A program made the translations under genes and the position numbers. The notes under the pieces were generated by a model. It was not told the DNA's origin, searched no databases, and saw nothing but the letters and a program-made list of their open reading frames with translations. 57,995 nucleotides of DNA from Nevskia soli (GTDB lineage Bacteria > Pseudomonadota > Gammaproteobacteria > Nevskiales > Nevskiaceae). The stretch lies in contig JAMFRN010000135.1 of assembly GCA_026224805.1 (NCBI GenBank), positions 1 to 57,995 on the forward strand. Reading direction: 5' to 3'. Below are positions 1-57,995 of the stretch, in pieces (position 1 is the first letter of the stretch; each line of letters opens with the position of its first letter).

Positions 1-78
1 CCGGGCGCGCCGCACGGCTTGTTCGTGACGCACCAGGAACGGCTGAACCGCGACCTGCTGCAGTTCGCGCAAGGCTAG
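1..78 (+). CDS. C-terminal end of an alpha/beta hydrolase (chloroperoxidase-like), cut by window start
   Basis: The window opens in frame 1 inside a gene; only the last 25 residues and a TAG stop are visible. The tail contains GAPHGLFVTHQERLNRDLL, which resembles the C-terminal catalytic-His region (GAPHG) of the non-haem chloroperoxidase/arylesterase branch of alpha/beta hydrolases, followed by the usual closing helix. An intrinsic terminator follows 24 bases after the stop, so this is the end of its transcript. The assignment rests on one short motif and the nucleophile cannot be seen. Confidence 0.6.
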   Translation, partial: PGAPHGLFVTHQERLNRDLLQFAQG

Positions 79-102
79 GCGGCAGCAAACCTCTCCTCCA
101 CT

Positions 103-132
103 GCCCTCGCTCCGCGGAGCGAGGGCTTTTTT
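103..132 (+). terminator. Rho-independent terminator after the truncated hydrolase
   Basis: A self-complementary GCCCTCGCTCCG/CGGAGCGAGGGC hairpin (103-126) is followed directly by a run of Ts. It closes the transcript of the hydrolase fragment and separates it from the gene starting at 258. Confidence 0.85.
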
Positions 133-257
133 ATGGAATCGCGGCTAGTGCGATTGGACGATGTAGCGCCGCCGCGCAGCCAACAAGATCATTGCCATCA
201 AAGGGTGCGTTGCCATCAGCGACGCGGCAGGCCCGACAACACGAAGAGGAGATGGCG

Positions 258-788
258 ATGGCACTGTCCCGTGAACGGCTGGAAGCGCGGGCCGCCGCCC
301 TAACGGCGGCGTTCGAGGAAGCGGCACGGCGCAACGAGTGGTCCTGGCTGGCGGACGAATTCTACGCCGAACACTGCCGCTATGTCTGCGAGTACGGCGG
401 CACCATGTTCGTCGAAGCGCGCAGCCGCGAAGAGATCCGCGCCACCCATTACGGCCGCGATATGCGGGTGGGCTGGGAGGGCTGGAGCTTTCCGATCGAG
501 CGTTACGCCACGCGCGGCAACCTGATTATCACCCACTGGTGGAACCGCGGGCCGGGCCAGCGCGCCGACGGCAGCCACTACCAGACACCGGGCATTTCCT
601 TCATCGAGGTCGGCGAGGACGGCCTCTTCACCAGCCAGCTCGACCTGTTCGACCTGGCGCACCAGATGCATCTGTGCGACGAACTGGAAGCGGTGGGCCT
701 GCTGTCGCCGCAGCTCAAGCGCGAGTGGGTGATTCCGACCAAGCGGCGCCTGATCGAGATGTTGAGCAAGAACCTTCCGGTCGCCTGA
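258..788 (+). CDS. SnoaL-like / NTF2-fold protein
   Basis: A 176-residue soluble protein without a signal peptide. Size, the N-terminal helix (about residues 5-30), the aromatic-rich centre (WSWLADEFYAEH, HWWNRGPG) and alternating strands fit the NTF2/SnoaL-like cone fold used by small cyclases, isomerases and many uncharacterised proteins. No catalytic set can be assigned. I chose ATG 258 because AGGAG at 247-251 is well spaced from it; an in-frame ATG at 252 abuts that site, and one at 192 has no evident ribosome-binding site. The epoxide-hydrolase-like gene follows after 24 bases on the same strand, so the two are probably co-transcribed and may act on one substrate. Confidence 0.6.
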   Translation: MALSRERLEARAAALTAAFEEAARRNEWSWLADEFYAEHCRYVCEYGGTMFVEARSREEIRATHYGRDMRVGWEGWSFPIERYATRGNLIITHWWNRGPGQRADGSHYQTPGISFIEVGEDGLFTSQLDLFDLAHQMHLCDELEAVGLLSPQLKREWVIPTKRRLIEMLSKNLPVA

Positions 789-812
789 TCCCGGGCAAGA
801 AGGAGAACTGAA

Positions 813-1781
813 ATGGCGCAGTGGACGCATCGCCATGCCCGCATCAACGGTATCGGCATGCACTATGTCGAGCAGGGCACGGGACCGCTGGTCATCCTGT
901 GCCACGGTTTTCCGCACCTGTGGTTTTCCTGGCGGCACCAGATTCCGGTGATCGCCGCCGCCGGTTGGCGCGTGGTGGCGCCAGACATGCGCGGCATGGG
1001 CCAGACCGATGCGCCTGCGCAGCCGGAAGCCTACGACGTGGATCACACCGTCGGCGACCTGATCGGCCTGCTCGATCACCTGGGCGAGCGCCAGGCGGTA
1101 TTCATCGGCCTGGACTTCGGCATCTTCGCTATCTACGACCTTGCCTTCCGCGCACCGCAGCGCGTGGCCGCCATCATCGGCATGGAGAATCCGGCGGCGC
1201 CGCACAACCCGGACCTGTCGCCGCTGCGCGAGGCCGCGGGCTGGGCGAAGAATCACTTCGTGCATATCCATTACTTCGAGCCGCCGGGTCCGGCGGACGC
1301 TGCGCTGAACGCGCATCCGCGCGAGTTCCTGAGCAAGGTGTTCTACGCCCTCAGCGGCGACTACCACTATCTCGACGTGTGGAAGCACCCGCCCGGCACC
1401 AGCTACCTCGACGCCCTGCCCGAACCGCCGCCCCTGCCCTGGCACTGGATGAGCGAGCTGGAGATGGAGTTCTTCGTCGCCGAGTACGCCCGCACCGGCT
1501 TCACCGGCGGCCTCAACTGGTATCGCGCCATGGACCTGCGCTGGGCGCAGCGCCGCAAGTACGAAGGCGTGAAGAATCCCGCACCGTTCTTCTTCATCGG
1601 CAGTGAGCGCGACTGCGATCTCGAGGTCTGGCACGGCGACGATCCGATCGCGCAGATCCCGCGCCAGTACAGCGATGTGCGCGGCATCGCCATGCTGCCC
1701 AAGGCCGGCCACATGATGCAGATGGAGCGGCCGCGCGAAGTCAACGAGTGGATATTGAAGTTCCTAGCCACCCTGCCCTGA
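813..1781 (+). CDS. Alpha/beta hydrolase, soluble epoxide hydrolase-like
   Basis: A 322-residue cytoplasmic alpha/beta hydrolase. The oxyanion motif HGFPHLW is at 31-37. The nucleophile elbow reads GLDFG with Asp101 in place of the usual Ser, which is typical of epoxide hydrolases and haloalkane dehalogenases. The C-terminal catalytic His is His300 in KAGHMMQMERP. A cap region rich in Trp and Tyr lies between about 140 and 230. AAGGAG precedes the ATG. It follows the SnoaL-like gene in an apparent operon. The substrate is unknown; epoxide hydrolysis is favoured over dehalogenation because the HGxP motif is intact. Confidence 0.8.
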   Translation: MAQWTHRHARINGIGMHYVEQGTGPLVILCHGFPHLWFSWRHQIPVIAAAGWRVVAPDMRGMGQTDAPAQPEAYDVDHTVGDLIGLLDHLGERQAVFIGLDFGIFAIYDLAFRAPQRVAAIIGMENPAAPHNPDLSPLREAAGWAKNHFVHIHYFEPPGPADAALNAHPREFLSKVFYALSGDYHYLDVWKHPPGTSYLDALPEPPPLPWHWMSELEMEFFVAEYARTGFTGGLNWYRAMDLRWAQRRKYEGVKNPAPFFFIGSERDCDLEVWHGDDPIAQIPRQYSDVRGIAMLPKAGHMMQMERPREVNEWILKFLATLP

Positions 1782-1872
1782 GCCTGCAAGCGCTACGCCG
1801 ATTACCTGCGGGGTAATCGACCGCCGAGCTGCCGCCGCCGATGATCCACGCATCGACCGGCCGGAGACTCGC

Positions 1873-2585
1873 GTGATCACGCTGCATACCTTCGGCCCCT
1901 TCCTAGGCGCGCCCGATGCCAGCCCCTTCGTGATCAAGGCCATGCTGCTGCTGAAGCTGGCCGGCCTGCCCTATGTGGAAAACGCGGCAACCCGTTCTCG
2001 GCGCCGCGCGGCCTGCTGCCCTACATCGAGGACGAGGACGAGCGCGTAACGGACTCGACCCTGATCCGCTTTCATCTCGAGCGCAAATACCGGCACGATT
2101 TCGATGCCGCGCTCGACACCGAACAAAAAGCTGCCGCCTGGTGCGTGGAGAAGATGTGCGAGGAGCACCTGTACTTCGCCCTGCTGCACATGCGCTGGTG
2201 CGATCGCGCCACCTTCGACCAGGGCCTGGGACGCTACATGTTCGGCGTCATTCCGGCGCCGGCGCGGCCCCTGGCCAAGGCGCTGCTGCGCCGCATGAAT
2301 GCGAAGCGGCTGTCGGCTCAGGGCATGGGCCGGCATGCGCCGGCCGAAATCGCCGCACTGGCGGCGCGGGATGTCGAGGCGCTGGCCGTCCTGCTGGGCG
2401 GCAAGCCCTGGCTGATGGGCGACGCGCCCTGCGCCGCCGACGCGGCCGTATTCGGCCTGCTCGCGGCCATCCTCACGCCGCTCCTGCAAACGCCATTGTG
2501 CACGGCGACGGAGCGGCACCCAGCATTACTGGCCTACCGCGATCGCATCATGACCCGTTATTTTGCTGAAACGGAAACAGGTTAA
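1873..2585 (+). pseudogene. Glutathione S-transferase family gene broken by a one-base frameshift
   Basis: The N-terminal part reads from GTG 1873 (GGAGA at 1863-1867), ending in LLLKLAGLPYVEN. The remainder reads in another frame from about 1983 (RGNPFSAPRGLLPYIEDEDE) to the TAA at 2583-2585. Joined, they give an intact thioredoxin-fold N-terminal half with the PYIED motif and a helical C-terminal domain containing GGKPWLMGDAPCAADAAVFG, as in the GST family. Restoring one base near 1981-1983 rebuilds a protein of about 236 residues. The cause may be a recent mutation or a sequence error. The 3' end overlaps the convergent MDR reductase by 3 bp. Confidence 0.75.
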
Positions 2586-3598
2586 GACACCAGCACCACC
2601 TTGCCGATATTTTTGCGCGCCTCGATATAGCTCTGCGCCTCGCCCACCTGGGCCAGCGGAAAAGCCTTGTCGACATGCGGACGCACCCAGCCTTCGGCCA
2701 CGCCGCGCAGCAGGGTTTCCATCCACGGCCGGATCTTGCTGTTCTCGTGCCACATGTGGCCGAGATTGACGCCGAACACGGCGCGGTTGTCGTTCATCAG
2801 GCTGACCGGGTTGAACCACGGCAGGGTCAGGCCGATCTTGAGCATAGCCAGCGGCCGGATCAGCCCCGACTCGGAGGCGCTGGAAATGCCGAACATGCCG
2901 AGCCGGCCGGTGTGGCGCAGCGCCTTGTAGCTCTTCTTCCAGTGGCTGCCGCCGAGCGGATCAAGCACCAGCTCCACGCCGCGGCCCTCGGTGAGGCGAT
3001 CCAGCTCCGGGCGCCAGTCGGCGCCGCGGTAGTCGATGGGATGATGCAGGCCGCGCTCGCGCAGGAAATCGTGCTTGCCGGCGCTGGCGGTGCCGTAGAG
3101 TCTGGCGCCGAGATGGCGGCCAATGTCGATGGCGGCAAGGCCGACGCCGCTGCCGGCGTTGTGGATCAGCACCGCCTCGTCCTTTGACAGCGAACCGACC
3201 ACCACCATCAGCTGCCAGGCGGTGAGGTAGTTCACCGGGATGGCGGCGGCCTGCTCGTGGCTCAGCGCGGCCGGCTTGTCGAACACCTGCGGCAGGGGCA
3301 CCACCACGGTATCGGCGTAGCCGCCGAAGCGCGTCAGGGCGAACACCTCCCGGCCCTGCCAGTGATCGTCGACGCCCGGCCCCACCGCATCGACCACGCC
3401 GGACACTTCATAGCCGACCACGCAGGGCAGCTTCGGCGCATCGGGATACAGGCCCTTGCGCGCCAGGATGTCGGCGAAATTGATGCCGCTGGCGCGCACC
3501 CGGATGCGCAGCTCGCCCGCCTGCGGCAGCGGGTCCGGCGCTTCGCGCAGCTGCAGTTTTTCCGGGCCACCATAGCCGGTGATGTAAACCTGTTTCAT
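2582..3598 (-). CDS. Zinc-independent MDR family quinone/enoyl reductase (VAT-1-like)
   Basis: A 338-residue medium-chain reductase. It has the GroES-like N-terminal domain (GELRIRVRASGINFADILARKG) and the Rossmann NADPH site around NAGSGVGLAAIDIGRHLGA. The catalytic and structural zinc Cys/His ligands of alcohol dehydrogenases are absent, so it belongs to the quinone oxidoreductase/VAT-1 side of the family, expected to reduce quinones or activated double bonds with NADPH. The ATG at 3598 places the first strand as MKQVYITGYGG, the normal family start; an in-frame start 39 bases upstream would add an unrelated tail. It is convergent with the broken GST gene. Confidence 0.8.
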   Translation of the reverse strand: MKQVYITGYGGPEKLQLREAPDPLPQAGELRIRVRASGINFADILARKGLYPDAPKLPCVVGYEVSGVVDAVGPGVDDHWQGREVFALTRFGGYADTVVVPLPQVFDKPAALSHEQAAAIPVNYLTAWQLMVVVGSLSKDEAVLIHNAGSGVGLAAIDIGRHLGARLYGTASAGKHDFLRERGLHHPIDYRGADWRPELDRLTEGRGVELVLDPLGGSHWKKSYKALRHTGRLGMFGISSASESGLIRPLAMLKIGLTLPWFNPVSLMNDNRAVFGVNLGHMWHENSKIRPWMETLLRGVAEGWVRPHVDKAFPLAQVGEAQSYIEARKNIGKVVLVS

Positions 3599-3708
3599 TG
3601 CCCGCCCCTGTTTACCGCCAACCGCGATGGCCTGCACGGTACCTGAGCACCGGAGGTGCCGCCAGCCGGGTCAACGCGGCAGGGGACAGGCAGCCTGCAA
3701 GATCGCCT

Positions 3709-4722
3709 TCATTGCGGCGGCTGGGCCGTGGCCGGCGGCGGGGTTTCGGGTACGGCTGCAGGCGCTGGCGGCGGGTTCTCGCCCTGAGCGGGCGGCGCAG
3801 CAGGCGGGGGCGGTGCTTGCGACGGCGCGGCATCGGCAGGAGCGCTCAGCGGCGCAGTGGGTGGAATAGGGGGCGCAGGTGCAGCGGCGACAGGCGCGGC
3901 AGCTGCCGGCGCCTCGTCGGCATCATCGGCATCCGGCATTTCCGACGCAGGCGGCTCCGGCTCCTCCTGCGGCGCACCGGGTGCGCCATAGCCCATCTGT
4001 CCCATGATCCAGGCGGTGCGCGCCTGCACGTAGGCGCCGGGATCGCGCACGCTCCAGTGGCGCGGATTGGGCAGCACCGCGGCGAGCCGCGCCGCTTCCT
4101 CGGGGATAAGGGCCGAGGCGGGCTTGCCGAAATAGTTTTGCGCGGCCGCTTCCACACCGTAGATGCCGGGGCCGAACTCGGCGATGTTGAGATAAATCTC
4201 GAGGATGCGGTCCTTGCCCCAGATCTTCTCGATCAGCACGGTCAGGGCCGCTTCGATACCCTTGCGCACATAACCGCCGGGCCAGAGGAACATGTTCTTG
4301 GCGGTCTGCTGGCTGATGGTGGAGGCGCCGCGGCGGCGATGCTGGGGATCGCGGTTGTATTGCTCGGCCTTGTGGATCGCATCGATGTCGAAGCCGTTGT
4401 GCTTCCAGAACTTCTGATCCTCCGCCGCCACCACGGCGCGGCGCATCGGCTCGGCGATGCTGGCCGCCGGCACCCAGCGGTATTGCACCGGCTTCACCGG
4501 GCTTTGCAGCATGTAGGAGCTGGTCGGCGGCGGCAGCCAGCGCAGGCCGACGATCGGCAGCAGCACCAGCGCGATCAGGGCCAGCAACAGGCCGAAGATC
4601 CAGGACAGCGGCGAATCTCCCGCCGGCTCGCGCGGCGCCGGCCGCGCCATGCGGAGCTCGGGATCGATGCGCAGCACGGGTGCGGCGGAGGGATCCAGGG
4701 TCGGCTCGATGCGCGGGTTCAT
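3709..4722 (-). CDS. mtgA: Monofunctional peptidoglycan glycosyltransferase with a long Pro/Ala tail
   Basis: A GT51 enzyme that polymerises lipid II into glycan strands at the inner membrane. From ATG 4722 it has 337 residues: a cytoplasmic N-terminus, one membrane helix at about 40-62, then the GT51 domain with motif 1 [10 protein letters not shown] (catalytic Glu101), motif 2 [14 protein letters not shown] (about 131-143) and [18 protein letters not shown]. The domain ends near 245. Residues about 250-337 are a low-complexity Pro/Ala/Glu-rich tail that would lie in the periplasm; ordinary MtgA is about 230-240 residues and lacks it. The tail may be a flexible spacer or interaction segment. 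A TTG-initiated form beginning at 4761 is possible but has no clear ribosome-binding site. Confidence 0.88.
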
Positions 4723-4845
4723 GTGGTCGACAGTGTGCGGATGCTGATTCGAGACCTGCAAGTGACCACGTTTCAGGGGGCCGGGTTCCCCGGCCGCGGG
4801 GCCACCGCGGCTTCCCTGAAAGCCGGCAGCAGGGTGCGTGCCAAC

Positions 4846-5847
4846 TCAGCCGGCGCGGAGCGCGAAGGCCTCGGCCAGCAACTCGTAAGACCGCAGCCGC
4901 TCGGCATGACCGTGCAGATTGGACACCACCATCACCTCGTCCGCGCCGCTCTCCTGCGCTTTCTCCTCGATCAGCGCCCGTACTTGGTCCGGCGCGCCAA
5001 CGATAGTCATGTCGCGATAGTGCCGCACCGCCTCGCGCTCGGCCTCGGTATACGGATAGGCCAACGCTTCCTCGGGACTGGGCAGGGGCAGGAACTCGCC
5101 GCGATTGATGCGCAGACGCGCCAGGTCCATGGTCAACGCCAGGTGTTGCGCCTGCTGGTCGTTTTCGGCGCAGACCACGGCAACGCCGAGGATGGCGTGC
5201 GGCTTTGGAAATTGCGCCGAAGGAGTGAAATGCTCCCGGTAGGCGGCGAACGCCGGCGCCGCTGGCGTCGGGCTGAAATGGCTGGCGAAGCTGTAGCCCA
5301 TGCCGGCGCTGCCGGCCATGCGGGCGCTGGCGCCGCTGGAGCCGAGCAGCCAGATCGGCGGCAGGCCGACGCCTTCCGGCATCACGCGCACGCGGCGGAA
5401 CGGATGCCCCGAGGGCAGTTCACCGCGCGACAGCGCCAGCATCTCCGACAGCTGGGAGGGGAATTGCTCGCCGTCGAAGGCGCGCAGGGCGCGGCTCGCC
5501 GCCGGCTCGGAGCCGGGGGCGCGGCCGATGCCCAGATCGATGCGCCCGGGATACAGCGCCTCCAGCGTGTGGAAGGCCTCGGCGATGCGCAGCGGCGCAT
5601 GGTTGGGCAGCATGATGCCGCCGGAGCCGACGCGGATGCGCTGCGTCGCCGCCGCTACGTAGGCGATGAGGATTTCCGGCGCCGAGCTGGCGACGCTGGC
5701 CATGCTGTGATGCTCGGCGAACCAGTAGCGGGCGTAGCCCAGGCGGTCCGCCAGGCGGGCCAGGTCCACGGTCCTGCGCGCGGCTTCGGCGGAGGTGGTG
5801 CCGGTGGGCACCGGCGCGAGATCGAGAACTGAGAGGGAAATGGTCAT
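4846..5847 (-). CDS. LLM-class flavin-dependent monooxygenase
   Basis: A 333-residue bacterial luciferase-like TIM-barrel protein, beginning MTISLSVLDLAPV. The family blocks YWFAEHHSMASVASSAPEI (about 48-66) and RVGSGGIMLPNHAPLRIAE are intact, followed by the LGIGRAPGSE flavin/phosphate-binding region. This matches the MsnO8/YhbW-type LLM oxidoreductases, which use reduced FMN from a partner reductase; an FMN reductase lies at 10285-10842, but no operon link exists. GGAAG lies just upstream of ATG 5847. The substrate is not predictable. Confidence 0.85.
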   Translation of the reverse strand: MTISLSVLDLAPVPTGTTSAEAARRTVDLARLADRLGYARYWFAEHHSMASVASSAPEILIAYVAAATQRIRVGSGGIMLPNHAPLRIAEAFHTLEALYPGRIDLGIGRAPGSEPAASRALRAFDGEQFPSQLSEMLALSRGELPSGHPFRRVRVMPEGVGLPPIWLLGSSGASARMAGSAGMGYSFASHFSPTPAAPAFAAYREHFTPSAQFPKPHAILGVAVVCAENDQQAQHLALTMDLARLRINRGEFLPLPSPEEALAYPYTEAEREAVRHYRDMTIVGAPDQVRALIEEKAQESGADEVMVVSNLHGHAERLRSYELLAEAFALRAG

Positions 5848-5938
5848 AAGCTTCCGCAATGGGGGCAAATCCCCTCGATTCAACACGAACGGCCAGACGG
5901 CAGGCTAAGATTTGCGCTCGATACTTGCCGCTTCAGCC

Positions 5939-6118
5939 ATGCCGGACGCTCGACCAACCTTTCCGCCAAAACCGCAACCGCCATTGAATTACGACTGTTG
6001 CGGCGGCGGCTGCGCCGATTGCGAGTTGCGTATTTACCTGCGTGAACTGGCGCGTTGGAAGAAAATGGAAGCAGCGTTACTGGCTGGCGGTGCAGACCTG
6101 CAGTCCCCTAAACAGTAG
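5939..6118 (+). CDS. Small oxidoreductase-like domain protein (Cys-rich)
   Basis: A 59-residue protein with the core PPLNYDCCGGGCADC followed by IYLRELARW. This arrangement (Pro-rich lead-in, CCxxGCxxC, then xxYxxELxxW) is the small oxidoreductase-like domain found near redox enzymes and in mitochondrial proteins. The four closely spaced cysteines suggest metal or disulfide chemistry; no biochemical role is established that I can name. The start is taken at ATG 5939, as no strong ribosome-binding site marks another. Its TAG stop lies inside the left arm of an inverted repeat. Confidence 0.65.
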   Translation: MPDARPTFPPKPQPPLNYDCCGGGCADCELRIYLRELARWKKMEAALLAGGADLQSPKQ

Positions 6119-6184
6119 GGCGGCCTGCGGCCGCCGTTGCGCAATGTCAAACGGCGCGGCAGCGGCGGCCACAGGCCGCCCTAC
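6115..6184. repeat. Long-arm inverted repeat (REP-like)
   Basis: Arms of 21 bases at 6115-6135 and 6164-6184 are complementary with one mismatch (GTAGGGCGGCCTG.GGCCGCC), separated by 28 bases. The left arm contains the stop codon of the preceding gene. The repeat sits between convergent genes and could act as a bidirectional terminator or 3' stabiliser. Confidence 0.75.
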
Positions 6185-6202
6185 AAAAGCTGGAAGCGCC
6201 GC

Positions 6203-6649
6203 TCAACGCCTGGCGCCGAAATGCCGCGTCAGATTGCTCAATGCCAGCCGCGACTCGGCCTGCACCCGGCGCCACATGAACAGCGCATTGACCAGGCGCA
6301 GGTGCAGCGGCTTGACCTGGTAGCGCAGGGTGCGGGTGAAATTCATGCCGGTGTTGCGCTTCTCGAAGCGGTATTGCAGCTGCACCGTGCTGCCGTCGTC
6401 CATCACCGCGCTGGCGGCCCAGCGCACACCCGGCTCGGCCTGCTCCACGGTCCAGCGCAGGTGGCGCTTGATGCCGGCGGAGAGAACGTCCTCCTCGAAG
6501 CGGGCGCCTGCGGCCAGCGATTCGTCGGCATGCTGCTGCGTGCCGAGCGAGGCCGGATGCCATTCCTTCCACCGCGCCGGACGGGTGACGTAGTCATACA
6601 CCGCTTCGGTGGAAGCGAGAATGAACTGGTCGAGCTGGATGGTGGTCAT
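6203..6649 (-). CDS. SRPBCC family (polyketide cyclase/START-like) protein
   Basis: A 148-residue protein with the helix-grip signature: initial strand MTTIQLDQFILASTEAVYDYVTRPARWKEWHP, where the AVYDYVTxPxRWxxWHP block is characteristic of the ligand-binding SRPBCC/Bet v 1-like fold, and a long C-terminal helix (VQAESRLALSNLTRHF). These proteins bind hydrophobic ligands in a deep cavity; the ligand is unknown here. It starts 3 bases after the stop of slyX, so the two are very probably one transcript. Confidence 0.78.
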   Translation of the reverse strand: MTTIQLDQFILASTEAVYDYVTRPARWKEWHPASLGTQQHADESLAAGARFEEDVLSAGIKRHLRWTVEQAEPGVRWAASAVMDDGSTVQLQYRFEKRNTGMNFTRTLRYQVKPLHLRLVNALFMWRRVQAESRLALSNLTRHFGARR

Positions 6650-6652
6650 CGC

Positions 6653-6859
6653 TTAATAGTGCGGCGGCACTTCGTCTGCGGCGGTGCCGCGGAACACCGT
6701 CTCGGCCGAGTTGCGGGCACGCTCCAGCAGCTCGCGGCAGCGCGCTTCGAGCTGGTCGATCTGCTTCTGCTGGCGCGCCACCACCTGGTTGAGCACCTGC
6801 AAGGTCTCCTCCAGATAGGCGAGCTTGGTTTCCAGCTCGATCAGGCGTGATTCATCCAT
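6653..6859 (-). CDS. slyX: SlyX family coiled-coil protein
   Basis: A 68-residue acidic, heptad-rich protein. It starts MDESRLIELETKLAYLEET, followed by a Gln-rich helix (VLNQVVARQQKQIDQLE), and ends in PPHY, the conserved SlyX C-terminus. Function of SlyX is not established; it is common in proteobacteria. The gene is immediately upstream of the SRPBCC gene and is divergent from arfB, with about 100 bases between the two start codons. Confidence 0.9.
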   Translation of the reverse strand: MDESRLIELETKLAYLEETLQVLNQVVARQQKQIDQLEARCRELLERARNSAETVFRGTAADEVPPHY

Positions 6860-6961
6860 GGCTGCGTCATCGTTGCAATCGCTTCGGTTACACAGTGTAG
6901 CCGCTGAAGCGTCAGAATAGAGGCTCATATCCCCTGCCCCGCCTGCCGCCCGGGTTTCACC

Positions 6962-7375
6962 ATGCTTCAGATCAACGACAGACTCAGCCTGCCGCTCGAA
7001 CAGATCGAGCTGAGCGCCATGCGCGCGCAGGGTTCGGGCGGGCAGAACGTCAACAAGACCTCCACCGCTATCCATCTGCGCTTCGACATCCGCGCTTCGT
7101 CCCTGCCGGAGGAGCTGAAGGAGCGGCTGTTGTTGCGCAGCGACCAGCGCATCACGCGCGAGGGCGTGGTGGTGATCAAGGCGCAGCAGCATCGCAGCCA
7201 GGAGCAGAACCGCGAGGCGGCGCTGGAGCGGCTGCGCGAATTGATCGTCGCTGCCAGCATCGTGCCGCGCAAGCGCCGCCCGACCAAGCCGACCAGGGGT
7301 TCGCAGCAGAAGCGACTGGAAGGCAAAACGCTGCGCGGCAGGACCAAGACGCTGCGCAGCAAGATCGAAGACTAG
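6962..7375 (+). CDS. arfB: Alternative ribosome-rescue factor ArfB (YaeJ), peptidyl-tRNA hydrolase
   Basis: A 137-residue release-factor-like protein. The GGQ catalytic motif is at 26-28 within RAQGSGGQNVNKTSTA, and a basic C-terminal tail (about 105-137, PRKRRPTKPT...GRTKTLRSK) is the part known to insert into the mRNA tunnel of a stalled ribosome. The stop-codon recognition domains of RF1/RF2 are absent, as expected for ArfB. It hydrolyses peptidyl-tRNA on non-stop ribosomes. It is divergent from slyX and followed by a hairpin shared with the convergent aldo/keto reductase gene. Confidence 0.93.
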   Translation: MLQINDRLSLPLEQIELSAMRAQGSGGQNVNKTSTAIHLRFDIRASSLPEELKERLLLRSDQRITREGVVVIKAQQHRSQEQNREAALERLRELIVAASIVPRKRRPTKPTRGSQQKRLEGKTLRGRTKTLRSKIED

Positions 7376-7392
7376 AAGTCACCTGACAAATG

Positions 7393-7422
7393 CCCCCTCT
7401 CCCTGCGAAGTGGGGAGAGGGG
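7393..7422. terminator. Bidirectional hairpin between arfB and the aldo/keto reductase gene
   Basis: CCCCTCTCCC (from 7393) pairs with GGGGAGAGGGG (7412-7422), followed by TTTATT on the plus strand. The CCCTCTCC...GGGGAGAGG motif recurs at 10913-10947, so it is also a dispersed repeat. Confidence 0.65.
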
Positions 7423-7427
7423 ATTTA

Positions 7428-8360
7428 TTAAGACGAGCGCCAGGCTTTCAGCAGCCGGTCGATCTCGGCCAGGTCCTCGGTGCCGAGCTTCCAATTGGCG
7501 GCAAGGGCGTTGCCCTGAACCTGCTCCGCCTTGCTGGCGCCGGCAATGACCGAGGCCACGGCTGGGTGTGCCAGCAGCCAGGAGAACGCCAGCTGCAGCA
7601 GGGAGTGGCCGCGCGCCACGGCGAAATGTCCCAGCGCTTCGACCACCGCCAGATTGGCGTCGGTATAGGAGCTTGCGCCCCAGGCGCCGGGTACAAAGCG
7701 GCTGCCGACGGGCGCGGCGTCGCCGCGCCTGAAACGGCCGCTGAGCAGGCCGTTGGCCAGCGGAAAATACGGCAGGAAGGCGACGCCGGCGCGGGCGCAT
7801 TCCGGCAGCATCTCCACTTCCGCTTCGCGGTGCAGCAGGCTGTACTGGTTTTGCACGCTGACGAAGCAGGCCGCTCCGGCCCGCACTGCCTGCTGCGCCT
7901 CGCGCAGCTGCGCGGCGGAGAAATTGGAGCAGCCGATCTCGCGCACCTTGCCGGCGCGTACCAGGCCGTCCAGCGCAGCCAGGGTATCGGCGATCGGCGT
8001 GTCGGCATCGGGCTTGTGCAGCTGGTACAGGTCGATGCGGTCGGTACGCAGCCGCCGCAGGCTGTCTTCCACGGCGCGGCGAATGTAGTCAGGCCTCGCG
8101 CCCTGGCGCTCCGCATCCACCGCCATGCCGAACTTGGTCGCGATGATGGCCTGGTCGCGCCGGCCGGCCAGCGCGCGGCCGAGGAATTCCTCGCTGTGGG
8201 TGCCGCCGTAGATGTCAGCGGTATCGAGGAAATTGATGCCCGCGTCGAGCGCGGCATGGACCACGCGGGCGCTGGCGGGCTCGTCGATGCGGCGGCCAAA
8301 ATTGTTGCAGCCCAGGCCGACCGCCGACACTTGCAGGGAACCGATATGACGCCTTTCCAT
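7428..8360 (-). CDS. Aldo/keto reductase
   Basis: A 310-residue NADPH-dependent TIM-barrel reductase. The full catalytic tetrad is visible: Asp46 (INFLDTADIY), Tyr51, Lys76 (IIATKFG) and His115 (DLYQLHKPD). The C-terminal VASVIAGASKAEQVQGN is the usual NADPH-phosphate binding loop. Length and motifs match the YajO/Tas-type subgroup that reduces aldehydes and ketones. The physiological substrate is not evident. The gene precedes nothing in operon order; msrA lies upstream on the same strand with a 29-base gap, so msrA may be co-transcribed first. Confidence 0.88.
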   Translation of the reverse strand: MERRHIGSLQVSAVGLGCNNFGRRIDEPASARVVHAALDAGINFLDTADIYGGTHSEEFLGRALAGRRDQAIIATKFGMAVDAERQGARPDYIRRAVEDSLRRLRTDRIDLYQLHKPDADTPIADTLAALDGLVRAGKVREIGCSNFSAAQLREAQQAVRAGAACFVSVQNQYSLLHREAEVEMLPECARAGVAFLPYFPLANGLLSGRFRRGDAAPVGSRFVPGAWGASSYTDANLAVVEALGHFAVARGHSLLQLAFSWLLAHPAVASVIAGASKAEQVQGNALAANWKLGTEDLAEIDRLLKAWRSS

Positions 8361-8389
8361 TTGCCGTCCCTCCTTACTCCGGCGTGGCG

Positions 8390-9019
8390 CTACTTCTTCT
8401 TCAGGCTGTCTCCGAAGTATTCGCGCAGTTTCTCCACTTTGGGCAACGCCACCGCGGCGATATAGGGCTGGTCCGGGTGCAGCTCGGCGTAGTTCTGGTG
8501 ATAGCCTTCCGCCTCGAAGAACTGCGCCAGCGGCTCCAGCCGAGTGACGATGGGGCGGCCGAACACCTTGGCCGCGTCGAGCTGCTGGATATAGCGCTCG
8601 GTGACCAGCTTCTGTTCGTCGTCGGCGTAAAACACCGCCGAGCGGTACTGCGTGCCGATGTCATTGCCCTGGCGGTTGAGCTGGGTCGGATCGTGCGCCA
8701 CCGAGAAGAAGATCTTCAGCAATTTGCCGAAACTCAGGCGCGAGGGGTCGTAGGCGATCTGGATCACCTCGGCATGCTCGGTGGTGCCGGTGCAGACGGT
8801 CTTGTAGTCCGCTGTTTCCTCGCTGCCGCCGGAATAGCCGGACACCACTTCCAGCACGCCTTCCAGGTCGCGGTACACCGCTTCAACGCACCAGAAGCAG
8901 CCGCCGGCCAGCACCGCCAGGGCGCGGCCGGGGGCGGTTTGCAACGGCGTGTCGTAGACCGGTTCCGGAAAGTCCCTCGGGCTGATCTTGAGGCTGCCGC
9001 CAAACAGTGAACCGACCAT
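8390..9019 (-). CDS. msrA: Peptide-methionine (S)-S-oxide reductase MsrA
   Basis: A 209-residue enzyme that reduces methionine-S-sulfoxide in proteins. The active-site motif GCFWC has catalytic Cys41; GYSGG, HAEVIQIAYDP and QGNDIGTQYRSAVFY are conserved MsrA blocks. An N-terminal extension of about 35 residues precedes the core, as in longer MsrA forms. It is divergent from the zinc alcohol dehydrogenase and probably co-transcribed with the aldo/keto reductase downstream, an oxidative-damage pairing. Confidence 0.95.
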   Translation of the reverse strand: MVGSLFGGSLKISPRDFPEPVYDTPLQTAPGRALAVLAGGCFWCVEAVYRDLEGVLEVVSGYSGGSEETADYKTVCTGTTEHAEVIQIAYDPSRLSFGKLLKIFFSVAHDPTQLNRQGNDIGTQYRSAVFYADDEQKLVTERYIQQLDAAKVFGRPIVTRLEPLAQFFEAEGYHQNYAELHPDQPYIAAVALPKVEKLREYFGDSLKKK

Positions 9020-9213
9020 GTGCTTGTCCTTGATTGTCGTTGGGAATGTGATTGGGAATTGGATCGCGCCCGGCGGCCGTGGTTCAACGCCTACGGCTGG
9101 CCAAGGTGCGGAACTTGTCGCGAGAGCGTTACTCTATAGACCACTCTTTGCCACGCCGCCCGGACCGCTTGCCGCGCCGGGCCGGTGCCCCCTTTCCAGA
9201 TCAGGAGTTGCCC

Positions 9214-10260
9214 ATGCCCGCTTCAATAGGTTACGCCGCCCACAGCGCGAAAGCACCGCTGGCCCCGTTCAGCTTCGAGCGGCGCGAGCCCGGCCCGCAC
9301 GACGTGCAGATCGAAATCCAGTATTGCGGCGTCTGCCATTCCGACCTGCACCAGGTTCTGGATGAGTGGGGCGGCAGCATCTTCCCCCTGGTGCCGGGCC
9401 ACGAAATCGTCGGCAAGGTGGTCAAGGTGGGTGCACAGGTCAAGGGATTCAAGCCCGGTGATCTGGCCGGTGTCGGTTGCATGGTCGACTCCTGCCGTAC
9501 CTGCGCCAGCTGCGGCGAAGGCCTGGAACAGTATTGCGAAAAAGGCTTTGTCGGCACCTACAACGCCAAGGGCCGGGACGGCGCCATCACCTATGGCGGC
9601 TATTCCAACAACATCGTCGTCGACGAGGCCTTCACCCTGCGCATCTCGCCCAAGCTGGACCTGGCCGCGGTGGCGCCGCTGCTGTGCGCCGGCATCACCA
9701 CCTGGTCGCCGCTGCGACACTGGAAAGTGAGCAAGGGCCAGAAGGTCGGTGTGGTCGGCCTCGGCGGCCTGGGCCACATGGCGGTGAAGTTCGCCCACTC
9801 CTTCGGCGCCCACGTGGTGCTGTTCACCACCTCGGCCGGCAAGGCCGAGGACGCGCGCCGCCTCGGCGCGGATGAAGTGGTGGTATCCCGCAACAAGGAC
9901 GAGATGAAGAAGCACGCGCGCAGCTTTGACTTCATCCTCGACACCGTCTCCGCCCCGCACGACCTCAACGCCCTGGTGGCCCTGGTCAAGCGCGACGGCA
10001 CCATGACCCTGGTCGGCGTGCCGCCGGAAGACCCCACCCTCAGGATCGGCAACCTGATCTTCTCCCGCCGCCAGCTCGGCGGCTCGCTCATCGGCGGCAT
10101 CCAGGAAACGCAAGAGATGCTCGACTACTGCGCCGAGCACGGCATCGTCTCCGACATCGAAGTGATCCCGATGCAGAAGATCAACGAGGCCTACGAGCGC
10201 ATGCTGAAGAGCGACGTGAAATACCGCTTCGTCATCGACCTCGCCACGCTGAAATCCTAA
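9214..10260 (+). CDS. Zinc-dependent NAD(P) alcohol dehydrogenase (YahK/cinnamyl-alcohol type)
   Basis: A 348-residue MDR alcohol dehydrogenase. Catalytic zinc ligands are Cys38 (CGVCHSDLH) and His62-Glu63 (PGHE); structural zinc ligands are Cys94, Cys97, Cys100 and Cys108 (SCRTCASCGEGLEQYC). The nucleotide site is VGLGGLGHMAVKFA. The pattern matches broad-specificity YahK/CAD-like aldehyde reductases. AGGAG at 9203-9207 fixes ATG 9214; the long upstream in-frame extension is rejected. The FMN reductase follows after 24 bases on the same strand. Confidence 0.92.
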   Translation: MPASIGYAAHSAKAPLAPFSFERREPGPHDVQIEIQYCGVCHSDLHQVLDEWGGSIFPLVPGHEIVGKVVKVGAQVKGFKPGDLAGVGCMVDSCRTCASCGEGLEQYCEKGFVGTYNAKGRDGAITYGGYSNNIVVDEAFTLRISPKLDLAAVAPLLCAGITTWSPLRHWKVSKGQKVGVVGLGGLGHMAVKFAHSFGAHVVLFTTSAGKAEDARRLGADEVVVSRNKDEMKKHARSFDFILDTVSAPHDLNALVALVKRDGTMTLVGVPPEDPTLRIGNLIFSRRQLGGSLIGGIQETQEMLDYCAEHGIVSDIEVIPMQKINEAYERMLKSDVKYRFVIDLATLKS

Positions 10261-10284
10261 TCACGCACGGAAACGGGAGCACAC

Positions 10285-10842
10285 ATGGCCGACACCATCA
10301 GGATCCTTGGCATCTCCGGCAGCCTGCGCAAGGCGTCCTACAACAGCGCGCTGCTGCACGCCGCGCAGGAACTTGCGCCGCCGGACCTGCAGCTCGACAT
10401 CGCCGACATCGCGCAAATCCCGCTCTACAACCACGACCTGCAGGCGCAGGGCTTTCCCGCCGCGGTGCAGCACCTGGGCGAACAAATCCGCGCCGCCGAC
10501 GGCCTGCTGTTCGCCACGCCCGAATACAACTACTCGGTATCCGGCGTGCTGAAGAACACCATCGACTGGATCTCCCGCCTCAAGGACCAGCCCTTCGCCG
10601 GCAAGCCCGCCGCCATCTGCGGCGCCAGCATGGGCGCCCTCGGCACCTCGCGGGCGCAGTACCACCTGCGCCAGATCGGCGTATTCGTCGACCTGCGCTT
10701 CATCAACAAGCCGGAAGTGATGATTGGCGCCGCGCATGAGCGCTTCGATGCCGAGGGCAAGTTGACGCACGAGGCAACGCGGAAGTTTGTCGGCGACCTG
10801 CTGGTCGCGTTGCGCGATGCCGTGCGGAGCAGCAAGCGCTAA
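10285..10842 (+). CDS. NADPH-dependent FMN reductase (ChrR/azoreductase-like)
   Basis: A 185-residue flavodoxin-fold protein. The FMN phosphate loop is ISGSLRKASYNSALL, and PEYNYSVSGVLKNTIDWIS is the second diagnostic block of the NADPH-dependent FMN reductase family. Such enzymes reduce quinones, chromate or azo compounds, or supply reduced FMN. It lies directly behind the alcohol dehydrogenase and is probably co-transcribed with it. After it begins a gene-free block of about 650 bases rich in hairpins. Confidence 0.9.
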   Translation: MADTIRILGISGSLRKASYNSALLHAAQELAPPDLQLDIADIAQIPLYNHDLQAQGFPAAVQHLGEQIRAADGLLFATPEYNYSVSGVLKNTIDWISRLKDQPFAGKPAAICGASMGALGTSRAQYHLRQIGVFVDLRFINKPEVMIGAAHERFDAEGKLTHEATRKFVGDLLVALRDAVRSSKR

Positions 10843-10912
10843 GGCGGAGGCTGTAGCGTCGTAAGATGTGCCGAGCACAGCGAAGCGCAATCGCAACGCC
10901 TTGCCTTTAGTC

Positions 10913-10947
10913 CCCTCTCCCCTTGGGGGAGAGGGCCAGGGTGAGGG
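10913..10947. repeat. CCCTCTCC-type intergenic repeat
   Basis: CCCCTCTCCCC and GGGGGAGAGGG form a hairpin, followed by a degenerate direct continuation CCAGGGTGAGGGG. The same stem sequence occurs at 7393-7422. This is a commonly seen intergenic repeat in proteobacteria. Confidence 0.6.
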
Positions 10948-10976
10948 GTGGCTGCGGCGCATGCAGCGAGAACTGG

Positions 10977-10996
10977 ATTCCCGCCTGCGCGGGAAT
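10977..10996. repeat. dRS3-like palindrome
   Basis: ATTCCC-N8-GGGAAT with internal GCCTGCGC. The arrangement equals the dRS3 element consensus known from Neisseria, and similar elements occur in many proteobacteria. No mobile gene is linked. Confidence 0.6.
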
Positions 10997-11145
10997 GACA
11001 CAGATGAAGTTTGGGCTTTGCTTTTGATGTTGCCGTTGCGGTGCTTTGGTTTTTGACGTTCCTTCCCGTCTGGCTGCGCCGAGCATCGCAAAGACGGAGC
11101 GGAATGGCCCGCGCGTAGACGCGGGGCGAGGCAGGATGCCAAAGC

Positions 11146-11313
11146 CTTTTCGGACAGGCCAGGGATGGCCTGTCCGAAAAGCCCGCTCCGGCTGCGAAGC
11201 GCAGGGAACCGAATCATCACCTTTGGTGATGATTCGGCGCAGACATCGGGTCGCCTTTCTTTTTGTATCTTTTCTTTGGCGAGACAAAGAAAAGATACCC
11301 GCCTTCAAGGCGG
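11146..11313. repeat. Array of four perfect inverted repeats
   Basis: Hairpin 1: 16-base arms at 11146-11161 and 11166-11181 (CTTTTCGGACAGGCCA) with loop GGGA. Hairpin 2: 13-base arms at 11209-11221 and 11225-11237 (CCGAATCATCACC) with loop TTT. Hairpin 3: 14-base arms at 11265-11278 and 11285-11298 (GTATCTTTTCTTTG). Hairpin 4: 11299-11313, CCGCCTT/AAGGCGG. All arms are perfectly complementary. Similar composite repeats are known between genes in Xanthomonadales; function is unknown. Confidence 0.85.
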
Positions 11314-11397
11314 AACCGCACTTTCAGGCTGCGGCTCCAATAGTCGCGCGCAAGCGCGTGTACAGCAGTCTCAGAGCCAGGAAAGAAGGCCGCGACA

Positions 11398-11425
11398 GAT
11401 GCGCTTCACTGCGCTCAGCACATCC
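11398..11425. repeat. Dispersed 28-bp repeat, short form
   Basis: GATGCGCTTCACTGCGCTCAG continuing into CACATCC. Related copies lie at 10864-10892, 19460-19511, 37277-37304, 37335-37386 and 55880-55899; the 19460 and 37335 copies carry a 24-bp insert. The 11391-11404 flank (CCGCGACAGATGCG) is also shared with the 19460 copy. Confidence 0.75.
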
Positions 11426-11491
11426 TACGAAGCTGCGAGGGCACTCGGGGCGAACGTACTTTTGTGCGGGATTTGATGAATCCTCATCGCA

Positions 11492-12451
11492 CTACCACCG
11501 CAGCAACACCGTCCCCCAAGTCATCCCCCCACCCACCCCCTGCAACATCACCAACTGCCCCGCCTTGATCCGCTGATCCCGCACCGCCGCATCCAGCGCC
11601 AGCGGCACCGAAGCCGCCGAGGTATTGCCATGCCGCGCCACGGTGGTCACCACCCGCTCGCGCGGCAGCCCGACCTTGTCGGCGATGGAATTGATGATGC
11701 GGATATTGGCTTGATGCGGCACGAACCAGTCGAGCTGCTCGGCAGTGACGCCGGCGGCTGTCATCGCCTCGGTGGCGCTGTCGTCGAGCGCCCGCACGGC
11801 GGTGCGGTACACCGCCTGCCCGTCCATCTCGAGGAAGGGATTGCCGCGAATCTGGCCGTGGCTGATGCCGCCGTCGACGCGCAGGATGTGCGACAGGCTG
11901 CCGTCGGCGTGCAGGTTGCTGGTGAGAATGCCCGGCTCCTCCGAGCGCTTCAGCACCACCGCGCCGGCGCCGTCGCCGAACAGCACGCAAGTGCGGCGAT
12001 CGTTCCAGTCGAGCAGGCGCGAGAACACTTCCGCGCCCACCACCAGGGCGCAGCGGTGCTGGCCGCTGGTGATGAAGAGATTGGCGGTGGACAGCGCATA
12101 CATGAAGCCGGTACACACCGCCTGCACGTCGAACGCCGCGCCCTGCTTCACCCTCAGCTTGGCCTGCAGCAGGCAGGCGGTGGAGGGAAAGATCATGTCC
12201 GGCGTGGTGGTGGCGACGATGATCAGGTCGATATCCTGCGGCCCCACCCCGGCGGCCTGCAGCGCCCGGCTGGCGGCGTGGAACGCCAGATCGCTGGTCA
12301 TTTCGCCGTCCGCGGCGACGTGGCGCGCCTCGATGCCGGTGCGCGACACGATCCACTCGTCGGACGTGTCGATCCTGGACTCGAGTTCCTGGTTGGTGAC
12401 GACACGCTCGGGCAGGTAGCTGCCGGTGCCGATGATTCTTGCGTAGGCCAT
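11492..12451 (-). CDS. fabH: Beta-ketoacyl-ACP synthase III
   Basis: A 319-residue KASIII that condenses acetyl-CoA with malonyl-ACP to start fatty-acid synthesis. The catalytic triad is Cys113 ([10 protein letters not shown]), His246 (PHQANIRI) and Asn276 (RHGNTSAAS); [15 protein letters not shown] is the conserved C-terminus. It stands alone here: plsX, fabD, fabG and acpP, which normally accompany fabH, are absent, so this may be a second KASIII with different primer specificity or a relocated housekeeping copy. It is divergent from the DUF1993 gene. Confidence 0.93.
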
Positions 12452-12541
12452 AGGGAGGCGAGCTTAACCTACGTCTTCCTCCATACGCTTTAGAATGGGC
12501 GCGCCTAACTTCTAACCATATAGCTTTTCGGAGGATTCACC

Positions 12542-13048
12542 ATGAGCATCAGCATGTATCAGGTTTCCGTCCCGGTTTTCGTGCGCGCCTTGACCAATCT
12601 GCGCGCCATCCTGGAAAAGGGCGCGGCCCACGCCGAAGCCAAGAAATTCAAGCCCGAAGTCCTGCTCAACGACCGGCTGGCGCCGGACATGCACCCGCTG
12701 ACGCGGCAAGTGCAGATCGCCACCGACCAGGTCAAGGGCTGCGCAGCGCGGCTGGCGGGCGTGGAAGTGCCGAAATTCGAGGACAACGAGGCCAGCTTCG
12801 AGGATCTGTACGCGCGCATCGACAACACCCTGGCCTTCGTCAAGAGCCTCAAGCCGGAGCAGATCGACGGCAGCGAGAACAAGGACGTCAGTCTGCCCAC
12901 GCCACGCGGGCCGCTGGAGTTCAAGGGCCAGCCCTACCTGCTGTTCTTCGTCCACCCCAACCTGTATTTCCACTGCACCACGGCCTACGCCATCCTGCGC
13001 CACAACGGCGTGGAGCTGGGCAAGATGGATTTCGTCGGCAAGCCTTGA
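12542..13048 (+). CDS. DUF1993 family protein (DinB-like four-helix fold)
   Basis: A 168-residue protein beginning MSISMYQVSVPVFVRALTNL, with conserved DUF1993 features: LNDRLAPDMHPLTRQVQIATD (read in two parts), RIDNTLAFVKSL and PYLLFFVHPNLYFHCTTAYAILRHNG. His residues at the ends of these helices suggest a metal site as in DinB-like proteins. Function is unknown. CGGAGG precedes the ATG. It is convergent with the phosphoesterase gene. Confidence 0.85.
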   Translation: MSISMYQVSVPVFVRALTNLRAILEKGAAHAEAKKFKPEVLLNDRLAPDMHPLTRQVQIATDQVKGCAARLAGVEVPKFEDNEASFEDLYARIDNTLAFVKSLKPEQIDGSENKDVSLPTPRGPLEFKGQPYLLFFVHPNLYFHCTTAYAILRHNGVELGKMDFVGKP

Positions 13049-13074
13049 GCGAAGCGCCTGCTGCCCTTCCGCCT

Positions 13075-13578
13075 CTAGCGGGTGGGCAGCAGGTCCAGCA
13101 GCTCTGCCTCGATGGCCGTGCCGTTGACATGCAAAATCCCGGCGGCGATGGGCAGGCTGAAACGCCGCGGCCCGGCGCTGCCGGGATTGATGTAGAGCAC
13201 GCCGTCGCGCTCCCGGCTCGACGGCTTGTGTGAATGCCCCGACACCACCACCTGGAACTCCGCGGCCGCGGGATCGAGGTCGATCTCGTTGAGATCGTGG
13301 ATGACGTAGATCAGGATTTCTCCGGCCTGCAACACGTCGGTCTCGGAAATTCTGGCGTATTCGGCGCCCTTGTCGTTGTTGCCGCGCACCGCGGTCACCG
13401 GGGCGATTTGCGCCAGCTGCTCGAGGATGGCGGGATCGCCGATGTCGCCAGCATGCACGATGTAATCGCTGCCGCGCATGGCTTGCAGCGCCTCGGGACG
13501 CAGCAGGCCGTGCGTATCGGAGATCAGGCCGATACGCAGGGACCGCGCCTTGGTGTGCTTACCAGATGACGCAGGCAT
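13075..13578 (-). CDS. YfcE-like metallophosphoesterase
   Basis: A 167-residue calcineurin-like phosphoesterase. Metal-binding motifs are in order: LISDTHG (Asp/His, site 1), VHAGDIGD (bridging Asp), VRGNND (Asn), IHDLNEID in the position of the usual GHG/HG motif, and VSGHSHKPS (His/His). One expected His of the fourth block appears within IHD. Its start overlaps the end of the M13 peptidase gene by 20 bases, so translation is probably coupled to it. The substrate is likely a phosphodiester. Confidence 0.88.
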   Translation of the reverse strand: MPASSGKHTKARSLRIGLISDTHGLLRPEALQAMRGSDYIVHAGDIGDPAILEQLAQIAPVTAVRGNNDKGAEYARISETDVLQAGEILIYVIHDLNEIDLDPAAAEFQVVVSGHSHKPSSRERDGVLYINPGSAGPRRFSLPIAAGILHVNGTAIEAELLDLLPTR

Positions 13579-15598
13579 CCTTTCTCGCCAGCGGACTGTC
13601 CTGCGGCACCTTGAAGGCCTGCTGGAACGCCGCGATGTTGGCCAACGTGCCGTTGACGCGGAAGATCGGCAACGGGTGCGGGTTGGCGGTGGCCAGTTCG
13701 CGCGCCAGCTCCGGCCGGTACACGTCGGCCCAGGAGTGGCCGTAGCTGATGAACAGCTGCTGCTGCGGCGTGTAGCCGCCGATCACCGGCGCACCGGCGG
13801 CGCCGGGCGAAGCCTCGAAGGCGCGCAGCGCCAGCAGCAGGCCGCCTAGATCGGCGATGGCCTCGCCAGTGACCAGCTTGCCCTTGACGTGCAGGCCGCC
13901 GTCGACGGTGTACTGCGAGAACTGGTCGGCGATGCAATCCACGCCGGACTGGAAGCGCTTGGTGTCCACCTCGGTCCACCAGTTGACCAGGTTGCCGTGG
14001 CCGTCGAACTGGCTGCCCTCGTCGTCGAAGCCGTGGGTGATCTCGTGGCCGATCACCGCGCCGATGGCGCCGTAGTTCACTGCCAGCGTCGCCTTCGGAT
14101 CGAAGTACGGCGGCTGCAGGATGCCGGCGGGGAAGTTGATATTGTTCATCGACGGATCGTAGTAGGCGTTGACCTCCTGCGGCGTCATGTCCCAGTCGTT
14201 GCGGTCCACCGGCTTGCCGATCTTGTCCAGCTCGCGTGAATTCTCGAAGGCGTTCGCGCGCATCATGTTGAGTGCGTAAGGGCTGCGATCGACAGCCAGC
14301 GCGCCGTAATCGCGCCAGGCGTCGGGATAGCCGATGCGCTCCTCGATCAGGGCCAGCTTGTCCAGCGCCTTGGCGCGGGTGGCCTCGCTCATCCAGGGCA
14401 GGCCGGCGATGTCCTGCTTCAGCGCGGCGCGGATGCCATGCAGAATGTCCAGCACCTGCTGCTTGGCTTCCGGCGGGAATTTCTTCTGCACATAGAGATG
14501 GCCCACGGCGAAGCCCAGCGCGTGGTCCTCGGCGTTGGCGACGCGGCGCCAGCGCGGCAGCAGCTCCTTGTTGCCGCGCAGCACCTGGGTCAGGCGGAAG
14601 CTTTCGTCGACGAAGGCCCGCGACAGGTACTGCGAGTACGCTTCCACCAGGTGCCAGCGCAGGTAGACACGCCAGTCGGCCAGCGGCGCATTGAGCATTT
14701 CCTTTGAGGCGGCGGCGAAGAACTGCGGCATCGCCAGATTGATCTGCTGCAGCTCGGGATGACCCACCGCCTGGAAATAGCCCAGCCAGTCGATGGCCGG
14801 CGCGGCCTGGTGCAACGCGTCCCGATTCATCGGATGGTAGATCGCGTGCGGATCGCGCTGCTCCTCCACCGGCATGGAGGCCCTGGCCAGGCGCGTTTCG
14901 AGGGTCATCACGGTGCGCGCTTCGCGTGCCGCGGTGGCCGGGCTGTCGCCGAGCAGCGCGAAGCTGCGGCCCAGGTGCTGCAGGTAAGCGGCGCGGATTT
15001 TGGCGAACTTGGCATCTGCCTTCAGGTAGTAGTCGCGGTCCGGCAAGCCCAGGCCGCCCTGCATGGCCACGCCGATGACCTTGGTGCTGTCCTTGAAGTC
15101 CTGCATCTGGCCGATGCCGAACAGGGCATCGACGCCGATCATCTGCAGGTGAGCCAGCTCGGCGGTGAGATCGACTCGCTGCTGCAAGGCCTCGATGCGC
15201 CGCAGCTCCGGCGCCAGCGGCGCGGCGCCGGCTTTTTCGATGGCGTCTTCATCCATGCCGCTGGCGTAGAAGTCGCCGATCTTGCGCTCTTCGCTACCCG
15301 GAGCCGCGGCGCTATCCTGCGCCGCGGACTGCAGCAACTCATGGATGAAATCCTGGTTCTGCTGCGACAGGATCTGGTCTACACCCCAGCTGGAATAGGC
15401 GGCCGGAATCGGATTGCTCTTGAGCCAGCTGCCGTTGGCGAACTGGAAGAAATCCCGCGCCGGATCGGCGCTGGAGTCGATCCAGTCCAGATGCAGCGCG
15501 GCGATCTGGTCGGGCGTTGCCGGGATCGCGGCATCGGCGGCTTGCGCGGCGGCCAGCGGCAGCAGCAGGCCGGCACCCAGCAGCAGTGTGGTTTTCAT
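13559..15598 (-). CDS. M13 family metallopeptidase (neprilysin/PepO-like)
   Basis: A 679-residue zinc endopeptidase. A signal peptide (MKTTLLLGAGLLLPLAAAQAA) directs it to the periplasm or outside. The N-terminal M13 domain begins with IDSSADPARDFFQFANGSWL. The catalytic domain has VIGHEITHGFDDEG (HExxH zinc site) and GEAIADLGG (third zinc ligand Glu), and the protein ends in CVIW, the conserved M13 terminus. The start at ATG 15598 is set by the signal peptide. Translation of the YfcE-like gene overlaps its stop. Confidence 0.93.
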   Translation of the reverse strand: MKTTLLLGAGLLLPLAAAQAADAAIPATPDQIAALHLDWIDSSADPARDFFQFANGSWLKSNPIPAAYSSWGVDQILSQQNQDFIHELLQSAAQDSAAAPGSEERKIGDFYASGMDEDAIEKAGAAPLAPELRRIEALQQRVDLTAELAHLQMIGVDALFGIGQMQDFKDSTKVIGVAMQGGLGLPDRDYYLKADAKFAKIRAAYLQHLGRSFALLGDSPATAAREARTVMTLETRLARASMPVEEQRDPHAIYHPMNRDALHQAAPAIDWLGYFQAVGHPELQQINLAMPQFFAAASKEMLNAPLADWRVYLRWHLVEAYSQYLSRAFVDESFRLTQVLRGNKELLPRWRRVANAEDHALGFAVGHLYVQKKFPPEAKQQVLDILHGIRAALKQDIAGLPWMSEATRAKALDKLALIEERIGYPDAWRDYGALAVDRSPYALNMMRANAFENSRELDKIGKPVDRNDWDMTPQEVNAYYDPSMNNINFPAGILQPPYFDPKATLAVNYGAIGAVIGHEITHGFDDEGSQFDGHGNLVNWWTEVDTKRFQSGVDCIADQFSQYTVDGGLHVKGKLVTGEAIADLGGLLLALRAFEASPGAAGAPVIGGYTPQQQLFISYGHSWADVYRPELARELATANPHPLPIFRVNGTLANIAAFQQAFKVPQDSPLARKDACVIW

Positions 15599-15689
15599 CG
15601 GTCTCCCCGGAGCGGGCCTGGCCCGCGCTATTCGATGACCAACTTTACCGAGTTGCCGCGGGATGCGCTCGGCCGGCGCCGGCCCGGCC

Positions 15690-16304
15690 TCAGAAATCGC
15701 TGCGGCGCTTCTTGCGGCCACCCAGCCAGGGCAGGATCAGGCCGATGAGGATGCCGCCGCCGACCAGGACGGCGCCGGTGACGATGGTCTCGCGCCGCGC
15801 CCTCTCGGTGTCGAACTGCTGCTCCAACCCACTGACCTGCTGCTCGCGCTGCACGATGGTGGCGCGCAGCTTGTCGTTCTCGCCGGCCATCTCCAGCGCC
15901 GGCTTGGCCTTGGCCAGCTGCTGCTGCGCCGCATCCAGGTCGTGCTGCAGGGTCTGCGCCTGGGCATGGGCCTGGTCGAGTTGCTGCCGCAGCAGGGTCA
16001 GCTGCTCCTTGGCGGCGGGCTGGTCGGAAAGGAAGCGGGAGGTGATCCAGCCATCGCGGCCATCGGTGGTGCGGATGTGGGTGAAGCTGTCGTCTCCGAG
16101 CGACTCGAGCACGCTGACGCGCGCGCCGCTCTTGACCACGCCCAGGGACTCCGCGTCGTTGCTCGGCTTCTGGCGGATGGTGACGCTGATCTCATCCGAA
16201 ATGTATTGCTGCTTTCCTGCGGACTGCGCCATTGCGGACGGCAGATACGGCAGGATGGCGAGAGCGCAGGCAAGCTGCGCCCAAAACTTCCATGTCTTGG
16301 TCAT
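15690..16304 (-). CDS. YgiM-type SH3-domain protein with coiled coil and C-terminal anchor
   Basis: A 204-residue envelope protein: signal peptide at about 1-26, a bacterial SH3 domain at about 34-95 (ISVTIRQKPSNDAESLGVVKSG...HIRTTDGRDGWITSRFL), a coiled coil at about 98-165, one membrane helix near 172-193 (VLVGGGILIGLILPWLGG) and a basic end KKRRSDF. This is the domain order of the TIGR04211/YgiM family. The SH3 domain probably binds peptidoglycan or peptide in the periplasm, with the tail anchoring it in the inner membrane. Its role is not known. Confidence 0.88.
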   Translation of the reverse strand: MTKTWKFWAQLACALAILPYLPSAMAQSAGKQQYISDEISVTIRQKPSNDAESLGVVKSGARVSVLESLGDDSFTHIRTTDGRDGWITSRFLSDQPAAKEQLTLLRQQLDQAHAQAQTLQHDLDAAQQQLAKAKPALEMAGENDKLRATIVQREQQVSGLEQQFDTERARRETIVTGAVLVGGGILIGLILPWLGGRKKRRSDF

Positions 16305-16364
16305 TGCCCCTGAAGATTAGCAGTTGAGTTCCGGCATGAACACCCCCGGAAGCCGATTGAAAAG

Positions 16365-16393
16365 GCCGCGAAGGACATAAGGTCCCTCGCGGC
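16365..16393 (-). terminator. Terminator of the YfaZ-like gene
   Basis: Arms 16365-16376 and 16382-16393 (GCCGCGAAGGAC/GTCCCTCGCGGC, one mismatch) flank a 5-base loop; on the minus strand the stem is followed by CTTTTCAAT. Confidence 0.6.
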
Positions 16394-16433
16394 TGCCCGA
16401 TGCCGGATCGAAGATGCGGCAGGCGACTTGCGG

Positions 16434-16979
16434 CTAGAACAAACCGAAGTTGTAGCGCAGGCCCACCTCGTAGCGCTGCTCGTCGCCGCCCTGAATCGCG
16501 CCTTGCAGGTCCAGATGGGGCGCGATGTTGTAAAGGGCGTTGAGACGTATCGAGGTTTCGTTGGAGCCAAACAGATGCGTATAGCGCAATTCCGGCGACA
16601 GCTCGAGCGCGCCGGTGGTCTGCCAGCGCACACCGGCGCGGGCGCCGATGCCGGTGCTGGTGTCGCCACCGCGGTCGCCGTGTTCCAGCGTGGCGCCGCC
16701 GAACAAGTTCAGCGTGGGGATGATCGGCACATGGAACACCCCCCCCACATCGAACTGGTGCAGACCGTCGGTGCCGTCGTATTCGGCGATGATCGCCAGC
16801 GGCAGTATCGGCAGATCGAAGGAGCCGGCGACGCGGCCACCCGCACCGCTCTGGCCGTAGTCGTGGCGGTCGATGAAGCCGCCTTCGACGTAAGTGTAGT
16901 CGGCGGCCGAAGCCACCACGGGAAGCATGGTCAGTGCTGCAAGCGCAGCAAACTGCCGCGTGCGTCCGGTTTTAAGCAT
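16434..16979 (-). CDS. YfaZ-like outer-membrane beta-barrel protein
   Basis: A 181-residue protein with a clear signal peptide (MLKTGRTRQFAALAALTM, cleaved after AADA-type site near VASAAD), then alternating amphipathic strands rich in Gly/Tyr, ending RYEVGLRYNFGLF with a terminal Phe typical of BAM substrates. Composition and size fit the YfaZ/small porin group. AGGAGG upstream fixes ATG 16979; no cargo can be named. Confidence 0.72.
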   Translation of the reverse strand: MLKTGRTRQFAALAALTMLPVVASAADYTYVEGGFIDRHDYGQSGAGGRVAGSFDLPILPLAIIAEYDGTDGLHQFDVGGVFHVPIIPTLNLFGGATLEHGDRGGDTSTGIGARAGVRWQTTGALELSPELRYTHLFGSNETSIRLNALYNIAPHLDLQGAIQGGDEQRYEVGLRYNFGLF

Positions 16980-17166
16980 GTTGTAAGCCTCCTGGCTATT
17001 TGATTTGTGCAGGCGAACAGGGACCGGCACAAGACGTTCGTCCCTGAACGGTGCGGTCAACCACGCCCTGCAGACTACCTACAGACCATGGCTCGATGCA
17101 CTGGTTCCGAGCATGCCGAATGGATGCTGAACCGTTTCTGAACAAGCCGCCCCGCGTGGAGGCGGC

Positions 17167-17189
17167 ACCAGCCGCGGCTTGCGGCTGGT
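17167..17189 (-). terminator. Hairpin downstream of the secreted hypothetical gene
   Basis: A perfect 9-bp stem ACCAGCCGC/GCGGCTGGT with a 5-base loop just after the gene's stop. No strong T-run follows on the minus strand, so it may stabilise the 3' end rather than terminate. Confidence 0.4.
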
Positions 17190-17202
17190 CCGCTACTGAC
17201 CG

Positions 17203-17640
17203 CTACTTGTCGAGCTGGCGATAACGCTCGTTGATGCCCTTGGTCAGGGTCAGCAGATCGTTCGCGGTGTGGCGATAGGTCGCCGTCAAATCCTGCGAGG
17301 GATTCGCCGCATTGTTGTCGAAGCCGGCGAACATGCCGCCCAGCGCCGCCATGTAGTTATCGATGGCGCGGCCGCGGTTGTAGTGCGCCCAGTAGATGTT
17401 GATGCCTTTCTCGCATTCGAACTGCTGCATGCGCTGGCCGACGCTGACCGCGGAACAGGTCGACACCGCCACGATCAGCGCGTCCAGCTCGGCGCGCGGC
17501 GCCTCGGTGATGTCCTTCTGCGCCTTCTTGAACAGCTCGGCGTCGTTGAGCGTGGTCAGCGCGTCCGCCGTGGCGGCGAAACCCAGACCCAGGCCGAGAC
17601 ACAGGTACAGCGCGCCGCATGCAGCTTTCAGCCCGGTCAT
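17203..17640 (-). CDS. Secreted hypothetical protein
   Basis: A 145-residue protein that I do not recognise. It has a hydrophobic signal peptide (CGALYLCLGLGLGFAATADA, about 8-27), then a helical mature part with two cysteines (STCSAVSV, FECEKGIN) and a TYRHTANDLLTLTKGINERY ending. The AAGGAGA ahead of ATG 17640 sets the start; the in-frame ATG 18 bases earlier lacks such a site. Cysteine spacing suggests one disulfide in the periplasm. No partner is evident. Confidence 0.65.
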   Translation of the reverse strand: MTGLKAACGALYLCLGLGLGFAATADALTTLNDAELFKKAQKDITEAPRAELDALIVAVSTCSAVSVGQRMQQFECEKGINIYWAHYNRGRAIDNYMAALGGMFAGFDNNAANPSQDLTATYRHTANDLLTLTKGINERYRQLDK

Positions 17641-17799
17641 GATGATTCTCCTTGCCATGGGGTTCGCGGGGGCGGATTGGCGCAAGCGTAACGCATTGCG
17701 CGCCCGCCGTAGCGGCACCGGACGCCTGGGGCAGCCCGCCGGACACCGACTTGCCTGACCCGTTACGTTTGCACCACTGTTCTTGCGGCGCCCGCTAGG

Positions 17800-17817
17800 C
17801 GAGAATATTGCTTCTCG
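17800..17817. promoter_or_regulatory. Short inverted repeat upstream of the SET gene
   Basis: CGAGAA-TATTGC-TTCTCG, 6-base arms and 6-base spacer, ending 30 bases before the SET-gene ATG in an AT-richer patch. It could be an operator or a small leader hairpin. Confidence 0.35.
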
Positions 17818-17847
17818 TTTTTCAACCCCTTTGCCTCTGGTTCGCCG

Positions 17848-18327
17848 ATGTCCCGCTCGATTCTTGTTCGCCGCTCCCCCATTCACGGCAACGGCGTCTT
17901 CGCCGCCACCGACCTCCCCGCAGGCAAAAGCCTGATCGAATATCGCGGCAAGCTGCTGCGCCACGCCGTGGCCGACCGCCGCTACTGCGATAACGTCGAA
18001 ACCGGCCACACCTTCCTGTTCGTGCTCAACGACACCTATGTGATCGACGGCACCGAAGACGGCAATTCCGCGCGCTGGATCAACCACAGCTGCGACCCGA
18101 ACTGCGAGCCGATGCTGTGGGAAAGCAAGGACGGCAACCCGGCACGGGACCGCCTGTTCATCGAGACGCTGCGCCCAGTCAAGGCTGGCGAAGAGCTGAC
18201 CTACGACTACGGCATCGAGCTGGAAGTGCGCTATACGCCGCGCCTGAAGCAGCTATGGGCCTGCCGCTGCGGCTCGCCGGAATGCATCGGCACCCTGCTC
18301 AAGCCGAAGAGCCGCAAGAAGGCTTAG
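17848..18327 (+). CDS. SET-domain protein lysine methyltransferase
   Basis: A 159-residue single-domain SET protein. Visible motifs in order: GNGVFA (15-20, SAM-binding turn), the pseudoknot NHSCDPNC (79-86), GEELTYDYG (114-122, catalytic Tyr) and a post-SET zinc-type cluster CRCGSPEC (139-146). It therefore has all parts required to transfer methyl groups from SAM to a protein lysine. The bacterial substrate is unknown; histone-like or ribosomal proteins are possible. A Lys-rich H1-like peptide gene lies about 10 kb away (28356), which is only suggestive. Bacterial SET genes are often of eukaryotic-like type and patchily distributed. Confidence 0.9.
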   Translation: MSRSILVRRSPIHGNGVFAATDLPAGKSLIEYRGKLLRHAVADRRYCDNVETGHTFLFVLNDTYVIDGTEDGNSARWINHSCDPNCEPMLWESKDGNPARDRLFIETLRPVKAGEELTYDYGIELEVRYTPRLKQLWACRCGSPECIGTLLKPKSRKKA

Positions 18328-18409
18328 AGCCTGGCCACAGGGAGTGGGTGAAACCCACGCCCCTTCAGGGCGACTTGCAGGGCTAAAAGCCCGACCTGCA
18401 CAAACCGCA
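18328..18409. other. Convergent intergenic stretch with three stacked stems
   Basis: Between the SET gene and the hydrolase gene lie GTGGGT-GAA-ACCCAC, GCCC-CTTCA-GGGC and TGCAGG...CCTGCA enclosing GGGCTAAAAGCCC. They may serve as a shared terminator region; no T-run is present. Confidence 0.5.
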
Positions 18410-19387
18410 TCAGGCCAGCGAAGCGGCTGGCGACTTCTGGGGCGACGCCCCCTGCACGCCGCCCTGCACCGCCCGGACATGCGCCAGGATCAGCTGCCCG
18501 ATGCGCGGCAGCAAGGGCTCCGGCAGGTCATGCCCCATGCCCTCGATCTCCTCCAGCTTGGCGCCGGCAATGCACCTGGCCAGCTCTCGTCCCGCGGCCA
18601 CCGGCACCAGCGGATCGGCCTTGCCATGGATCACCAGGGTCGGCGCCGTGATCCGCGCCAGCAGCGGCAGGCGGCTCTTCGCCGCCATGATGGCCAGCGT
18701 CTGGCGCGCCATACCGCGCGGATAGAAACTGCGCTTCTGGTCGCGCTCGATCATCGCCCGCAGGGTGACATCGTCGGTGGGATAGCCCGGGCTGCCGATC
18801 AGCTTCCAGGTATTCATCGAGTGCTGGATCAGCGCCTCGCGGTCGACCCGCTTCGGCCGCTGCGTCAGGCGCAGCCGCAACCTCAAGCTGGGCTGGGGCA
18901 GCCGCGGATTGCCGCTGGTGGTCATGATGGCGGTGAAACTGCTGACCCGCTCCGCATGCTGCGCCGCCAGGATCTGCCCGATCATCCCGCCCATCGACAG
19001 CCCGACCACATGCGCACACCGGATCTTCAGCGCGTCGAGCAGGCCGAGGGCATCCGCAGCCATGTCCTCCAGCCCGTAGCCGGCGTTTAGCGGCAGCCGC
19101 AGCAGGTAGCGGATGCTGGCCCGCTTCAGGTCCGGCTTGCCGGCGCTGTCGATCTTGCTCGACAGCCCGACATCGCGGTTGTCGTAACGGATCACATAAA
19201 ACCCGCCCCGCGCCAACGCCTGACACAGCGCCTCCGGCCACAGCACCAGCTGCCCGCCCAGCCCCATGATCAGCAGGATGGCCGGATCGGCCGCATTGCC
19301 GAAGGTCTCGTATTCGATCTGGATGCCATTGGCCTGGGCTTGGGGCACGGGAATGCTCGGGTTGCGGAATTTCACGGATTGTTGCAC
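18410..19387 (-). CDS. Alpha/beta fold hydrolase
   Basis: About 325 residues with an intact alpha/beta hydrolase core: VPQAQANGIQIEYETFG opening strands, LLIMGLGGQLVLWP oxyanion region, RYDNRDVGLSS, nucleophile elbow VGLSMGGMIGQ (Ser), acid TLVIHGKADPLVP (Asp) and His in EGMGHDLPEP. It resembles general esterases of the 3-oxoadipate enol-lactonase/proline-iminopeptidase sort. The start is uncertain: GTG 19387 is used here, GTG 19375 or a TTG at 19429 are alternatives and none has a good ribosome-binding site. The C-terminal 25 residues are low-complexity. Confidence 0.85.
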   Translation of the reverse strand: MQQSVKFRNPSIPVPQAQANGIQIEYETFGNAADPAILLIMGLGGQLVLWPEALCQALARGGFYVIRYDNRDVGLSSKIDSAGKPDLKRASIRYLLRLPLNAGYGLEDMAADALGLLDALKIRCAHVVGLSMGGMIGQILAAQHAERVSSFTAIMTTSGNPRLPQPSLRLRLRLTQRPKRVDREALIQHSMNTWKLIGSPGYPTDDVTLRAMIERDQKRSFYPRGMARQTLAIMAAKSRLPLLARITAPTLVIHGKADPLVPVAAGRELARCIAGAKLEEIEGMGHDLPEPLLPRIGQLILAHVRAVQGGVQGASPQKSPAASLA

Positions 19388-19459
19388 GAACCCACGACGC
19401 TTTAGCTTGGCCGGGCCGCCGTCACGCAACGGCTATCGGCACAATGGCCAGCCGCGACA

Positions 19460-19511
19460 GATGCGCTTCGCTGCGTTTATCCCGGGCGCAGCCGAGGGAC
19501 TCAGCACATCC
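19460..19511. repeat. Dispersed repeat, long form with 24-bp insert
   Basis: GATGCGCTTCGCTGCG, then TTTATCCCGGGCGCAGCCGA with GGGA, then CTCAGCACATCC. Almost identical to 37335-37386; compare the short form at 11398-11425, which lacks the insert. Confidence 0.8.
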
Positions 19512-19528
19512 TTGCCGCGTTCAAGCAA

Positions 19529-19559
19529 AAGGCCTCGTCCGTAATGCGGACGAGGCCTT
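19529..19559 (-). terminator. Terminator of the OmpA-family gene
   Basis: Perfect 13-bp stem AAGGCCTCGTCCG/CGGACGAGGCCTT with loop TAATG. On the minus strand it follows the OmpA stop and runs into TTTTGCTTG. Confidence 0.85.
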
Positions 19560-19584
19560 CTGAATACAACTACACCGCTATTAT

Positions 19585-20946
19585 TTATTGCTTCGGCGCT
19601 TCCTCAACCGGAGTCGTAGGTGCGGGTGCCGCAACATCCGGCGCCGGGGCCGTGGCGTCCGCTGGCGGGGCCGCGGCCTCAGGAACAGCAGCAGGCGCCG
19701 CCGTGCCCTCCGGCGGATTGGCCTCGGTGATCTTCAACTCCACCCGCCGATTCAGTTCACGCCCCTCGTCGGTGCCATTGTCCGCAATCGGCATGGTCTT
19801 GCCGAACCCTCTGGAGCTCATGCGCTCAGCCTCAATGCCGCGGCCGATCAGATACTGCTTCACCGAAGCCGCACGGCGCTCCGACAGCTTCATGTTGTAC
19901 GGCCCGGAGCCGATGCCATCGGTATGCCCGTCAATCTCGACCTTGATGTCCTTGCGCGCCAGCAGCGCATCCGCCACCTGGTCCAGCAGGGACTTGGCGT
20001 TGACCGTCAGGGTGGCCTTGTTGAAATTGAAGTTCACCCCGTGCAGCACGATGGTGTCGCCGGTCTTGCAGCCTTCCAGGCTGATCGGCTGGCCCGGCGC
20101 CGGCGGCTGGCAGGGCGGCGGCGCGGGCGGTGGCGGCGGTGGCGCGGGCTGCTCGGTTGGCACCACCTGCACCGGCGCCTCCGGTGCCGCCGCGGGCGGA
20201 TGCTGCTCGCCAAAGGAATAGCGCAGGCTGAACACGGCGCTGTTGGCGCGGTAGGTGGCCTTGACCACGCTGTTGGGCGTGTTGGCAACCAGGTCGAAGG
20301 TGCTTTTCTGGGTATCCAGGTGGCGGTAGTCCACCGAGGCGGTCCAGTGCGGACTGAGATCGAAGGCAATGCCGCCGCCGCCCTGGTAGGCAAACACGAC
20401 GTCGAAGCGGTTTTCCAGCTGGGTCTGATCGTAATGGGGATCGCGCAACGACACGCGTGCCGCGCCGATGCCGGCACCGAGGTAGGGATGGAACCAGCCG
20501 GTCCTGAAGAAGTCGTACCACAGGTTGAACATCGCGGTGTCGGTGCTTTCGAAGCCGCCGACATTGCCCGTTTGGGCGCCGCCGAACAGTCCTATCGAGC
20601 TGCGCGACAGGTTGTTGAAGTCGTTGCGGCGGTAGCCGAATTCGAATTCGGGCCGCAGGCCGTTATCGAACGAGTAGCCGGTCGCCGCGCCGAACAGCCA
20701 GCCGGTCTTGAACCTGGCATTGCCGACCAGCGTGCCGTCCTGCACCCCGAACTGACCGCCATAGCCGTAGATATTGAAGTCCTGGGGGTAGACGAAATTA
20801 ATGCCGCCATCGAGGCCGACATACCAGCCCTGGCCGGCCGATGCGGCCAGCGGCGTGGCGCCGGCCAGCGCCAGCAGGGCCAGCGCCGCCAGAGGCTTGA
20901 CACGCGGGCGCGACGACACCTTGTTGCTATTCCCTTTTCTCGACAC
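19585..20946 (-). CDS. OmpA-family outer-membrane porin with peptidoglycan-binding domain
   Basis: A 453-residue protein. GTG 20946 (GTGGAGAAC upstream) gives a signal peptide ending in LAASA. Residues about 36-245 form a beta-barrel (GWYVGLDGGINFVYP ... NSAVFSLRYSFGE), followed by a Pro-rich hinge (QPAPPPPPPAPPP) and an OmpA C-terminal domain with FNFNKATLTVNAKSLL, IEIDGHTDG-type block (VEIDGHTDGIGS), LSERRAASVKQYLIGRGI and ELNRRVELKI, the meso-diaminopimelate-binding signature. A Pro/Ala-rich tail of about 40 residues follows the last domain. It links the outer membrane to peptidoglycan. A CRP-type palindrome lies 175 bases upstream. Confidence 0.92.
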   Translation of the reverse strand: MSRKGNSNKVSSRPRVKPLAALALLALAGATPLAASAGQGWYVGLDGGINFVYPQDFNIYGYGGQFGVQDGTLVGNARFKTGWLFGAATGYSFDNGLRPEFEFGYRRNDFNNLSRSSIGLFGGAQTGNVGGFESTDTAMFNLWYDFFRTGWFHPYLGAGIGAARVSLRDPHYDQTQLENRFDVVFAYQGGGGIAFDLSPHWTASVDYRHLDTQKSTFDLVANTPNSVVKATYRANSAVFSLRYSFGEQHPPAAAPEAPVQVVPTEQPAPPPPPPAPPPCQPPAPGQPISLEGCKTGDTIVLHGVNFNFNKATLTVNAKSLLDQVADALLARKDIKVEIDGHTDGIGSGPYNMKLSERRAASVKQYLIGRGIEAERMSSRGFGKTMPIADNGTDEGRELNRRVELKITEANPPEGTAAPAAVPEAAAPPADATAPAPDVAAPAPTTPVEEAPKQ

Positions 20947-21299
20947 GTCGTTCTCCACTCTCTTCCATGTAAGAATTGCGCTCAACAGACGCAACTGGAT
21001 TACGCCGGCACCGACAGCAGCAATGTCTTTCGATCATTTCATATCGGCCGCGTCACCCATTCGCCCCACGACGGGCCGTACCGGCAGGCGCTAACTTACA
21101 CGTATCGGTGGAGTTTTTTTAGTGATGAACATCACTTTATTTTGTCTGGAAATCATGACGAATGCTTCAGTTATCATGCGTTTAGCCCCATGGATGCTGG
21201 ACATTCAGAGAATGCGGCATTCGCGTACCAATCAGTTTGCCAAGCATCCCGCAACTGCCGCCGCTGGGCGCTGACCGCACGGAACTCCACCCATTCGAT
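20947..21299. other. Intergenic region between divergent OmpA-family and RluF genes
   Basis: About 350 bases without a gene, notably AT-rich from 21090 to 21180. It must carry the promoters of both genes and contains the palindrome at 21121-21136. Confidence 0.6.
21121..21136. promoter_or_regulatory. CRP/Clp-type operator
   Basis: AGTGATGAACATCACT is a perfect palindrome and contains GTGA-N6-TCAC, the core of the CRP/Clp/Vfr recognition site. It lies 175 bases before the OmpA start and 164 bases before RluF, in an AT-rich segment. Confidence 0.5.
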
Positions 21300-22022
21300 A
21301 TGCCAGCATTGCGCATGCGCCTCAACAAATACATCAGCGAAACCGGTATCTGCTCCCGCCGCGAGGCGGACAGCTGGATCGAGCAGGGCCGCGTCAGCAT
21401 CAACGGCAAGCGCGCCGAGCTCGGCACCCAGGTCAACGAGGGCGACGAGGTGCGGGTCAACGGCCGCCTGGTCGGGGCCAAGAAGAAGCAGGTCTACATC
21501 GCGCTGAACAAGCCGGTGGGCATCACCTGCACCACCGAGCGCCATATCGCCGGCAACATCGTCGATTTCGTCAATCACCCGGACCGCATCTTCCCCATCG
21601 GCCGGCTCGACAAGGACTCGGAAGGCCTGATCCTGCTCACCAACAACGGCGATATCGTCAACGAGATCCTGCGCGTCGAAAACCGGCACGAGAAGGAATA
21701 CATCGTGACCGTGGACAAGCCGGTGACAACAGACTTCCTCGAAGGGATGTCGAAGGGAGTGCGCCTGCCCGAGCTGGAAACCACCACTAAACCCTGCCGC
21801 ACCAGCCGCGTCGGCGAGCGGGTCTTCCGCATCGTTCTGACCCAGGGGCTGAACCGGCAGATCCGCCGCATGTGCGAGGTCTTCGGCTACGAGGTGCGGC
21901 GCCTGCAGCGGGTGCGCATCATCAAGCTGCAACTGGGCAAGCTGAAAGTTGGCGAGTGGCGTGACCTGACCGCGGAGGAGCTGCGCGGATTGCTGCCGGG
22001 GCGTGATTTCGAAGCGGGCTAG
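21300..22022 (+). CDS. rluF: 23S rRNA pseudouridine(2604) synthase RluF
   Basis: A 240-residue RsuA-family enzyme: S4 RNA-binding domain at the N-terminus ([20 protein letters not shown]), then the catalytic domain with [10 protein letters not shown] (catalytic Asp) and the conserved [11 protein letters not shown] and [18 protein letters not shown] blocks. The [11 protein letters not shown]...[20 protein letters not shown] order matches RluF more closely than RluB or RluE. It isomerises uridine in 23S rRNA. ATG 21300 is used; ATG 21315 (MRLNKY) is an alternative start. Confidence 0.88.
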
Positions 22023-22024
22023 AG

Positions 22025-23278
22025 CTACTCGCAGCGCCGGGCGATGGCGCTCATCAGCTTGCCCAGCAGCACCAGGTGCTTGCCCAGGATGGCCTTGCCG
22101 GTGGTGAGCAGGGCGGCGGCGATCTCGCGCTGCGGGTCGGCCCAGCCGAGGATGTTGATGAAGCCGAGGTGGCCATAGGCCCGTGCCGTCTCCGGGCCGT
22201 AGAGGCCGAAGGGATTGGCGCCGAGCATCATGCCCTCGCTGTAGCGCATCGGCACCATCAGCATGCGGTCCACCGACATGCGGCCCTGCGGGGCGACGGC
22301 GCGCGCCACCGTTTCCGGCTTGAGGATGCGCTGGCCGTTCCACTCGCCGCCATTGAGCAGCATCTGGAAGAAGCGCGACAGCTCCTCGGCGGTGGCGTAG
22401 ATGTTGCCGGCGGGAATCACCGCATCCATGAAGGTCTGCGAATTGGACGCCTCCACCACCTCGTCGAACGGCGCCAGCAGGGCGCGCTCCACCACCTTGG
22501 ACAGCGGGAAGCGCACCGGTGGCCCGGCAACATAGTTCATCGCCACGCGGTCGCGATGCTGCGGTGGCAGGCCATAGGTGAAATGGGTCATGCCCAGCGG
22601 CTGGCGGATGTGCTGGTCCAGATACTCCCGCAGAGATTGCCCGGTGACGCGTTGCAGGATCTCGGCCAGGATGAAGCCGCCGGTGATGGCGTGATAGGCC
22701 AGCTGGCGGCCGTGGGTCTGCGGCGCGCGGCAGATCAGGTCGATGACCCGGTTCCAGTCGTTGAGCAGCTCGACCTTGCGTTCGGCCTTGGGCAGGGCGA
22801 TGGAGGGAAAGCCGCCGCGGTGCGACAGCACGTCCGACACGCGGATGCCGCGCTTGCCGGCCTGGCCGAACTCGGGAATGTAGAGGCTGACCGGCACGTC
22901 GAGGTCGATCTCGCCCTGCTCCGCCAGCTTGTGGATGAGGATGGCGGTGACCGCCTTGGAGGCGGAGAACAGGCACACCGGCATGTCCGGCGTGAGCAGC
23001 ATCTTGTGGGCGTCGTGCGAGTCGCGCGGGCCGCCGCCGTAGACGTGGCCGATGCTGCGGTTGAAGACGATCTGGCCGCGCCGACGCAGGCACAGGCTCA
23101 TGGCGGGGTGGGCGCCGGAGCGGTACAGCTCCTGCACCGCGCTCCAGATTTCGCGGGCATCCTCGCGGGCCAGGCCGGCGCGGGGCGGAAATACCTCGCG
23201 CTCGCGATCGACGGTGGTCAGCGCACGCAGGTCGCGCGGCACCGCAATGCTGTGCCGCTGCCGGCGGAATACGGGCAT
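22025..23278 (-). CDS. Serine hydrolase of the beta-lactamase/EstB family
   Basis: A 417-residue class C-type penicillin-binding fold without a signal peptide. The nucleophile motif SxxK is S105-A-S-K108 (CLFSASKAVTA). The second motif is YHAITGG, with Tyr acting as base (usual YxN here reads YHA), and the third is HLGF in the KTG-equivalent position. The lack of secretion and EstB-like motifs favour an esterase or lipase role over beta-lactam hydrolysis. The gene lies 2 bases after the convergent RluF stop. Confidence 0.85.
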   Translation of the reverse strand: MPVFRRQRHSIAVPRDLRALTTVDREREVFPPRAGLAREDAREIWSAVQELYRSGAHPAMSLCLRRRGQIVFNRSIGHVYGGGPRDSHDAHKMLLTPDMPVCLFSASKAVTAILIHKLAEQGEIDLDVPVSLYIPEFGQAGKRGIRVSDVLSHRGGFPSIALPKAERKVELLNDWNRVIDLICRAPQTHGRQLAYHAITGGFILAEILQRVTGQSLREYLDQHIRQPLGMTHFTYGLPPQHRDRVAMNYVAGPPVRFPLSKVVERALLAPFDEVVEASNSQTFMDAVIPAGNIYATAEELSRFFQMLLNGGEWNGQRILKPETVARAVAPQGRMSVDRMLMVPMRYSEGMMLGANPFGLYGPETARAYGHLGFINILGWADPQREIAAALLTTGKAILGKHLVLLGKLMSAIARRCE

Positions 23279-23357
23279 TACCTGCTACTCCCCGGACGGG
23301 CTTTTGGGAACCCTGGATTGATTGGGGTCACCGCGCCGTGTGCCGGCGCGGCGACGT

Positions 23358-24503
23358 TCAGGCGGTCTGCAGGCGCAGCAGGCGCACGCGCTGGCGTTGC
23401 AGGCGTAGGCTGCGTTCCAGCACGCGGAAGCGGCGCCGCGCCTCGCTGTGCTCCCACTGGCCGGCGATCTGCTTGCGCGCGGCATCGATGCGCTCGGTCT
23501 GCAGCTGCTTCCACTCGTTGAGCGTGACGGAGAAGGCTTCCAGTTCGTGCTCCAGCAGCTTCTGCAGCTCGGCCAGACGCCCCGAGTGGCCGCAGCTGCG
23601 CAGTTTTTCCTGGGCCCGGTCGAACTGGCGCTGCAGCATGGCGCGCTGGATCTTGAATTCGGGCACGCGCTTGAGGCCGCGGGTGACGCCGATCGAGGAC
23701 CAGGCGGCGATCCACCACTTGGTCGGATCGAACTGCCACCAGCGCACGCCGTTGCGGTAGTCCCACTGAAACAGGTGGTGGAAGTTGTGATAGCCCTCGC
23801 CGTAGGTGAACAAGGCCACCAGGTCGTTGTCGCGCGCGGTGTTGTCCGCGGTGTACGGGCGGCGGCCCCAGTAGTGGGCCAGCGAGTTGATGAAGAAGGT
23901 GAGGTGGTGGTTGACCACCAGGCGCAGCAGGCCGCCGATCAGCATGAAGCCCCAGGGATCGCCGAAAGCCTGGCCAACCAGGGCCGTGAACCCGAAGTTC
24001 ATGCCCAGGGCCAGGCCCAGGTAGTGGCGGTGCTGGAAAGCCACGAAGCGGTCCTGCTCCAGGTCGCGGGCATTGCTGAAGTCCAGCTCGCTGCTGGGAT
24101 AGTTGCGCAGCATCCAGCCCATGTGGGCGTACCAGAAGCCGCGCTTGATCGAATACGGATCGTGGTCAACGTCGTCGACGTTCTTGTGATGCACGCGGTG
24201 CATCGAGGCCCAGACCAGGGTGCTGTTCTGCAGCGCCATGGCGCCGAACAGCATGTAGAACAGGCGCAGCGTCCAGTGCGCCTCATAGGCGCGGTGTGAC
24301 CACAGGCGGTGGTAGCCGGCAGTGATGGACAGGCCGGTGGCCCACATGGTGAAGGCGAAGAAGATCCAGGGGCCGGCGCCCAGGTGATGGGTCCAGGCGT
24401 ACCAAGGGAGCACGGTCAAGGCGCCGACCGTGCTGATGGAAAACATGATGACGGCGGGAATGTTGATGGGAGCCTTGGGGACTCCTGCGACAGCATCGGT
24501 CAT
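23358..24503 (-). CDS. Acyl-CoA/acyl-lipid delta-9-type desaturase with C-terminal coiled coil
   Basis: A 381-residue integral membrane di-iron enzyme that puts a double bond into saturated acyl chains. All three histidine boxes are present: HRLWSH (65-70), HRVHH (102-106) and HNFHH (239-243). Four hydrophobic helices lie in two pairs around the boxes. Past about residue 280 comes a long charged helical extension (about 100 residues, heptad-like, ending QRVRLLRLQTA) not present in short desaturases; it may mediate oligomerisation or partner binding. Unsaturation lets the cell adjust membrane fluidity, consistent with the neighbouring cold-shock gene, although the two are separately transcribed. 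Confidence 0.92.
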   Translation of the reverse strand: MTDAVAGVPKAPINIPAVIMFSISTVGALTVLPWYAWTHHLGAGPWIFFAFTMWATGLSITAGYHRLWSHRAYEAHWTLRLFYMLFGAMALQNSTLVWASMHRVHHKNVDDVDHDPYSIKRGFWYAHMGWMLRNYPSSELDFSNARDLEQDRFVAFQHRHYLGLALGMNFGFTALVGQAFGDPWGFMLIGGLLRLVVNHHLTFFINSLAHYWGRRPYTADNTARDNDLVALFTYGEGYHNFHHLFQWDYRNGVRWWQFDPTKWWIAAWSSIGVTRGLKRVPEFKIQRAMLQRQFDRAQEKLRSCGHSGRLAELQKLLEHELEAFSVTLNEWKQLQTERIDAARKQIAGQWEHSEARRRFRVLERSLRLQRQRVRLLRLQTA

Positions 24504-24700
24504 GTATGGACTCTGGCGGCATCCAGGCCGCGTGCGGCAAACAATCGGGTGCGATTGCGAGGGCTATTGGAGCATGCCGCAAGGCTGCCGCCAATAGCTA
24601 AAACTCACCGTGCGCGGGCGCAGCAGTCGAGCGGTGGACGGGAAGGGGTCCGCCGGTGCGAAGATTTCCCGGAAAAACGCCACGAACTGCTCCGGCCCAT

Positions 24701-24732
24701 AAAAAAAACCGCGGTGATTAGCCGCGGTTTCT
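24701..24732 (-). terminator. Rho-independent terminator of the cold-shock gene
   Basis: AAACCGCGG/CCGCGGTTT stem (24706-24714 and 24722-24730) with a 7-base loop; on the minus strand it ends in eight Ts. Confidence 0.92.
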
Positions 24733-24751
24733 TTAAGCGGTGCTGCTTGGG

Positions 24752-24964
24752 TTACAGCGGGCGAATCTGAGTCGCCTGCATGCCCTTCGGGCCGCGCGCA
24801 GCTTTGTACTCAACGCGCTGACCTTCCTTGAGGGTCTTGAAACCCGTGCCCTGGATTTCCTTGAAATGGGCGAAGAGGTCTTCACCACCGTCCGACGGCG
24901 TGATAAAGCCGAAGCCTTTCGCGTCGTTGAACCACTTCACGGTACCAGTAGAATTATCTGCCAT
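24752..24964 (-). CDS. Cold-shock domain protein
   Basis: A 70-residue CspA-family single-stranded nucleic-acid chaperone. RNP-1 reads KGFGFITP and RNP-2 reads DLFAHF; the start [14 protein letters not shown] is canonical. AAAGGA lies about 8 bases before the ATG. A long 5' leader is possible in the 320-base upstream region, as for other csp genes. Terminator at 24701-24732. Confidence 0.95.
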
Positions 24965-25284
24965 ACGACATTCCTTTTACGATAAAACACAATGATGGAC
25001 GGGCGTGAGCCCGGATTTGCAAGCGATCAAGGAGGTGCCGGGAGACATTACAAAGCGCCGCTTTGGGAAGCGGGTAAAGGACCGCGGTACGGACTGCTTG
25101 AAACAATTGCGGAGAGCACTCTACCCCGTTCTTTGGCCGCTGTCGAATCCCCTTGGTGCGCCGTCTTTCCTGCCGATGGGCCGCAAAGGGGCCGCTGGAG
25201 CGCCCCGGACCGGCCTACCGGGTACTTGAATCAGGCGGCGGACAGCCCCAGAACTGGACCGGTACATATATAAGGAGAGATGGC
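24965..25284. other. Intergenic region between cspA-like and SDR genes
   Basis: Divergent promoter region. The minus-strand side should carry the csp leader, the plus side ends in ACATATATAAGGAGAG before the SDR start. I see no gene in it. Confidence 0.5.
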
Positions 25285-26142
25285 GTGGATAAAGCGGACG
25301 GCGGCGGCAAGGTTTGGCTCATTACCGGCTGCGCCCGGGGACTGGGACGGGCCCTGGCGGAGGCGGCGCTGGGACGGGGCGACCGCTTGGTGGCCACGGC
25401 CCGCGATGCCCGCTCTCTGGCCACCCTGGAGGAACTGGCGCCCGGCCGGGTGCTGGCGCAGGCGCTGGAGCTGAACCGGGAAGACCAGGTGCAGGCCGTG
25501 GCGGCGGCGGCGGTGGCCACTTTCGGCCGGATCGACGTGCTGGTCAACAACGCCGGCTATGGCCTGGCCGGAGCGGTGGAGGAAGTCAGCGATGCCGAGG
25601 CGCGCGCCCAGTTCGACGCCAATCTGTTCGGCACCCTGTCCCTGATCCGGGCCGTGCTGCCCGGGATGCGGGCGCAGGGCGGCGGCCACATCCTGCAGAT
25701 TTCCTCGCAGGGCGGCTTTGTCAGCACTCCGGGGCTGGGGCTGTATAACGCCAGCAAGTTCGCACTGGAGGGGTATTCCGAGGCGCTGGCACAGGAAGTG
25801 GCGCCGTTCGGCATCCGCGTCACCATCATCCAGCCGGGGCCATTCCGCACCGACTGGGCCGGGCCCTCGCTGGTCACGCCGCAGCACAGCATCGCGGCCT
25901 ATGCCGGAACGGCGCACCAGACCATCGCCACGGTCAACGGCTATTCCGGCCAGCAGCCGGGCGATCCGGCCCGGGCCGCGGCGGCAATGCTGGCGGTGGT
26001 GGACGCGGCACGGCCGCCGCTGCGCCTGCCGCTGGGCGAAAGCGCGCTGAACCGCATCCGCGGCAAGCTCAAGGCGCTGACAGAAGAGCTGGACGCCTGG
26101 GAGCAGCTGGGCCTGGCCACTTCCTTCCCGCCGGGAACCTGA
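25285..26142 (+). CDS. Short-chain dehydrogenase/reductase
   Basis: A 285-residue classical SDR. The nucleotide motif TGCARGLG is at 14-21, NNAG follows (VLVNNAGYG), the catalytic Ser is in QISSQGG and the catalytic Tyr/Lys are in YNASK. PGPFRTDW is the usual post-strand motif. It probably oxidises or reduces an alcohol/ketone with NADP. GTG 25285 is chosen because TAAGGAGAG lies 6 bases ahead; the ATG at 25280 is out of frame and longer in-frame starts would override the site. Confidence 0.88.
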   Translation: MDKADGGGKVWLITGCARGLGRALAEAALGRGDRLVATARDARSLATLEELAPGRVLAQALELNREDQVQAVAAAAVATFGRIDVLVNNAGYGLAGAVEEVSDAEARAQFDANLFGTLSLIRAVLPGMRAQGGGHILQISSQGGFVSTPGLGLYNASKFALEGYSEALAQEVAPFGIRVTIIQPGPFRTDWAGPSLVTPQHSIAAYAGTAHQTIATVNGYSGQQPGDPARAAAAMLAVVDAARPPLRLPLGESALNRIRGKLKALTEELDAWEQLGLATSFPPGT

Positions 26143-26229
26143 ACGCCTTATCGGATGGTGTGCCACCTATCGGTCATGCCGTACCACCGGTCCACATGAC
26201 GCGGAATTCCGGCGCCGCCGCGGGGCCTG

Positions 26230-26619
26230 ATGGGGGTCATGAATGCACGGCATGGTTCAGCAGGGACGCTCGCGCCGGCACCACAGGAAGAATTGGCCTG
26301 GGTGCAGATCGGCGGCCGTACCCTGCGCCCGATCTGGAGCCTCTATCCCGGCGGCAGGCGGCTGAGCCTGTCGCTGCGCGAGGCGCGCGGCCTTGCCCCG
26401 GCGCTGCCGGCGACGGTCGACGTGGACTGGATCTGCCAGGAAGACCAGATCGTGCTGGGCGATGCGGAGTTGCACCGGGCGCTGGCCCGCGCCGGCATCG
26501 TGCGGGACAGCTACGAGGCCCTGCTGAGCAATCACGGCGTCCTGATTCTGGCCCGCCTCACCGCCGCGGAGCTGGAACGCCTACCCGAACAGGTATGTGA
26601 AGCCGGCCTGTCCCATTAG
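26230..26619 (+). CDS. Hypothetical protein
   Basis: Up to 129 residues, not recognised. It begins MGVMNARHG (ATG 26230, or ATG 26239 in the same frame). The middle has strands LAWVQIGGRTLRPIWSLYPGGRRLSLSLREA and a short Trp/Cys segment DVDWICQED; it ends in a helix ELERLPEQVCEAGLS. No signal peptide, membrane segment or known catalytic motif. It lies 87 bases after the SDR on the same strand, so may be co-transcribed. It could be a regulator or enzyme-associated protein; confidence is in the ORF only. Confidence 0.45.
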   Translation: MGVMNARHGSAGTLAPAPQEELAWVQIGGRTLRPIWSLYPGGRRLSLSLREARGLAPALPATVDVDWICQEDQIVLGDAELHRALARAGIVRDSYEALLSNHGVLILARLTAAELERLPEQVCEAGLSH

Positions 26620-26683
26620 CCGTCAGCGGGCATTGGCGCCCGTTCTTCCCCTGAAAACCCCGTCCTGAGCCGATTTGGCGGTA

Positions 26684-26833
26684 TTTGCCCCATTTTGGGG
26701 CAAATCCGCGTCTGTCGCGGTAACAGACAGGAACATCCCAGGAAAACCCCCAAAGCACTTCAATACTGTCTTTGGGGGTGCAAATTGGAAAAAAGCGAAA
26801 TACGCCCATGCCCTGCGACAAGCCCGCTTTTTT
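26684..26833. ncRNA. Four-hairpin non-coding stretch, possible structured RNA
   Basis: Between the hypothetical gene and OsmC lie consecutive perfect stems: TTTGCCCCA/TGGGGCAAA (26684-26704), GTCTGT/ACAGAC (26710-26728), CCCCCAAAG/CTTTGGGGG (26747-26778) and AAAAAAGCG/CGCTTTTTT (26789-26833, T-run on the plus strand and A-run on its left, so usable as a terminator either way). The stretch is more AT-rich than its neighbours. A structured RNA or stacked terminators are both possible; no family is recognised. Confidence 0.4.
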
Positions 26834-26839
26834 AATTCT

Positions 26840-27319
26840 CTACTCCGGCTGCTCCACCACCACTTCGGTCTTCACCGAATTGGCGATGAAACAATCTTCG
26901 TGCGAACGATGATGCAGCGCTGCGATGTCCGACGCGGCGGGAAGTTTCGCGCCGGAAAAACCGATGCGCGGACGCAGTGCAACCTTGAGCATGACCATGC
27001 GTCCTTGCGCGTCCTTGCCCATGGTGCCGATCGCGCGATCCTCGTAGCGATCGACGACGAAGCCGCGCTGCGCGGCGTAGGACAGGAAGAACAGCATGTG
27101 GCAGGAAGACAGCGAAGCAACGAAGGCTTCTTCCGGATCGACATTGGCTTCCACCGAATACGGCAGCGGCACCACCTTGGGTGAACTCGAAGCCGCCACC
27201 ACCACGCCGCCGTCGAAGCGCCATTGATGCGCGCGCGAGTAGCGATTGTCGGTGTACTTCTCCTCATTGTTGCGCTGCCACAAGACGGTGGCGAAATAAT
27301 CATGCTTGCCGCTGCTCAT
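26840..27319 (-). CDS. OsmC/Ohr family peroxide reductase
   Basis: A 159-residue OsmC-fold thiol peroxidase. The two redox cysteines are in SLSSCHMLFFL and HEDCFIANSV; the AHQWRFDGG and PYSVEANVDPEEAFVASLSS segments are typical family blocks. It reduces organic hydroperoxides in the cytoplasm with a dithiol donor. GGAGC ahead of ATG 27319 gives the start. It is divergent from the hydrolase gene at 27387. The 26789-26833 hairpin is its natural terminator. Confidence 0.9.
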   Translation of the reverse strand: MSSGKHDYFATVLWQRNNEEKYTDNRYSRAHQWRFDGGVVVAASSSPKVVPLPYSVEANVDPEEAFVASLSSCHMLFFLSYAAQRGFVVDRYEDRAIGTMGKDAQGRMVMLKVALRPRIGFSGAKLPAASDIAALHHRSHEDCFIANSVKTEVVVEQPE

Positions 27320-27386
27320 GTCCGCTCCGGAATTGTTTGATGCGTTGCGGTAATAATGCACCGCATACAACAACAGGGGAACCATC

Positions 27387-28097
27387 ATGAGCAACGCATC
27401 CGGGATGCCGGACATCCAGGCGCCGCCGCTGCATCTGCTGGCGCTGGAGGCGCGCGTGCTGGCGGAGATGCCGTGGTTTGTGCTGCGCAGCCTGAGCATA
27501 CAAGGAATGCCGCGCGGCGACGGCCAGCCGGTGATGGTGCTGCCAGGCTTCGGCGCCGGCGACCTGGCGACACTGCCGCTGCGCAGCGCGCTGCGCCGGC
27601 TCGGCCATGCGGCGTATGGCTGGGAGCAGGGCACCAACTTCGGCATGCGGCCCGCGTTGAGGAATGCATTGACGCAGCGGCTGCAGAAACTCAGCTCCGA
27701 ACACCAGTCGCCGGTGAGCCTGATCGGCTGGAGCCTCGGCGGCGTGTTCGCGCGCGAGATGGCGCGCCACCAGCCGCAGCTGGTGCGCCGCGTGTTCACG
27801 CTCGGCAGTCCGATCAACGGCCGTCCCGATGCCAACAACATGCAGACGTTGTTCCGTCTGGCCAATCGCGGCAAGCCGGTGAAAATCGACTGGGAGGGAT
27901 TCCGCAAACGCTGCACGCCGCCGCCGGTGCCATGCACCGCGATCTACTCGAAGAGCGATGGCATCGTCGCCTGGCAGTGCTCGATGGAAGACGCCGCGCC
28001 GAATACGGAATGCGCGGAAGTGCGCGGAAGTCACTTCGGATTGGTCGTAAACCGGCAAGTCCTGCGGGTCATCGCGGAGCGCCTGGGCAGCGTTTGA
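27387..28097 (+). CDS. Lipase-like alpha/beta hydrolase
   Basis: A 236-residue cytoplasmic alpha/beta hydrolase without a signal peptide. PVMVLPGFGAGD is the oxyanion strand/loop, GWSLGGVFAREMARH gives the nucleophile Ser, TAIYSKSDGIVAW the acid Asp and GSHFGLVVN the His. The short length and GWSLGG elbow resemble the PGAP1/lipase-class-2-like group and PHB/phospholipid esterases. The substrate is unknown. It is divergent from the OsmC gene. No strong ribosome-binding site; ATG 27387 gives the most compact start. Confidence 0.78.
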   Translation: MSNASGMPDIQAPPLHLLALEARVLAEMPWFVLRSLSIQGMPRGDGQPVMVLPGFGAGDLATLPLRSALRRLGHAAYGWEQGTNFGMRPALRNALTQRLQKLSSEHQSPVSLIGWSLGGVFAREMARHQPQLVRRVFTLGSPINGRPDANNMQTLFRLANRGKPVKIDWEGFRKRCTPPPVPCTAIYSKSDGIVAWQCSMEDAAPNTECAEVRGSHFGLVVNRQVLRVIAERLGSV

Positions 28098-28174
28098 AGG
28101 CACGTCAGGCGAACAAAAAGCAAGTCTTCAAATTTGCAAAAAACCCTGCATCCACCGCATGTTTTGAGAAATTG

Positions 28175-28188
28175 TGCAAGCGCTTGCG
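28175..28188. promoter_or_regulatory. LacI/GalR-family-type operator
   Basis: TGCAAGCGCTTGCG matches the LacI/GalR consensus TGNAANCGNTTNCA at 9 of the 10 fixed positions and contains a 12-base perfect palindrome GCAAGCGCTTGC. It is followed by ACATTTTTTT. No LacI-family regulator is in the window. Confidence 0.45.
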
Positions 28189-28229
28189 GAACATTTTTTT
28201 GCGGCCGGAAAAATTTCGGCTTCTGTGCC

Positions 28230-28258
28230 TTGACAGATTTTCGTCTACTAGATCTTGT
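28230..28258 (+). promoter_or_regulatory. Possible sigma-70 promoter for the Lys/Ala peptide gene
   Basis: A perfect TTGACA at 28230-28235 is followed after 17 bases by TCTTGT, a weak -10 match, about 98 bases before the peptide ATG. The -35 is good, the -10 poor. Confidence 0.3.
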
Positions 28259-28355
28259 GTTTTTTCTCAAGCTTTGCCACTATGGGTCGTGGCCACGTGA
28301 CTGTCAGCGATGGGCGTTGGTAGCACTAGCCATATTTTGAAGTTGGGAGGTTCCC

Positions 28356-28448
28356 ATGCCCGCTGCGAAGAAGGCTGTGAAAAAGAAGGCCGTTGCCAAG
28401 AAAAAGGCTCCGGTAAAGAAGGCTGCCGCAAAGAAGAAAAAGAAGTAA
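28356..28448 (+). CDS. 30-residue Lys/Ala-rich histone H1-like peptide
   Basis: A small gene with a strong GGGAGG at 28345-28350, ATG 28356 and TAA 28446-28448, then a clear terminator. The product, beginning MPAAKKAVKKKAVAKKKAPV, is about half Lys with Ala, Pro and Val and no acidic residue. It resembles the C-terminal tail of histone H1 and bacterial AlgP/H1-like repeats, and could coat DNA or RNA. Good translation signals, a dedicated promoter region and a terminator argue that it is real despite its size. It could be a target for lysine methylation by the SET protein, which is only speculation. Confidence 0.7.
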   Translation: MPAAKKAVKKKAVAKKKAPVKKAAAKKKKK

Positions 28449-28469
28449 ATCGGCGTTTGCCCCGATCTT

Positions 28470-28504
28470 AAGGCCCGGCGCCCCAGACGTCGGGCCTTTT
28501 TTAT
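28470..28504 (+). terminator. Terminator of the Lys/Ala peptide gene
   Basis: AAGGCCCG/CGGGCCTT (28470-28477 and 28491-28498) with a GC-rich loop and a run of Ts. Confidence 0.88.
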
Positions 28505-28682
28505 TGCCTGTCGTAATTACCCCCTGATTACCGCAATTCCCACGATTCCCCCCACCGCAAGCCGCGCCCCTGGCCGCAACGGCCCGCCGCGATACCTCCC
28601 TGAGTGAGCTGAAACCGCGTCACCGAATCGTGCCGGCCCGCGCTTGTTTATGATGGGCGCCCGCTTCCGCCCTGGCCGTTCC

Positions 28683-29708
28683 ATGCAACGCGAACGTTTA
28701 TTTCCCGCCGTCGCCAATTCGGATCTCCTGACCTGGGCCATCACCGCGGCACTGCTGCTGTTGCTGCTGCATCTGAAAATGCTGTCGGCGCTGCTGGCGG
28801 GGCTGCTGGTGTACGAGTTGGTGCATGTGCTGGCCAATCGCCTGAAACTCAGCTCGATCAGCCGCAACAACGCCAAGCTGGTGTCGGTGGCCCTGCTCAC
28901 CGGAACCGTGGTGGTGCTGCTGATCCTGGTGATCCTGGGCCTGGCCTCGGCCCTGCGCCACGGCAACGACAGCCTGCCGGCGCTACTGCAGAAACTGGCC
29001 GAGATTCTGGACAACTCGCGCCAGCGGCTGCCGGAATCCATCAATGACTACCTGCCGGCCGACGCCGACGAGCTGCGCGAGAAGCTGACCGGCTGGCTGC
29101 GTCTGCATGCCGGCGCGGTGGGCGGCGCGGGCATGATCGCCGGACGGGTCTTCGCCCATATCCTGATCGGCATGATCATCGGCTCGCTGCTGGCGCTGCG
29201 CGAAGGCGGCGCGCAAGCCGAGCGCGGGCCGCTCTCGGCCGTCATTGCCGAGCAGGCAGGGAAACTGAGCGAGGCCTTCCGCCGCGTGGTGTTCGCCCAG
29301 GCCTGGATCGCCGCCATCAATGCGGCCTTCACCGCGATCTATCTGCTGATCATCCTGCCCCTGTGCGGCGTGCACCTGCCGCTAACCAAGTCGATGGTGA
29401 CGCTGACCCTGTTCGCCGGCCTGCTGCCCATCGTCGGCAACCTGATCTCCAACACGGTGATCGTCATCGTCAGCCTGAGCAGTTCGCTATCGGTTGCGCT
29501 GGGCTCGCTGGTGTTCCTGATGGCGGTGCACAAGCTCGAATATTTCCTCAACGCCCGCATCATCGGCTCGCACATCCGCGCCAAGGCCTGGGAGCTGCTG
29601 CTGGCGATGGTGGTGATGGAAGCGGCGTTCGGCATCGTCGGCGTCATCGCCGCGCCGATCTACTACGCCTATTTCAAGAGCCTGCTGGCGGAAAAAAACC
29701 TGGTCTGA
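28683..29708 (+). CDS. AI-2E family transporter (PerM-like)
   Basis: A 341-residue polytopic membrane protein with about seven to eight hydrophobic helices: two near the N-terminus (TWAITAALLLLLLHL; VSVALLTGTVVVLLILVILG), a large extracytoplasmic segment (about 85-150), and a C-terminal bundle with GLLPIVGNLISNTVIVIV, a conserved feature of the AI-2E/PerM family. Members export small molecules or ions; substrate assignment for most is open. ATG 28683 is taken; an in-frame start 39 bases upstream adds a polar tail. The unknown gene at 29750 follows after 41 bases and is likely co-transcribed. Confidence 0.85.
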   Translation: MQRERLFPAVANSDLLTWAITAALLLLLLHLKMLSALLAGLLVYELVHVLANRLKLSSISRNNAKLVSVALLTGTVVVLLILVILGLASALRHGNDSLPALLQKLAEILDNSRQRLPESINDYLPADADELREKLTGWLRLHAGAVGGAGMIAGRVFAHILIGMIIGSLLALREGGAQAERGPLSAVIAEQAGKLSEAFRRVVFAQAWIAAINAAFTAIYLLIILPLCGVHLPLTKSMVTLTLFAGLLPIVGNLISNTVIVIVSLSSSLSVALGSLVFLMAVHKLEYFLNARIIGSHIRAKAWELLLAMVVMEAAFGIVGVIAAPIYYAYFKSLLAEKNLV

Positions 29709-29749
29709 ACCCCTGCCCCCCTTTACCGCACAACTTTTTCGAACAACGC

Positions 29750-30760
29750 ATGAACCCGATGAGCGAAGCCAGCGACATCCCCCACGCCCACGATTTCGCC
29801 GAGCAACTGATCCGGCAGGTGCTGGCCGATCTCGACGGCGTCCTGCTCGATGGCGAAACGCCGGCCGAGGAAGCCTTTGCGCTGCTCGCCACGGCAGCCG
29901 CGGCCGGCAAAACCCGCGGCGGCGCGCTGGCCCTGCTGGCGCGGGCCGCGCTGTCGGCGCATGGCGCGCTGGCGTTCGACAGCGATGGCGATGCAGCGGA
30001 ATTCGCGACGGTGCCGGATGCCGAGGTCGGCGCGGTGCTGGCGCAGCTCGGCGCCGCGACGGAAGCGCAACTGCCGGCGCTGCTCAAGGCGGCCAGCGCG
30101 CTCGAACACTATGTGGCCGCGGCGGAACCGGGCGTGCCGGCGCCGCAGCAGACACTGGCATTGGCGATCTACCGTCTCTACGAAGGCCTGCGCAACGAGG
30201 ACGAGGCGCTCGGCGGCCGCGGCCTGGTGGAGCTGCGCTCGCTCGCCGTGCATCTGGATGCGACGGCGGGCATGCTCGACCATGGCAGCGTCTCGGCCGA
30301 GCCGCTGCGGGTGATCCGCCCGGATCGCTTTCACGATTACTTCCTGCGCTTCACCACCCTGGCGCAAACCCGTGACAGCGCCAGCGAGGAACGCGCCGTG
30401 GCGGCGCTGAGCCGCGACGGCCGCATCGAGGCCCTGATCACTCAGGACGCAACCCATCCGATCATCGCGGCGGCGCTGCAGGTGCACGAGGCGATCGGCG
30501 GCGATACGAAAACCAGGGATCACGTGCTGGCGCGCATCCGCGGCCTGCTGGTATTTCTCGCCGCGCTGCGCCGGCAGCCGCGCGAGCAGGTCGGCGACGC
30601 GGTGGCCGATCCCAATGTGCACCTGAGCCTGGTCATCGCCGCGGCCACCGCGCCGCTGCGGCTCGGCGCCGAATTCGAGTTTCCGGCGCTGGCGCAGATC
30701 GCGCGCTACAACCAGATGCTGCTGCGCGGCGCGCGCAGTGCGGCAGCGCTCGCACATTAG
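29750..30760 (+). CDS. Conserved-looking hypothetical, all-helical
   Basis: A 336-residue Ala/Leu-rich soluble protein, mostly predicted helix, without signal peptide or membrane segments. Landmark blocks are HAHDFAEQLIRQVLADLDG, LALAIYRLYEGLRNEDEALGG, VIRPDRFHDYFLRFTTLAQT and DPNVHLSLVIAAATAPLRLG. I do not recognise a family. The gene follows the AI-2E transporter closely and precedes a bidirectional terminator, so it may work with that transporter. ATG 29750 or 29759 may be the start. Confidence 0.6.
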   Translation: MNPMSEASDIPHAHDFAEQLIRQVLADLDGVLLDGETPAEEAFALLATAAAAGKTRGGALALLARAALSAHGALAFDSDGDAAEFATVPDAEVGAVLAQLGAATEAQLPALLKAASALEHYVAAAEPGVPAPQQTLALAIYRLYEGLRNEDEALGGRGLVELRSLAVHLDATAGMLDHGSVSAEPLRVIRPDRFHDYFLRFTTLAQTRDSASEERAVAALSRDGRIEALITQDATHPIIAAALQVHEAIGGDTKTRDHVLARIRGLLVFLAALRRQPREQVGDAVADPNVHLSLVIAAATAPLRLGAEFEFPALAQIARYNQMLLRGARSAAALAH

Positions 30761-30793
30761 TCATCCCGGATACTCAGGTCTGTCGCGCATAAA

Positions 30794-30817
30794 AAAGGCA
30801 GGGTTGCCCCTGCCTTT
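30794..30817. terminator. Bidirectional terminator
   Basis: AAAGGCAGGG/CCCTGCCTTT with loop TTGC, A-rich on one side and T-rich on the other. It sits between the convergent unknown gene and the sedolisin gene. Confidence 0.85.
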
Positions 30818-30837
30818 CAATTCAAACCGCCCCGCGT

Positions 30838-32718
30838 TTAAGGATTGCTGGGCGTCTGCGGATTGCCGGCGGCGACGTCGCCGAGTTCGAGCAGCTTGCG
30901 CACATCGGGTGTGCCGTTACCGGTGATGAAGTTGTAATCGCTGATCAGGTAATCGGTATGGTAGTAGCCGTCAAAACCCGGGATGTTGCGGTGGTAGAAC
31001 TCGAACTGCGAAGGCGCAGCACCCGCACCTGCGAGGTCCTGCACCAGGGCGCGATCGTAGAGGAAGTAATTGATGTTGCCGAGCCGGCCGCCGGTGTTCT
31101 GGATGCGCAGCGCCAGCGCCCCGACGAATTCCGGCGAGGACACCGAGGTTCCGATCACACCGTCCTCTTGGCCGCCGTCCCAGATGACGACGAAGCTGCG
31201 ATCCGGTGAGCAGGGCAGCACCGAGATGCCGGCCGGACAGCCGCCGACCTGCATGCCGATATCCGGAACCCCGCGCTTGCCGAAGGCGATGGCGGTCGGC
31301 ACCAGCAACTGGTAGGCCGGCGTCGCGAAATAGGCGCTGAGGCCGCCGGTAGCGCCCCAGTAGCCGCCGGAGACATTGATGCCGAGGCCATACGGATCGT
31401 AGGGGACCTCCGGATCGCCATCAGCGTTTTCGCTGACGTAGTTGGAGGTCAGGGTTGCCGGCTTGGTCTGCGGGCTCGGCGGCGTGGTAGTGGCGAGGTT
31501 GGTGCCGCCGACGGCTGTTACATGCGGACTGGACGCGGGCTCCTCAACGCCGAGGACGAACTTCGGCGTGGCGTTCGGATTACCCGAGAAGTAAGTCGTA
31601 TCGGGACAGCCGAGGCCGCCTTCATCACCGGAACTGGCGACGAAGGTGATGCCTTGCGCATTGCCCTGTTCGAACAGCGTGTCGTAGGTATCGAGGATGC
31701 CGTAGTAGCTGACGCCGCCGTTATAGGCCGGCGCATACAGCAGCTCGCAGCCGCCGAACGAGGAATTGACGATGTCGAAAGCGTCCGACTCGATGATGTC
31801 CAGATAGCCGGCCAGGATGTTCTCGTCGGACAGATCGGGAATATTGACCAGCGTCACCGCCGCACCCGGGGCGCCACCCAACACCTGCTGCGTATCCAGC
31901 GAAGCCTCGAACGAGGCGTTGGGATCGAACGGCGCACCGCCGTTGATCAGCAGGCGGCCGGCCAGCGTAGGATCGGGCTTGCCCGTGGTCTGGCTGAAGT
32001 GCTCGTTGTCGAACATCGCCTTGATGTCGGAATCGAGCACGTCGTTGCTCATCAGGATGGCGACGTTGGCGCCGGTGCCGTCGAGCTTCTGGTACGACGG
32101 GTAATCGTAGGCCTGTTTCAGATCGTCGTAAAAGTAGCCGCCATACTGCCCCAGCCGGCTTGCCGGCTTGACCGAACCGAGGTTCTTCGCCATCGAATGC
32201 GCCCGCGGTATGCCGGCGAAATGAACCACTGTCGCGCCTTCCGCCGTCAATGCATCCGGCAACACAAAGTTGCCGTCCGCCACCAGACGTTGCGCGGTTC
32301 CAGGCTGCCTCACCGTATTCAGCCTGGTCGAGAACAGGCGCTGGATCTGCGCAACGCTACCCTTGACGCTGAGCGAGCGCGTATGGACCGTGGTGATTTG
32401 CAGGCCTCCCGCTTTCAACGCGGCTTCAACACGCTGTACCGAAGCCGCGGGGGGGCCGAACTGCGCGCCGAACTGGGCCGGCGTCAGCCATTTGTGATAC
32501 GACGAGGACGACGGGTTTTGCTGATCGGCAAGCAGTTTTTCCAGGCCCGCCCGGTTGCGGATCGGCAGGAATACCTCGAAATCGACCGTTTGCTGCGGTG
32601 ATGCCGCCACGGTGAAGGCCGACAAACCAGCCCCCGGCGACGCCTGCCCCATTTGACAAAAAGCCAGTGAAGCAAGCCCTGCAAGCAGGGTACGCGATAT
32701 CAAGTTTTTGCTGCGCAT
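30838..32718 (-). CDS. Secreted sedolisin (S53, pro-kumamolisin type) peptidase
   Basis: A 626-residue acid-type serine peptidase precursor. Signal peptide at about 1-26 (ISRTLLAGLASLAFCQMGQA), a pro-domain (FEVFLPIRNRAGLEKLL ... SYHKWLTPAQFGAQFGPP) and the S53 catalytic domain. Catalytic Glu271 and Asp275 lie in SFEASLDTQQVLGG (the E-x-x-x-D pair), the oxyanion Asp is in ASSGDEG, and the nucleophile is Ser525 in GTSVSSPEF; a C-terminal calcium loop reads DYNFITGNGTPD. All the sedolisin essentials are therefore present. AGGAG near 32730 sets the start ATG 32718. It is divergent from another secreted peptidase. Confidence 0.92.
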   Translation of the reverse strand: MRSKNLISRTLLAGLASLAFCQMGQASPGAGLSAFTVAASPQQTVDFEVFLPIRNRAGLEKLLADQQNPSSSSYHKWLTPAQFGAQFGPPAASVQRVEAALKAGGLQITTVHTRSLSVKGSVAQIQRLFSTRLNTVRQPGTAQRLVADGNFVLPDALTAEGATVVHFAGIPRAHSMAKNLGSVKPASRLGQYGGYFYDDLKQAYDYPSYQKLDGTGANVAILMSNDVLDSDIKAMFDNEHFSQTTGKPDPTLAGRLLINGGAPFDPNASFEASLDTQQVLGGAPGAAVTLVNIPDLSDENILAGYLDIIESDAFDIVNSSFGGCELLYAPAYNGGVSYYGILDTYDTLFEQGNAQGITFVASSGDEGGLGCPDTTYFSGNPNATPKFVLGVEEPASSPHVTAVGGTNLATTTPPSPQTKPATLTSNYVSENADGDPEVPYDPYGLGINVSGGYWGATGGLSAYFATPAYQLLVPTAIAFGKRGVPDIGMQVGGCPAGISVLPCSPDRSFVVIWDGGQEDGVIGTSVSSPEFVGALALRIQNTGGRLGNINYFLYDRALVQDLAGAGAAPSQFEFYHRNIPGFDGYYHTDYLISDYNFITGNGTPDVRKLLELGDVAAGNPQTPSNP

Positions 32719-33068
32719 CGGATGATTCCTCCCTGAGAAAATCCCATACAGCGACACGGCAGACGATGCCCGGAATTCACCTTGCCTGCAAATTCGCGAA
32801 CTCTTCATGCGGCGGCGAACCAGGCGCCGTCCACCGCCATGGATCGCTTCTTGCTTCGCCTGGCAACGAACATCCACAACCAGTCTTCAGGTTTGCAGGC
32901 TGCAAGTTGCAGGCCTAAGATCGGTCTATACGCATTCAGCCTGATCGGCAATCGATACGGCTGACGTCCCCAGGGAAGGGGCGTTGTATGTGAACCCTGG
33001 GGACGGCGTTCCACTGCATGGCCCGGCGCCGCGGTGAGCGGTGCCGGCACGAACTAGGGAGAATCAAA
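32719..33068. other. Intergenic region between divergent secreted peptidase genes
   Basis: 350 bases without a gene. A TTGCAG-like -35 near 32907 and direct GCAGGC repeats are visible; nothing more specific can be assigned. It must hold both promoters. Confidence 0.45.
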
Positions 33069-35954
33069 ATGCTACTAGGCAACAAGGCCTTATGGGCCGG
33101 TGTCTGCATTTCCGCCTTGAGTTGTCTGGCTTCCGGTGAAACCTTCGCGTCGCTTCCGCTGGCGCCCACCGTATCGGGAAGTACGCAGACCCACCAGCTG
33201 AAAATCCTCGGCAAGCCCGGCGCCAGTGTGCAGGCGGATGTTTCCGCCGCGAACAACCGCAAGCTGGACAACAGCCTGATCAGAATGAAACAGGCTTACG
33301 CGGCAGCCTCGCCGAGTCAACGCGCCTCGATCGACCTGAAGCAGCAGAATCCGTTGGCGCGCCTGCGCTACACCTCGCCGCTGGCCACGCCCTCGGTGCT
33401 GGTCGACGTGATCGTGAAGGGTGATCCGAAAGTGGTCCGGGCGCAGCTCGAACAGCTGGGCTTCAAGACTTCGGCGGTCTTCAGGAACGACATCGGCGGC
33501 TGGCTGCCGCTGGACCAGATCGACAAGGCCGCGACGTTCACCAACCTGCGCTTCTTCAAGACCGCCATGATGCATACCAAGGTCACCCAGACCGGTCCGC
33601 TGGCGACCCAGGGCGACTTCGTGCAGCGCAGCCTGGCCCTGAAGCAGTCGACGCTGTATCCGGGACTCACCGGCAAGGGCATCACGGTGGGCGTGATGTC
33701 CGACAGCTTCGATTGCGCCGGCGTGGCGAACGCAGAGCCGGGCGCGACCGGGCATTCCGAAGACTATGCCGATGACGTGGCGATGGGGGCACTCCCCGCC
33801 GGTGTCAACGTCATCGAGGAAGATCCGGCCTGCCCCAACGGCACGGACGAGGGACGTGCGCTGGCGCAGATCGTCTACGCCGTGGCGCCCGGAGTGAAGC
33901 TGGCGTTTTATACCGCCGACGGCAGCGAGGCGGACTTCGCGCAGGGCATCCTGACCCTGGCCCTGCCGACCAACCAGACCGACCCCAACGGCAACAGCGG
34001 CGGCGGCGCGCAGATCATCGACGACGATGTCGGCTATTTCGACGAGCCGGTATTCCAGGAAGGTGAAGTGGGCATCGCCATCGACCAGGTGGCGGCGCAG
34101 GGCGTGCTGTATTTCTCCTCCGCCGGCAACGACGGCCGCAACTCCTATGAAACCGCGGCGCCGAAATTTACCGGTGCGGCGACGGCCGGTGCGCCGAACG
34201 CGGGCGAGACGCTGCTCAACATGGACCCCAGCGGCGCCACCAGCACCTACTACCTGCCGATCACGATTCCCGCAATGGGGCCCGGCCAGGATGTGGTCAT
34301 CTCGCTGTTCTGGGACCAGCCCTATCAAAGCGGCTATGCCGGCGACCCCGGCGACGTCAACGGCGATCCTGGCGTTGCCAACGGCCCCGGCGCGACCAAC
34401 GTGCTGGATCTTTGCGTCGGCGATGCCAGCGGCAATATCCCGATCACCGGGTCGATCGGCAGCGGCTCCAACATCGAAGACGTGGGCAACGGACCGACAA
34501 TCGTCAACACCAATTGCGCCGGCCTAAGCACTGTGGCGCCGGTATTCGGCAGCAACGGCGAAACCACCGCCACCCAGCCGGGTGAAAAGGATCCCTACAA
34601 CGTCATCGTCATCTTCAACAATTCCAGCAGCGTGGTACAGGCGATCCAGGCCAGCTTGGTGGTCGGCTTGATCACCGGGCCGCCGCCGGGCCGGGTCAAG
34701 ATCATCGTCCAGGACGATGGCCTCGGCAGCCGGATCACGCAGTTCAACACCGCCAGCTCCACCATCCAGGGTCATCCGCTGTCGCCCAATGCAATGGCGG
34801 TGGGCGCATCGTTCTTCTACGACACGCCGGCCTGCCAGAGCAGCCTGTCGACGCCAGTGCTGGAGGCATTCAGCTCCGCGGGCGGCTCGCCGTTCCTGTT
34901 CGACGCCAACGGCAACGCCCTTGCAACACCGGTGACGCCGCAGAAGCCGAATATCGTGGCGCCGGACGGCATCTCCACCACGTTCTTCGGCTTCCCAGCC
35001 CAGGACGAGGTGGAAGGCAGCTTCTCCACACCGGTGCCGCAGTGCCAGCTCTATCCGGCGTATCCCTTCAACTTCTTCGGCACCTCGGCAGCGGCACCGC
35101 ACGCGGCGGGCGCGGCGGCACTGCTGCTGCAAGCCGATCCAACCGCAACCCCCACCGCCATCTACACCGCGATGGAGAACACGGCCCAGGCCATGAGCGG
35201 CGTGGGCTTCAGCTACGACACCGGCTACGGTTTCGTGCAGGCGGATGCGGCGATTGCGCTGCTACTGCCGGCCGAGCTCACCCTGTCGGCGCCGAGCTTC
35301 ACTTTCACCAGCGCGGGGACACAGACCGAGACGGTGACCAACTCCGGCACCGGACCGCTGACGGTCAGCAATGTCCAAGTCACTCCGTCCGGCGTGACGC
35401 AGACCAATAATTGCCCCGCCACGATTGCGGCGGGTAAAAGCTGCACCATCACACTGTCCCTCGCCGCGGCCGGCGCCGGTGCCGACCAGGGCACGCTGAG
35501 CTTTGCCACCAACGCCCAGGGCCACGGCGGCGCGGTCTCGGTGCCGATCAGCGTTCCGGCACAGGTCACGGTGGCGCCGCAGTCCGTCAGCCTGCTGGCG
35601 AAGCAGGGCGGTGCCGCTTCGCAGGCGGTCACGGTAACCAACTCGGGAGTCGGCATGCTCAGCGTGAGCGGCGTCACGGTGACGCCAGCGCTGGTGAGCC
35701 AGACCAATACCTGTACCGCGCCGCTGGCGGCGGGCGCCACCTGCACGGTGACGCTGACGCTGAACACCAGCACCACGGCCTCGGGCATCGGCACCCTGGT
35801 GATCGCCACCAATGCCACCAATGTGCCCGGTGGCACGGCCAACGTGGCGGTTTCGGCCCTGGTCAATGCCAACAACGGCGGCGGCGCATTCGGGCCGTGG
35901 CTGCTGTTGCCGGGCTTCGCTCTGGCCGGACTGCGGCGCCGCAAGCGCAGCTAA
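33069..35954 (+). CDS. Secreted subtilisin-fold (S8/S53-like) peptidase with two Ig-like repeats and GlyGly-CTERM-like tail
   Basis: A 961-residue precursor; AGGGAG precedes ATG 33069. Signal peptide at about 1-28, an N-terminal pro-region to about 200, then the catalytic domain: Asp212 (VGVMSDSFD), DEGRA at 260-264 at the place of the usual catalytic-His block, Asn354 in SSAGNDG and Ser673 in GTSAAAPHAAGAAALL. The Glu of DEGRA may take over the His role, as the Glu does in sedolisins. Two tandem Ig-like repeats follow (starts near 738 and 836, each with a Cys pair, VTNSGxGxLxVSxV). The end is NNGGGAFGPW, a hydrophobic helix and RRRKRS, as in GlyGly-CTERM sorting signals. An intrinsic terminator follows. 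Confidence 0.85.
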   Translation: MLLGNKALWAGVCISALSCLASGETFASLPLAPTVSGSTQTHQLKILGKPGASVQADVSAANNRKLDNSLIRMKQAYAAASPSQRASIDLKQQNPLARLRYTSPLATPSVLVDVIVKGDPKVVRAQLEQLGFKTSAVFRNDIGGWLPLDQIDKAATFTNLRFFKTAMMHTKVTQTGPLATQGDFVQRSLALKQSTLYPGLTGKGITVGVMSDSFDCAGVANAEPGATGHSEDYADDVAMGALPAGVNVIEEDPACPNGTDEGRALAQIVYAVAPGVKLAFYTADGSEADFAQGILTLALPTNQTDPNGNSGGGAQIIDDDVGYFDEPVFQEGEVGIAIDQVAAQGVLYFSSAGNDGRNSYETAAPKFTGAATAGAPNAGETLLNMDPSGATSTYYLPITIPAMGPGQDVVISLFWDQPYQSGYAGDPGDVNGDPGVANGPGATNVLDLCVGDASGNIPITGSIGSGSNIEDVGNGPTIVNTNCAGLSTVAPVFGSNGETTATQPGEKDPYNVIVIFNNSSSVVQAIQASLVVGLITGPPPGRVKIIVQDDGLGSRITQFNTASSTIQGHPLSPNAMAVGASFFYDTPACQSSLSTPVLEAFSSAGGSPFLFDANGNALATPVTPQKPNIVAPDGISTTFFGFPAQDEVEGSFSTPVPQCQLYPAYPFNFFGTSAAAPHAAGAAALLLQADPTATPTAIYTAMENTAQAMSGVGFSYDTGYGFVQADAAIALLLPAELTLSAPSFTFTSAGTQTETVTNSGTGPLTVSNVQVTPSGVTQTNNCPATIAAGKSCTITLSLAAAGAGADQGTLSFATNAQGHGGAVSVPISVPAQVTVAPQSVSLLAKQGGAASQAVTVTNSGVGMLSVSGVTVTPALVSQTNTCTAPLAAGATCTVTLTLNTSTTASGIGTLVIATNATNVPGGTANVAVSALVNANNGGGAFGPWLLLPGFALAGLRRRKRS

Positions 35955-35977
35955 GACGGTAGCATCTGCTGCAATCG

Positions 35978-36013
35978 TCCCGGGGACGGCGCAAGCCTCC
36001 CCGGGATTTTTTT
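35978..36013 (+). terminator. Terminator of the subtilisin-like gene
   Basis: TCCCGGGGA/TCCCCGGGA stem (35978-35986 and 35998-36006), 11-base loop, then TTTTTTT. Confidence 0.92.
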
Positions 36014-36218
36014 GCCCGGAAATCGGGCGTTTGGGGGATGGGCCGCTTCGCGAAAGGGCCGGCGGTGCGGCCTGCCGCAGAGCCGCCGCGATGCTTCCGC
36101 CGGGCGGGATCGAACGCCCGCCTCTTGCGCGGCGGCCCCGGCAGTGGTAACAAGAGCATCCGGCCAGCTTCGCGCCGGACGTTTAAGTTGTGGATTCTGA
36201 TCTTTGGGGAGATCAAGG

Positions 36219-37232
36219 ATGAACGCCAAAATCGCACTCGTCGTGGACGATTCGAAGTCCGCGCGCTTCGCCATGCGCAAGTTCCTGGAGAGCTTCGGCT
36301 ACCAGGTCGACACCGCGGAAAGCGCCGAGGACGCCTACATCTACCTGCGCAAGAAGCTGCCGGAGGTGATGTTCCTCGACCACATCATGCCTGGCACCGA
36401 CGGCTTCGAGGCGATCCGCGCGATCAAGCAGAACGCGCTGACTGCCGGCCTGCCGGTGGTGCTGTGCTCGTCCAACGAGGGTGACGACTTCCTGCGCCAG
36501 GCGCGGGTCTGCGGCGCCATCGACGTGCTGCAGAAGCCGCCCAGTCCGGAGCAGATCCGCTCGGTGCTGGATAACCTCAAACGCCTGCAGGAAACCGCGC
36601 CGCCGGCCGCCCTGGCGCCGGCCGCGCCGAGCAAGGTGCAATCGATCCGCGAACCGGAAGTGGCGATCGAGCAGGCGGTGATGAAGAGTTTGCGCGACGT
36701 GCTGCCGCAGCCGGCACAGGTGCCGGCCGCCGTGCCCACGACGCTGTGGTCCGCCGCGCCGCGTGAGGACATGCCGCTGCTCAACCGCAGCCCGGCGCCG
36801 CGCGAGGACCATGCGCCGCGCGGCGATTCGATGCGCGAGGAAATGGAAGCGCGCCTGCGCAAGATCACCCAGGATCTGTTCGTGCAGATCGGCGAGATCA
36901 AGGCCCAACTGGCCCACAGCGACGCGGCGGCGCACAGCGGACGCGACGACCAGCATTTGCAGCAGATCGCGGTAAGGGCGGTGGAGCCGCAGCTGGACGC
37001 CCTCGGCCGCAATGTGGAAAACCTGCTCGGCCGCCTGCGCGGCGACATCGACGAGCTGCTGGCGGTGCAGAACCAGCGCATCGATCAGCTCAGCCAGAGC
37101 CTGCGCCAGGCGGTGATCGAAGAGGCCCACGCCGTATCCGAACGCGTCATGATGAGCGCCGCACAGCGCATCTCCGATCAAATCGCCGAATCGCTGCTGC
37201 GGGTGCTGAAGCCGGCGGCGGTACAGCGCTAG
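36219..37232 (+). CDS. Orphan response regulator with C-terminal coiled coil
   Basis: A 337-residue protein. A receiver domain fills residues about 4-125: acidic pocket Asp10-Asp11, phospho-acceptor Asp54 (VMFLDHIMPGTDGFEA) and conserved Lys in LQKPPSP. A Pro/Ala-rich linker (about 130-210) joins it to a long helical, heptad-rich tail with ELLAVQNQRIDQLSQSLRQAV. There is no DNA-binding, GGDEF or kinase domain, so the output is probably protein-protein contact, as in CheY-like or scaffold regulators. No histidine kinase is adjacent. RBS GGGGAG lies upstream of ATG 36219. Confidence 0.88.
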   Translation: MNAKIALVVDDSKSARFAMRKFLESFGYQVDTAESAEDAYIYLRKKLPEVMFLDHIMPGTDGFEAIRAIKQNALTAGLPVVLCSSNEGDDFLRQARVCGAIDVLQKPPSPEQIRSVLDNLKRLQETAPPAALAPAAPSKVQSIREPEVAIEQAVMKSLRDVLPQPAQVPAAVPTTLWSAAPREDMPLLNRSPAPREDHAPRGDSMREEMEARLRKITQDLFVQIGEIKAQLAHSDAAAHSGRDDQHLQQIAVRAVEPQLDALGRNVENLLGRLRGDIDELLAVQNQRIDQLSQSLRQAVIEEAHAVSERVMMSAAQRISDQIAESLLRVLKPAAVQR

Positions 37233-37242
37233 AAGCAACAGC

Positions 37243-37424
37243 ATCTCGCGCAAAGACGCAAAGACGCTATACCGTAGGATGTGCTGAGCGTAGCGAAGCG
37301 CATCTTTCGCGTGCGTCTATAGGTTTGCTCGATTGATGCGCTTCGCTACGTTTATCCCGGGCGCAGCCGAGGGACTCAGCACATCCACATTTCTCTTTTG
37401 CGCCTCTGCGTCTTTGCGCGAGAT
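37243..37424. repeat. Nested inverted repeat, MITE-like, between convergent genes
   Basis: Outer arms of 18 bases are perfectly complementary (37243-37260 and 37407-37424, containing CTCGCGCAAAGACGC). Inside lie two opposed copies of the dispersed repeat: short form at 37277-37304 and long form with the 24-bp insert at 37335-37386. The structure is about 180 bases long, has no gene and separates the response-regulator gene from the DUF423 gene. Confidence 0.8.
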
Positions 37425-37431
37425 CGCTTTT

Positions 37432-37811
37432 TCAGTCGCCGCGCAACACCGCCCAGAACAGCGCGCCCCACCCAATCAGAAACAGCAGCCCGCCGAGCGG
37501 CGTGATGGCGCCGAGCCAGCGCGTGCCGCTCAGGGCCAGCGCATAAAGGCTGCCCGAAAACAGCAGCACGCCAAGCGCAAAGCACCAGCCCGCCACGGGC
37601 AGGGCCGGAACCGGCTTGACCAGCAGCAGCACACCTACCGCCAGCAAGGCGAACGCGTGGTAGAACTGATACTCGACGCCGGTGTGGAACACCGCCAGCA
37701 GGTCCGGCGACAGGCGTGTGCGCAGGGCGTGGGCGCCGAAAGCGCCGAAGGCCACGCCGAGCAGGCCGTAGCCGGCGCCGAACAGCAGGAACAGGCGCGC
37801 GGCGTTCGGGT

Positions 37812-37815
<4 letters not shown>
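37432..37815 (-). CDS. DUF423 (YgdD-like) small membrane protein
   Basis: A 127-residue protein with four hydrophobic helices. Conserved features: FGAGYGLLGVAFGAFGAHALRTRL, then VFHTGVEYQFYHAFALL and TPLGGLLFLIGWGALF. Function unknown. Its ATG overlaps the stop of the upstream saccharopine-dehydrogenase-like gene by 4 bases (37812-37815), so the two are translationally coupled. Confidence 0.92.
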
Positions 37816-38987
<1,172 letters not shown>

Positions 38988-39010
38988 GCTGAGTCCTGGG
39001 AAGAATAGTC

Positions 39011-39111
39011 GTTAGTGGTTAGTGATTAGCAACCGCATAACAGTCTGTACGCTCGGGGGACGCGACGCCATTGGCGGCGGGGCCACCAACCACTAATCAC
39101 TGGCCACTAAC
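39011..39111. repeat. Inverted repeat of TTAGTGGTTAGTGATTAG type
   Basis: Arms 39011-39029 (GTTAGTGGTTAGTGATTAG) and 39093-39111 pair with two mismatches around a 63-base centre. It lies in the gap between the enoyl reductase-like gene and cysC. Confidence 0.65.
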
Positions 39112-39119
39112 CACTGCTT

Positions 39120-39668
39120 CTAGAGCAGCCCATCGCGCTCCGGCAGCGCCAGAATCTTCTTCACCGCGTCGTCGATGGCGATCTTGCTGGTGTCGATGGA
39201 GATTTCGGCGTGCTCCGGAATCTCGAACGGATCGTCGATGCCGGTGAAGCCCTTGATCTCGCCGCGCCGCGCCTTCTTGTACAGGCCTTTCGGATCGCGG
39301 CTCTCGCACACCGCCAGCGGCGTGGCGATGTAGACCTCGTAAAACCCGCCCAGCTGGGAGATGCGCGCGCGCACCTCGGCGCGGGCGGTACGGAACGGCG
39401 CGATGGCGGCGCAGATGCAGATGCCGCCATGCTTGGTCACTTCACCGGCGACGTAGCCGATGCGGCGGATGTTGAGCTCGCGGTCGGCGCGGGAGAAGGT
39501 CAGGCCGCTGGACAGCATCTCGCGCACGATGTCGCCGTCGAGGATGGTGGCGGGGCGCTGGTAATCGGACTTGATGACCTCCGCCACCCGTTCCGACAGG
39601 GTGGACTTGCCGGCGCCCGACAAGCCGGTCATGAACAGGGTGAACCCGCGGCGTGGGCTGGCGGTCAT
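39120..39668 (-). CDS. cysC: Stand-alone adenylylsulfate kinase
   Basis: A 182-residue APS kinase that phosphorylates adenosine 5'-phosphosulfate to PAPS. The P-loop is GLSGAGKST (about 15-23), the DGD substrate block LDGDIVREMLS, and the conserved LGGFYEVYIATPLAVCE and DPKGLYKKARRGEIKGFTGI segments follow. Sulfurylase genes (cysD, cysN) are not adjacent. This may serve sulfation or be a relocated copy. GGAGAG precedes ATG 39668. The gene is divergent from dsbD. Confidence 0.93.
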   Translation of the reverse strand: MTASPRRGFTLFMTGLSGAGKSTLSERVAEVIKSDYQRPATILDGDIVREMLSSGLTFSRADRELNIRRIGYVAGEVTKHGGICICAAIAPFRTARAEVRARISQLGGFYEVYIATPLAVCESRDPKGLYKKARRGEIKGFTGIDDPFEIPEHAEISIDTSKIAIDDAVKKILALPERDGLL

Positions 39669-39941
39669 TGCGAGAAGCTCTCCGAGAATAGTTATGGTTG
39701 GCCTGCGGCGATGCGCCGCGGCTGGCACAGCCGGCTATGCCCGCAGCCCCCAAGGCGGCGTCCCATGCCGTAATGCAGCTATTGTAGCCCTGCTTTCCCG
39801 CCTATCGTCAGCGCGCCGGGGGCCATAGGGAAATCCCCTGAGACTGGGTTGGCCCGATCATCCCGTCCCGGCGCGGAACCCCACGCCGGGACGAAGGTCA
39901 TTACACTCTCCTACTTGCCTTAGTTCAGACCCCTCCCCCGC

Positions 39942-42074
39942 ATGCGCCCGCTTCTTGCCCTCGGCCTGCCCCTCAGCCTGGTGTTCGCCGCTTTCACCCT
40001 TCCCGGCCATGCCGCGCCGGTCCAGACCGAGCATGTCGAAGCCGAACTGATCGCCGAAAACCTCAGCCTGGCCGCTGGCGGCGACAACTGGTTGGCGCTG
40101 CGCATCGCGCCGGAGGACGGCTGGCACGTGTACTGGCGCAACCCGGGCGATTCCGGGCTGGCCACCACTCTCGCCTGGACCCTGCCGGCCGGCATCAGCG
40201 CCGGTGACCTGCAGTGGCCGTATCCGCACCGCAGCGCCCTCGGCGATATCGTCAACTACGGCTACGGCAAGGAAACCCTGCTGCTGGTGCCGCTGACGGT
40301 GCCGGCCGACTGGTCCGGCGGCGCCAGCGTCAACCTGCAGGCCAAGGCCAAATGGCTGGTGTGCAAAGACATCTGCATCCCCGGCAGCGCCGATCTGAGC
40401 CTGACCCTGCCGGTCACCGACCCCGGCACGCCGCAGCAGGCCGATCCGCGCTGGCGCGACGCCTTCAGCAGCACCCGCACGCAACTGCCGCAGCCGGCCC
40501 CGGCCGACTGGAAAGTGCAGTTCGCCACCCACGGCGGCGCCGGCGAAGGCGATTTCTCGCTGGCGGTGAAAGGCGCGCACTTCTCCGCCGGCGGCGCCAT
40601 CGAATTCTTCCCCTACGTCAGCGACCTGGTCAAGCACTCGGCGCCGCAGCGCTTGGCCAACAGCGCCGATCACGGCCTGCGCATCTCGCAGACGCTGGGC
40701 GACTACTTCGTCAAGGCGCCGGCCCAGGTGGACGGCGAGCTGGTGGTGCACGACGGTGACAGTGTCAAGGCCTGGGAAATCCACGCCCAGCCCGGCACGG
40801 TGGAGCCGGTGCCGCAGGGCGCAGCCGGTAGCGCCCTGCCTGCCGCGGCGGAAGCGGCGGCGCCGCTGAGCCTGGCCCTGGTGCTGCTGTCGGCCCTGCT
40901 CGGCGGCCTGATCCTCAACCTGATGCCCTGCGTCTTCCCGGTGCTGTCGATCAAGGAGATCAGCCTGATCGAGGCACGCGCCAAGGTGGCGCGGCGCCAG
41001 CGCGGCCATGCGCTGGCCTACACCTTCGGCGTGCTCGCCACTTTCGGCGGGCTGGCCGGCCTGCTGCTGGCGCTGCGCGGCGGCGGCATGGCGGTCGGCT
41101 GGGGCTTCCAGCTGCAGCAGCCGGTGTTCGTGGCGGTGCTGGCCTACCTGTTCTTCGGCATGGGCCTGTCGATGTCCGGCGTGGTGCAGTTCGGCACGCG
41201 CCTGATGGGCGTGGGCCAAAGCCTCGCCGCCGACAACGGCTATCGCGGCTCCTTCTTCACCGGCGTGCTGGCGGTGGCGGTGGCCAGCCCCTGCACCGCG
41301 CCCTTCATGGGCACCGCACTGGGCTATGCCCTGGGCCAGCCGGCGGCCCTGGCCATGCTGGTGTTCCTGGCGCTGGGCCTGGGCCTGGCGCTGCCGTTCC
41401 TGCTAATCGGCTTCTTCCCGCAGCTGGGCAAGCTGCTGCCGCGCCCCGGCGCCTGGATGGAAACCTTCAAGCAGGTGATGGCCTTCCCGCTCTACCTGAG
41501 CGTGGTGTGGCTGCTGTGGGTGCTGGGCGGCATTACCGACCGCAGCGGCATGGCGGTAGCCCTGCTCGGCCTGACCCTGGTGGCTTTCGCGCTGTGGCTG
41601 TGGAACCGGCCGGGGCGCGTCGCCGGCCTGCTCAAGCTTGCGGCGCTGCTGGTGGCGCTGGCCCTGCTGAGCTCGCCGCAGATCCGCACGGTTTCGGCGG
41701 GCGGCGGCACGCCTGCCGCGGCCAAGCCGGGCAGCGCAGCGATCGAGCCCTGGAGCGAGCAGCGCGTGACCGAGTTGCGCGCCCAGGGCCGCACCATCTT
41801 TGTCGACATGACCGCCGACTGGTGCATCACCTGCAAGGTCAACGAGCACGTGGCGCTGGACACCGATGCGGTGCATCAGGTTTTCGCCGATCAGCAGGTC
41901 GCCTGGCTGCAAGGCGACTGGACCCGCGCCGATCCGGCCATCACCCAGCTGCTGGCGCGTTATGGGCGTTCCGGCGTACCGCTGTATCTGGTATATGTGA
42001 AGGGTGGCGATCCGAAAGTGCTGCCCCAGTTGTTGACGCCATCGATCGTCGTGGATTCGCTCAAACCGGGTTGA
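39942..42074 (+). CDS. DsbD family thiol:disulfide interchange protein (ScsB-like)
   Basis: A 710-residue inner-membrane electron carrier. After a signal peptide (about 1-24) comes an Ig-like periplasmic domain with a Cys pair (WLVCKDICIPG), then about eight membrane helices with the redox cysteines in LNLMPCVFPVLS and VASPCTAPFMG, and a C-terminal thioredoxin domain with WCITC (Cys628, Cys631). It moves electrons from cytoplasmic thioredoxin to periplasmic partners. The periplasmic N-domain with WLVCK...C is the ScsB-type form. The redoxin gene follows after 31 bases, a likely partner. Confidence 0.92.
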   Translation: MRPLLALGLPLSLVFAAFTLPGHAAPVQTEHVEAELIAENLSLAAGGDNWLALRIAPEDGWHVYWRNPGDSGLATTLAWTLPAGISAGDLQWPYPHRSALGDIVNYGYGKETLLLVPLTVPADWSGGASVNLQAKAKWLVCKDICIPGSADLSLTLPVTDPGTPQQADPRWRDAFSSTRTQLPQPAPADWKVQFATHGGAGEGDFSLAVKGAHFSAGGAIEFFPYVSDLVKHSAPQRLANSADHGLRISQTLGDYFVKAPAQVDGELVVHDGDSVKAWEIHAQPGTVEPVPQGAAGSALPAAAEAAAPLSLALVLLSALLGGLILNLMPCVFPVLSIKEISLIEARAKVARRQRGHALAYTFGVLATFGGLAGLLLALRGGGMAVGWGFQLQQPVFVAVLAYLFFGMGLSMSGVVQFGTRLMGVGQSLAADNGYRGSFFTGVLAVAVASPCTAPFMGTALGYALGQPAALAMLVFLALGLGLALPFLLIGFFPQLGKLLPRPGAWMETFKQVMAFPLYLSVVWLLWVLGGITDRSGMAVALLGLTLVAFALWLWNRPGRVAGLLKLAALLVALALLSSPQIRTVSAGGGTPAAAKPGSAAIEPWSEQRVTELRAQGRTIFVDMTADWCITCKVNEHVALDTDAVHQVFADQQVAWLQGDWTRADPAITQLLARYGRSGVPLYLVYVKGGDPKVLPQLLTPSIVVDSLKPG

Positions 42075-42105
42075 GGCTGCTCTCCAGGCTTTCAAGGAGG
42101 CTGCG

Positions 42106-42738
42106 ATGAATGGATTGCTCAAGTCAGGGACTCTCGGTGGATTGCTCGCCATGCTGCTCGGCGGCATCTTCCAGGGCGGCGCGCTAGCGGCGGACGCTCC
42201 GCGCATCGGCCAGCCGGCGCCGGCCTTCAGCGGCACCGACAGCCATGGCAAGACCGTGTCGCTGGCGGATTATCGCGGCAAGCTGGTGGTGCTGGAATGG
42301 ACCAACGACGGCTGCCCCTTCGTCCAGCACTATTACAAGAAGGGCAATATGCAGACCCTGCAGAAGGAGTACACCGGCAAGGGCGTGATCTGGCTGTCGG
42401 TGATTTCCTCGGCTCCCGGCACCCAGGGCTATGCCGACGGCGCCCGCGCCGACCAGCTCACCCGGCAGCGCGGCGCGGCACCCAGCGCGGTGCTGCTCGA
42501 TGCCTCCGGCAAGATCGGCCACCTCTACGACGCCAAGACCACGCCGCACATGTTCATCGTCGACGGCGGCGGCAAGCTGATCTATGCGGGCGGCATCGAC
42601 AGCCTGCCCAGCACCGATCCGGACGATATCGCCCGGGCCAGCCCCTATGTCAAAACGGCGCTGGAGGAGGCCCTGGCCGGCAAGCCGCTGAGCCAGCCGC
42701 TGACCCCGCCCTACGGCTGCTCGGTCAAGTACGAGTAA
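42106..42738 (+). CDS. Secreted thioredoxin-fold redoxin
   Basis: A 210-residue periplasmic redoxin. Signal peptide at about 1-29 (LLAMLLGGIFQGGALAADA), then the AhpC/TSA-like core: IGQPAPAFSGTDSHGKTVSLADYRGKLVVLEW in sequence, with NDGCPFVQHYY (single Cys of the usual CxxC pair). VDGGGKLIYAGGIDS is the last strand pair. A second Cys is near the end (YGCSVKY). With one Cys at the active site, it may act as a peroxiredoxin-like or partner-dependent carrier fed by DsbD just upstream. AAGGAGG lies before the ATG. Confidence 0.87.
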   Translation: MNGLLKSGTLGGLLAMLLGGIFQGGALAADAPRIGQPAPAFSGTDSHGKTVSLADYRGKLVVLEWTNDGCPFVQHYYKKGNMQTLQKEYTGKGVIWLSVISSAPGTQGYADGARADQLTRQRGAAPSAVLLDASGKIGHLYDAKTTPHMFIVDGGGKLIYAGGIDSLPSTDPDDIARASPYVKTALEEALAGKPLSQPLTPPYGCSVKYE

Positions 42739-42779
42739 GGGCTGGGGAGTGAGGGCGGCGGCGCAACGGCACCCGCTCC

Positions 42780-43403
42780 TTACTGGGGGCTGAGCGTCGC
42801 GACGATGTTCGCCGCCTTCTCGACGCAATTGCGGATCGCCTGTTCCATCGGCAGCTTGCTGTAGGCCTGCAGGCTGGCCGGCAGCTTGCCGCTCGCCGGC
42901 ACCGTTCCGGCGCCGCCGGCAGCGGAAGTGCCATCCACCGTGGCGGTCTTGAGCACTTTGCCGCTGGCGGCGTCGACGATGCGGATGTTGACGGTGACGC
43001 AGGCCTGGTTGTCGAACACGATGATCTGCGCGCCGCCGGCACAGGCCGGATCGAAGGCGACGACGCTGCCGCCGATCAGCAGCTGCGCGCCGCCCGATGG
43101 CATCCCCGCCGCCGCTGTCTGCGGCTGGAAGCGGCCGCTGTTGACCAGCGCATCGGCGAGCAGGTCGGCGATGCCCTGGCCAATGTCGCCGCGCTGCTTC
43201 AAGCGGTAGTCGAAAGCGCTGACCGTGACGGGAACCCGCGGCACATTGTCCACCGCCTGCGGCGCTGCCGGCGCGACATCCGGTGTACCGCTGGAGGTGA
43301 CTACCGCGGGGGCGCTGGCGCAGCCGGCGAGGAGCAGCAGGGCGCCTGCGAAAACGAGACCGAGAGCGCGCGGCGGAGCAAGCCGTGACAAGGAACTGAT
43401 CAT
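42780..43403 (-). CDS. Lipoprotein, CsgG/curli-assembly-like
   Basis: A 207-residue protein beginning MISSLSRLAPPRALGLVF with the lipobox LLAGC; an in-frame ATG at 43445 would add an unlikely n-region. The mature part has VSAFDYRLKQRGDIGQGIADLLADALVNSGRF followed by VNIRIVDAASGKVLKTATVDG, the strand pattern of the CsgG/HfaB-like fold (proteins of the outer-membrane secretion or holdfast type). No curli operon is adjacent. It is divergent from the isoaspartyl peptidase gene. Confidence 0.75.
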   Translation of the reverse strand: MISSLSRLAPPRALGLVFAGALLLLAGCASAPAVVTSSGTPDVAPAAPQAVDNVPRVPVTVSAFDYRLKQRGDIGQGIADLLADALVNSGRFQPQTAAAGMPSGGAQLLIGGSVVAFDPACAGGAQIIVFDNQACVTVNIRIVDAASGKVLKTATVDGTSAAGGAGTVPASGKLPASLQAYSKLPMEQAIRNCVEKAANIVATLSPQ

Positions 43404-43533
43404 GCGGATGAAAGGAAATCCCGGTTCGTTGACGATCGTTGCCATGCCTTAGCTTACCCAATGCCGGACCGCGCACCGCGATCCGAGGCGCACAACACCG
43501 CAAATCTCCCCGCGATTCCGCATAATTCCGCGC

Positions 43534-44499
43534 ATGACTACCTCCTCCCCCGATCCAGGCCTGATCCGCTTCGCCCTGCATGGCGGCGCGGGCGATCCGC
43601 CGCCCGGCTCCGGCGCCCAACCGGAACAGCGCGCCGCGCTGCATCGCGTCGCCTCCGCCGCCCAGGCCCTGCTGCGCGACGGCGCCTCCGCCCTCGACGC
43701 CGTGACCCGTGCCGTCGAGCTGATGGAAGACTGCCCGCTGTTCAACGCCGGCATCGGCGCCGTGCTGAGTCGCGACGGCCAGCCCGAGCTCGACGCCGCC
43801 ATCGTCAACGGCGCCGACCGCGCCTGCGGCGCCGTCACCGGCATCAGCCGCGTGCGCAGCCCGATACGTTTCGCCCGCGCCATCATGGAGCGCACCCCGC
43901 ACGTGTTCTTCGGCGGCGCCGGCGCCGAGCAGCTCGCCGCCGAACTGGGCCTGGAAATGGTCGAGCCCGGCTTCTTCATCACCGCCGAGCGGCTGCACCA
44001 GCTCGAAGCCGCCAGGCGCGCCGGCGCCATCACCCTGGATCACGACGATCACGCCTTTTGCGACGATGATGCCGCCTTCGGCACCGTCGGCGCCGTGGCG
44101 CGCGACGTCCACGGCCATCTCGCCGCTGCCACTTCCACCGGCGGCCTCACCAACAAACTGCCGGGACGCGTCGGCGACACCCCGGTGATCGGCGCCGGCA
44201 CCTTCGCCGACGACCGTAGCGCCGCCGTGTCCTGCACCGGCACCGGCGAGTCCTTCATCCGCAGCGGCTTCGGCCACGCCGTGCATGCGCGGCTCGCCTG
44301 GTGCGGCTGGGAACTGGAGCGCGCCTGCGCGGAGGCGCTGGACAGCGTGGCGCAATATCACGGCCGCGGCGGCTGCATCGCCATCGACAGCCGGGGGAAT
44401 ATTGCGTTGCCATTCAACTCGCGCAGCATGTATCGGGCCTGGGTGGAGGCGGATGGATTGGTGCGGGTTGCCATCGGACCGGGAGGTGATGGCGCTTGA
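43534..44499 (+). CDS. iaaA: Isoaspartyl peptidase / plant-type L-asparaginase
   Basis: A 321-residue Ntn hydrolase that self-cleaves before its catalytic Thr and removes isoaspartyl dipeptides or hydrolyses asparagine. The nucleophile is Thr184 in AFGTVGAVARD. N-terminal ALHGGAGD, NAGIGAVLSRDGQPELDAA and C-terminal STGGLTNKLPGRVGDTPVIGAGT (read in two parts) are conserved family blocks, as is CTGTGESFIRS. The GTVG motif together with GAGT establishes the family. Confidence 0.93.
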   Translation: MTTSSPDPGLIRFALHGGAGDPPPGSGAQPEQRAALHRVASAAQALLRDGASALDAVTRAVELMEDCPLFNAGIGAVLSRDGQPELDAAIVNGADRACGAVTGISRVRSPIRFARAIMERTPHVFFGGAGAEQLAAELGLEMVEPGFFITAERLHQLEAARRAGAITLDHDDHAFCDDDAAFGTVGAVARDVHGHLAAATSTGGLTNKLPGRVGDTPVIGAGTFADDRSAAVSCTGTGESFIRSGFGHAVHARLAWCGWELERACAEALDSVAQYHGRGGCIAIDSRGNIALPFNSRSMYRAWVEADGLVRVAIGPGGDGA

Positions 44500-44564
44500 G
44501 GCCGGGGCTGGTTTAACGAACAGCCACACACACCCCGCTTCGTAACGGCAGGAACAAAATCCCG

Positions 44565-45863
44565 CTAGGCCGCGCTCGGCAAGGAATACAAGGGCACCGC
44601 CTCCGTAAACCCCTTTACCGCAATCGCCTCTCTTGCCTCCAGCGGCACCTCGCTCGCCAGCTCGCGGGTGCGCCCATCCACCAGGATCTCACCGTCCGCC
44701 GCCTGTTCGCACAGCCGCGAAGCCAGATTCACCGCCGGCCCCACGGCAGTGTATTCAAGCCGTGAAGCGGAGCCGATGACGCCGACGGTGACGAAGCCGC
44801 TGGCCACGCCGATGCCGATGCCGAGCCGGTGCTCGTCGCTGCTCCAGCGCTGCGTCACTTCGCGCGCCGCCTCGCGCACGCCGCGCGCAATGGCCAGGCC
44901 GACGGCGCCGTGGTTGGATATGGGAAGGGGTGCGCCGACCAGGATCAGGATGCCGTCGCCGGCGTAGTCCTTGATGGTGCCGCCATAGGCGGCGACCACT
45001 TCGCCCACGGCGTCGTAGTAATCCTGCAGCACCTGGATCACGCGCGAGGACGGATGCGCCTGGGCAAAGGCGGTGAAGCCGCGCACGTCGCTGACCACCA
45101 CGGTGATTTCTAGGTAATTCTGCTTCATCGCGCCGGATAGGCCGCGCTCGCGCACCAGCGTCGCCACCTGCGACGACAGGAAGCGCGACAGGAACTGCCC
45201 GCGCTGGCCCTGCAGGACGTGGTACTGCACCGAGCCGACCAGGAAGATCATCTCGCCGCACAGCACGGTGATCGAGGCGAATTCCACGCGCAGCACGAAG
45301 CCGGCCATGAAGAACGGCGTGGACAAGCCCAGGGCCAGAAGGCGCACGCGTTCGGCGCGGTCCGGGCGGCGGTTGAGCACCAGGGCGCCGGAGAACAGGC
45401 CGGTGCCGGCGGAAAACAGGATGGGCGCCGCGAACAGCCAGAAGCCGGGCTTGTACAGCACGCTGGCGTTGCTGACGGCGAACAGGAAATCGCGGGTGCG
45501 CTGTTCCGGGAAGCACAGCGACAGCACGCAGTACAGCACGGCCGCCAGCTGGCCGCAGCGCAGCACATAGTCGCCGAAGCGGACGTCGAGTTCGCCGGCC
45601 GGCAGGGTGCGCCGCACGCGCAGCACGAATTCCAGCACGGCAATCAGGGCAGCCGCTTCCGGCAGGGCCAGCCAGCCCGGCATCACGGCTTCGGGCGCCA
45701 TGTGAAACAGGAAGCCGGTATTGGCGCCGATGGCAATGCTGATGAATACCAGCGTCAGGGCCAGGGCGCGCGAGGTGGGCGAGCGGTAGTCGGCGGAGAT
45801 GAAGGACAAGGCCATGCCCAGCGCGACCAGCGCAACCATCACGGATGGAACAATGAAGGTCAT
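44565..45863 (-). CDS. Membrane-anchored class III adenylate/guanylate cyclase
   Basis: A 432-residue protein. The N-terminal half (about 1-210) contains six or so hydrophobic helices, including FIVPSVMVALVALGMALSF and LAAVLYCVLSLCF. The C-terminal half is a class III cyclase catalytic domain: VVVSDVRGFTAFAQAH (first metal Asp), IKDYAGDGILILVG (second metal Asp), IGIGVASGFVTVGVIGS and VGPAVNLASRLCEQA (Asn/Arg). Cyclic AMP production is more likely than cGMP but the specificity residues are not read. A CRP-type site at 21121 shows that a cAMP receptor could act nearby, but no link is demonstrated. Confidence 0.9.
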   Translation of the reverse strand: MTFIVPSVMVALVALGMALSFISADYRSPTSRALALTLVFISIAIGANTGFLFHMAPEAVMPGWLALPEAAALIAVLEFVLRVRRTLPAGELDVRFGDYVLRCGQLAAVLYCVLSLCFPEQRTRDFLFAVSNASVLYKPGFWLFAAPILFSAGTGLFSGALVLNRRPDRAERVRLLALGLSTPFFMAGFVLRVEFASITVLCGEMIFLVGSVQYHVLQGQRGQFLSRFLSSQVATLVRERGLSGAMKQNYLEITVVVSDVRGFTAFAQAHPSSRVIQVLQDYYDAVGEVVAAYGGTIKDYAGDGILILVGAPLPISNHGAVGLAIARGVREAAREVTQRWSSDEHRLGIGIGVASGFVTVGVIGSASRLEYTAVGPAVNLASRLCEQAADGEILVDGRTRELASEVPLEAREAIAVKGFTEAVPLYSLPSAA

Positions 45864-46411
45864 GCCTGGAAGCGGCCCGGCCGGCTGAAAGTGATGTCAC
45901 ATTATCCTAGAAATGGCCCCGCCAACGCGGGCCGCTGGGGCAGAGCCGGGCGCGCCCCCGGCCAGAGCGTCGCGAATGGCGCGGGGCGGCGGCGAAAACC
46001 TTTGCGTTTCCGCGAGTTAAAGCGAGGGAGGCGGCAGAGCCGCGCCGGGGGCCGCTGCGCGGGAACCTCCGCGGCTCCGGCCAATCCGTGCGGGGGCGGC
46101 GACGGCCCTGCATCGGCCCAGCGGCGGCGCCAGCAGGACCGACTGGTACGGCATGGCGGTTAGCACCCAGCTCCGGCCATGCACATTGGCCCGCAGGCCA
46201 CCGCCAGCGCATCAGACAGCCACTGTTTTCAAAATTACACCGCTTGTCGGGCAATAACTACCGTTGACGCGTCGTTCAGGTTTCGATTCTTCCGCTCGTC
46301 ACGTCTCGGCATACGCCCATCGGCAGCAATGCAGCGGCGGCGGCGAAGTGGGGTCTTCTATGCACCTCAGCCGCCATGCCCACAGCATTTGCGAAGGCAT
46401 CACATAACAAC
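45864..46411. other. Intergenic region of about 550 bases, no gene seen
   Basis: Between the divergent cyclase and MHYT genes. The 5' half is very GC-rich (45905-46180) and the 3' half (46210-46300) more AT-rich. Short open frames here lack ribosome-binding sites. It must carry the promoters; no palindrome or terminator stands out. Confidence 0.5.
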
Positions 46412-47701
46412 ATGAACGGAATTTACGATCTCACACTGGTCATCACGTCCTACTGCGTGGCGGCATTCGCCTCGTATGCGGCGCTGGACCTGGGCGGTCG
46501 TATCGCGTTTTTCGACGGCGCGCGCGAACGCATCTGGCTGATTGCCGGCGCGTTCGCCATGGGCACCGGCATCTGGGCCATGCATTTCGTCGGCATGAAA
46601 GCCTTCAGCCTGCCGGTGAAGATCACTTACGATCTGACCCTCACCGCCTTGTCCTGGCTCGCCGCCATCGGCGTTTCCCTGCTGGCCCTGTATATCATCA
46701 GCCGCAGCAAGCTGACCGCGGCCGGCATCGTCGGCGGGGCGCTGGTGATGGGCGCGGGCATCTGCCTGATGCACTACAGCGGCATGTGGGCGATGCGCAT
46801 GTCGCCGGGCATCAGCTACGACCCGCTGCTGATCGCCGCTTCCGCCGGCATCGCCGTACTGGCTTCCGCCGCAGCCCTGTTCATCTGCTTCTCGGTGCGG
46901 CAGTTGCCCGATGGGCGCGTGGTCCCGGCCAAGATCGTGGCGGCGCTGGTGATGGGCGCGGCCATCTGCGGCATGCACTACACCGGCATGGCCGCGGCGA
47001 ACTTCGCCGCCGGCGCGATATGCGCCCCCTCCAACCTGCTGGGCGGCAACTGGATGGGTCTGCCGGTGGCGCTGATCACCATCGGCCTGCTCGGTGCGAT
47101 CCTGCTGCTGTCGCTGATGGATGTGCGCGCACTGACCCACCGCCGCCGCACGGAGAAGTTGCGCGCCGAGTCCGAGCGGGTGCGCCGCCTGGCCTACTAC
47201 GACTCCGTCACCGAACTGCCCAACCGCAGCCTGTTCAACGAAACCCTGCTGCGGCAGCTGATCAACTCAAACGGCAAGACGCCGCCGCCGTTCGGCGTGG
47301 TCTACGGCGAGATCCGCGGCTACCGGATGCTGGTGGAGAAGCTCGGCCAGGACCGCGTCAACCTGATCATGCGGGCGCTGGCCAGCCAGCTGGCGCCGGC
47401 GCTGCGCGAGGGCGATGTGCTGGCGCGCCTGAGCCACGACGGCTTCATCTTCCTGCTGCGCGAGCGCGCAGACCGGGCCATCGAGGCGGCGCTGGCGCAG
47501 GTGGCCGCGCTGCTCAACGCCCCGGTGCACTACGACAACCAGTCGCTGCCGCTGACCTGGGGCATGGGTGCCAGCCGCTACCCGGAAAGCGGCAATTCGA
47601 CGCAGGCGCTGGTCCGCGCCGCGATGAAGCTGCAACGCGAAGTGGGCGCCGAGGCACGGCCCGCTCCGCAAAAAACTGTTTCTGCACTGGGTGCGGCCTG
47701 A
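46412..47701 (+). CDS. MHYT-domain sensor with degenerate GGDEF
   Basis: A 429-residue membrane protein. Seven hydrophobic helices carry three MHYT motifs: WAMHFVGMKAF, LMHYSGMWAMR and GMHYTGMAAANF (about residues 62, 122 and 200), the proposed metal-binding sensor for O2, CO or NO. A cytoplasmic GGDEF-like domain follows (YYDSVTELPNRSLFNETLL), but the active site reads LSHDGFIFLL instead of GGDEF, so it is unlikely to make c-di-GMP. It may be a sensor that binds GTP or works by contact. No EAL domain follows. The tandem structured repeats begin 27 bases after its stop. Confidence 0.87.
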   Translation: MNGIYDLTLVITSYCVAAFASYAALDLGGRIAFFDGARERIWLIAGAFAMGTGIWAMHFVGMKAFSLPVKITYDLTLTALSWLAAIGVSLLALYIISRSKLTAAGIVGGALVMGAGICLMHYSGMWAMRMSPGISYDPLLIAASAGIAVLASAAALFICFSVRQLPDGRVVPAKIVAALVMGAAICGMHYTGMAAANFAAGAICAPSNLLGGNWMGLPVALITIGLLGAILLLSLMDVRALTHRRRTEKLRAESERVRRLAYYDSVTELPNRSLFNETLLRQLINSNGKTPPPFGVVYGEIRGYRMLVEKLGQDRVNLIMRALASQLAPALREGDVLARLSHDGFIFLLRERADRAIEAALAQVAALLNAPVHYDNQSLPLTWGMGASRYPESGNSTQALVRAAMKLQREVGAEARPAPQKTVSALGAA

Positions 47702-47727
47702 GCGGCGCACCGTGCAACGGTCCTAAG

Positions 47728-48075
47728 AGCCTTGGGCTGCACAGAACGCTTCGGCGTCCCAGCAACCCGCTTTTCAGACCGCCCTGTTTAGCCCGGCGCG
47801 GAACGGTCCGCACCGGCACGGCCCTGAGCTTTGGGCTGCGAAGAACACTCCGGTGTTCCAGCAGCTCATTTTTTAGGCCGCACTGTTCAGCCCGTCGCGG
47901 AAGGTCCGCGTCGGCACGGCCCTGAGCCTTGGGCCGCGAAGAACACCTCACGGTGTTCCAGCGGCTCATTTTTTAGGCCGCACTGTTTAGCCCGTTGCGG
48001 AAGGTCCGCGGTGGCACGACCCTGAGCCTTGGGCCGCGAAGGACACCCCACGGTGTTCCAGCGGCCCATTTTTTT
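47728..48075 (+). repeat. Tandem array of about 3.6 structured ~99-bp repeats with terminator-like hairpins
   Basis: Units start at about 47728, 47827, 47925 and 48025 (98-100 bp period; the last is partial). Each has AGC(C/T)TTGGGC(T/C)GC, a two-part hairpin with inner stem GAACACC/GGTGTTC-like and outer stem GCYGC/GCRGC, a run of Ts, then (units 1-3) a GCGGA/TCCGC hairpin. Outer stems differ in step: GCTGC/GCAGC (47835-47865) against GCCGC/GCGGC (47933-47965 and 48033-48065). The hairpin-plus-T-run looks like an intrinsic terminator on the plus strand. The array lies between the convergent MHYT and KefB/C genes. Confidence 0.85.
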
Positions 48076-48097
48076 GCCCGGTGAACGCGGACGAGCG

Positions 48098-49879
48098 CTA
48101 AGTCGTGCTGGTTTCCTGACTTTCCATGTCCGCCTCGAACAACTGCTCCAGTTCCTTCGACGCTTCCTTGGCGGTCTGGATCAGCTGCTGCTCGTCGCGG
48201 TGGACGGCCTGCTGCTTGAGCAGGGTTTCCTGGTCGTGGCGGCGGAAGCGCTCGACGTCGCGGGCGATGCGGTCGTCCGCTTCGCCCAGGGCGCGCAGCA
48301 GGTCAGCGGTCATCTCCAGGCTGGAGCCGTAGGCACGGCGGATCACGTCGGTCACGCCCAGGTCCATCAGCTGCATGGTATGGGCGCGGTCGCGCGCCAC
48401 CGCGAAAATGCGCAGGTGCGGGAAGTTGCGCCGCACCATCTCGGTGATGCGCAGGGACTCCTCCACGTCGGCGATGGCCAGCACGAAGAAGCGCGCCTTG
48501 TCGGCCTTGGCCGCGCGCAGCACTTCCATGCGCCCCGCATCGCTGTAGAACACGGTGCTGCCGAACTGGCGCACGAAGTCGACATGCTGCCAGTTGCGCT
48601 CGAGCACGGTGTAGGGGATTTTCTTCAGGCGCAGCATGCGGCCGAAGATCTGGCCGAAGGGGCCGAAGCCGGCGATGATGATGTCGTTTTCCGGCGCGTC
48701 GATCTCGTCGAAGGGGCGGGTTTCCTCCGATGCGCTGCCGCCGAAACGCGCTACCAACGCGTACATCGGCGGCGTGGCGATCATCGACAGGGTCACCGAC
48801 ACCACCAGCGCATCGGCGGTGCGTTGGTCGAAGATGGCGGCGCTGCGCGCCATGGCGAACAGCACGAAGGCGAACTCGCCGCCCTGCGACAGGGCCACCG
48901 CCAGGGACCGCGACGAACCGGCGGACAGGCCGTAGCCGCGGCCGACCAGGTACAGCACCAGTACCTTGATGATCACCAGGATGGCCACGCCTTCCAGCAC
49001 CCGCACCGGGTCCTGGGCGATGAAGCCGATATTGGCCGACATGCCCACCGCCATGAAGAACAGGCCCAGCAGCAGGCCCTTGAACGGCTCGATGTCGGCC
49101 TGCAGCTCGTAGTGGTATTCCGAGTCGGCCAGCAGCATGCCAGCGAGGAAGGCGCCGAGCGAGGCGGACAGGCCCACCGCGCTCATGCCCAGGGCAGTGC
49201 CGGTGACGGTGAGCAGGGCGGCGGCGGTGAAGATCTCCGGCACCTGGGTGGCGGCGAGGATGCGCAGCACCGGCCGCAGCAGGTAACGTCCGAGGAACAC
49301 CACGAAGGCCAGCGCCGCCCCGGCCTTGACCGCCCCGACCCAGTAGGGCGTGCCGTTGTGCATCGCCGCCCCCTCGGAAGTCAGGAACGGCAGCAGGGCC
49401 AGGAAGGGAATCACCGCCAGATCCTGGAACAGCAGAATGGCGAAGGCGGCGCGGCCGTGGCGGTCGGTCAGCTCCTTGCGCTCGCCCAGCATCTGCAACA
49501 CGAAGGCGGTGGAGGACATGGACATGCCGAAGCCGATGACGATGGCCGCCGGCATGGACTGGTGATAGCGCCACAGCGACCAGCCCGCCAGCACCGTCGC
49601 GGTGAGCAGCACCTGCGCGCCGCCGAGGCCGAATACCGCCGAGCGCAGGCGCCACAGGCGGCTGGGCTGCAGCTCCAGGCCGATGACGAAGAGCAGCAGC
49701 ACTACGCCGAACTCGGAGAAGTTGAGAATTTCCTCGACCCGCGAGATCAGGCCCAGGCCCCAGGGGCCGATGGCAATGCCGGCCGCGAGATAGCCCAGCA
49801 CCGAGCCCAGGCCGAAGCGCTTGAACAGCGGCACCGCGATCACCGCGGCGAGGAGGAGCAGGGCAATGTCTGCGAGCAT
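48098..49879 (-). CDS. kefB: CPA2 family K+/H+ antiporter with TrkA-N domain (KefB/KefC-like)
   Basis: A 593-residue protein. Residues about 1-380 form 12-13 hydrophobic helices of the CPA2 fold (GLGSVLGYLAAGIAIGPWGLG, GIAVILLFVIGLEL-type block FGVVLLLFVIGLEL, LFQDLAVIPFLALLPF, LSQGGEFAFVLF). A regulatory TrkA-N domain follows with the nucleotide motif IIIAGFGPFGQIFGRMLR, where NAD(H) or glutathione adducts bind. The C-terminal helix has a charged tail. It extrudes K+ during electrophile stress. The kefB/kefC distinction is not certain. Confidence 0.85.
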   Translation of the reverse strand: MLADIALLLLAAVIAVPLFKRFGLGSVLGYLAAGIAIGPWGLGLISRVEEILNFSEFGVVLLLFVIGLELQPSRLWRLRSAVFGLGGAQVLLTATVLAGWSLWRYHQSMPAAIVIGFGMSMSSTAFVLQMLGERKELTDRHGRAAFAILLFQDLAVIPFLALLPFLTSEGAAMHNGTPYWVGAVKAGAALAFVVFLGRYLLRPVLRILAATQVPEIFTAAALLTVTGTALGMSAVGLSASLGAFLAGMLLADSEYHYELQADIEPFKGLLLGLFFMAVGMSANIGFIAQDPVRVLEGVAILVIIKVLVLYLVGRGYGLSAGSSRSLAVALSQGGEFAFVLFAMARSAAIFDQRTADALVVSVTLSMIATPPMYALVARFGGSASEETRPFDEIDAPENDIIIAGFGPFGQIFGRMLRLKKIPYTVLERNWQHVDFVRQFGSTVFYSDAGRMEVLRAAKADKARFFVLAIADVEESLRITEMVRRNFPHLRIFAVARDRAHTMQLMDLGVTDVIRRAYGSSLEMTADLLRALGEADDRIARDVERFRRHDQETLLKQQAVHRDEQQLIQTAKEASKELEQLFEADMESQETSTT

Positions 49880-49955
49880 CGGTTAAATTCTGGCTTTGCA
49901 GCAAAACATAGGGGACGGCGTGAGGCTTCTCAATATGCTCTCGTCAAAGGCTTCG

Positions 49956-51029
49956 ATGCGCACCTATGGCCGCATAGTTTGCGCTGTTGCCGCGCTGCTG
50001 TCTGCGGCGTGCAGCACAGCTCCCGAACGGCGCGATGCGCCCCAGGCCTGCGTGCCCGTCGCCGCCACGGGGGGCGGCACCGGCGCCGGCCCCTGGGGCT
50101 TCGACCCCAGCCTGTCCGCCAGCCTGGCTCCGGCCATCCCCGCCCATGATGTGCCGCTGACCGGCACCCGCGTGGCGGGCGTCACTGCGACGGGGGCCCC
50201 GCTGGACCAGGGCGCACCGGTGGGCACCACGGCGCCCACATCCGAGGCGCCGAAAGCAACCAAGGCCGAGCGGCGCAGCCTGTTCCTGCCCGATCCGGAC
50301 GCCTACGACATCGTCTCGGCCGGGCGCGGCCTGTCGCTGCACAAGCCAATGTTCCTGCTGCCCTACACCTACAGCCCGGCCTACGACGGACGCGAGGCCG
50401 AGGTGATGTTCCAGCTCAGCTTCAAGCAGCGGCTGTTCGGCATCCCCCTGTACGCGGCGTATTCGCAGAAATCGTTCTGGCAGGCCTACAACACGCACGA
50501 CTCCTCGCCGTTCCGCGAAACCGACTACAACCCGGAACTGTTCTATCGCTACATCCCCGCCGACCGCGAGCGCTGGTATCACCTCGGTGCCGACGTCGGT
50601 TTCGAGCACGAGTCCAACGGCATGGCGCTGCCGAACTCGCGCAGCTGGAACCGCTTCTATGCCGCGATCTTCCAGGCCGAAGGCGATCATCTGATCTACT
50701 GGAAGTGGTGGTACCGCCTGCCGGAGAACGACAGCATCCCGGCCACCGACCCGCAGCGCGACGACAACCCGCATATCGGCACCTACTACGGCTACAGCGA
50801 GCTGACCTACGAGCAGCAGATGTTCGGCAGACAGCTGTTGCGCGCCATGGTCCGCTACAACCCGGTCACCGGCAAAGGCGCGGTGAACCTGCAATACACT
50901 ATTCCGAACAAGCCATCCGATCCGGATTTCTTCTGGATGTTGTATATGTGGCAGGGTTATGGCGAAGACCTGCTGAATTACAACCGCTCCATTTTCCGCA
51001 TCGGCGTCGGCGTGTCGCTGGCACGGTAA
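49956..51029 (+). CDS. pldA: Outer-membrane phospholipase A1
   Basis: A 357-residue beta-barrel enzyme that removes acyl chains from phospholipids in the outer leaflet. The catalytic region reads VGFEHESNGMALPNSRSWNR (His and Ser in HESNG), preceded by YSQKSFWQAYN and SSPFRETDYNPELF, the PldA signature. After a lipobox-like signal (ALLSAACS) comes a Pro/Thr/Gly-rich region of about 90 residues not in the E. coli enzyme. ATG 49956 has AAAGG six bases ahead; ATG 49935 is an alternative. It is divergent from the KefB/C gene and followed by an unknown gene 30 bases on. Confidence 0.9.
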   Translation: MRTYGRIVCAVAALLSAACSTAPERRDAPQACVPVAATGGGTGAGPWGFDPSLSASLAPAIPAHDVPLTGTRVAGVTATGAPLDQGAPVGTTAPTSEAPKATKAERRSLFLPDPDAYDIVSAGRGLSLHKPMFLLPYTYSPAYDGREAEVMFQLSFKQRLFGIPLYAAYSQKSFWQAYNTHDSSPFRETDYNPELFYRYIPADRERWYHLGADVGFEHESNGMALPNSRSWNRFYAAIFQAEGDHLIYWKWWYRLPENDSIPATDPQRDDNPHIGTYYGYSELTYEQQMFGRQLLRAMVRYNPVTGKGAVNLQYTIPNKPSDPDFFWMLYMWQGYGEDLLNYNRSIFRIGVGVSLAR

Positions 51030-51059
51030 AGCACCATACGCATCAATCAGGAGGACAGC

Positions 51060-51680
51060 ATGCACGGTTCAGAACGACATCCCAAGATGCTCAAGGCGAT
51101 CAACCCGCCGCACAAAGCGCCGCACAAGGGCCACCGCCCCGAATGGCTGATCGGGCAGACCATGATGGACCACGCGGTGAAGGCAATCCGCGCCCGCACC
51201 CACCTGGAGCGCGGCTACGACATCCCCTACCTCGCCGGCTACAGCGTCGATGGCCACACCATCTTCATCGACCGCCACATGCCGAAGAGCTTCATCTATC
51301 GCAAGCGCAAGGTGCTGACCGACCGCTTCCTGGTGGTGCACGAGGCGGTGGAGAAATCGCTGATCCAGCTGCTCGGTATGCACTATCTGCACGCCCACCA
51401 GATCGCGCTGCACGCCGAGCAGGCCGCGGTGCGCGCAGAGGGCATCACCTGGGAAGCCTACGATGCCTTCATGCAGGACTACATCAAGGTGATCGGCGAC
51501 GAGGAGCTGACCCGAGTGCCGGACAATCTCGACCTCACGCCCTACCGCGATTTCCACGACACCGACGAACTGAAGAAGATGCGCGCCGGCATGTGGCCCT
51601 GCCCGAACTTCGAGCCCAAGCACAAGGTGCATATCTCGGGGCTACCCCAGACCGGGGTGCAGGTGAGCGCGCCGGAATAA
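51060..51680 (+). CDS. Unknown protein with HEAVE-type His/Glu-rich helix
   Basis: A 206-residue soluble protein, preceded by AGGAGG. I do not recognise it with certainty. DGHTIFIDRHMPKSF and DRFLVVHEAVEKSLIQLLGMHYLHAHQIALHAEQ form one block: a His-Glu pair followed one and two helix turns later by His residues and a Glu, suggestive of a metal site. The remainder, WEAYDAFMQDYIKVIGDEEL, is helical. Similar sequences occur in phage-derived genomes as hypothetical proteins. It lies behind pldA and may be in its operon. Zinc peptidase-like chemistry is possible but not shown. Confidence 0.6.
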   Translation: MHGSERHPKMLKAINPPHKAPHKGHRPEWLIGQTMMDHAVKAIRARTHLERGYDIPYLAGYSVDGHTIFIDRHMPKSFIYRKRKVLTDRFLVVHEAVEKSLIQLLGMHYLHAHQIALHAEQAAVRAEGITWEAYDAFMQDYIKVIGDEELTRVPDNLDLTPYRDFHDTDELKKMRAGMWPCPNFEPKHKVHISGLPQTGVQVSAPE

Positions 51681-51995
51681 GCCGGCGCACGCGGGCCGGG
51701 GCCATGCGGCCCGGAATTGCCGGCGCGGACGCCTTTGCGCGGCGCGCCGGGCAATGCCCCCTTGCAATCCATGGCGCCGCCTCCATGAATGCGATGGTAT
51801 CGCCGATCGGTCGTATGATTGAACATATCCGCCGGACCACCGGTCATAGTTCTGCATACGTTCCGGCCCGATAATCCAATGGAGCAGGCCCGGCGAGACC
51901 ATCGCCAGGCCTGCCGGCATCAGCAGCAACCCACTATCCGTCCACGGCCCGCACTCAAGGGCTGACGCGGATCAGCGGTCACGCAGGAGGCAGGA
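51681..51995. other. Intergenic region of about 315 bases, no gene seen
   Basis: Contains a GC-rich potential stem near 51690-51725 (GGGCC...GGCCC) without a T-run and a less GC-rich part near 51790-51870. Short open frames lack start signals. Confidence 0.5.
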
Positions 51996-52277
51996 ATGGC
52001 CACCGCAATCTGGAACGGGGTAGTGATCGCGCAGTCCGACGACACTGTCGTGGTCGAAGGTAATCATTATTTTCCGGCCGCATCCGTCAACGCCGAATAC
52101 CTCAAGCCGAGCAGCACCACCACGGTCTGCCACTGGAAGGGCACGGCGCACTATTACACCGTCGCCGCCAATGGCAGCGAGAGCAAGGACGCCGCCTGGT
52201 ATTACCCGGAGCCGAGCACCGAGGCCACGCAGATCAAGGACCACATCGCATTCTGGCGCGGCGTCAAGGTCAAATAG
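51996..52277 (+). CDS. DUF427 family protein
   Basis: A 93-residue protein: IWNGVVIAQSDDTVVVEGNHYFP, NAEYLKPSSTTTVCHWKGTAHYYTV (in two stretches) and DAAWYYPEPSTEATQIKDHIAFWRGVKV are the conserved DUF427 blocks. The fold is small and beta-rich, and the function is not known. AGGAGGCAGGA lies ahead of ATG 51996. The egtB gene follows after 26 bases, so it may be part of the ergothioneine transcript. Confidence 0.9.
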   Translation: MATAIWNGVVIAQSDDTVVVEGNHYFPAASVNAEYLKPSSTTTVCHWKGTAHYYTVAANGSESKDAAWYYPEPSTEATQIKDHIAFWRGVKVK

Positions 52278-52303
52278 ACCGGCGCGTTGCGGAGGATATC
52301 CCC

Positions 52304-53587
52304 ATGGCGGCCGGGCAGCTCGAGCAGGGACCCGCATTTAGCAGCGCCGGCGGCGCGAGCCTGCCCGAGCGCTATTGGGCGGTGCGCGCGCGCACAGAAG
52401 CCCTGGCGGCCAAGCTGTCGCCGGAGGACCAGCAGGTGCAGTCGATGGCGGACGCCAGCCCGGCCAAATGGCACCGCGCCCACACCAGCTGGTTCTTCGA
52501 AACCTTCCTGCTGCTGCCGCATCTGCCTGGCTATCGCGTGTTCGATGCGCACTACAGCCAGCTGTTCAATTCCTACTATGAGGCAGTGGGCGCGCGCATC
52601 GGCCGCCCTTCGCGCGGCCTGCTGACGCGCCCCACGGCGGAGGAGATCGGCGCCTACCGGGCGCATGTCGATACCGCAATGCAGACGCTGCTGCAGCACT
52701 GCGGCACCGATGCCGCGGCCCTGGTGGAGCTGGGGCTGAACCACGAGCAGCAGCACCAGGAGCTGCTGCTCACCGACATCAAGCACGCCTTCGCCGCCAA
52801 CCCTCTGCGCCCGGCCTATATGCCGGCCGTAGCGAACCAGGCGCAACAATCGGTGCGACGGTCCGCGCCGCCGCTGCGCTGGCTGGAAATCAGGCGCGGC
52901 ATTGTCGACATCGGCCACGCCGGCGGCGGCTTTGCCTTCGACAACGAAACGCCGCCGCACCAGGCGCTGCTCCCGGCCAGCCGCATCGCCAGCCGGCCGG
53001 TGAGCGTCGGCGAATACCTGCAATTCATCGAGGACGGCGGCTACGGCCGCGCAGAGCTGTGGCTGTCGGATGGCTGGGCGAAAGTGCTGGAAGAGGGCTG
53101 GCAGGCGCCGCTGTACTGGGAGCGGCAGTCCGGCGCATGGGCCAGTTTCACCCTGTACGGCATGCGCGAGCTGCGCCCGGACGAGCCGGTGTGCCACGTC
53201 AGCTATTACGAGGCCTGCGCCTACGCCGCCTGGGCCGGCAAGCGCCTGCCCACGGAGCAGGAGTGGGAAGCAGCCAGCCGGCAGTACGGCGGCGAGCCAG
53301 CGCAGGATGCGGACGATGCCATCCGCGTCCACCCGCGGCCGCTGCGCGAGGGTTTCACGCAGGATGTCTGGGAGTGGACCGGCAGCGCCTATCTGCCCTA
53401 CCCAGGCTTCCGCGCCGCGGCGGGTGCGGTGGGCGAGTACAACGGCAAGTTCATGGTCAACCAGATGGTGCTGCGCGGGCAGTCCTGCGCCACGCCGCCA
53501 GGCCATACGCGCACCAGCTACCGCAATTTCTTTGGGCCAGCGGCACGCTGGCAATTCAGTGGTTTCCGGTTGGCGGAGGATGTATGA
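52304..53587 (+). CDS. egtB: Ergothioneine biosynthesis sulfoxide synthase EgtB
   Basis: A 427-residue non-haem iron enzyme that oxidatively joins a thiol to trimethylhistidine. The N-terminal DinB_2-type helical domain (about 20-165) has the iron ligands WHRAHTSWFFE (His60) and NHEQQHQEL (His147, His151). The C-terminal FGE-sulfatase domain contains FDNETPPHQALL, PVSVGEYLQFIEDGGY, WAGKRLPTEQEWEAA and GQSCATPPGHTRTSYRNFF. GGAGG precedes the ATG. It overlaps egtD by 4 bases; no egtA or egtC is present, which suits the proteobacterial two-gene route using cysteine. Confidence 0.95.
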   Translation: MAAGQLEQGPAFSSAGGASLPERYWAVRARTEALAAKLSPEDQQVQSMADASPAKWHRAHTSWFFETFLLLPHLPGYRVFDAHYSQLFNSYYEAVGARIGRPSRGLLTRPTAEEIGAYRAHVDTAMQTLLQHCGTDAAALVELGLNHEQQHQELLLTDIKHAFAANPLRPAYMPAVANQAQQSVRRSAPPLRWLEIRRGIVDIGHAGGGFAFDNETPPHQALLPASRIASRPVSVGEYLQFIEDGGYGRAELWLSDGWAKVLEEGWQAPLYWERQSGAWASFTLYGMRELRPDEPVCHVSYYEACAYAAWAGKRLPTEQEWEAASRQYGGEPAQDADDAIRVHPRPLREGFTQDVWEWTGSAYLPYPGFRAAAGAVGEYNGKFMVNQMVLRGQSCATPPGHTRTSYRNFFGPAARWQFSGFRLAEDV

Positions 53588-54576
53588 GCCTTTCAACGGC
53601 GGCAGGCGCGCAATTCGGCGTGCAGCAGTTGCAGGACCTGGAACCTTCGGCGGAGGAATTCGAGGCCGCCGTCATCGCCGGTCTCGGCTCCGCGCGCAAG
53701 ACCCTGCCCTGCAAGTTCTTCTATGACGCGGCCGGCTCGGTGCTGTTCGACCGTATCTGCAAGCTGCCCGAGTATTACCTGACGCGCACCGAACTGCGCA
53801 TCCTCGAAGACCGTGCGCCGGATATCGCCGCACTGCTCGGGCCGCAGGCCAGCCTGATCGAGTTCGGCGCCGGCTCGGCCAGCAAGGTCGGGCTGATCCT
53901 GTCGCAACTCGATCGCCCCTACTCCTACGTGCCGGTGGACATCTCGCGCAAGCACCTGCTCGCCGGCGCCGCCGGCGTGGCGCGTGCCTTCCCCGGCCTG
54001 CGCATCGCGCCGGTGTGCGCCGACTACACGCAGAACTTCGCACTGCCGGTCGCCGCGAGCGGCACGCCGGGCGCGCTGGCCGGCTTCTTCCCCGGCTCGA
54101 CCATCGGCAACTTCACCCATGCCGAAGCCGCCGTGTTTCTGGCGCGCACCCGCCACATCCTCCGGTCGGGCGCCGTGATGATCGTCGGCGTGGACCTGCG
54201 CAAGGACGAGCGCGTGCTCAACGCCGCCTACGACGACGCGGCCGGCGTCACCGCGGACTTCAATCTCAACCTCCTACGCCGCATCAACCGCGAGCTGGGC
54301 GGCAATTTCCGCGTCGGCCAGTTCGAGCACAGCGCGCGCTGGAACGAGACCGAAAGCCGCGTCGAAATGCACCTGGTCAGCCGCGCCGCGCAGACGGTGC
54401 GGATCGGCGAGGCGCAATTCCAGTTCGCCGAAGGAGAGAGCATCCACACCGAGAACTCGTACAAGTACAGCATCGAATCGTTCCAGGCCCTGGCACGCGA
54501 TGCCGGCTATGAGCCGGTGACTTGCTGGACGGACGAGCGCGCGCTGTTCAGCGTGCATGCACTGCGAGTGCCTTAG
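53584..54576 (+). CDS. egtD: L-histidine N-alpha-methyltransferase EgtD
   Basis: A 330-residue SAM-dependent methyltransferase that makes trimethylhistidine (hercynine), the first step to ergothioneine. SAM motif: LIEFGAGSASKVGLIL, then VPVDISRKHLLAGA and FFPGSTIGNFTHAEA; the family blocks LPCKFFYDAAGSVLFDRICKLPEYYLTRTE (in two stretches) and ENSYKYSIESF (histidine-binding) are intact. Its ATG overlaps the egtB stop (ATGA), so the two are translationally coupled. Confidence 0.95.
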   Translation: MSLSTAAGAQFGVQQLQDLEPSAEEFEAAVIAGLGSARKTLPCKFFYDAAGSVLFDRICKLPEYYLTRTELRILEDRAPDIAALLGPQASLIEFGAGSASKVGLILSQLDRPYSYVPVDISRKHLLAGAAGVARAFPGLRIAPVCADYTQNFALPVAASGTPGALAGFFPGSTIGNFTHAEAAVFLARTRHILRSGAVMIVGVDLRKDERVLNAAYDDAAGVTADFNLNLLRRINRELGGNFRVGQFEHSARWNETESRVEMHLVSRAAQTVRIGEAQFQFAEGESIHTENSYKYSIESFQALARDAGYEPVTCWTDERALFSVHALRVP

Positions 54577-54591
54577 ATTCCCTGGCAATTT

Positions 54592-54626
54592 GTCATCCTG
54601 AGTCCCTCGGCTACGCCCGGGATGAC
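54592..54626. repeat. Palindrome carrying a solo copy of the 24-bp insert
   Basis: GTCATCC/GGATGAC ends at 54592-54598 and 54620-54626. The intervening GAGTCCCTCGGCTACGCCCG and following GGAT is the reverse complement of the insert found within the dispersed repeats at 19460 and 37335, differing at one base. Confidence 0.75.
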
Positions 54627-54719
54627 AGCAGTCGCAGGGCGGGCCATGCCCGCCGCTATGGCTGCAAGGCCCTGAATTGGATATCGAAATCGATCTATCC
54701 CGCGCTTCGGCACCTGGGA

Positions 54720-54879
54720 CGTTAAAAAACGTAAAGCGCTGAACTTAGGCCGCCCGCCGCTGCCTTATCTACGCTGCGGCGGCCTCCTCCCTGGGACGTC
54801 GTGGAAGGGCGGTGTTCCCCCTTTACACTGCCCGAGTGGCGGCGCCGGCGAATTCCCCGTTCGCTGGCGCCATTTTTTT
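54720..54879 (+). ncRNA. Candidate leader or small RNA ending in a terminator, upstream of the hemD-like gene
   Basis: On the plus strand AGGCCGCCCGCCGC (near 54749) can pair imperfectly with GCGGCGGCCT (near 54777). The stretch ends with a 12-bp stem GGCGCCGGCGAA/TTCGCTGGCGCC (one G-U) and a T-run. No coding frame is convincing. It is either an independent RNA after egtD or a transcription attenuator 120 bases upstream of the hemD-like start. I recognise no known riboswitch. Confidence 0.4.
54841..54879 (+). terminator. Strong rho-independent terminator
   Basis: GGCGCCGGCGAA (54841-54852) pairs with TTCGCTGGCGCC (54860-54871) across a 7-base loop, followed by ATTTTTTT. Confidence 0.88.
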
Positions 54880-55000
54880 GGGCGCGGCAAAACGCCGCGC
54901 CGGCGCCCGCCTCTCGAGCTCCCTTGCAGCCAGCAGAATAAACTAGGCTTTCCGCCCTGCGCGCCGCTGCCGCGCCAGAAAGTGATTGGGGATCGCCGAG

Positions 55001-55855
55001 ATGACGGAGTTGCCGCTGCAGGGACGGACCATCGCGGTGGCGGAGAGCCGCGAGCTGGACGTGTTCGTCGCCATGCTGGAACGGCGCGGCGCGCGCGTGC
55101 TGCGCTGCCCGCTGGTGGGCATCCTCGACGCGCCCGATCCCGCACCGGTGCTGGACTGGCTGCGCTGGTTCAGCGGCGGCGGCTGCGATGACTTCATTGT
55201 GCTCACCGGCGAGGGCCTGCGCCGCCTGCTGGCCTGCATCGAGCGTCATGAGCCGGCACTGAACACCGCCTTCCTCACGCAACTGATGCGCGTGCGCAAG
55301 ATCACCCGCGGCCCGAAGCCGGCGCGGGCGCTGCGCGAACTGGGCCTGAAGCCGGATATCGCCGCCGCGGAACCGACCACGCCGGGCATCATCAAGGCAT
55401 TGCACGGGCGGGACCTGAGTGGCCGCAGCGTGGGCGTGCAGCTCTACGGCACCGAGCCGAACCTGCCGCTAAGCGCCTTCCTGCAACAGGCAGGCGCCGC
55501 GGTGCGCACGGTGGCGCCGTATATCTATGCCGACAACAGCCACGACGCCGAAGTGATCGACCTGATCGTGCACATTGCCGCCGGCGAGGTGGATGCGATC
55601 GCCTTCACCAGTCGCGGACAGGTCGAGCGGCTCGTTACCGTGGCCGAGGCGGCGGAACAGGGCGAGGCGCTGAAAGCGGCGCTGGCCAGAACCTGCGTCG
55701 CCGCGGTAGGCCCGGTGGTGGCCGAGGCCCTGACCACTCAGGGCATCCGCGTGGATCTCATGCCGACGGAGTCTTACTTCCTCAAGCCGCTGACCAGCAA
55801 ACTGGTGGAGGTGCTGGGAAAGAGGCCTGCCGATGACGAAACGAGCGCCGGATAA
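55001..55855 (+). CDS. Uroporphyrinogen-III synthase-like protein (HemD domain)
   Basis: A 284-residue protein with the HemD two-domain architecture. Blocks: LQGRTIAVAESRELDVFVAMLERRGARVLRCPLVG (read in two stretches), FIVLTGEGLRRLL, GPKPARALRELGLKPDIAA, LYGTEPNLPLSAFLQQAGAAVRTVAPYIY, IAFTSRGQVERLVTVAE and CVAAVGPVVAEALTTQGI. It cyclises hydroxymethylbilane in haem synthesis, or, as many HemD paralogues, has another role; no other haem gene is adjacent. ATG 55001 is chosen over a TTG 15 bases earlier. The structured region at 54720-54879 may regulate it. Confidence 0.82.
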   Translation: MTELPLQGRTIAVAESRELDVFVAMLERRGARVLRCPLVGILDAPDPAPVLDWLRWFSGGGCDDFIVLTGEGLRRLLACIERHEPALNTAFLTQLMRVRKITRGPKPARALRELGLKPDIAAAEPTTPGIIKALHGRDLSGRSVGVQLYGTEPNLPLSAFLQQAGAAVRTVAPYIYADNSHDAEVIDLIVHIAAGEVDAIAFTSRGQVERLVTVAEAAEQGEALKAALARTCVAAVGPVVAEALTTQGIRVDLMPTESYFLKPLTSKLVEVLGKRPADDETSAG

Positions 55856-56025
55856 GACCTGTCCGAACCAGCCTCCGTAGTATGTGCTGAGCGCAGCGAT
55901 CGCGGCACCCTGTCGTAGTCGCCGAACACTAGGGTTTCCTGCAAGCCGGTGGCCGACACCAGCAGCAGGGCGACCAGGAACAGGCGCGCATGGGAAATCA
56001 GGGCGGACATGGGCAGCATAGCCAT
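55774..56025 (-). pseudogene. Possible remnant of a membrane-protein gene
   Basis: An open frame of 83 residues begins MAMLPMSALISHARLF with a good hydrophobic stretch (LFLVALLLVSATGLQETLVFG), but runs on through a dispersed repeat (55880-55899) and overlaps the end of the hemD-like gene. The first half looks like a real N-terminus, the second half not. It may be the broken 5' part of a former gene. Confidence 0.25.
55880..55899. repeat. Dispersed repeat, partial copy
   Basis: TATGTGCTGAGCGCAGCGA matches the short form at 37277-37304 in the same orientation, ending before its GAAGCGCATC part. Confidence 0.6.
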
Positions 56026-56082
56026 GTCAGGACCAGGGCCGCAGCGGGCATGACTGGCGCCAGCGAACCGCTGCTGCCGGTC

Positions 56083-56111
56083 CAGTCACAAATCCGTCAA
56101 CGCGCTGACAT
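56083..56111 (+). promoter_or_regulatory. Pho box of three half-sites
   Basis: CAGTCAC-AAAT-CCGTCAA-CGCG-CTGACAT gives three 7-base half-sites with exact 11-base period, close to the PhoB repeat CTGTCAT separated by A/T-rich 4-mers. It is 50 bases before the phospholipase C ATG, on the same strand. Confidence 0.7.
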
Positions 56112-56161
56112 TTTTGCGATCTAGCCTCGGCTTTGGAGTCACACCACTCAAGGGAATGAAC

Positions 56162-57995
56162 ATGACCATGACGGATCGTCGCGATTTTCTGCGCTTGCTC
56201 GGCAGCTCCTCTCTCGCCACCCTGTTTCCGGCCAGCATCGCCCGGGCCCTGGCGATTCCGGCCAACAACCGCACCGGCACCATCGAGGATGTCGAGCACA
56301 TCGTCATCCTGATGCAGGAAAACCGCTCCTTCGACCACTACTTCGGCACGCTGCGCGGCGTGCGCGGCTACGGCGACCCGCATCCGATGAAGCTGCCCTC
56401 GGGCAAATCGGTGTGGTACCAGCCCAATGGCACCAGCTATGTGCTGCCGTTCCGCCCCGATGTCACGGACGTGGGACTGACCTTCCTCGAAGACCTGGCG
56501 CACGACTGGACCACCACGCACGCCGCCTGGAACCAGGGCAACTACGACCAGTGGGTGCCGAGCAAGGGCGAGGCCACCATGGCCCACCTGACGCGCAAGG
56601 ACATTCCGTTCCACTACGCGCTGGCCGATGCCTTCACCATCTGCGACGCCTATCACTGCTCGCTGATGGCGCCGACCGATCCGAACCGCTACTACATGTG
56701 GACCGGCTATGTCGGCAACGACGGCAGCGGTGGCGGCCCGGTGATCGATAATGCCGAGGCCGGCTACGGCTGGTCAACCTTTCCGGAAGTGCTGCAGCAG
56801 GGCGGCATCTCCTGGAAGATCTACCAGGACGCCGGCACCGGCCTCGATACCGCCGGTTCCTGGGGCTATACCGACAACGCCTACATCGGCAATTACGGCG
56901 ACAACTCGCTGCTGTATTTCCACCAGTACCAGAACGCGCTGCCCGGCAGCCCGCTGTACCAGGGCGCCAGGACCGGCACCAACATCTCCGCCGGCGGCAC
57001 GCTGTTCGACATCCTGCGCAGTGACGTGGCCAACAACACGCTGCCGCAGGTGTCCTGGGTGGTGGCGCCGGAAGCATATACCGAGCATCCGAACTGGCCG
57101 GCCAACTACGGCGCCTGGTATACCTCGCAAATCCTCGACGCGCTGACCAGCAACCCGGAGGTGTGGAGCAAGACCGTGTTCCTCGTCACCTTCGACGAGA
57201 ACGACGGCTTCTTCGACCACATGGTGCCGCCGACGGTGCCGACCTCGGCCAGCCAGGGCAAGTCCACCGTGGCGCTGACCGACGAGATCTTCGCCGGCAA
57301 CTCGGAGTATCCCGCCGGCCCCTATGGCCTCGGCCCGCGCGTGCCGATGCTGGTGGTGTCGCCGGGGAGCAAGGGCGGCTGGGTCCACTCGCAGCTGTTC
57401 GACCACACCTCGATCATCCGCTTCATCGAGAAGCGCTTCGGCACCGCGCAGTCGCCGCTGGCGGAGCCGAACATCTCGCCGTGGCGCCGCGCCATCTGCG
57501 GCGACCTGCTCACGGCTTTCGACTTCGCCCGGCCCGATGCCAGCAGCCCGACGCTGCCCAGCACCGCCGCCTACATCCCGCCCAACCAGAACCGCTATCC
57601 CGATTACGACGCAGTGCCGCCCGTCGACCAGGCCCTGCCGCAGCAGGAAGCCGGCCTGCGCCCGGCGCGCGCCCTGCCCTACGAGCTGCACGCCACCGCC
57701 TGGGCCGACCAGGGCAGCCTGTGGATCGACTTCGCCAACACCGGCAAGGCCGGCGCCTGCTTCCAGGTGCGCTCCGCCGATCTGGCCGGCGGCCCCTGGA
57801 ACTACACCGTGGAGGCCGGCAAATCGCTGACCGATTCCTGGGCCATCGCGGGCGACTACGATCTGGCCGTGTATGGCGCCAACGGCTTCCTGCGCCACTT
57901 CAAGGGCAGCCTGGCCGCCCCGCGAACGCAGCTGCGCGTCAGCAGCCGCTACGATCGCGCCCGCGGCGGCCTGGACCTGGTGCTGTCCAACAAGG
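56162..57995 (+). CDS. Tat-exported phosphocholine-specific phospholipase C, cut by window end
   Basis: 611 residues are visible and the frame is open at the window edge. The N-terminus MTMTDRRDFLRLLGSSSLAT carries a twin-arginine signal (RRDFLRLL), so the folded enzyme is exported by Tat. The phosphoesterase catalytic core has HIVILMQENRSFDHYFGTLRG, AYHCSLMAPTDPNRYYMWTG, FLVTFDENDGFFDHMVPP and FDHTSIIRFIEKRFG. The DUF756-type C-terminal domain begins near residue 500 (LHATAWADQGSLWIDFANTGK). This matches PlcH/PlcN-type enzymes, which release phosphate from phosphatidylcholine or sphingomyelin, and the Pho box upstream fits phosphate-limited control. AAGGGA ahead of ATG 56162 sets the start. 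Confidence 0.93.
   Translation, partial: MTMTDRRDFLRLLGSSSLATLFPASIARALAIPANNRTGTIEDVEHIVILMQENRSFDHYFGTLRGVRGYGDPHPMKLPSGKSVWYQPNGTSYVLPFRPDVTDVGLTFLEDLAHDWTTTHAAWNQGNYDQWVPSKGEATMAHLTRKDIPFHYALADAFTICDAYHCSLMAPTDPNRYYMWTGYVGNDGSGGGPVIDNAEAGYGWSTFPEVLQQGGISWKIYQDAGTGLDTAGSWGYTDNAYIGNYGDNSLLYFHQYQNALPGSPLYQGARTGTNISAGGTLFDILRSDVANNTLPQVSWVVAPEAYTEHPNWPANYGAWYTSQILDALTSNPEVWSKTVFLVTFDENDGFFDHMVPPTVPTSASQGKSTVALTDEIFAGNSEYPAGPYGLGPRVPMLVVSPGSKGGWVHSQLFDHTSIIRFIEKRFGTAQSPLAEPNISPWRRAICGDLLTAFDFARPDASSPTLPSTAAYIPPNQNRYPDYDAVPPVDQALPQQEAGLRPARALPYELHATAWADQGSLWIDFANTGKAGACFQVRSADLAGGPWNYTVEAGKSLTDSWAIAGDYDLAVYGANGFLRHFKGSLAAPRTQLRVSSRYDRARGGLDLVLSNK

Follow-up and report, generated by a model that had tools for sequence, protein, structure and literature searches.

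Tandem terminator-like hairpins with a conserved 11-nt leader separate convergent MHYT-GGDEF and kefB-type genes in Nevskia

The locus and its hairpin units

The window analyzed here is a contig of 57,995 nucleotides from Nevskia soli, part of a 4.0-Mb assembly that is 84% complete and consists of 267 contigs (genome G000 below). A nucleotide cyclase gene (Pfam Guanylate_cyc; positions 44565 to 45863, minus strand) precedes an MHYT-GGDEF gene of the diguanylate cyclase type (46376 to 47701, plus strand; Pfam MHYT, 3e-46, and GGDEF, 2.7e-20), whose predicted transcript runs into four hairpin units arranged in tandem at 47727 to 48075. Beyond them lies a convergent kefB-type antiporter gene (Pfam Na_H_Exchanger and TrkA_N; 48098 to 49879, minus strand). 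The array starts 25 bases past the end of the MHYT-GGDEF gene and ends 22 bases from the 3′ end of the kefB-type gene.

An initial annotation, made from the sequence of this DNA, had described a tandem structured repeat with a period of about 99 bp, and three approaches agree on it. Tandem Repeats Finder reports 3.5 copies of period 100 at 47727 to 48074 with 86% matches, a repeat search spaces the units by 99, 100, and 100 bp, and anchoring on the motif GAGCC spaces them by 99, 98, and 100 bp. The annotation had also given each of four consecutive units a two-tier hairpin and a run of Ts, which holds for three of them and needs correction for the unit at 47727. This first unit (47727 to 47774, plus strand) is a degenerate copy of the leader and main hairpin (hairpin A), with a broken stem and only four Ts, and it scores 32.6 bits with our covariance model, R1, versus 68 to 72 bits for units 2 to 4. 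We define the leader as the 11 bases that immediately precede the hairpin, CCCTGAGCCTT. In unit 2, a leader with one change from the invariant form (CCCTGAGCTTT; 47822 to 47832 by alignment) leads into a predicted hairpin A at 47832 to 47874 with outer arms GGGCTGC/GCAGCTC and a run of six Ts (67.8 bits). Unit 3 carries the invariant leader at 47920 to 47930 and hairpin A at 47930 to 47974, with arms GGGCCGC/GCGGCTC and again six Ts (72.0 bits). Unit 4, which adjoins kefB, has the invariant leader at 48020 to 48030 and hairpin A at 48030 to 48075, with arms GGGCCGC/GCGGCCC and seven Ts (71.9 bits); all of these features are on the plus strand. The paired change quoted in the annotation, GCTGC/GCAGC in the unit at 47826 versus GCCGC/GCGGC in the next two units, is correct. 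The window holds three good terminator-like hairpins and one relic.

Folding of the plus strand gave a z score of −5.3 for the unit at 48026 to 48075 (0 of 200 shuffles as low), −2.8 and −2.9 for the two middle units (4 and 0 of 200 shuffles, respectively), and a nonsignificant −0.9 for unit 1 (36 of 200). On the minus strand, the three units of full length have equally good folds (z scores of −3.5, −3.2, and −3.1), and therefore the strand cannot be read from folding energy alone. A simple terminator scan called nothing in the array; its limits (a loop of 3 to 8 bases and a T-run directly after the stem) rule out two-tier stems with an internal loop.

Units 2 to 4 each contain a second hairpin (hairpin B) upstream of the main one, found with a script that searched ahead of each leader for the best arms of 10 pairs. 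On the plus strand, it lies at 47793 to 47816 before unit 2 (9 of 10 pairs), at 47892 to 47914 before unit 3 (9 of 10), and at 47992 to 48014 before unit 4 (10 of 10, three of them G-U). Arms with 9 or 10 of 10 pairs were present in 13 of 14 units, 9 to 13 bases before GAGCC; the best candidate of the relic unit has 8 of 10 pairs at another place and thus gauges the noise level. By eye, both G-U and C-A cells occur in hairpin B, pointing to neither strand, and only some single-copy genomes have such a hairpin, unrelated in sequence.

Distribution of the element and history of the array

We searched for the element by combining a DNA search of 58 family genomes, a 17-mer search, and covariance model R1. 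The DNA search, with 12 candidates scored per genome, gave matches at an E value of 0.01 in 15 of 18 genus genomes. With R1, run under the stricter filters of Infernal on 98 candidates per genome, a full-score element (at least 56 bits) was found in 16 of the 18, each time at one locus. Genome G000 has three full copies plus the relic, G021 has four copies, G026 and G023 have three, and each of the other twelve genomes has one. Under the same stricter filters, none of 40 genomes from other genera of the family had a match at an E value of 0.01 (five weak matches fell between 0.01 and 0.06), and 369 genomes of the class yielded only the source genome and one weak match (G213; E value of 0.005). 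No Rfam family matched in the window at its gathering score, and none matched in 47650 to 48150 at E values up to 1. Our literature search, which covered titles and abstract openings and included Nevskia small RNAs, found no report of the element, although this leaves its absence from the literature unproven.

A dispersed repeat (REP, MITE, or similar) was rejected given the single full-score locus per genome. An origin in phages or plasmids was likewise rejected, with no match in 72,556 plasmid records and no exact match to a 19-base leader-plus-stem word in viral contigs. The earlier suggestion of a repeat still spreading by duplication holds in one respect, as units have multiplied at one site in one clade, and fails in another, as they are not dispersed.

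In most genomes, the element lies downstream of the GGDEF gene and points toward kefB. In G026, the array is beside the GGDEF gene, though kefB is on another contig next to other genes; in G014, kefB and the element are separated by another gene that by eye resembles an antiporter (L028:4787-6511); and in G020, G024, and G027, we found no GGDEF orthologue, yet the element is present. The element is thus tied to the locus rather than strictly to the GGDEF gene or to kefB. The three GGDEF-less genomes form one clade (100/100 in the kefB tree), in which the element lies between kefB and the cyclase gene and is, by eye, the best-conserved island of a poorly conserved spacer. G013 has both genes with a short gap between them and no element in that gap, and G022 has neither a close kefB nor the GGDEF gene, and no full-score element. 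Outside the genus, the cyclase gene directly follows kefB in three of seven loci (L027, L064, and L066, in contrast to L029, L065, L068, and L069), with neither the element nor a GGDEF gene between them. A comparison of 44565 to 49879 with L023 to L025, L027, L064, and L066 shows that the MHYT-GGDEF gene separates kefB from a cyclase gene, two genes that adjoin in some relatives outside the genus, and that it was not found in one clade of the genus. The GGDEF gene may have been gained or lost at one site, in which case G020, G024, and G027 either lost it or never gained it. Separately, two contigs titled as Verrucomicrobia and Rhodospirillales bacteria (L022, CAJCJI010000459.1, and L024, CAJCJH010000071.1, respectively) carry Nevskia-type kefB loci with 84% and 70% identity, and these record names look wrong.

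The four array genomes form one clade (100/99 in the kefB tree, a tree in which outgroup branches are long, weakly supported nodes place two outgroups within the genus, 7 of the 21 sequences are partial, and the root is open). The first units of G000 and G021 cluster together (0.994). Ahead of the leader, CGACCC is common to the last units of G000, G021, and G026, whose other units carry CGGCCC or CGGTCC; the array is therefore older than the splits among these three genomes. The units of G023 are 74 to 83% alike among themselves and 44 to 66% alike to other array units, which would fit either local homogenization or a separate expansion. Read in order toward kefB, the T-runs measure 4, 6, 6, 7 in one array, 4, 6, 6, 8 in another, and 5, 6, 7 and 6, 6, 8 in the remaining two, such that the kefB-proximal unit has the longest run in all four.

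A history consistent with these data is that a single tandem duplication event in the ancestor of the clade founded the array, and that the kefB-proximal unit would since have been kept as the best terminator while the GGDEF-proximal unit decayed in two species. We also considered whether an ordinary terminator was duplicated neutrally, with no meaning in the copy number. Such drift would account for the decay of unit 1 in G000 and G021, for the sufficiency of one copy in twelve genomes, and for the apparent local homogenization in G023. We nevertheless consider it doubtful, as three to four units are kept in all four species found in the clade despite differences of 20 to 35% from G000 at kefB fourfold sites, and as the clustering of first units places the array before the split of G000 and G021. 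In the initial annotation, four terminators in a row had seemed unusually redundant. This is fair for the four array species; twelve other genomes manage with a single copy, and so the redundancy is derived rather than required.

Base pairing, strand, and leader conservation

We aligned 25 units from 16 genomes, leaving out the relic at 47727, and assessed covariation in the stem. A 14-pair structure was paired in 89.3% of alignment cells, compared to 35 to 42% when partners were slid by one to three columns. Changes on both sides of a pair occurred in 24 cells, compared to a mean of 8.4 in shuffled alignments (0 of 500 as high) and 0 to 7 in slid ones; these figures are somewhat overstated, given the relatedness of the sequences, from which the structure itself was also derived, and units within one array are partly homogenized and not independent. 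Other measures were weaker: six pairs had such changes, versus 4.0 in shuffles (20 of 500 as high) and 5 with partners slid by one column, and the count of further pair types was not unusual (138 of 500 shuffles as high). The paired changes fall in different clades: two outer pairs switched from G-C to A-U (one pair in G024, the other in G017); C-G became U-A in three array units; and A-U became G-C in an eight-species group with single copies. The annotation had read the paired changes as a sign of selection on structure, and this is borne out, as selection on base pairing, across these genomes. The covariation confirms that the predicted hairpin stem is under selection for base pairing.

Two features bear on the strand. 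Among nine consensus pairs, 21 cells are G-U and 2 are C-A, and only on the plus strand does a T-run follow the hairpin; both point to RNA of the plus strand. Fold energies are similar on the two strands (means over 25 units of −22.3 for plus and −22.6 for minus, with plus lower in 11 of 25).

Of the 25 aligned units, 24 have an intact leader, and each of the 16 genomes has at least one such unit. By comparison, at fourfold sites of kefB with the first two codon bases conserved, 13 of 92 are invariant in the same genomes. If sites behaved alike, 11 of 11 invariant positions would arise by chance with a probability of about 4e-10, a rough value for a stretch that was picked after seeing the data. 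Judged by these comparisons, the leader is more strongly conserved than synonymous sites of kefB. In predicted folds of the 25 units, the first ten leader bases are wholly unpaired in 14 and partly engaged in a weak hairpin of two or three pairs in 11, and the last leader T can pair with an A before the T-run in 13.

To place this conservation in context, we took as controls the 16 predicted terminators in 800 kb of G016 that satisfied limits on energy and length and are not within frames of at least 200 codons. One rule was applied to all: a match in each of 12 relatives had to cover the last 10 leader bases plus 5 bases of the stem. By this rule the element was found in 12 of 12 relatives, in 10 of them nearly to its end, while the controls were found in 11, 8, 4, 4, 4, 3, 3, 1, and 1 relatives and seven of them in none. 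The control scoring 8 of 12 has a generic leader ending in an A-run, as in symmetric terminators, with 24 matching rows at several places per genome, and therefore says little about orthologous conservation. As 14 of the 16 controls keep their leader in four or fewer of the 12 relatives, conservation this wide is unusual among predicted terminators of the genus, and the best comparable case, which scored 11, looks sRNA-like.

The combination of strong sequence conservation with a conserved stem, and of multiple copies in one clade, could also be explained by a protein-binding site. In that case, the leader and hairpin would be recognized at the RNA or DNA level, and tandem copies would raise occupancy, for example as a sponge; fold energy alone would permit the minus strand or the DNA level. 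The strand-biased G-U changes instead favor RNA, no Rfam family matches even at E values up to 1, and the loops of the 25 folded units are variable by eye, with no common GGA as in CsrA/RsmA sponges. We regard a protein site as improbable, and nothing was found in favor of the RNA-binding-protein sink raised in the annotation.

Probable termination and a possible small RNA

Three of the four units in the window have the anatomy of an intrinsic terminator, in which a stable, GC-rich hairpin leads directly into a U-run on the same strand. Probably, a polymerase arriving from the GGDEF side would pause at the U-run and the hairpin would release the transcript, which would end before kefB; in the array clade, serial stops would lower readthrough into kefB. 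Ending the GGDEF transcript ahead of kefB would be the simplest function of the element and fits its anatomy. Like known intrinsic (Rho-independent) terminators, the element places a GC-rich hairpin and U-run at a gene end, facing a convergent gene. Unlike them, it has an invariant 11-nt leader and a genus-specific sequence at one locus, and it occurs three to four times in series.

The leader calls for a further explanation. In 3′-end-derived sRNAs, conservation beyond the stop codon, next to the terminator, may mark a seed, according to a review, which also describes SdhX as variable outside its short seed (PMC9438474). As in CpxQ and SdhX, the conserved stretch here lies past the stop codon beside a terminator (PMC9438474), and this seed-like stretch past the coding region is the trait that the element shares with the class. 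It differs from CpxQ and SdhX in being known from sequence alone and in being kept also without its parent gene. An hfq gene scored above the cutoff in all five genomes checked. We infer that a seed of this kind is the most economical explanation known to us for the conservation of the leader. The leader could accordingly be read as the base-pairing seed of an sRNA released from the transcript end, with tandem copies raising its dose or variety, a proposal we place just short of an even chance. A stable short RNA would then contain CCCUGAGCCUU, and the predicted RNA of 60 to 110 nt would begin near CCCUGAGCC. The invariant leader gives one argument for the reading of the array as a set of small RNAs, which the annotation had listed among its alternatives.

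We found no sigma-70-like promoter, the one promoter type scanned, on the strand of the element in the array region or at the three GGDEF-less loci. A single-pattern search for the leader complement near ATG in 18 genomes gave 57 matches, versus 33 control matches; at nine candidate target loci inspected, with the site itself read in eight cases, none was convincing, and the few recurring ones looked coding by eye. A further finding concerns leader-like sequences at other loci. The motif CCTGAGCCTTG lies directly before three unrelated terminators (G013:C101:10634-10674, G015:C3:238723-238767, and G024:C7:7593-7632; L100, L112, and L110, respectively), a placement that fits a terminator-associated motif as well as it fits an sRNA.

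These results bear on a simpler alternative, in which the hairpins would serve only to keep antisense transcription out of kefB and termination itself would account for the conserved leader, through upstream RNA contacts, pausing, or, in array units, an alternative UGAGCC/GGCUCA pairing, with no small RNA involved. The presence of the stem and U-run in all 12 single-copy genomes, the longest T-run in the kefB-proximal unit of all four arrays, the lack of a promoter or target match, and the leader-like motif at three other terminators would all be expected. Against it, none of 141 predicted terminators in the 800 kb of G016, many of which may be coding, has the leader (the element itself is outside those 800 kb), and the commonest enriched 7-mers upstream of them occur in only 4 or 5 of the 141. 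The weak leader conservation of 14 of the 16 control terminators also argues against termination as the sole role, as does the retention of the element in three genomes where no GGDEF gene leads into it. We judge this alternative a serious one, at somewhat less than an even chance. Termination combined with an sRNA and termination alone stand nearly even because of the missing promoter match, the missing target, and the motif at three terminators.

On balance, we favor, with moderate confidence, the interpretation that the element is the terminator of the GGDEF gene, with a leader that is possibly also the seed of an undescribed 3′-end-derived small RNA, amplified once and kept. That confidence applies to the whole explanation, with termination, seed, and single amplification included, and under it the array would consist of copies of an RNA element specific to the genus, which forms the 3′ end of the MHYT-GGDEF transcript and is made up of an invariant leader of 11 nt, a GC-rich hairpin in two tiers, and a U-run. 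In a bolder and rather unlikely version, the element would represent a new RNA family found throughout the genus. Its members would be sRNA modules that terminate themselves and carry an invariant seed of 11 nt; the module would be encoded as the 3′ end of a gene for a cyclic di-GMP enzyme, would persist without that gene, and would have expanded in one clade to a series of terminators, where partial readthrough would yield a ladder of RNAs with one to four seeds. Under that version, the presence of the same leader before three unrelated terminators would make the seed a portable part. If the leader is a seed, an undescribed sRNA would be linked to a cyclic di-GMP gene and an antiporter locus, and the genus would offer a natural copy-number series (1, 3, and 4) for serial leaky terminators setting sRNA dose. 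If the element is a terminator only, it would be a clear natural case of serially multiplied terminators kept across species.

Several other candidates were dropped from the family. Weak matches in G013:C101, G015:C3, G024:C7, G035:C79, and G213 place a string resembling TGAGCCTTG ahead of a different hairpin with its T-run. Those in G014:C20 and G024:C11 are plain hairpins, those in G036, G029, and G000:C28 look coding, and that in G023:C274 is a terminator preceded by AACCTTGAG. The match in G017:C56 was taken as a stop-codon coincidence, and G026:C237 (exact) and G014:C90 (one mismatch) have the 17-mer without a hairpin. A genome-wide repeat or uptake signal was rejected as well: TGAGCCTTG occurs six times in the 800 kb of G016, on both strands, compared to a Markov expectation of 3.5 and three occurrences of the reversed word.

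Multicopy sRNAs offer further comparisons. In Rhodobacter sphaeroides, the four sRNAs CcsR1 to CcsR4 are cotranscribed with a DUF1127 protein gene and excised by RNase E, and a Rho-independent terminator is described at the operon's 3′ end (PMC10253847); the Nevskia array instead has a terminator-like end for each unit, and its parent gene is another. In Listeria monocytogenes, LhrC1 to LhrC5 are five copies of 111 to 114 nt that act additively and use C-rich UCCC motifs to pair with Shine-Dalgarno regions (PMC6794450). The array units differ from these in having no promoter match, an unrelated sequence (by eye), and one C-rich block in the leader.

The control terminator that scored 11 of 12 belongs to a locus of its own interest (L170:5480-5600, corresponding to G016:C1:485480-485600). 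It resembles a terminator-ended RNA with multiple hairpins (fold z score of −4.7), has a CTCGCACCTTGCCCCC-like stretch before the terminator, and has a copy in the source genome at G000:C167:2087-2154. Its Rfam matches are below cutoffs, the best being RF02837, anti-hemB, at 15.9 bits. The locus is matched in 55 of 58 family genomes, at one to five places in each, and is probably an unannotated multicopy sRNA family.
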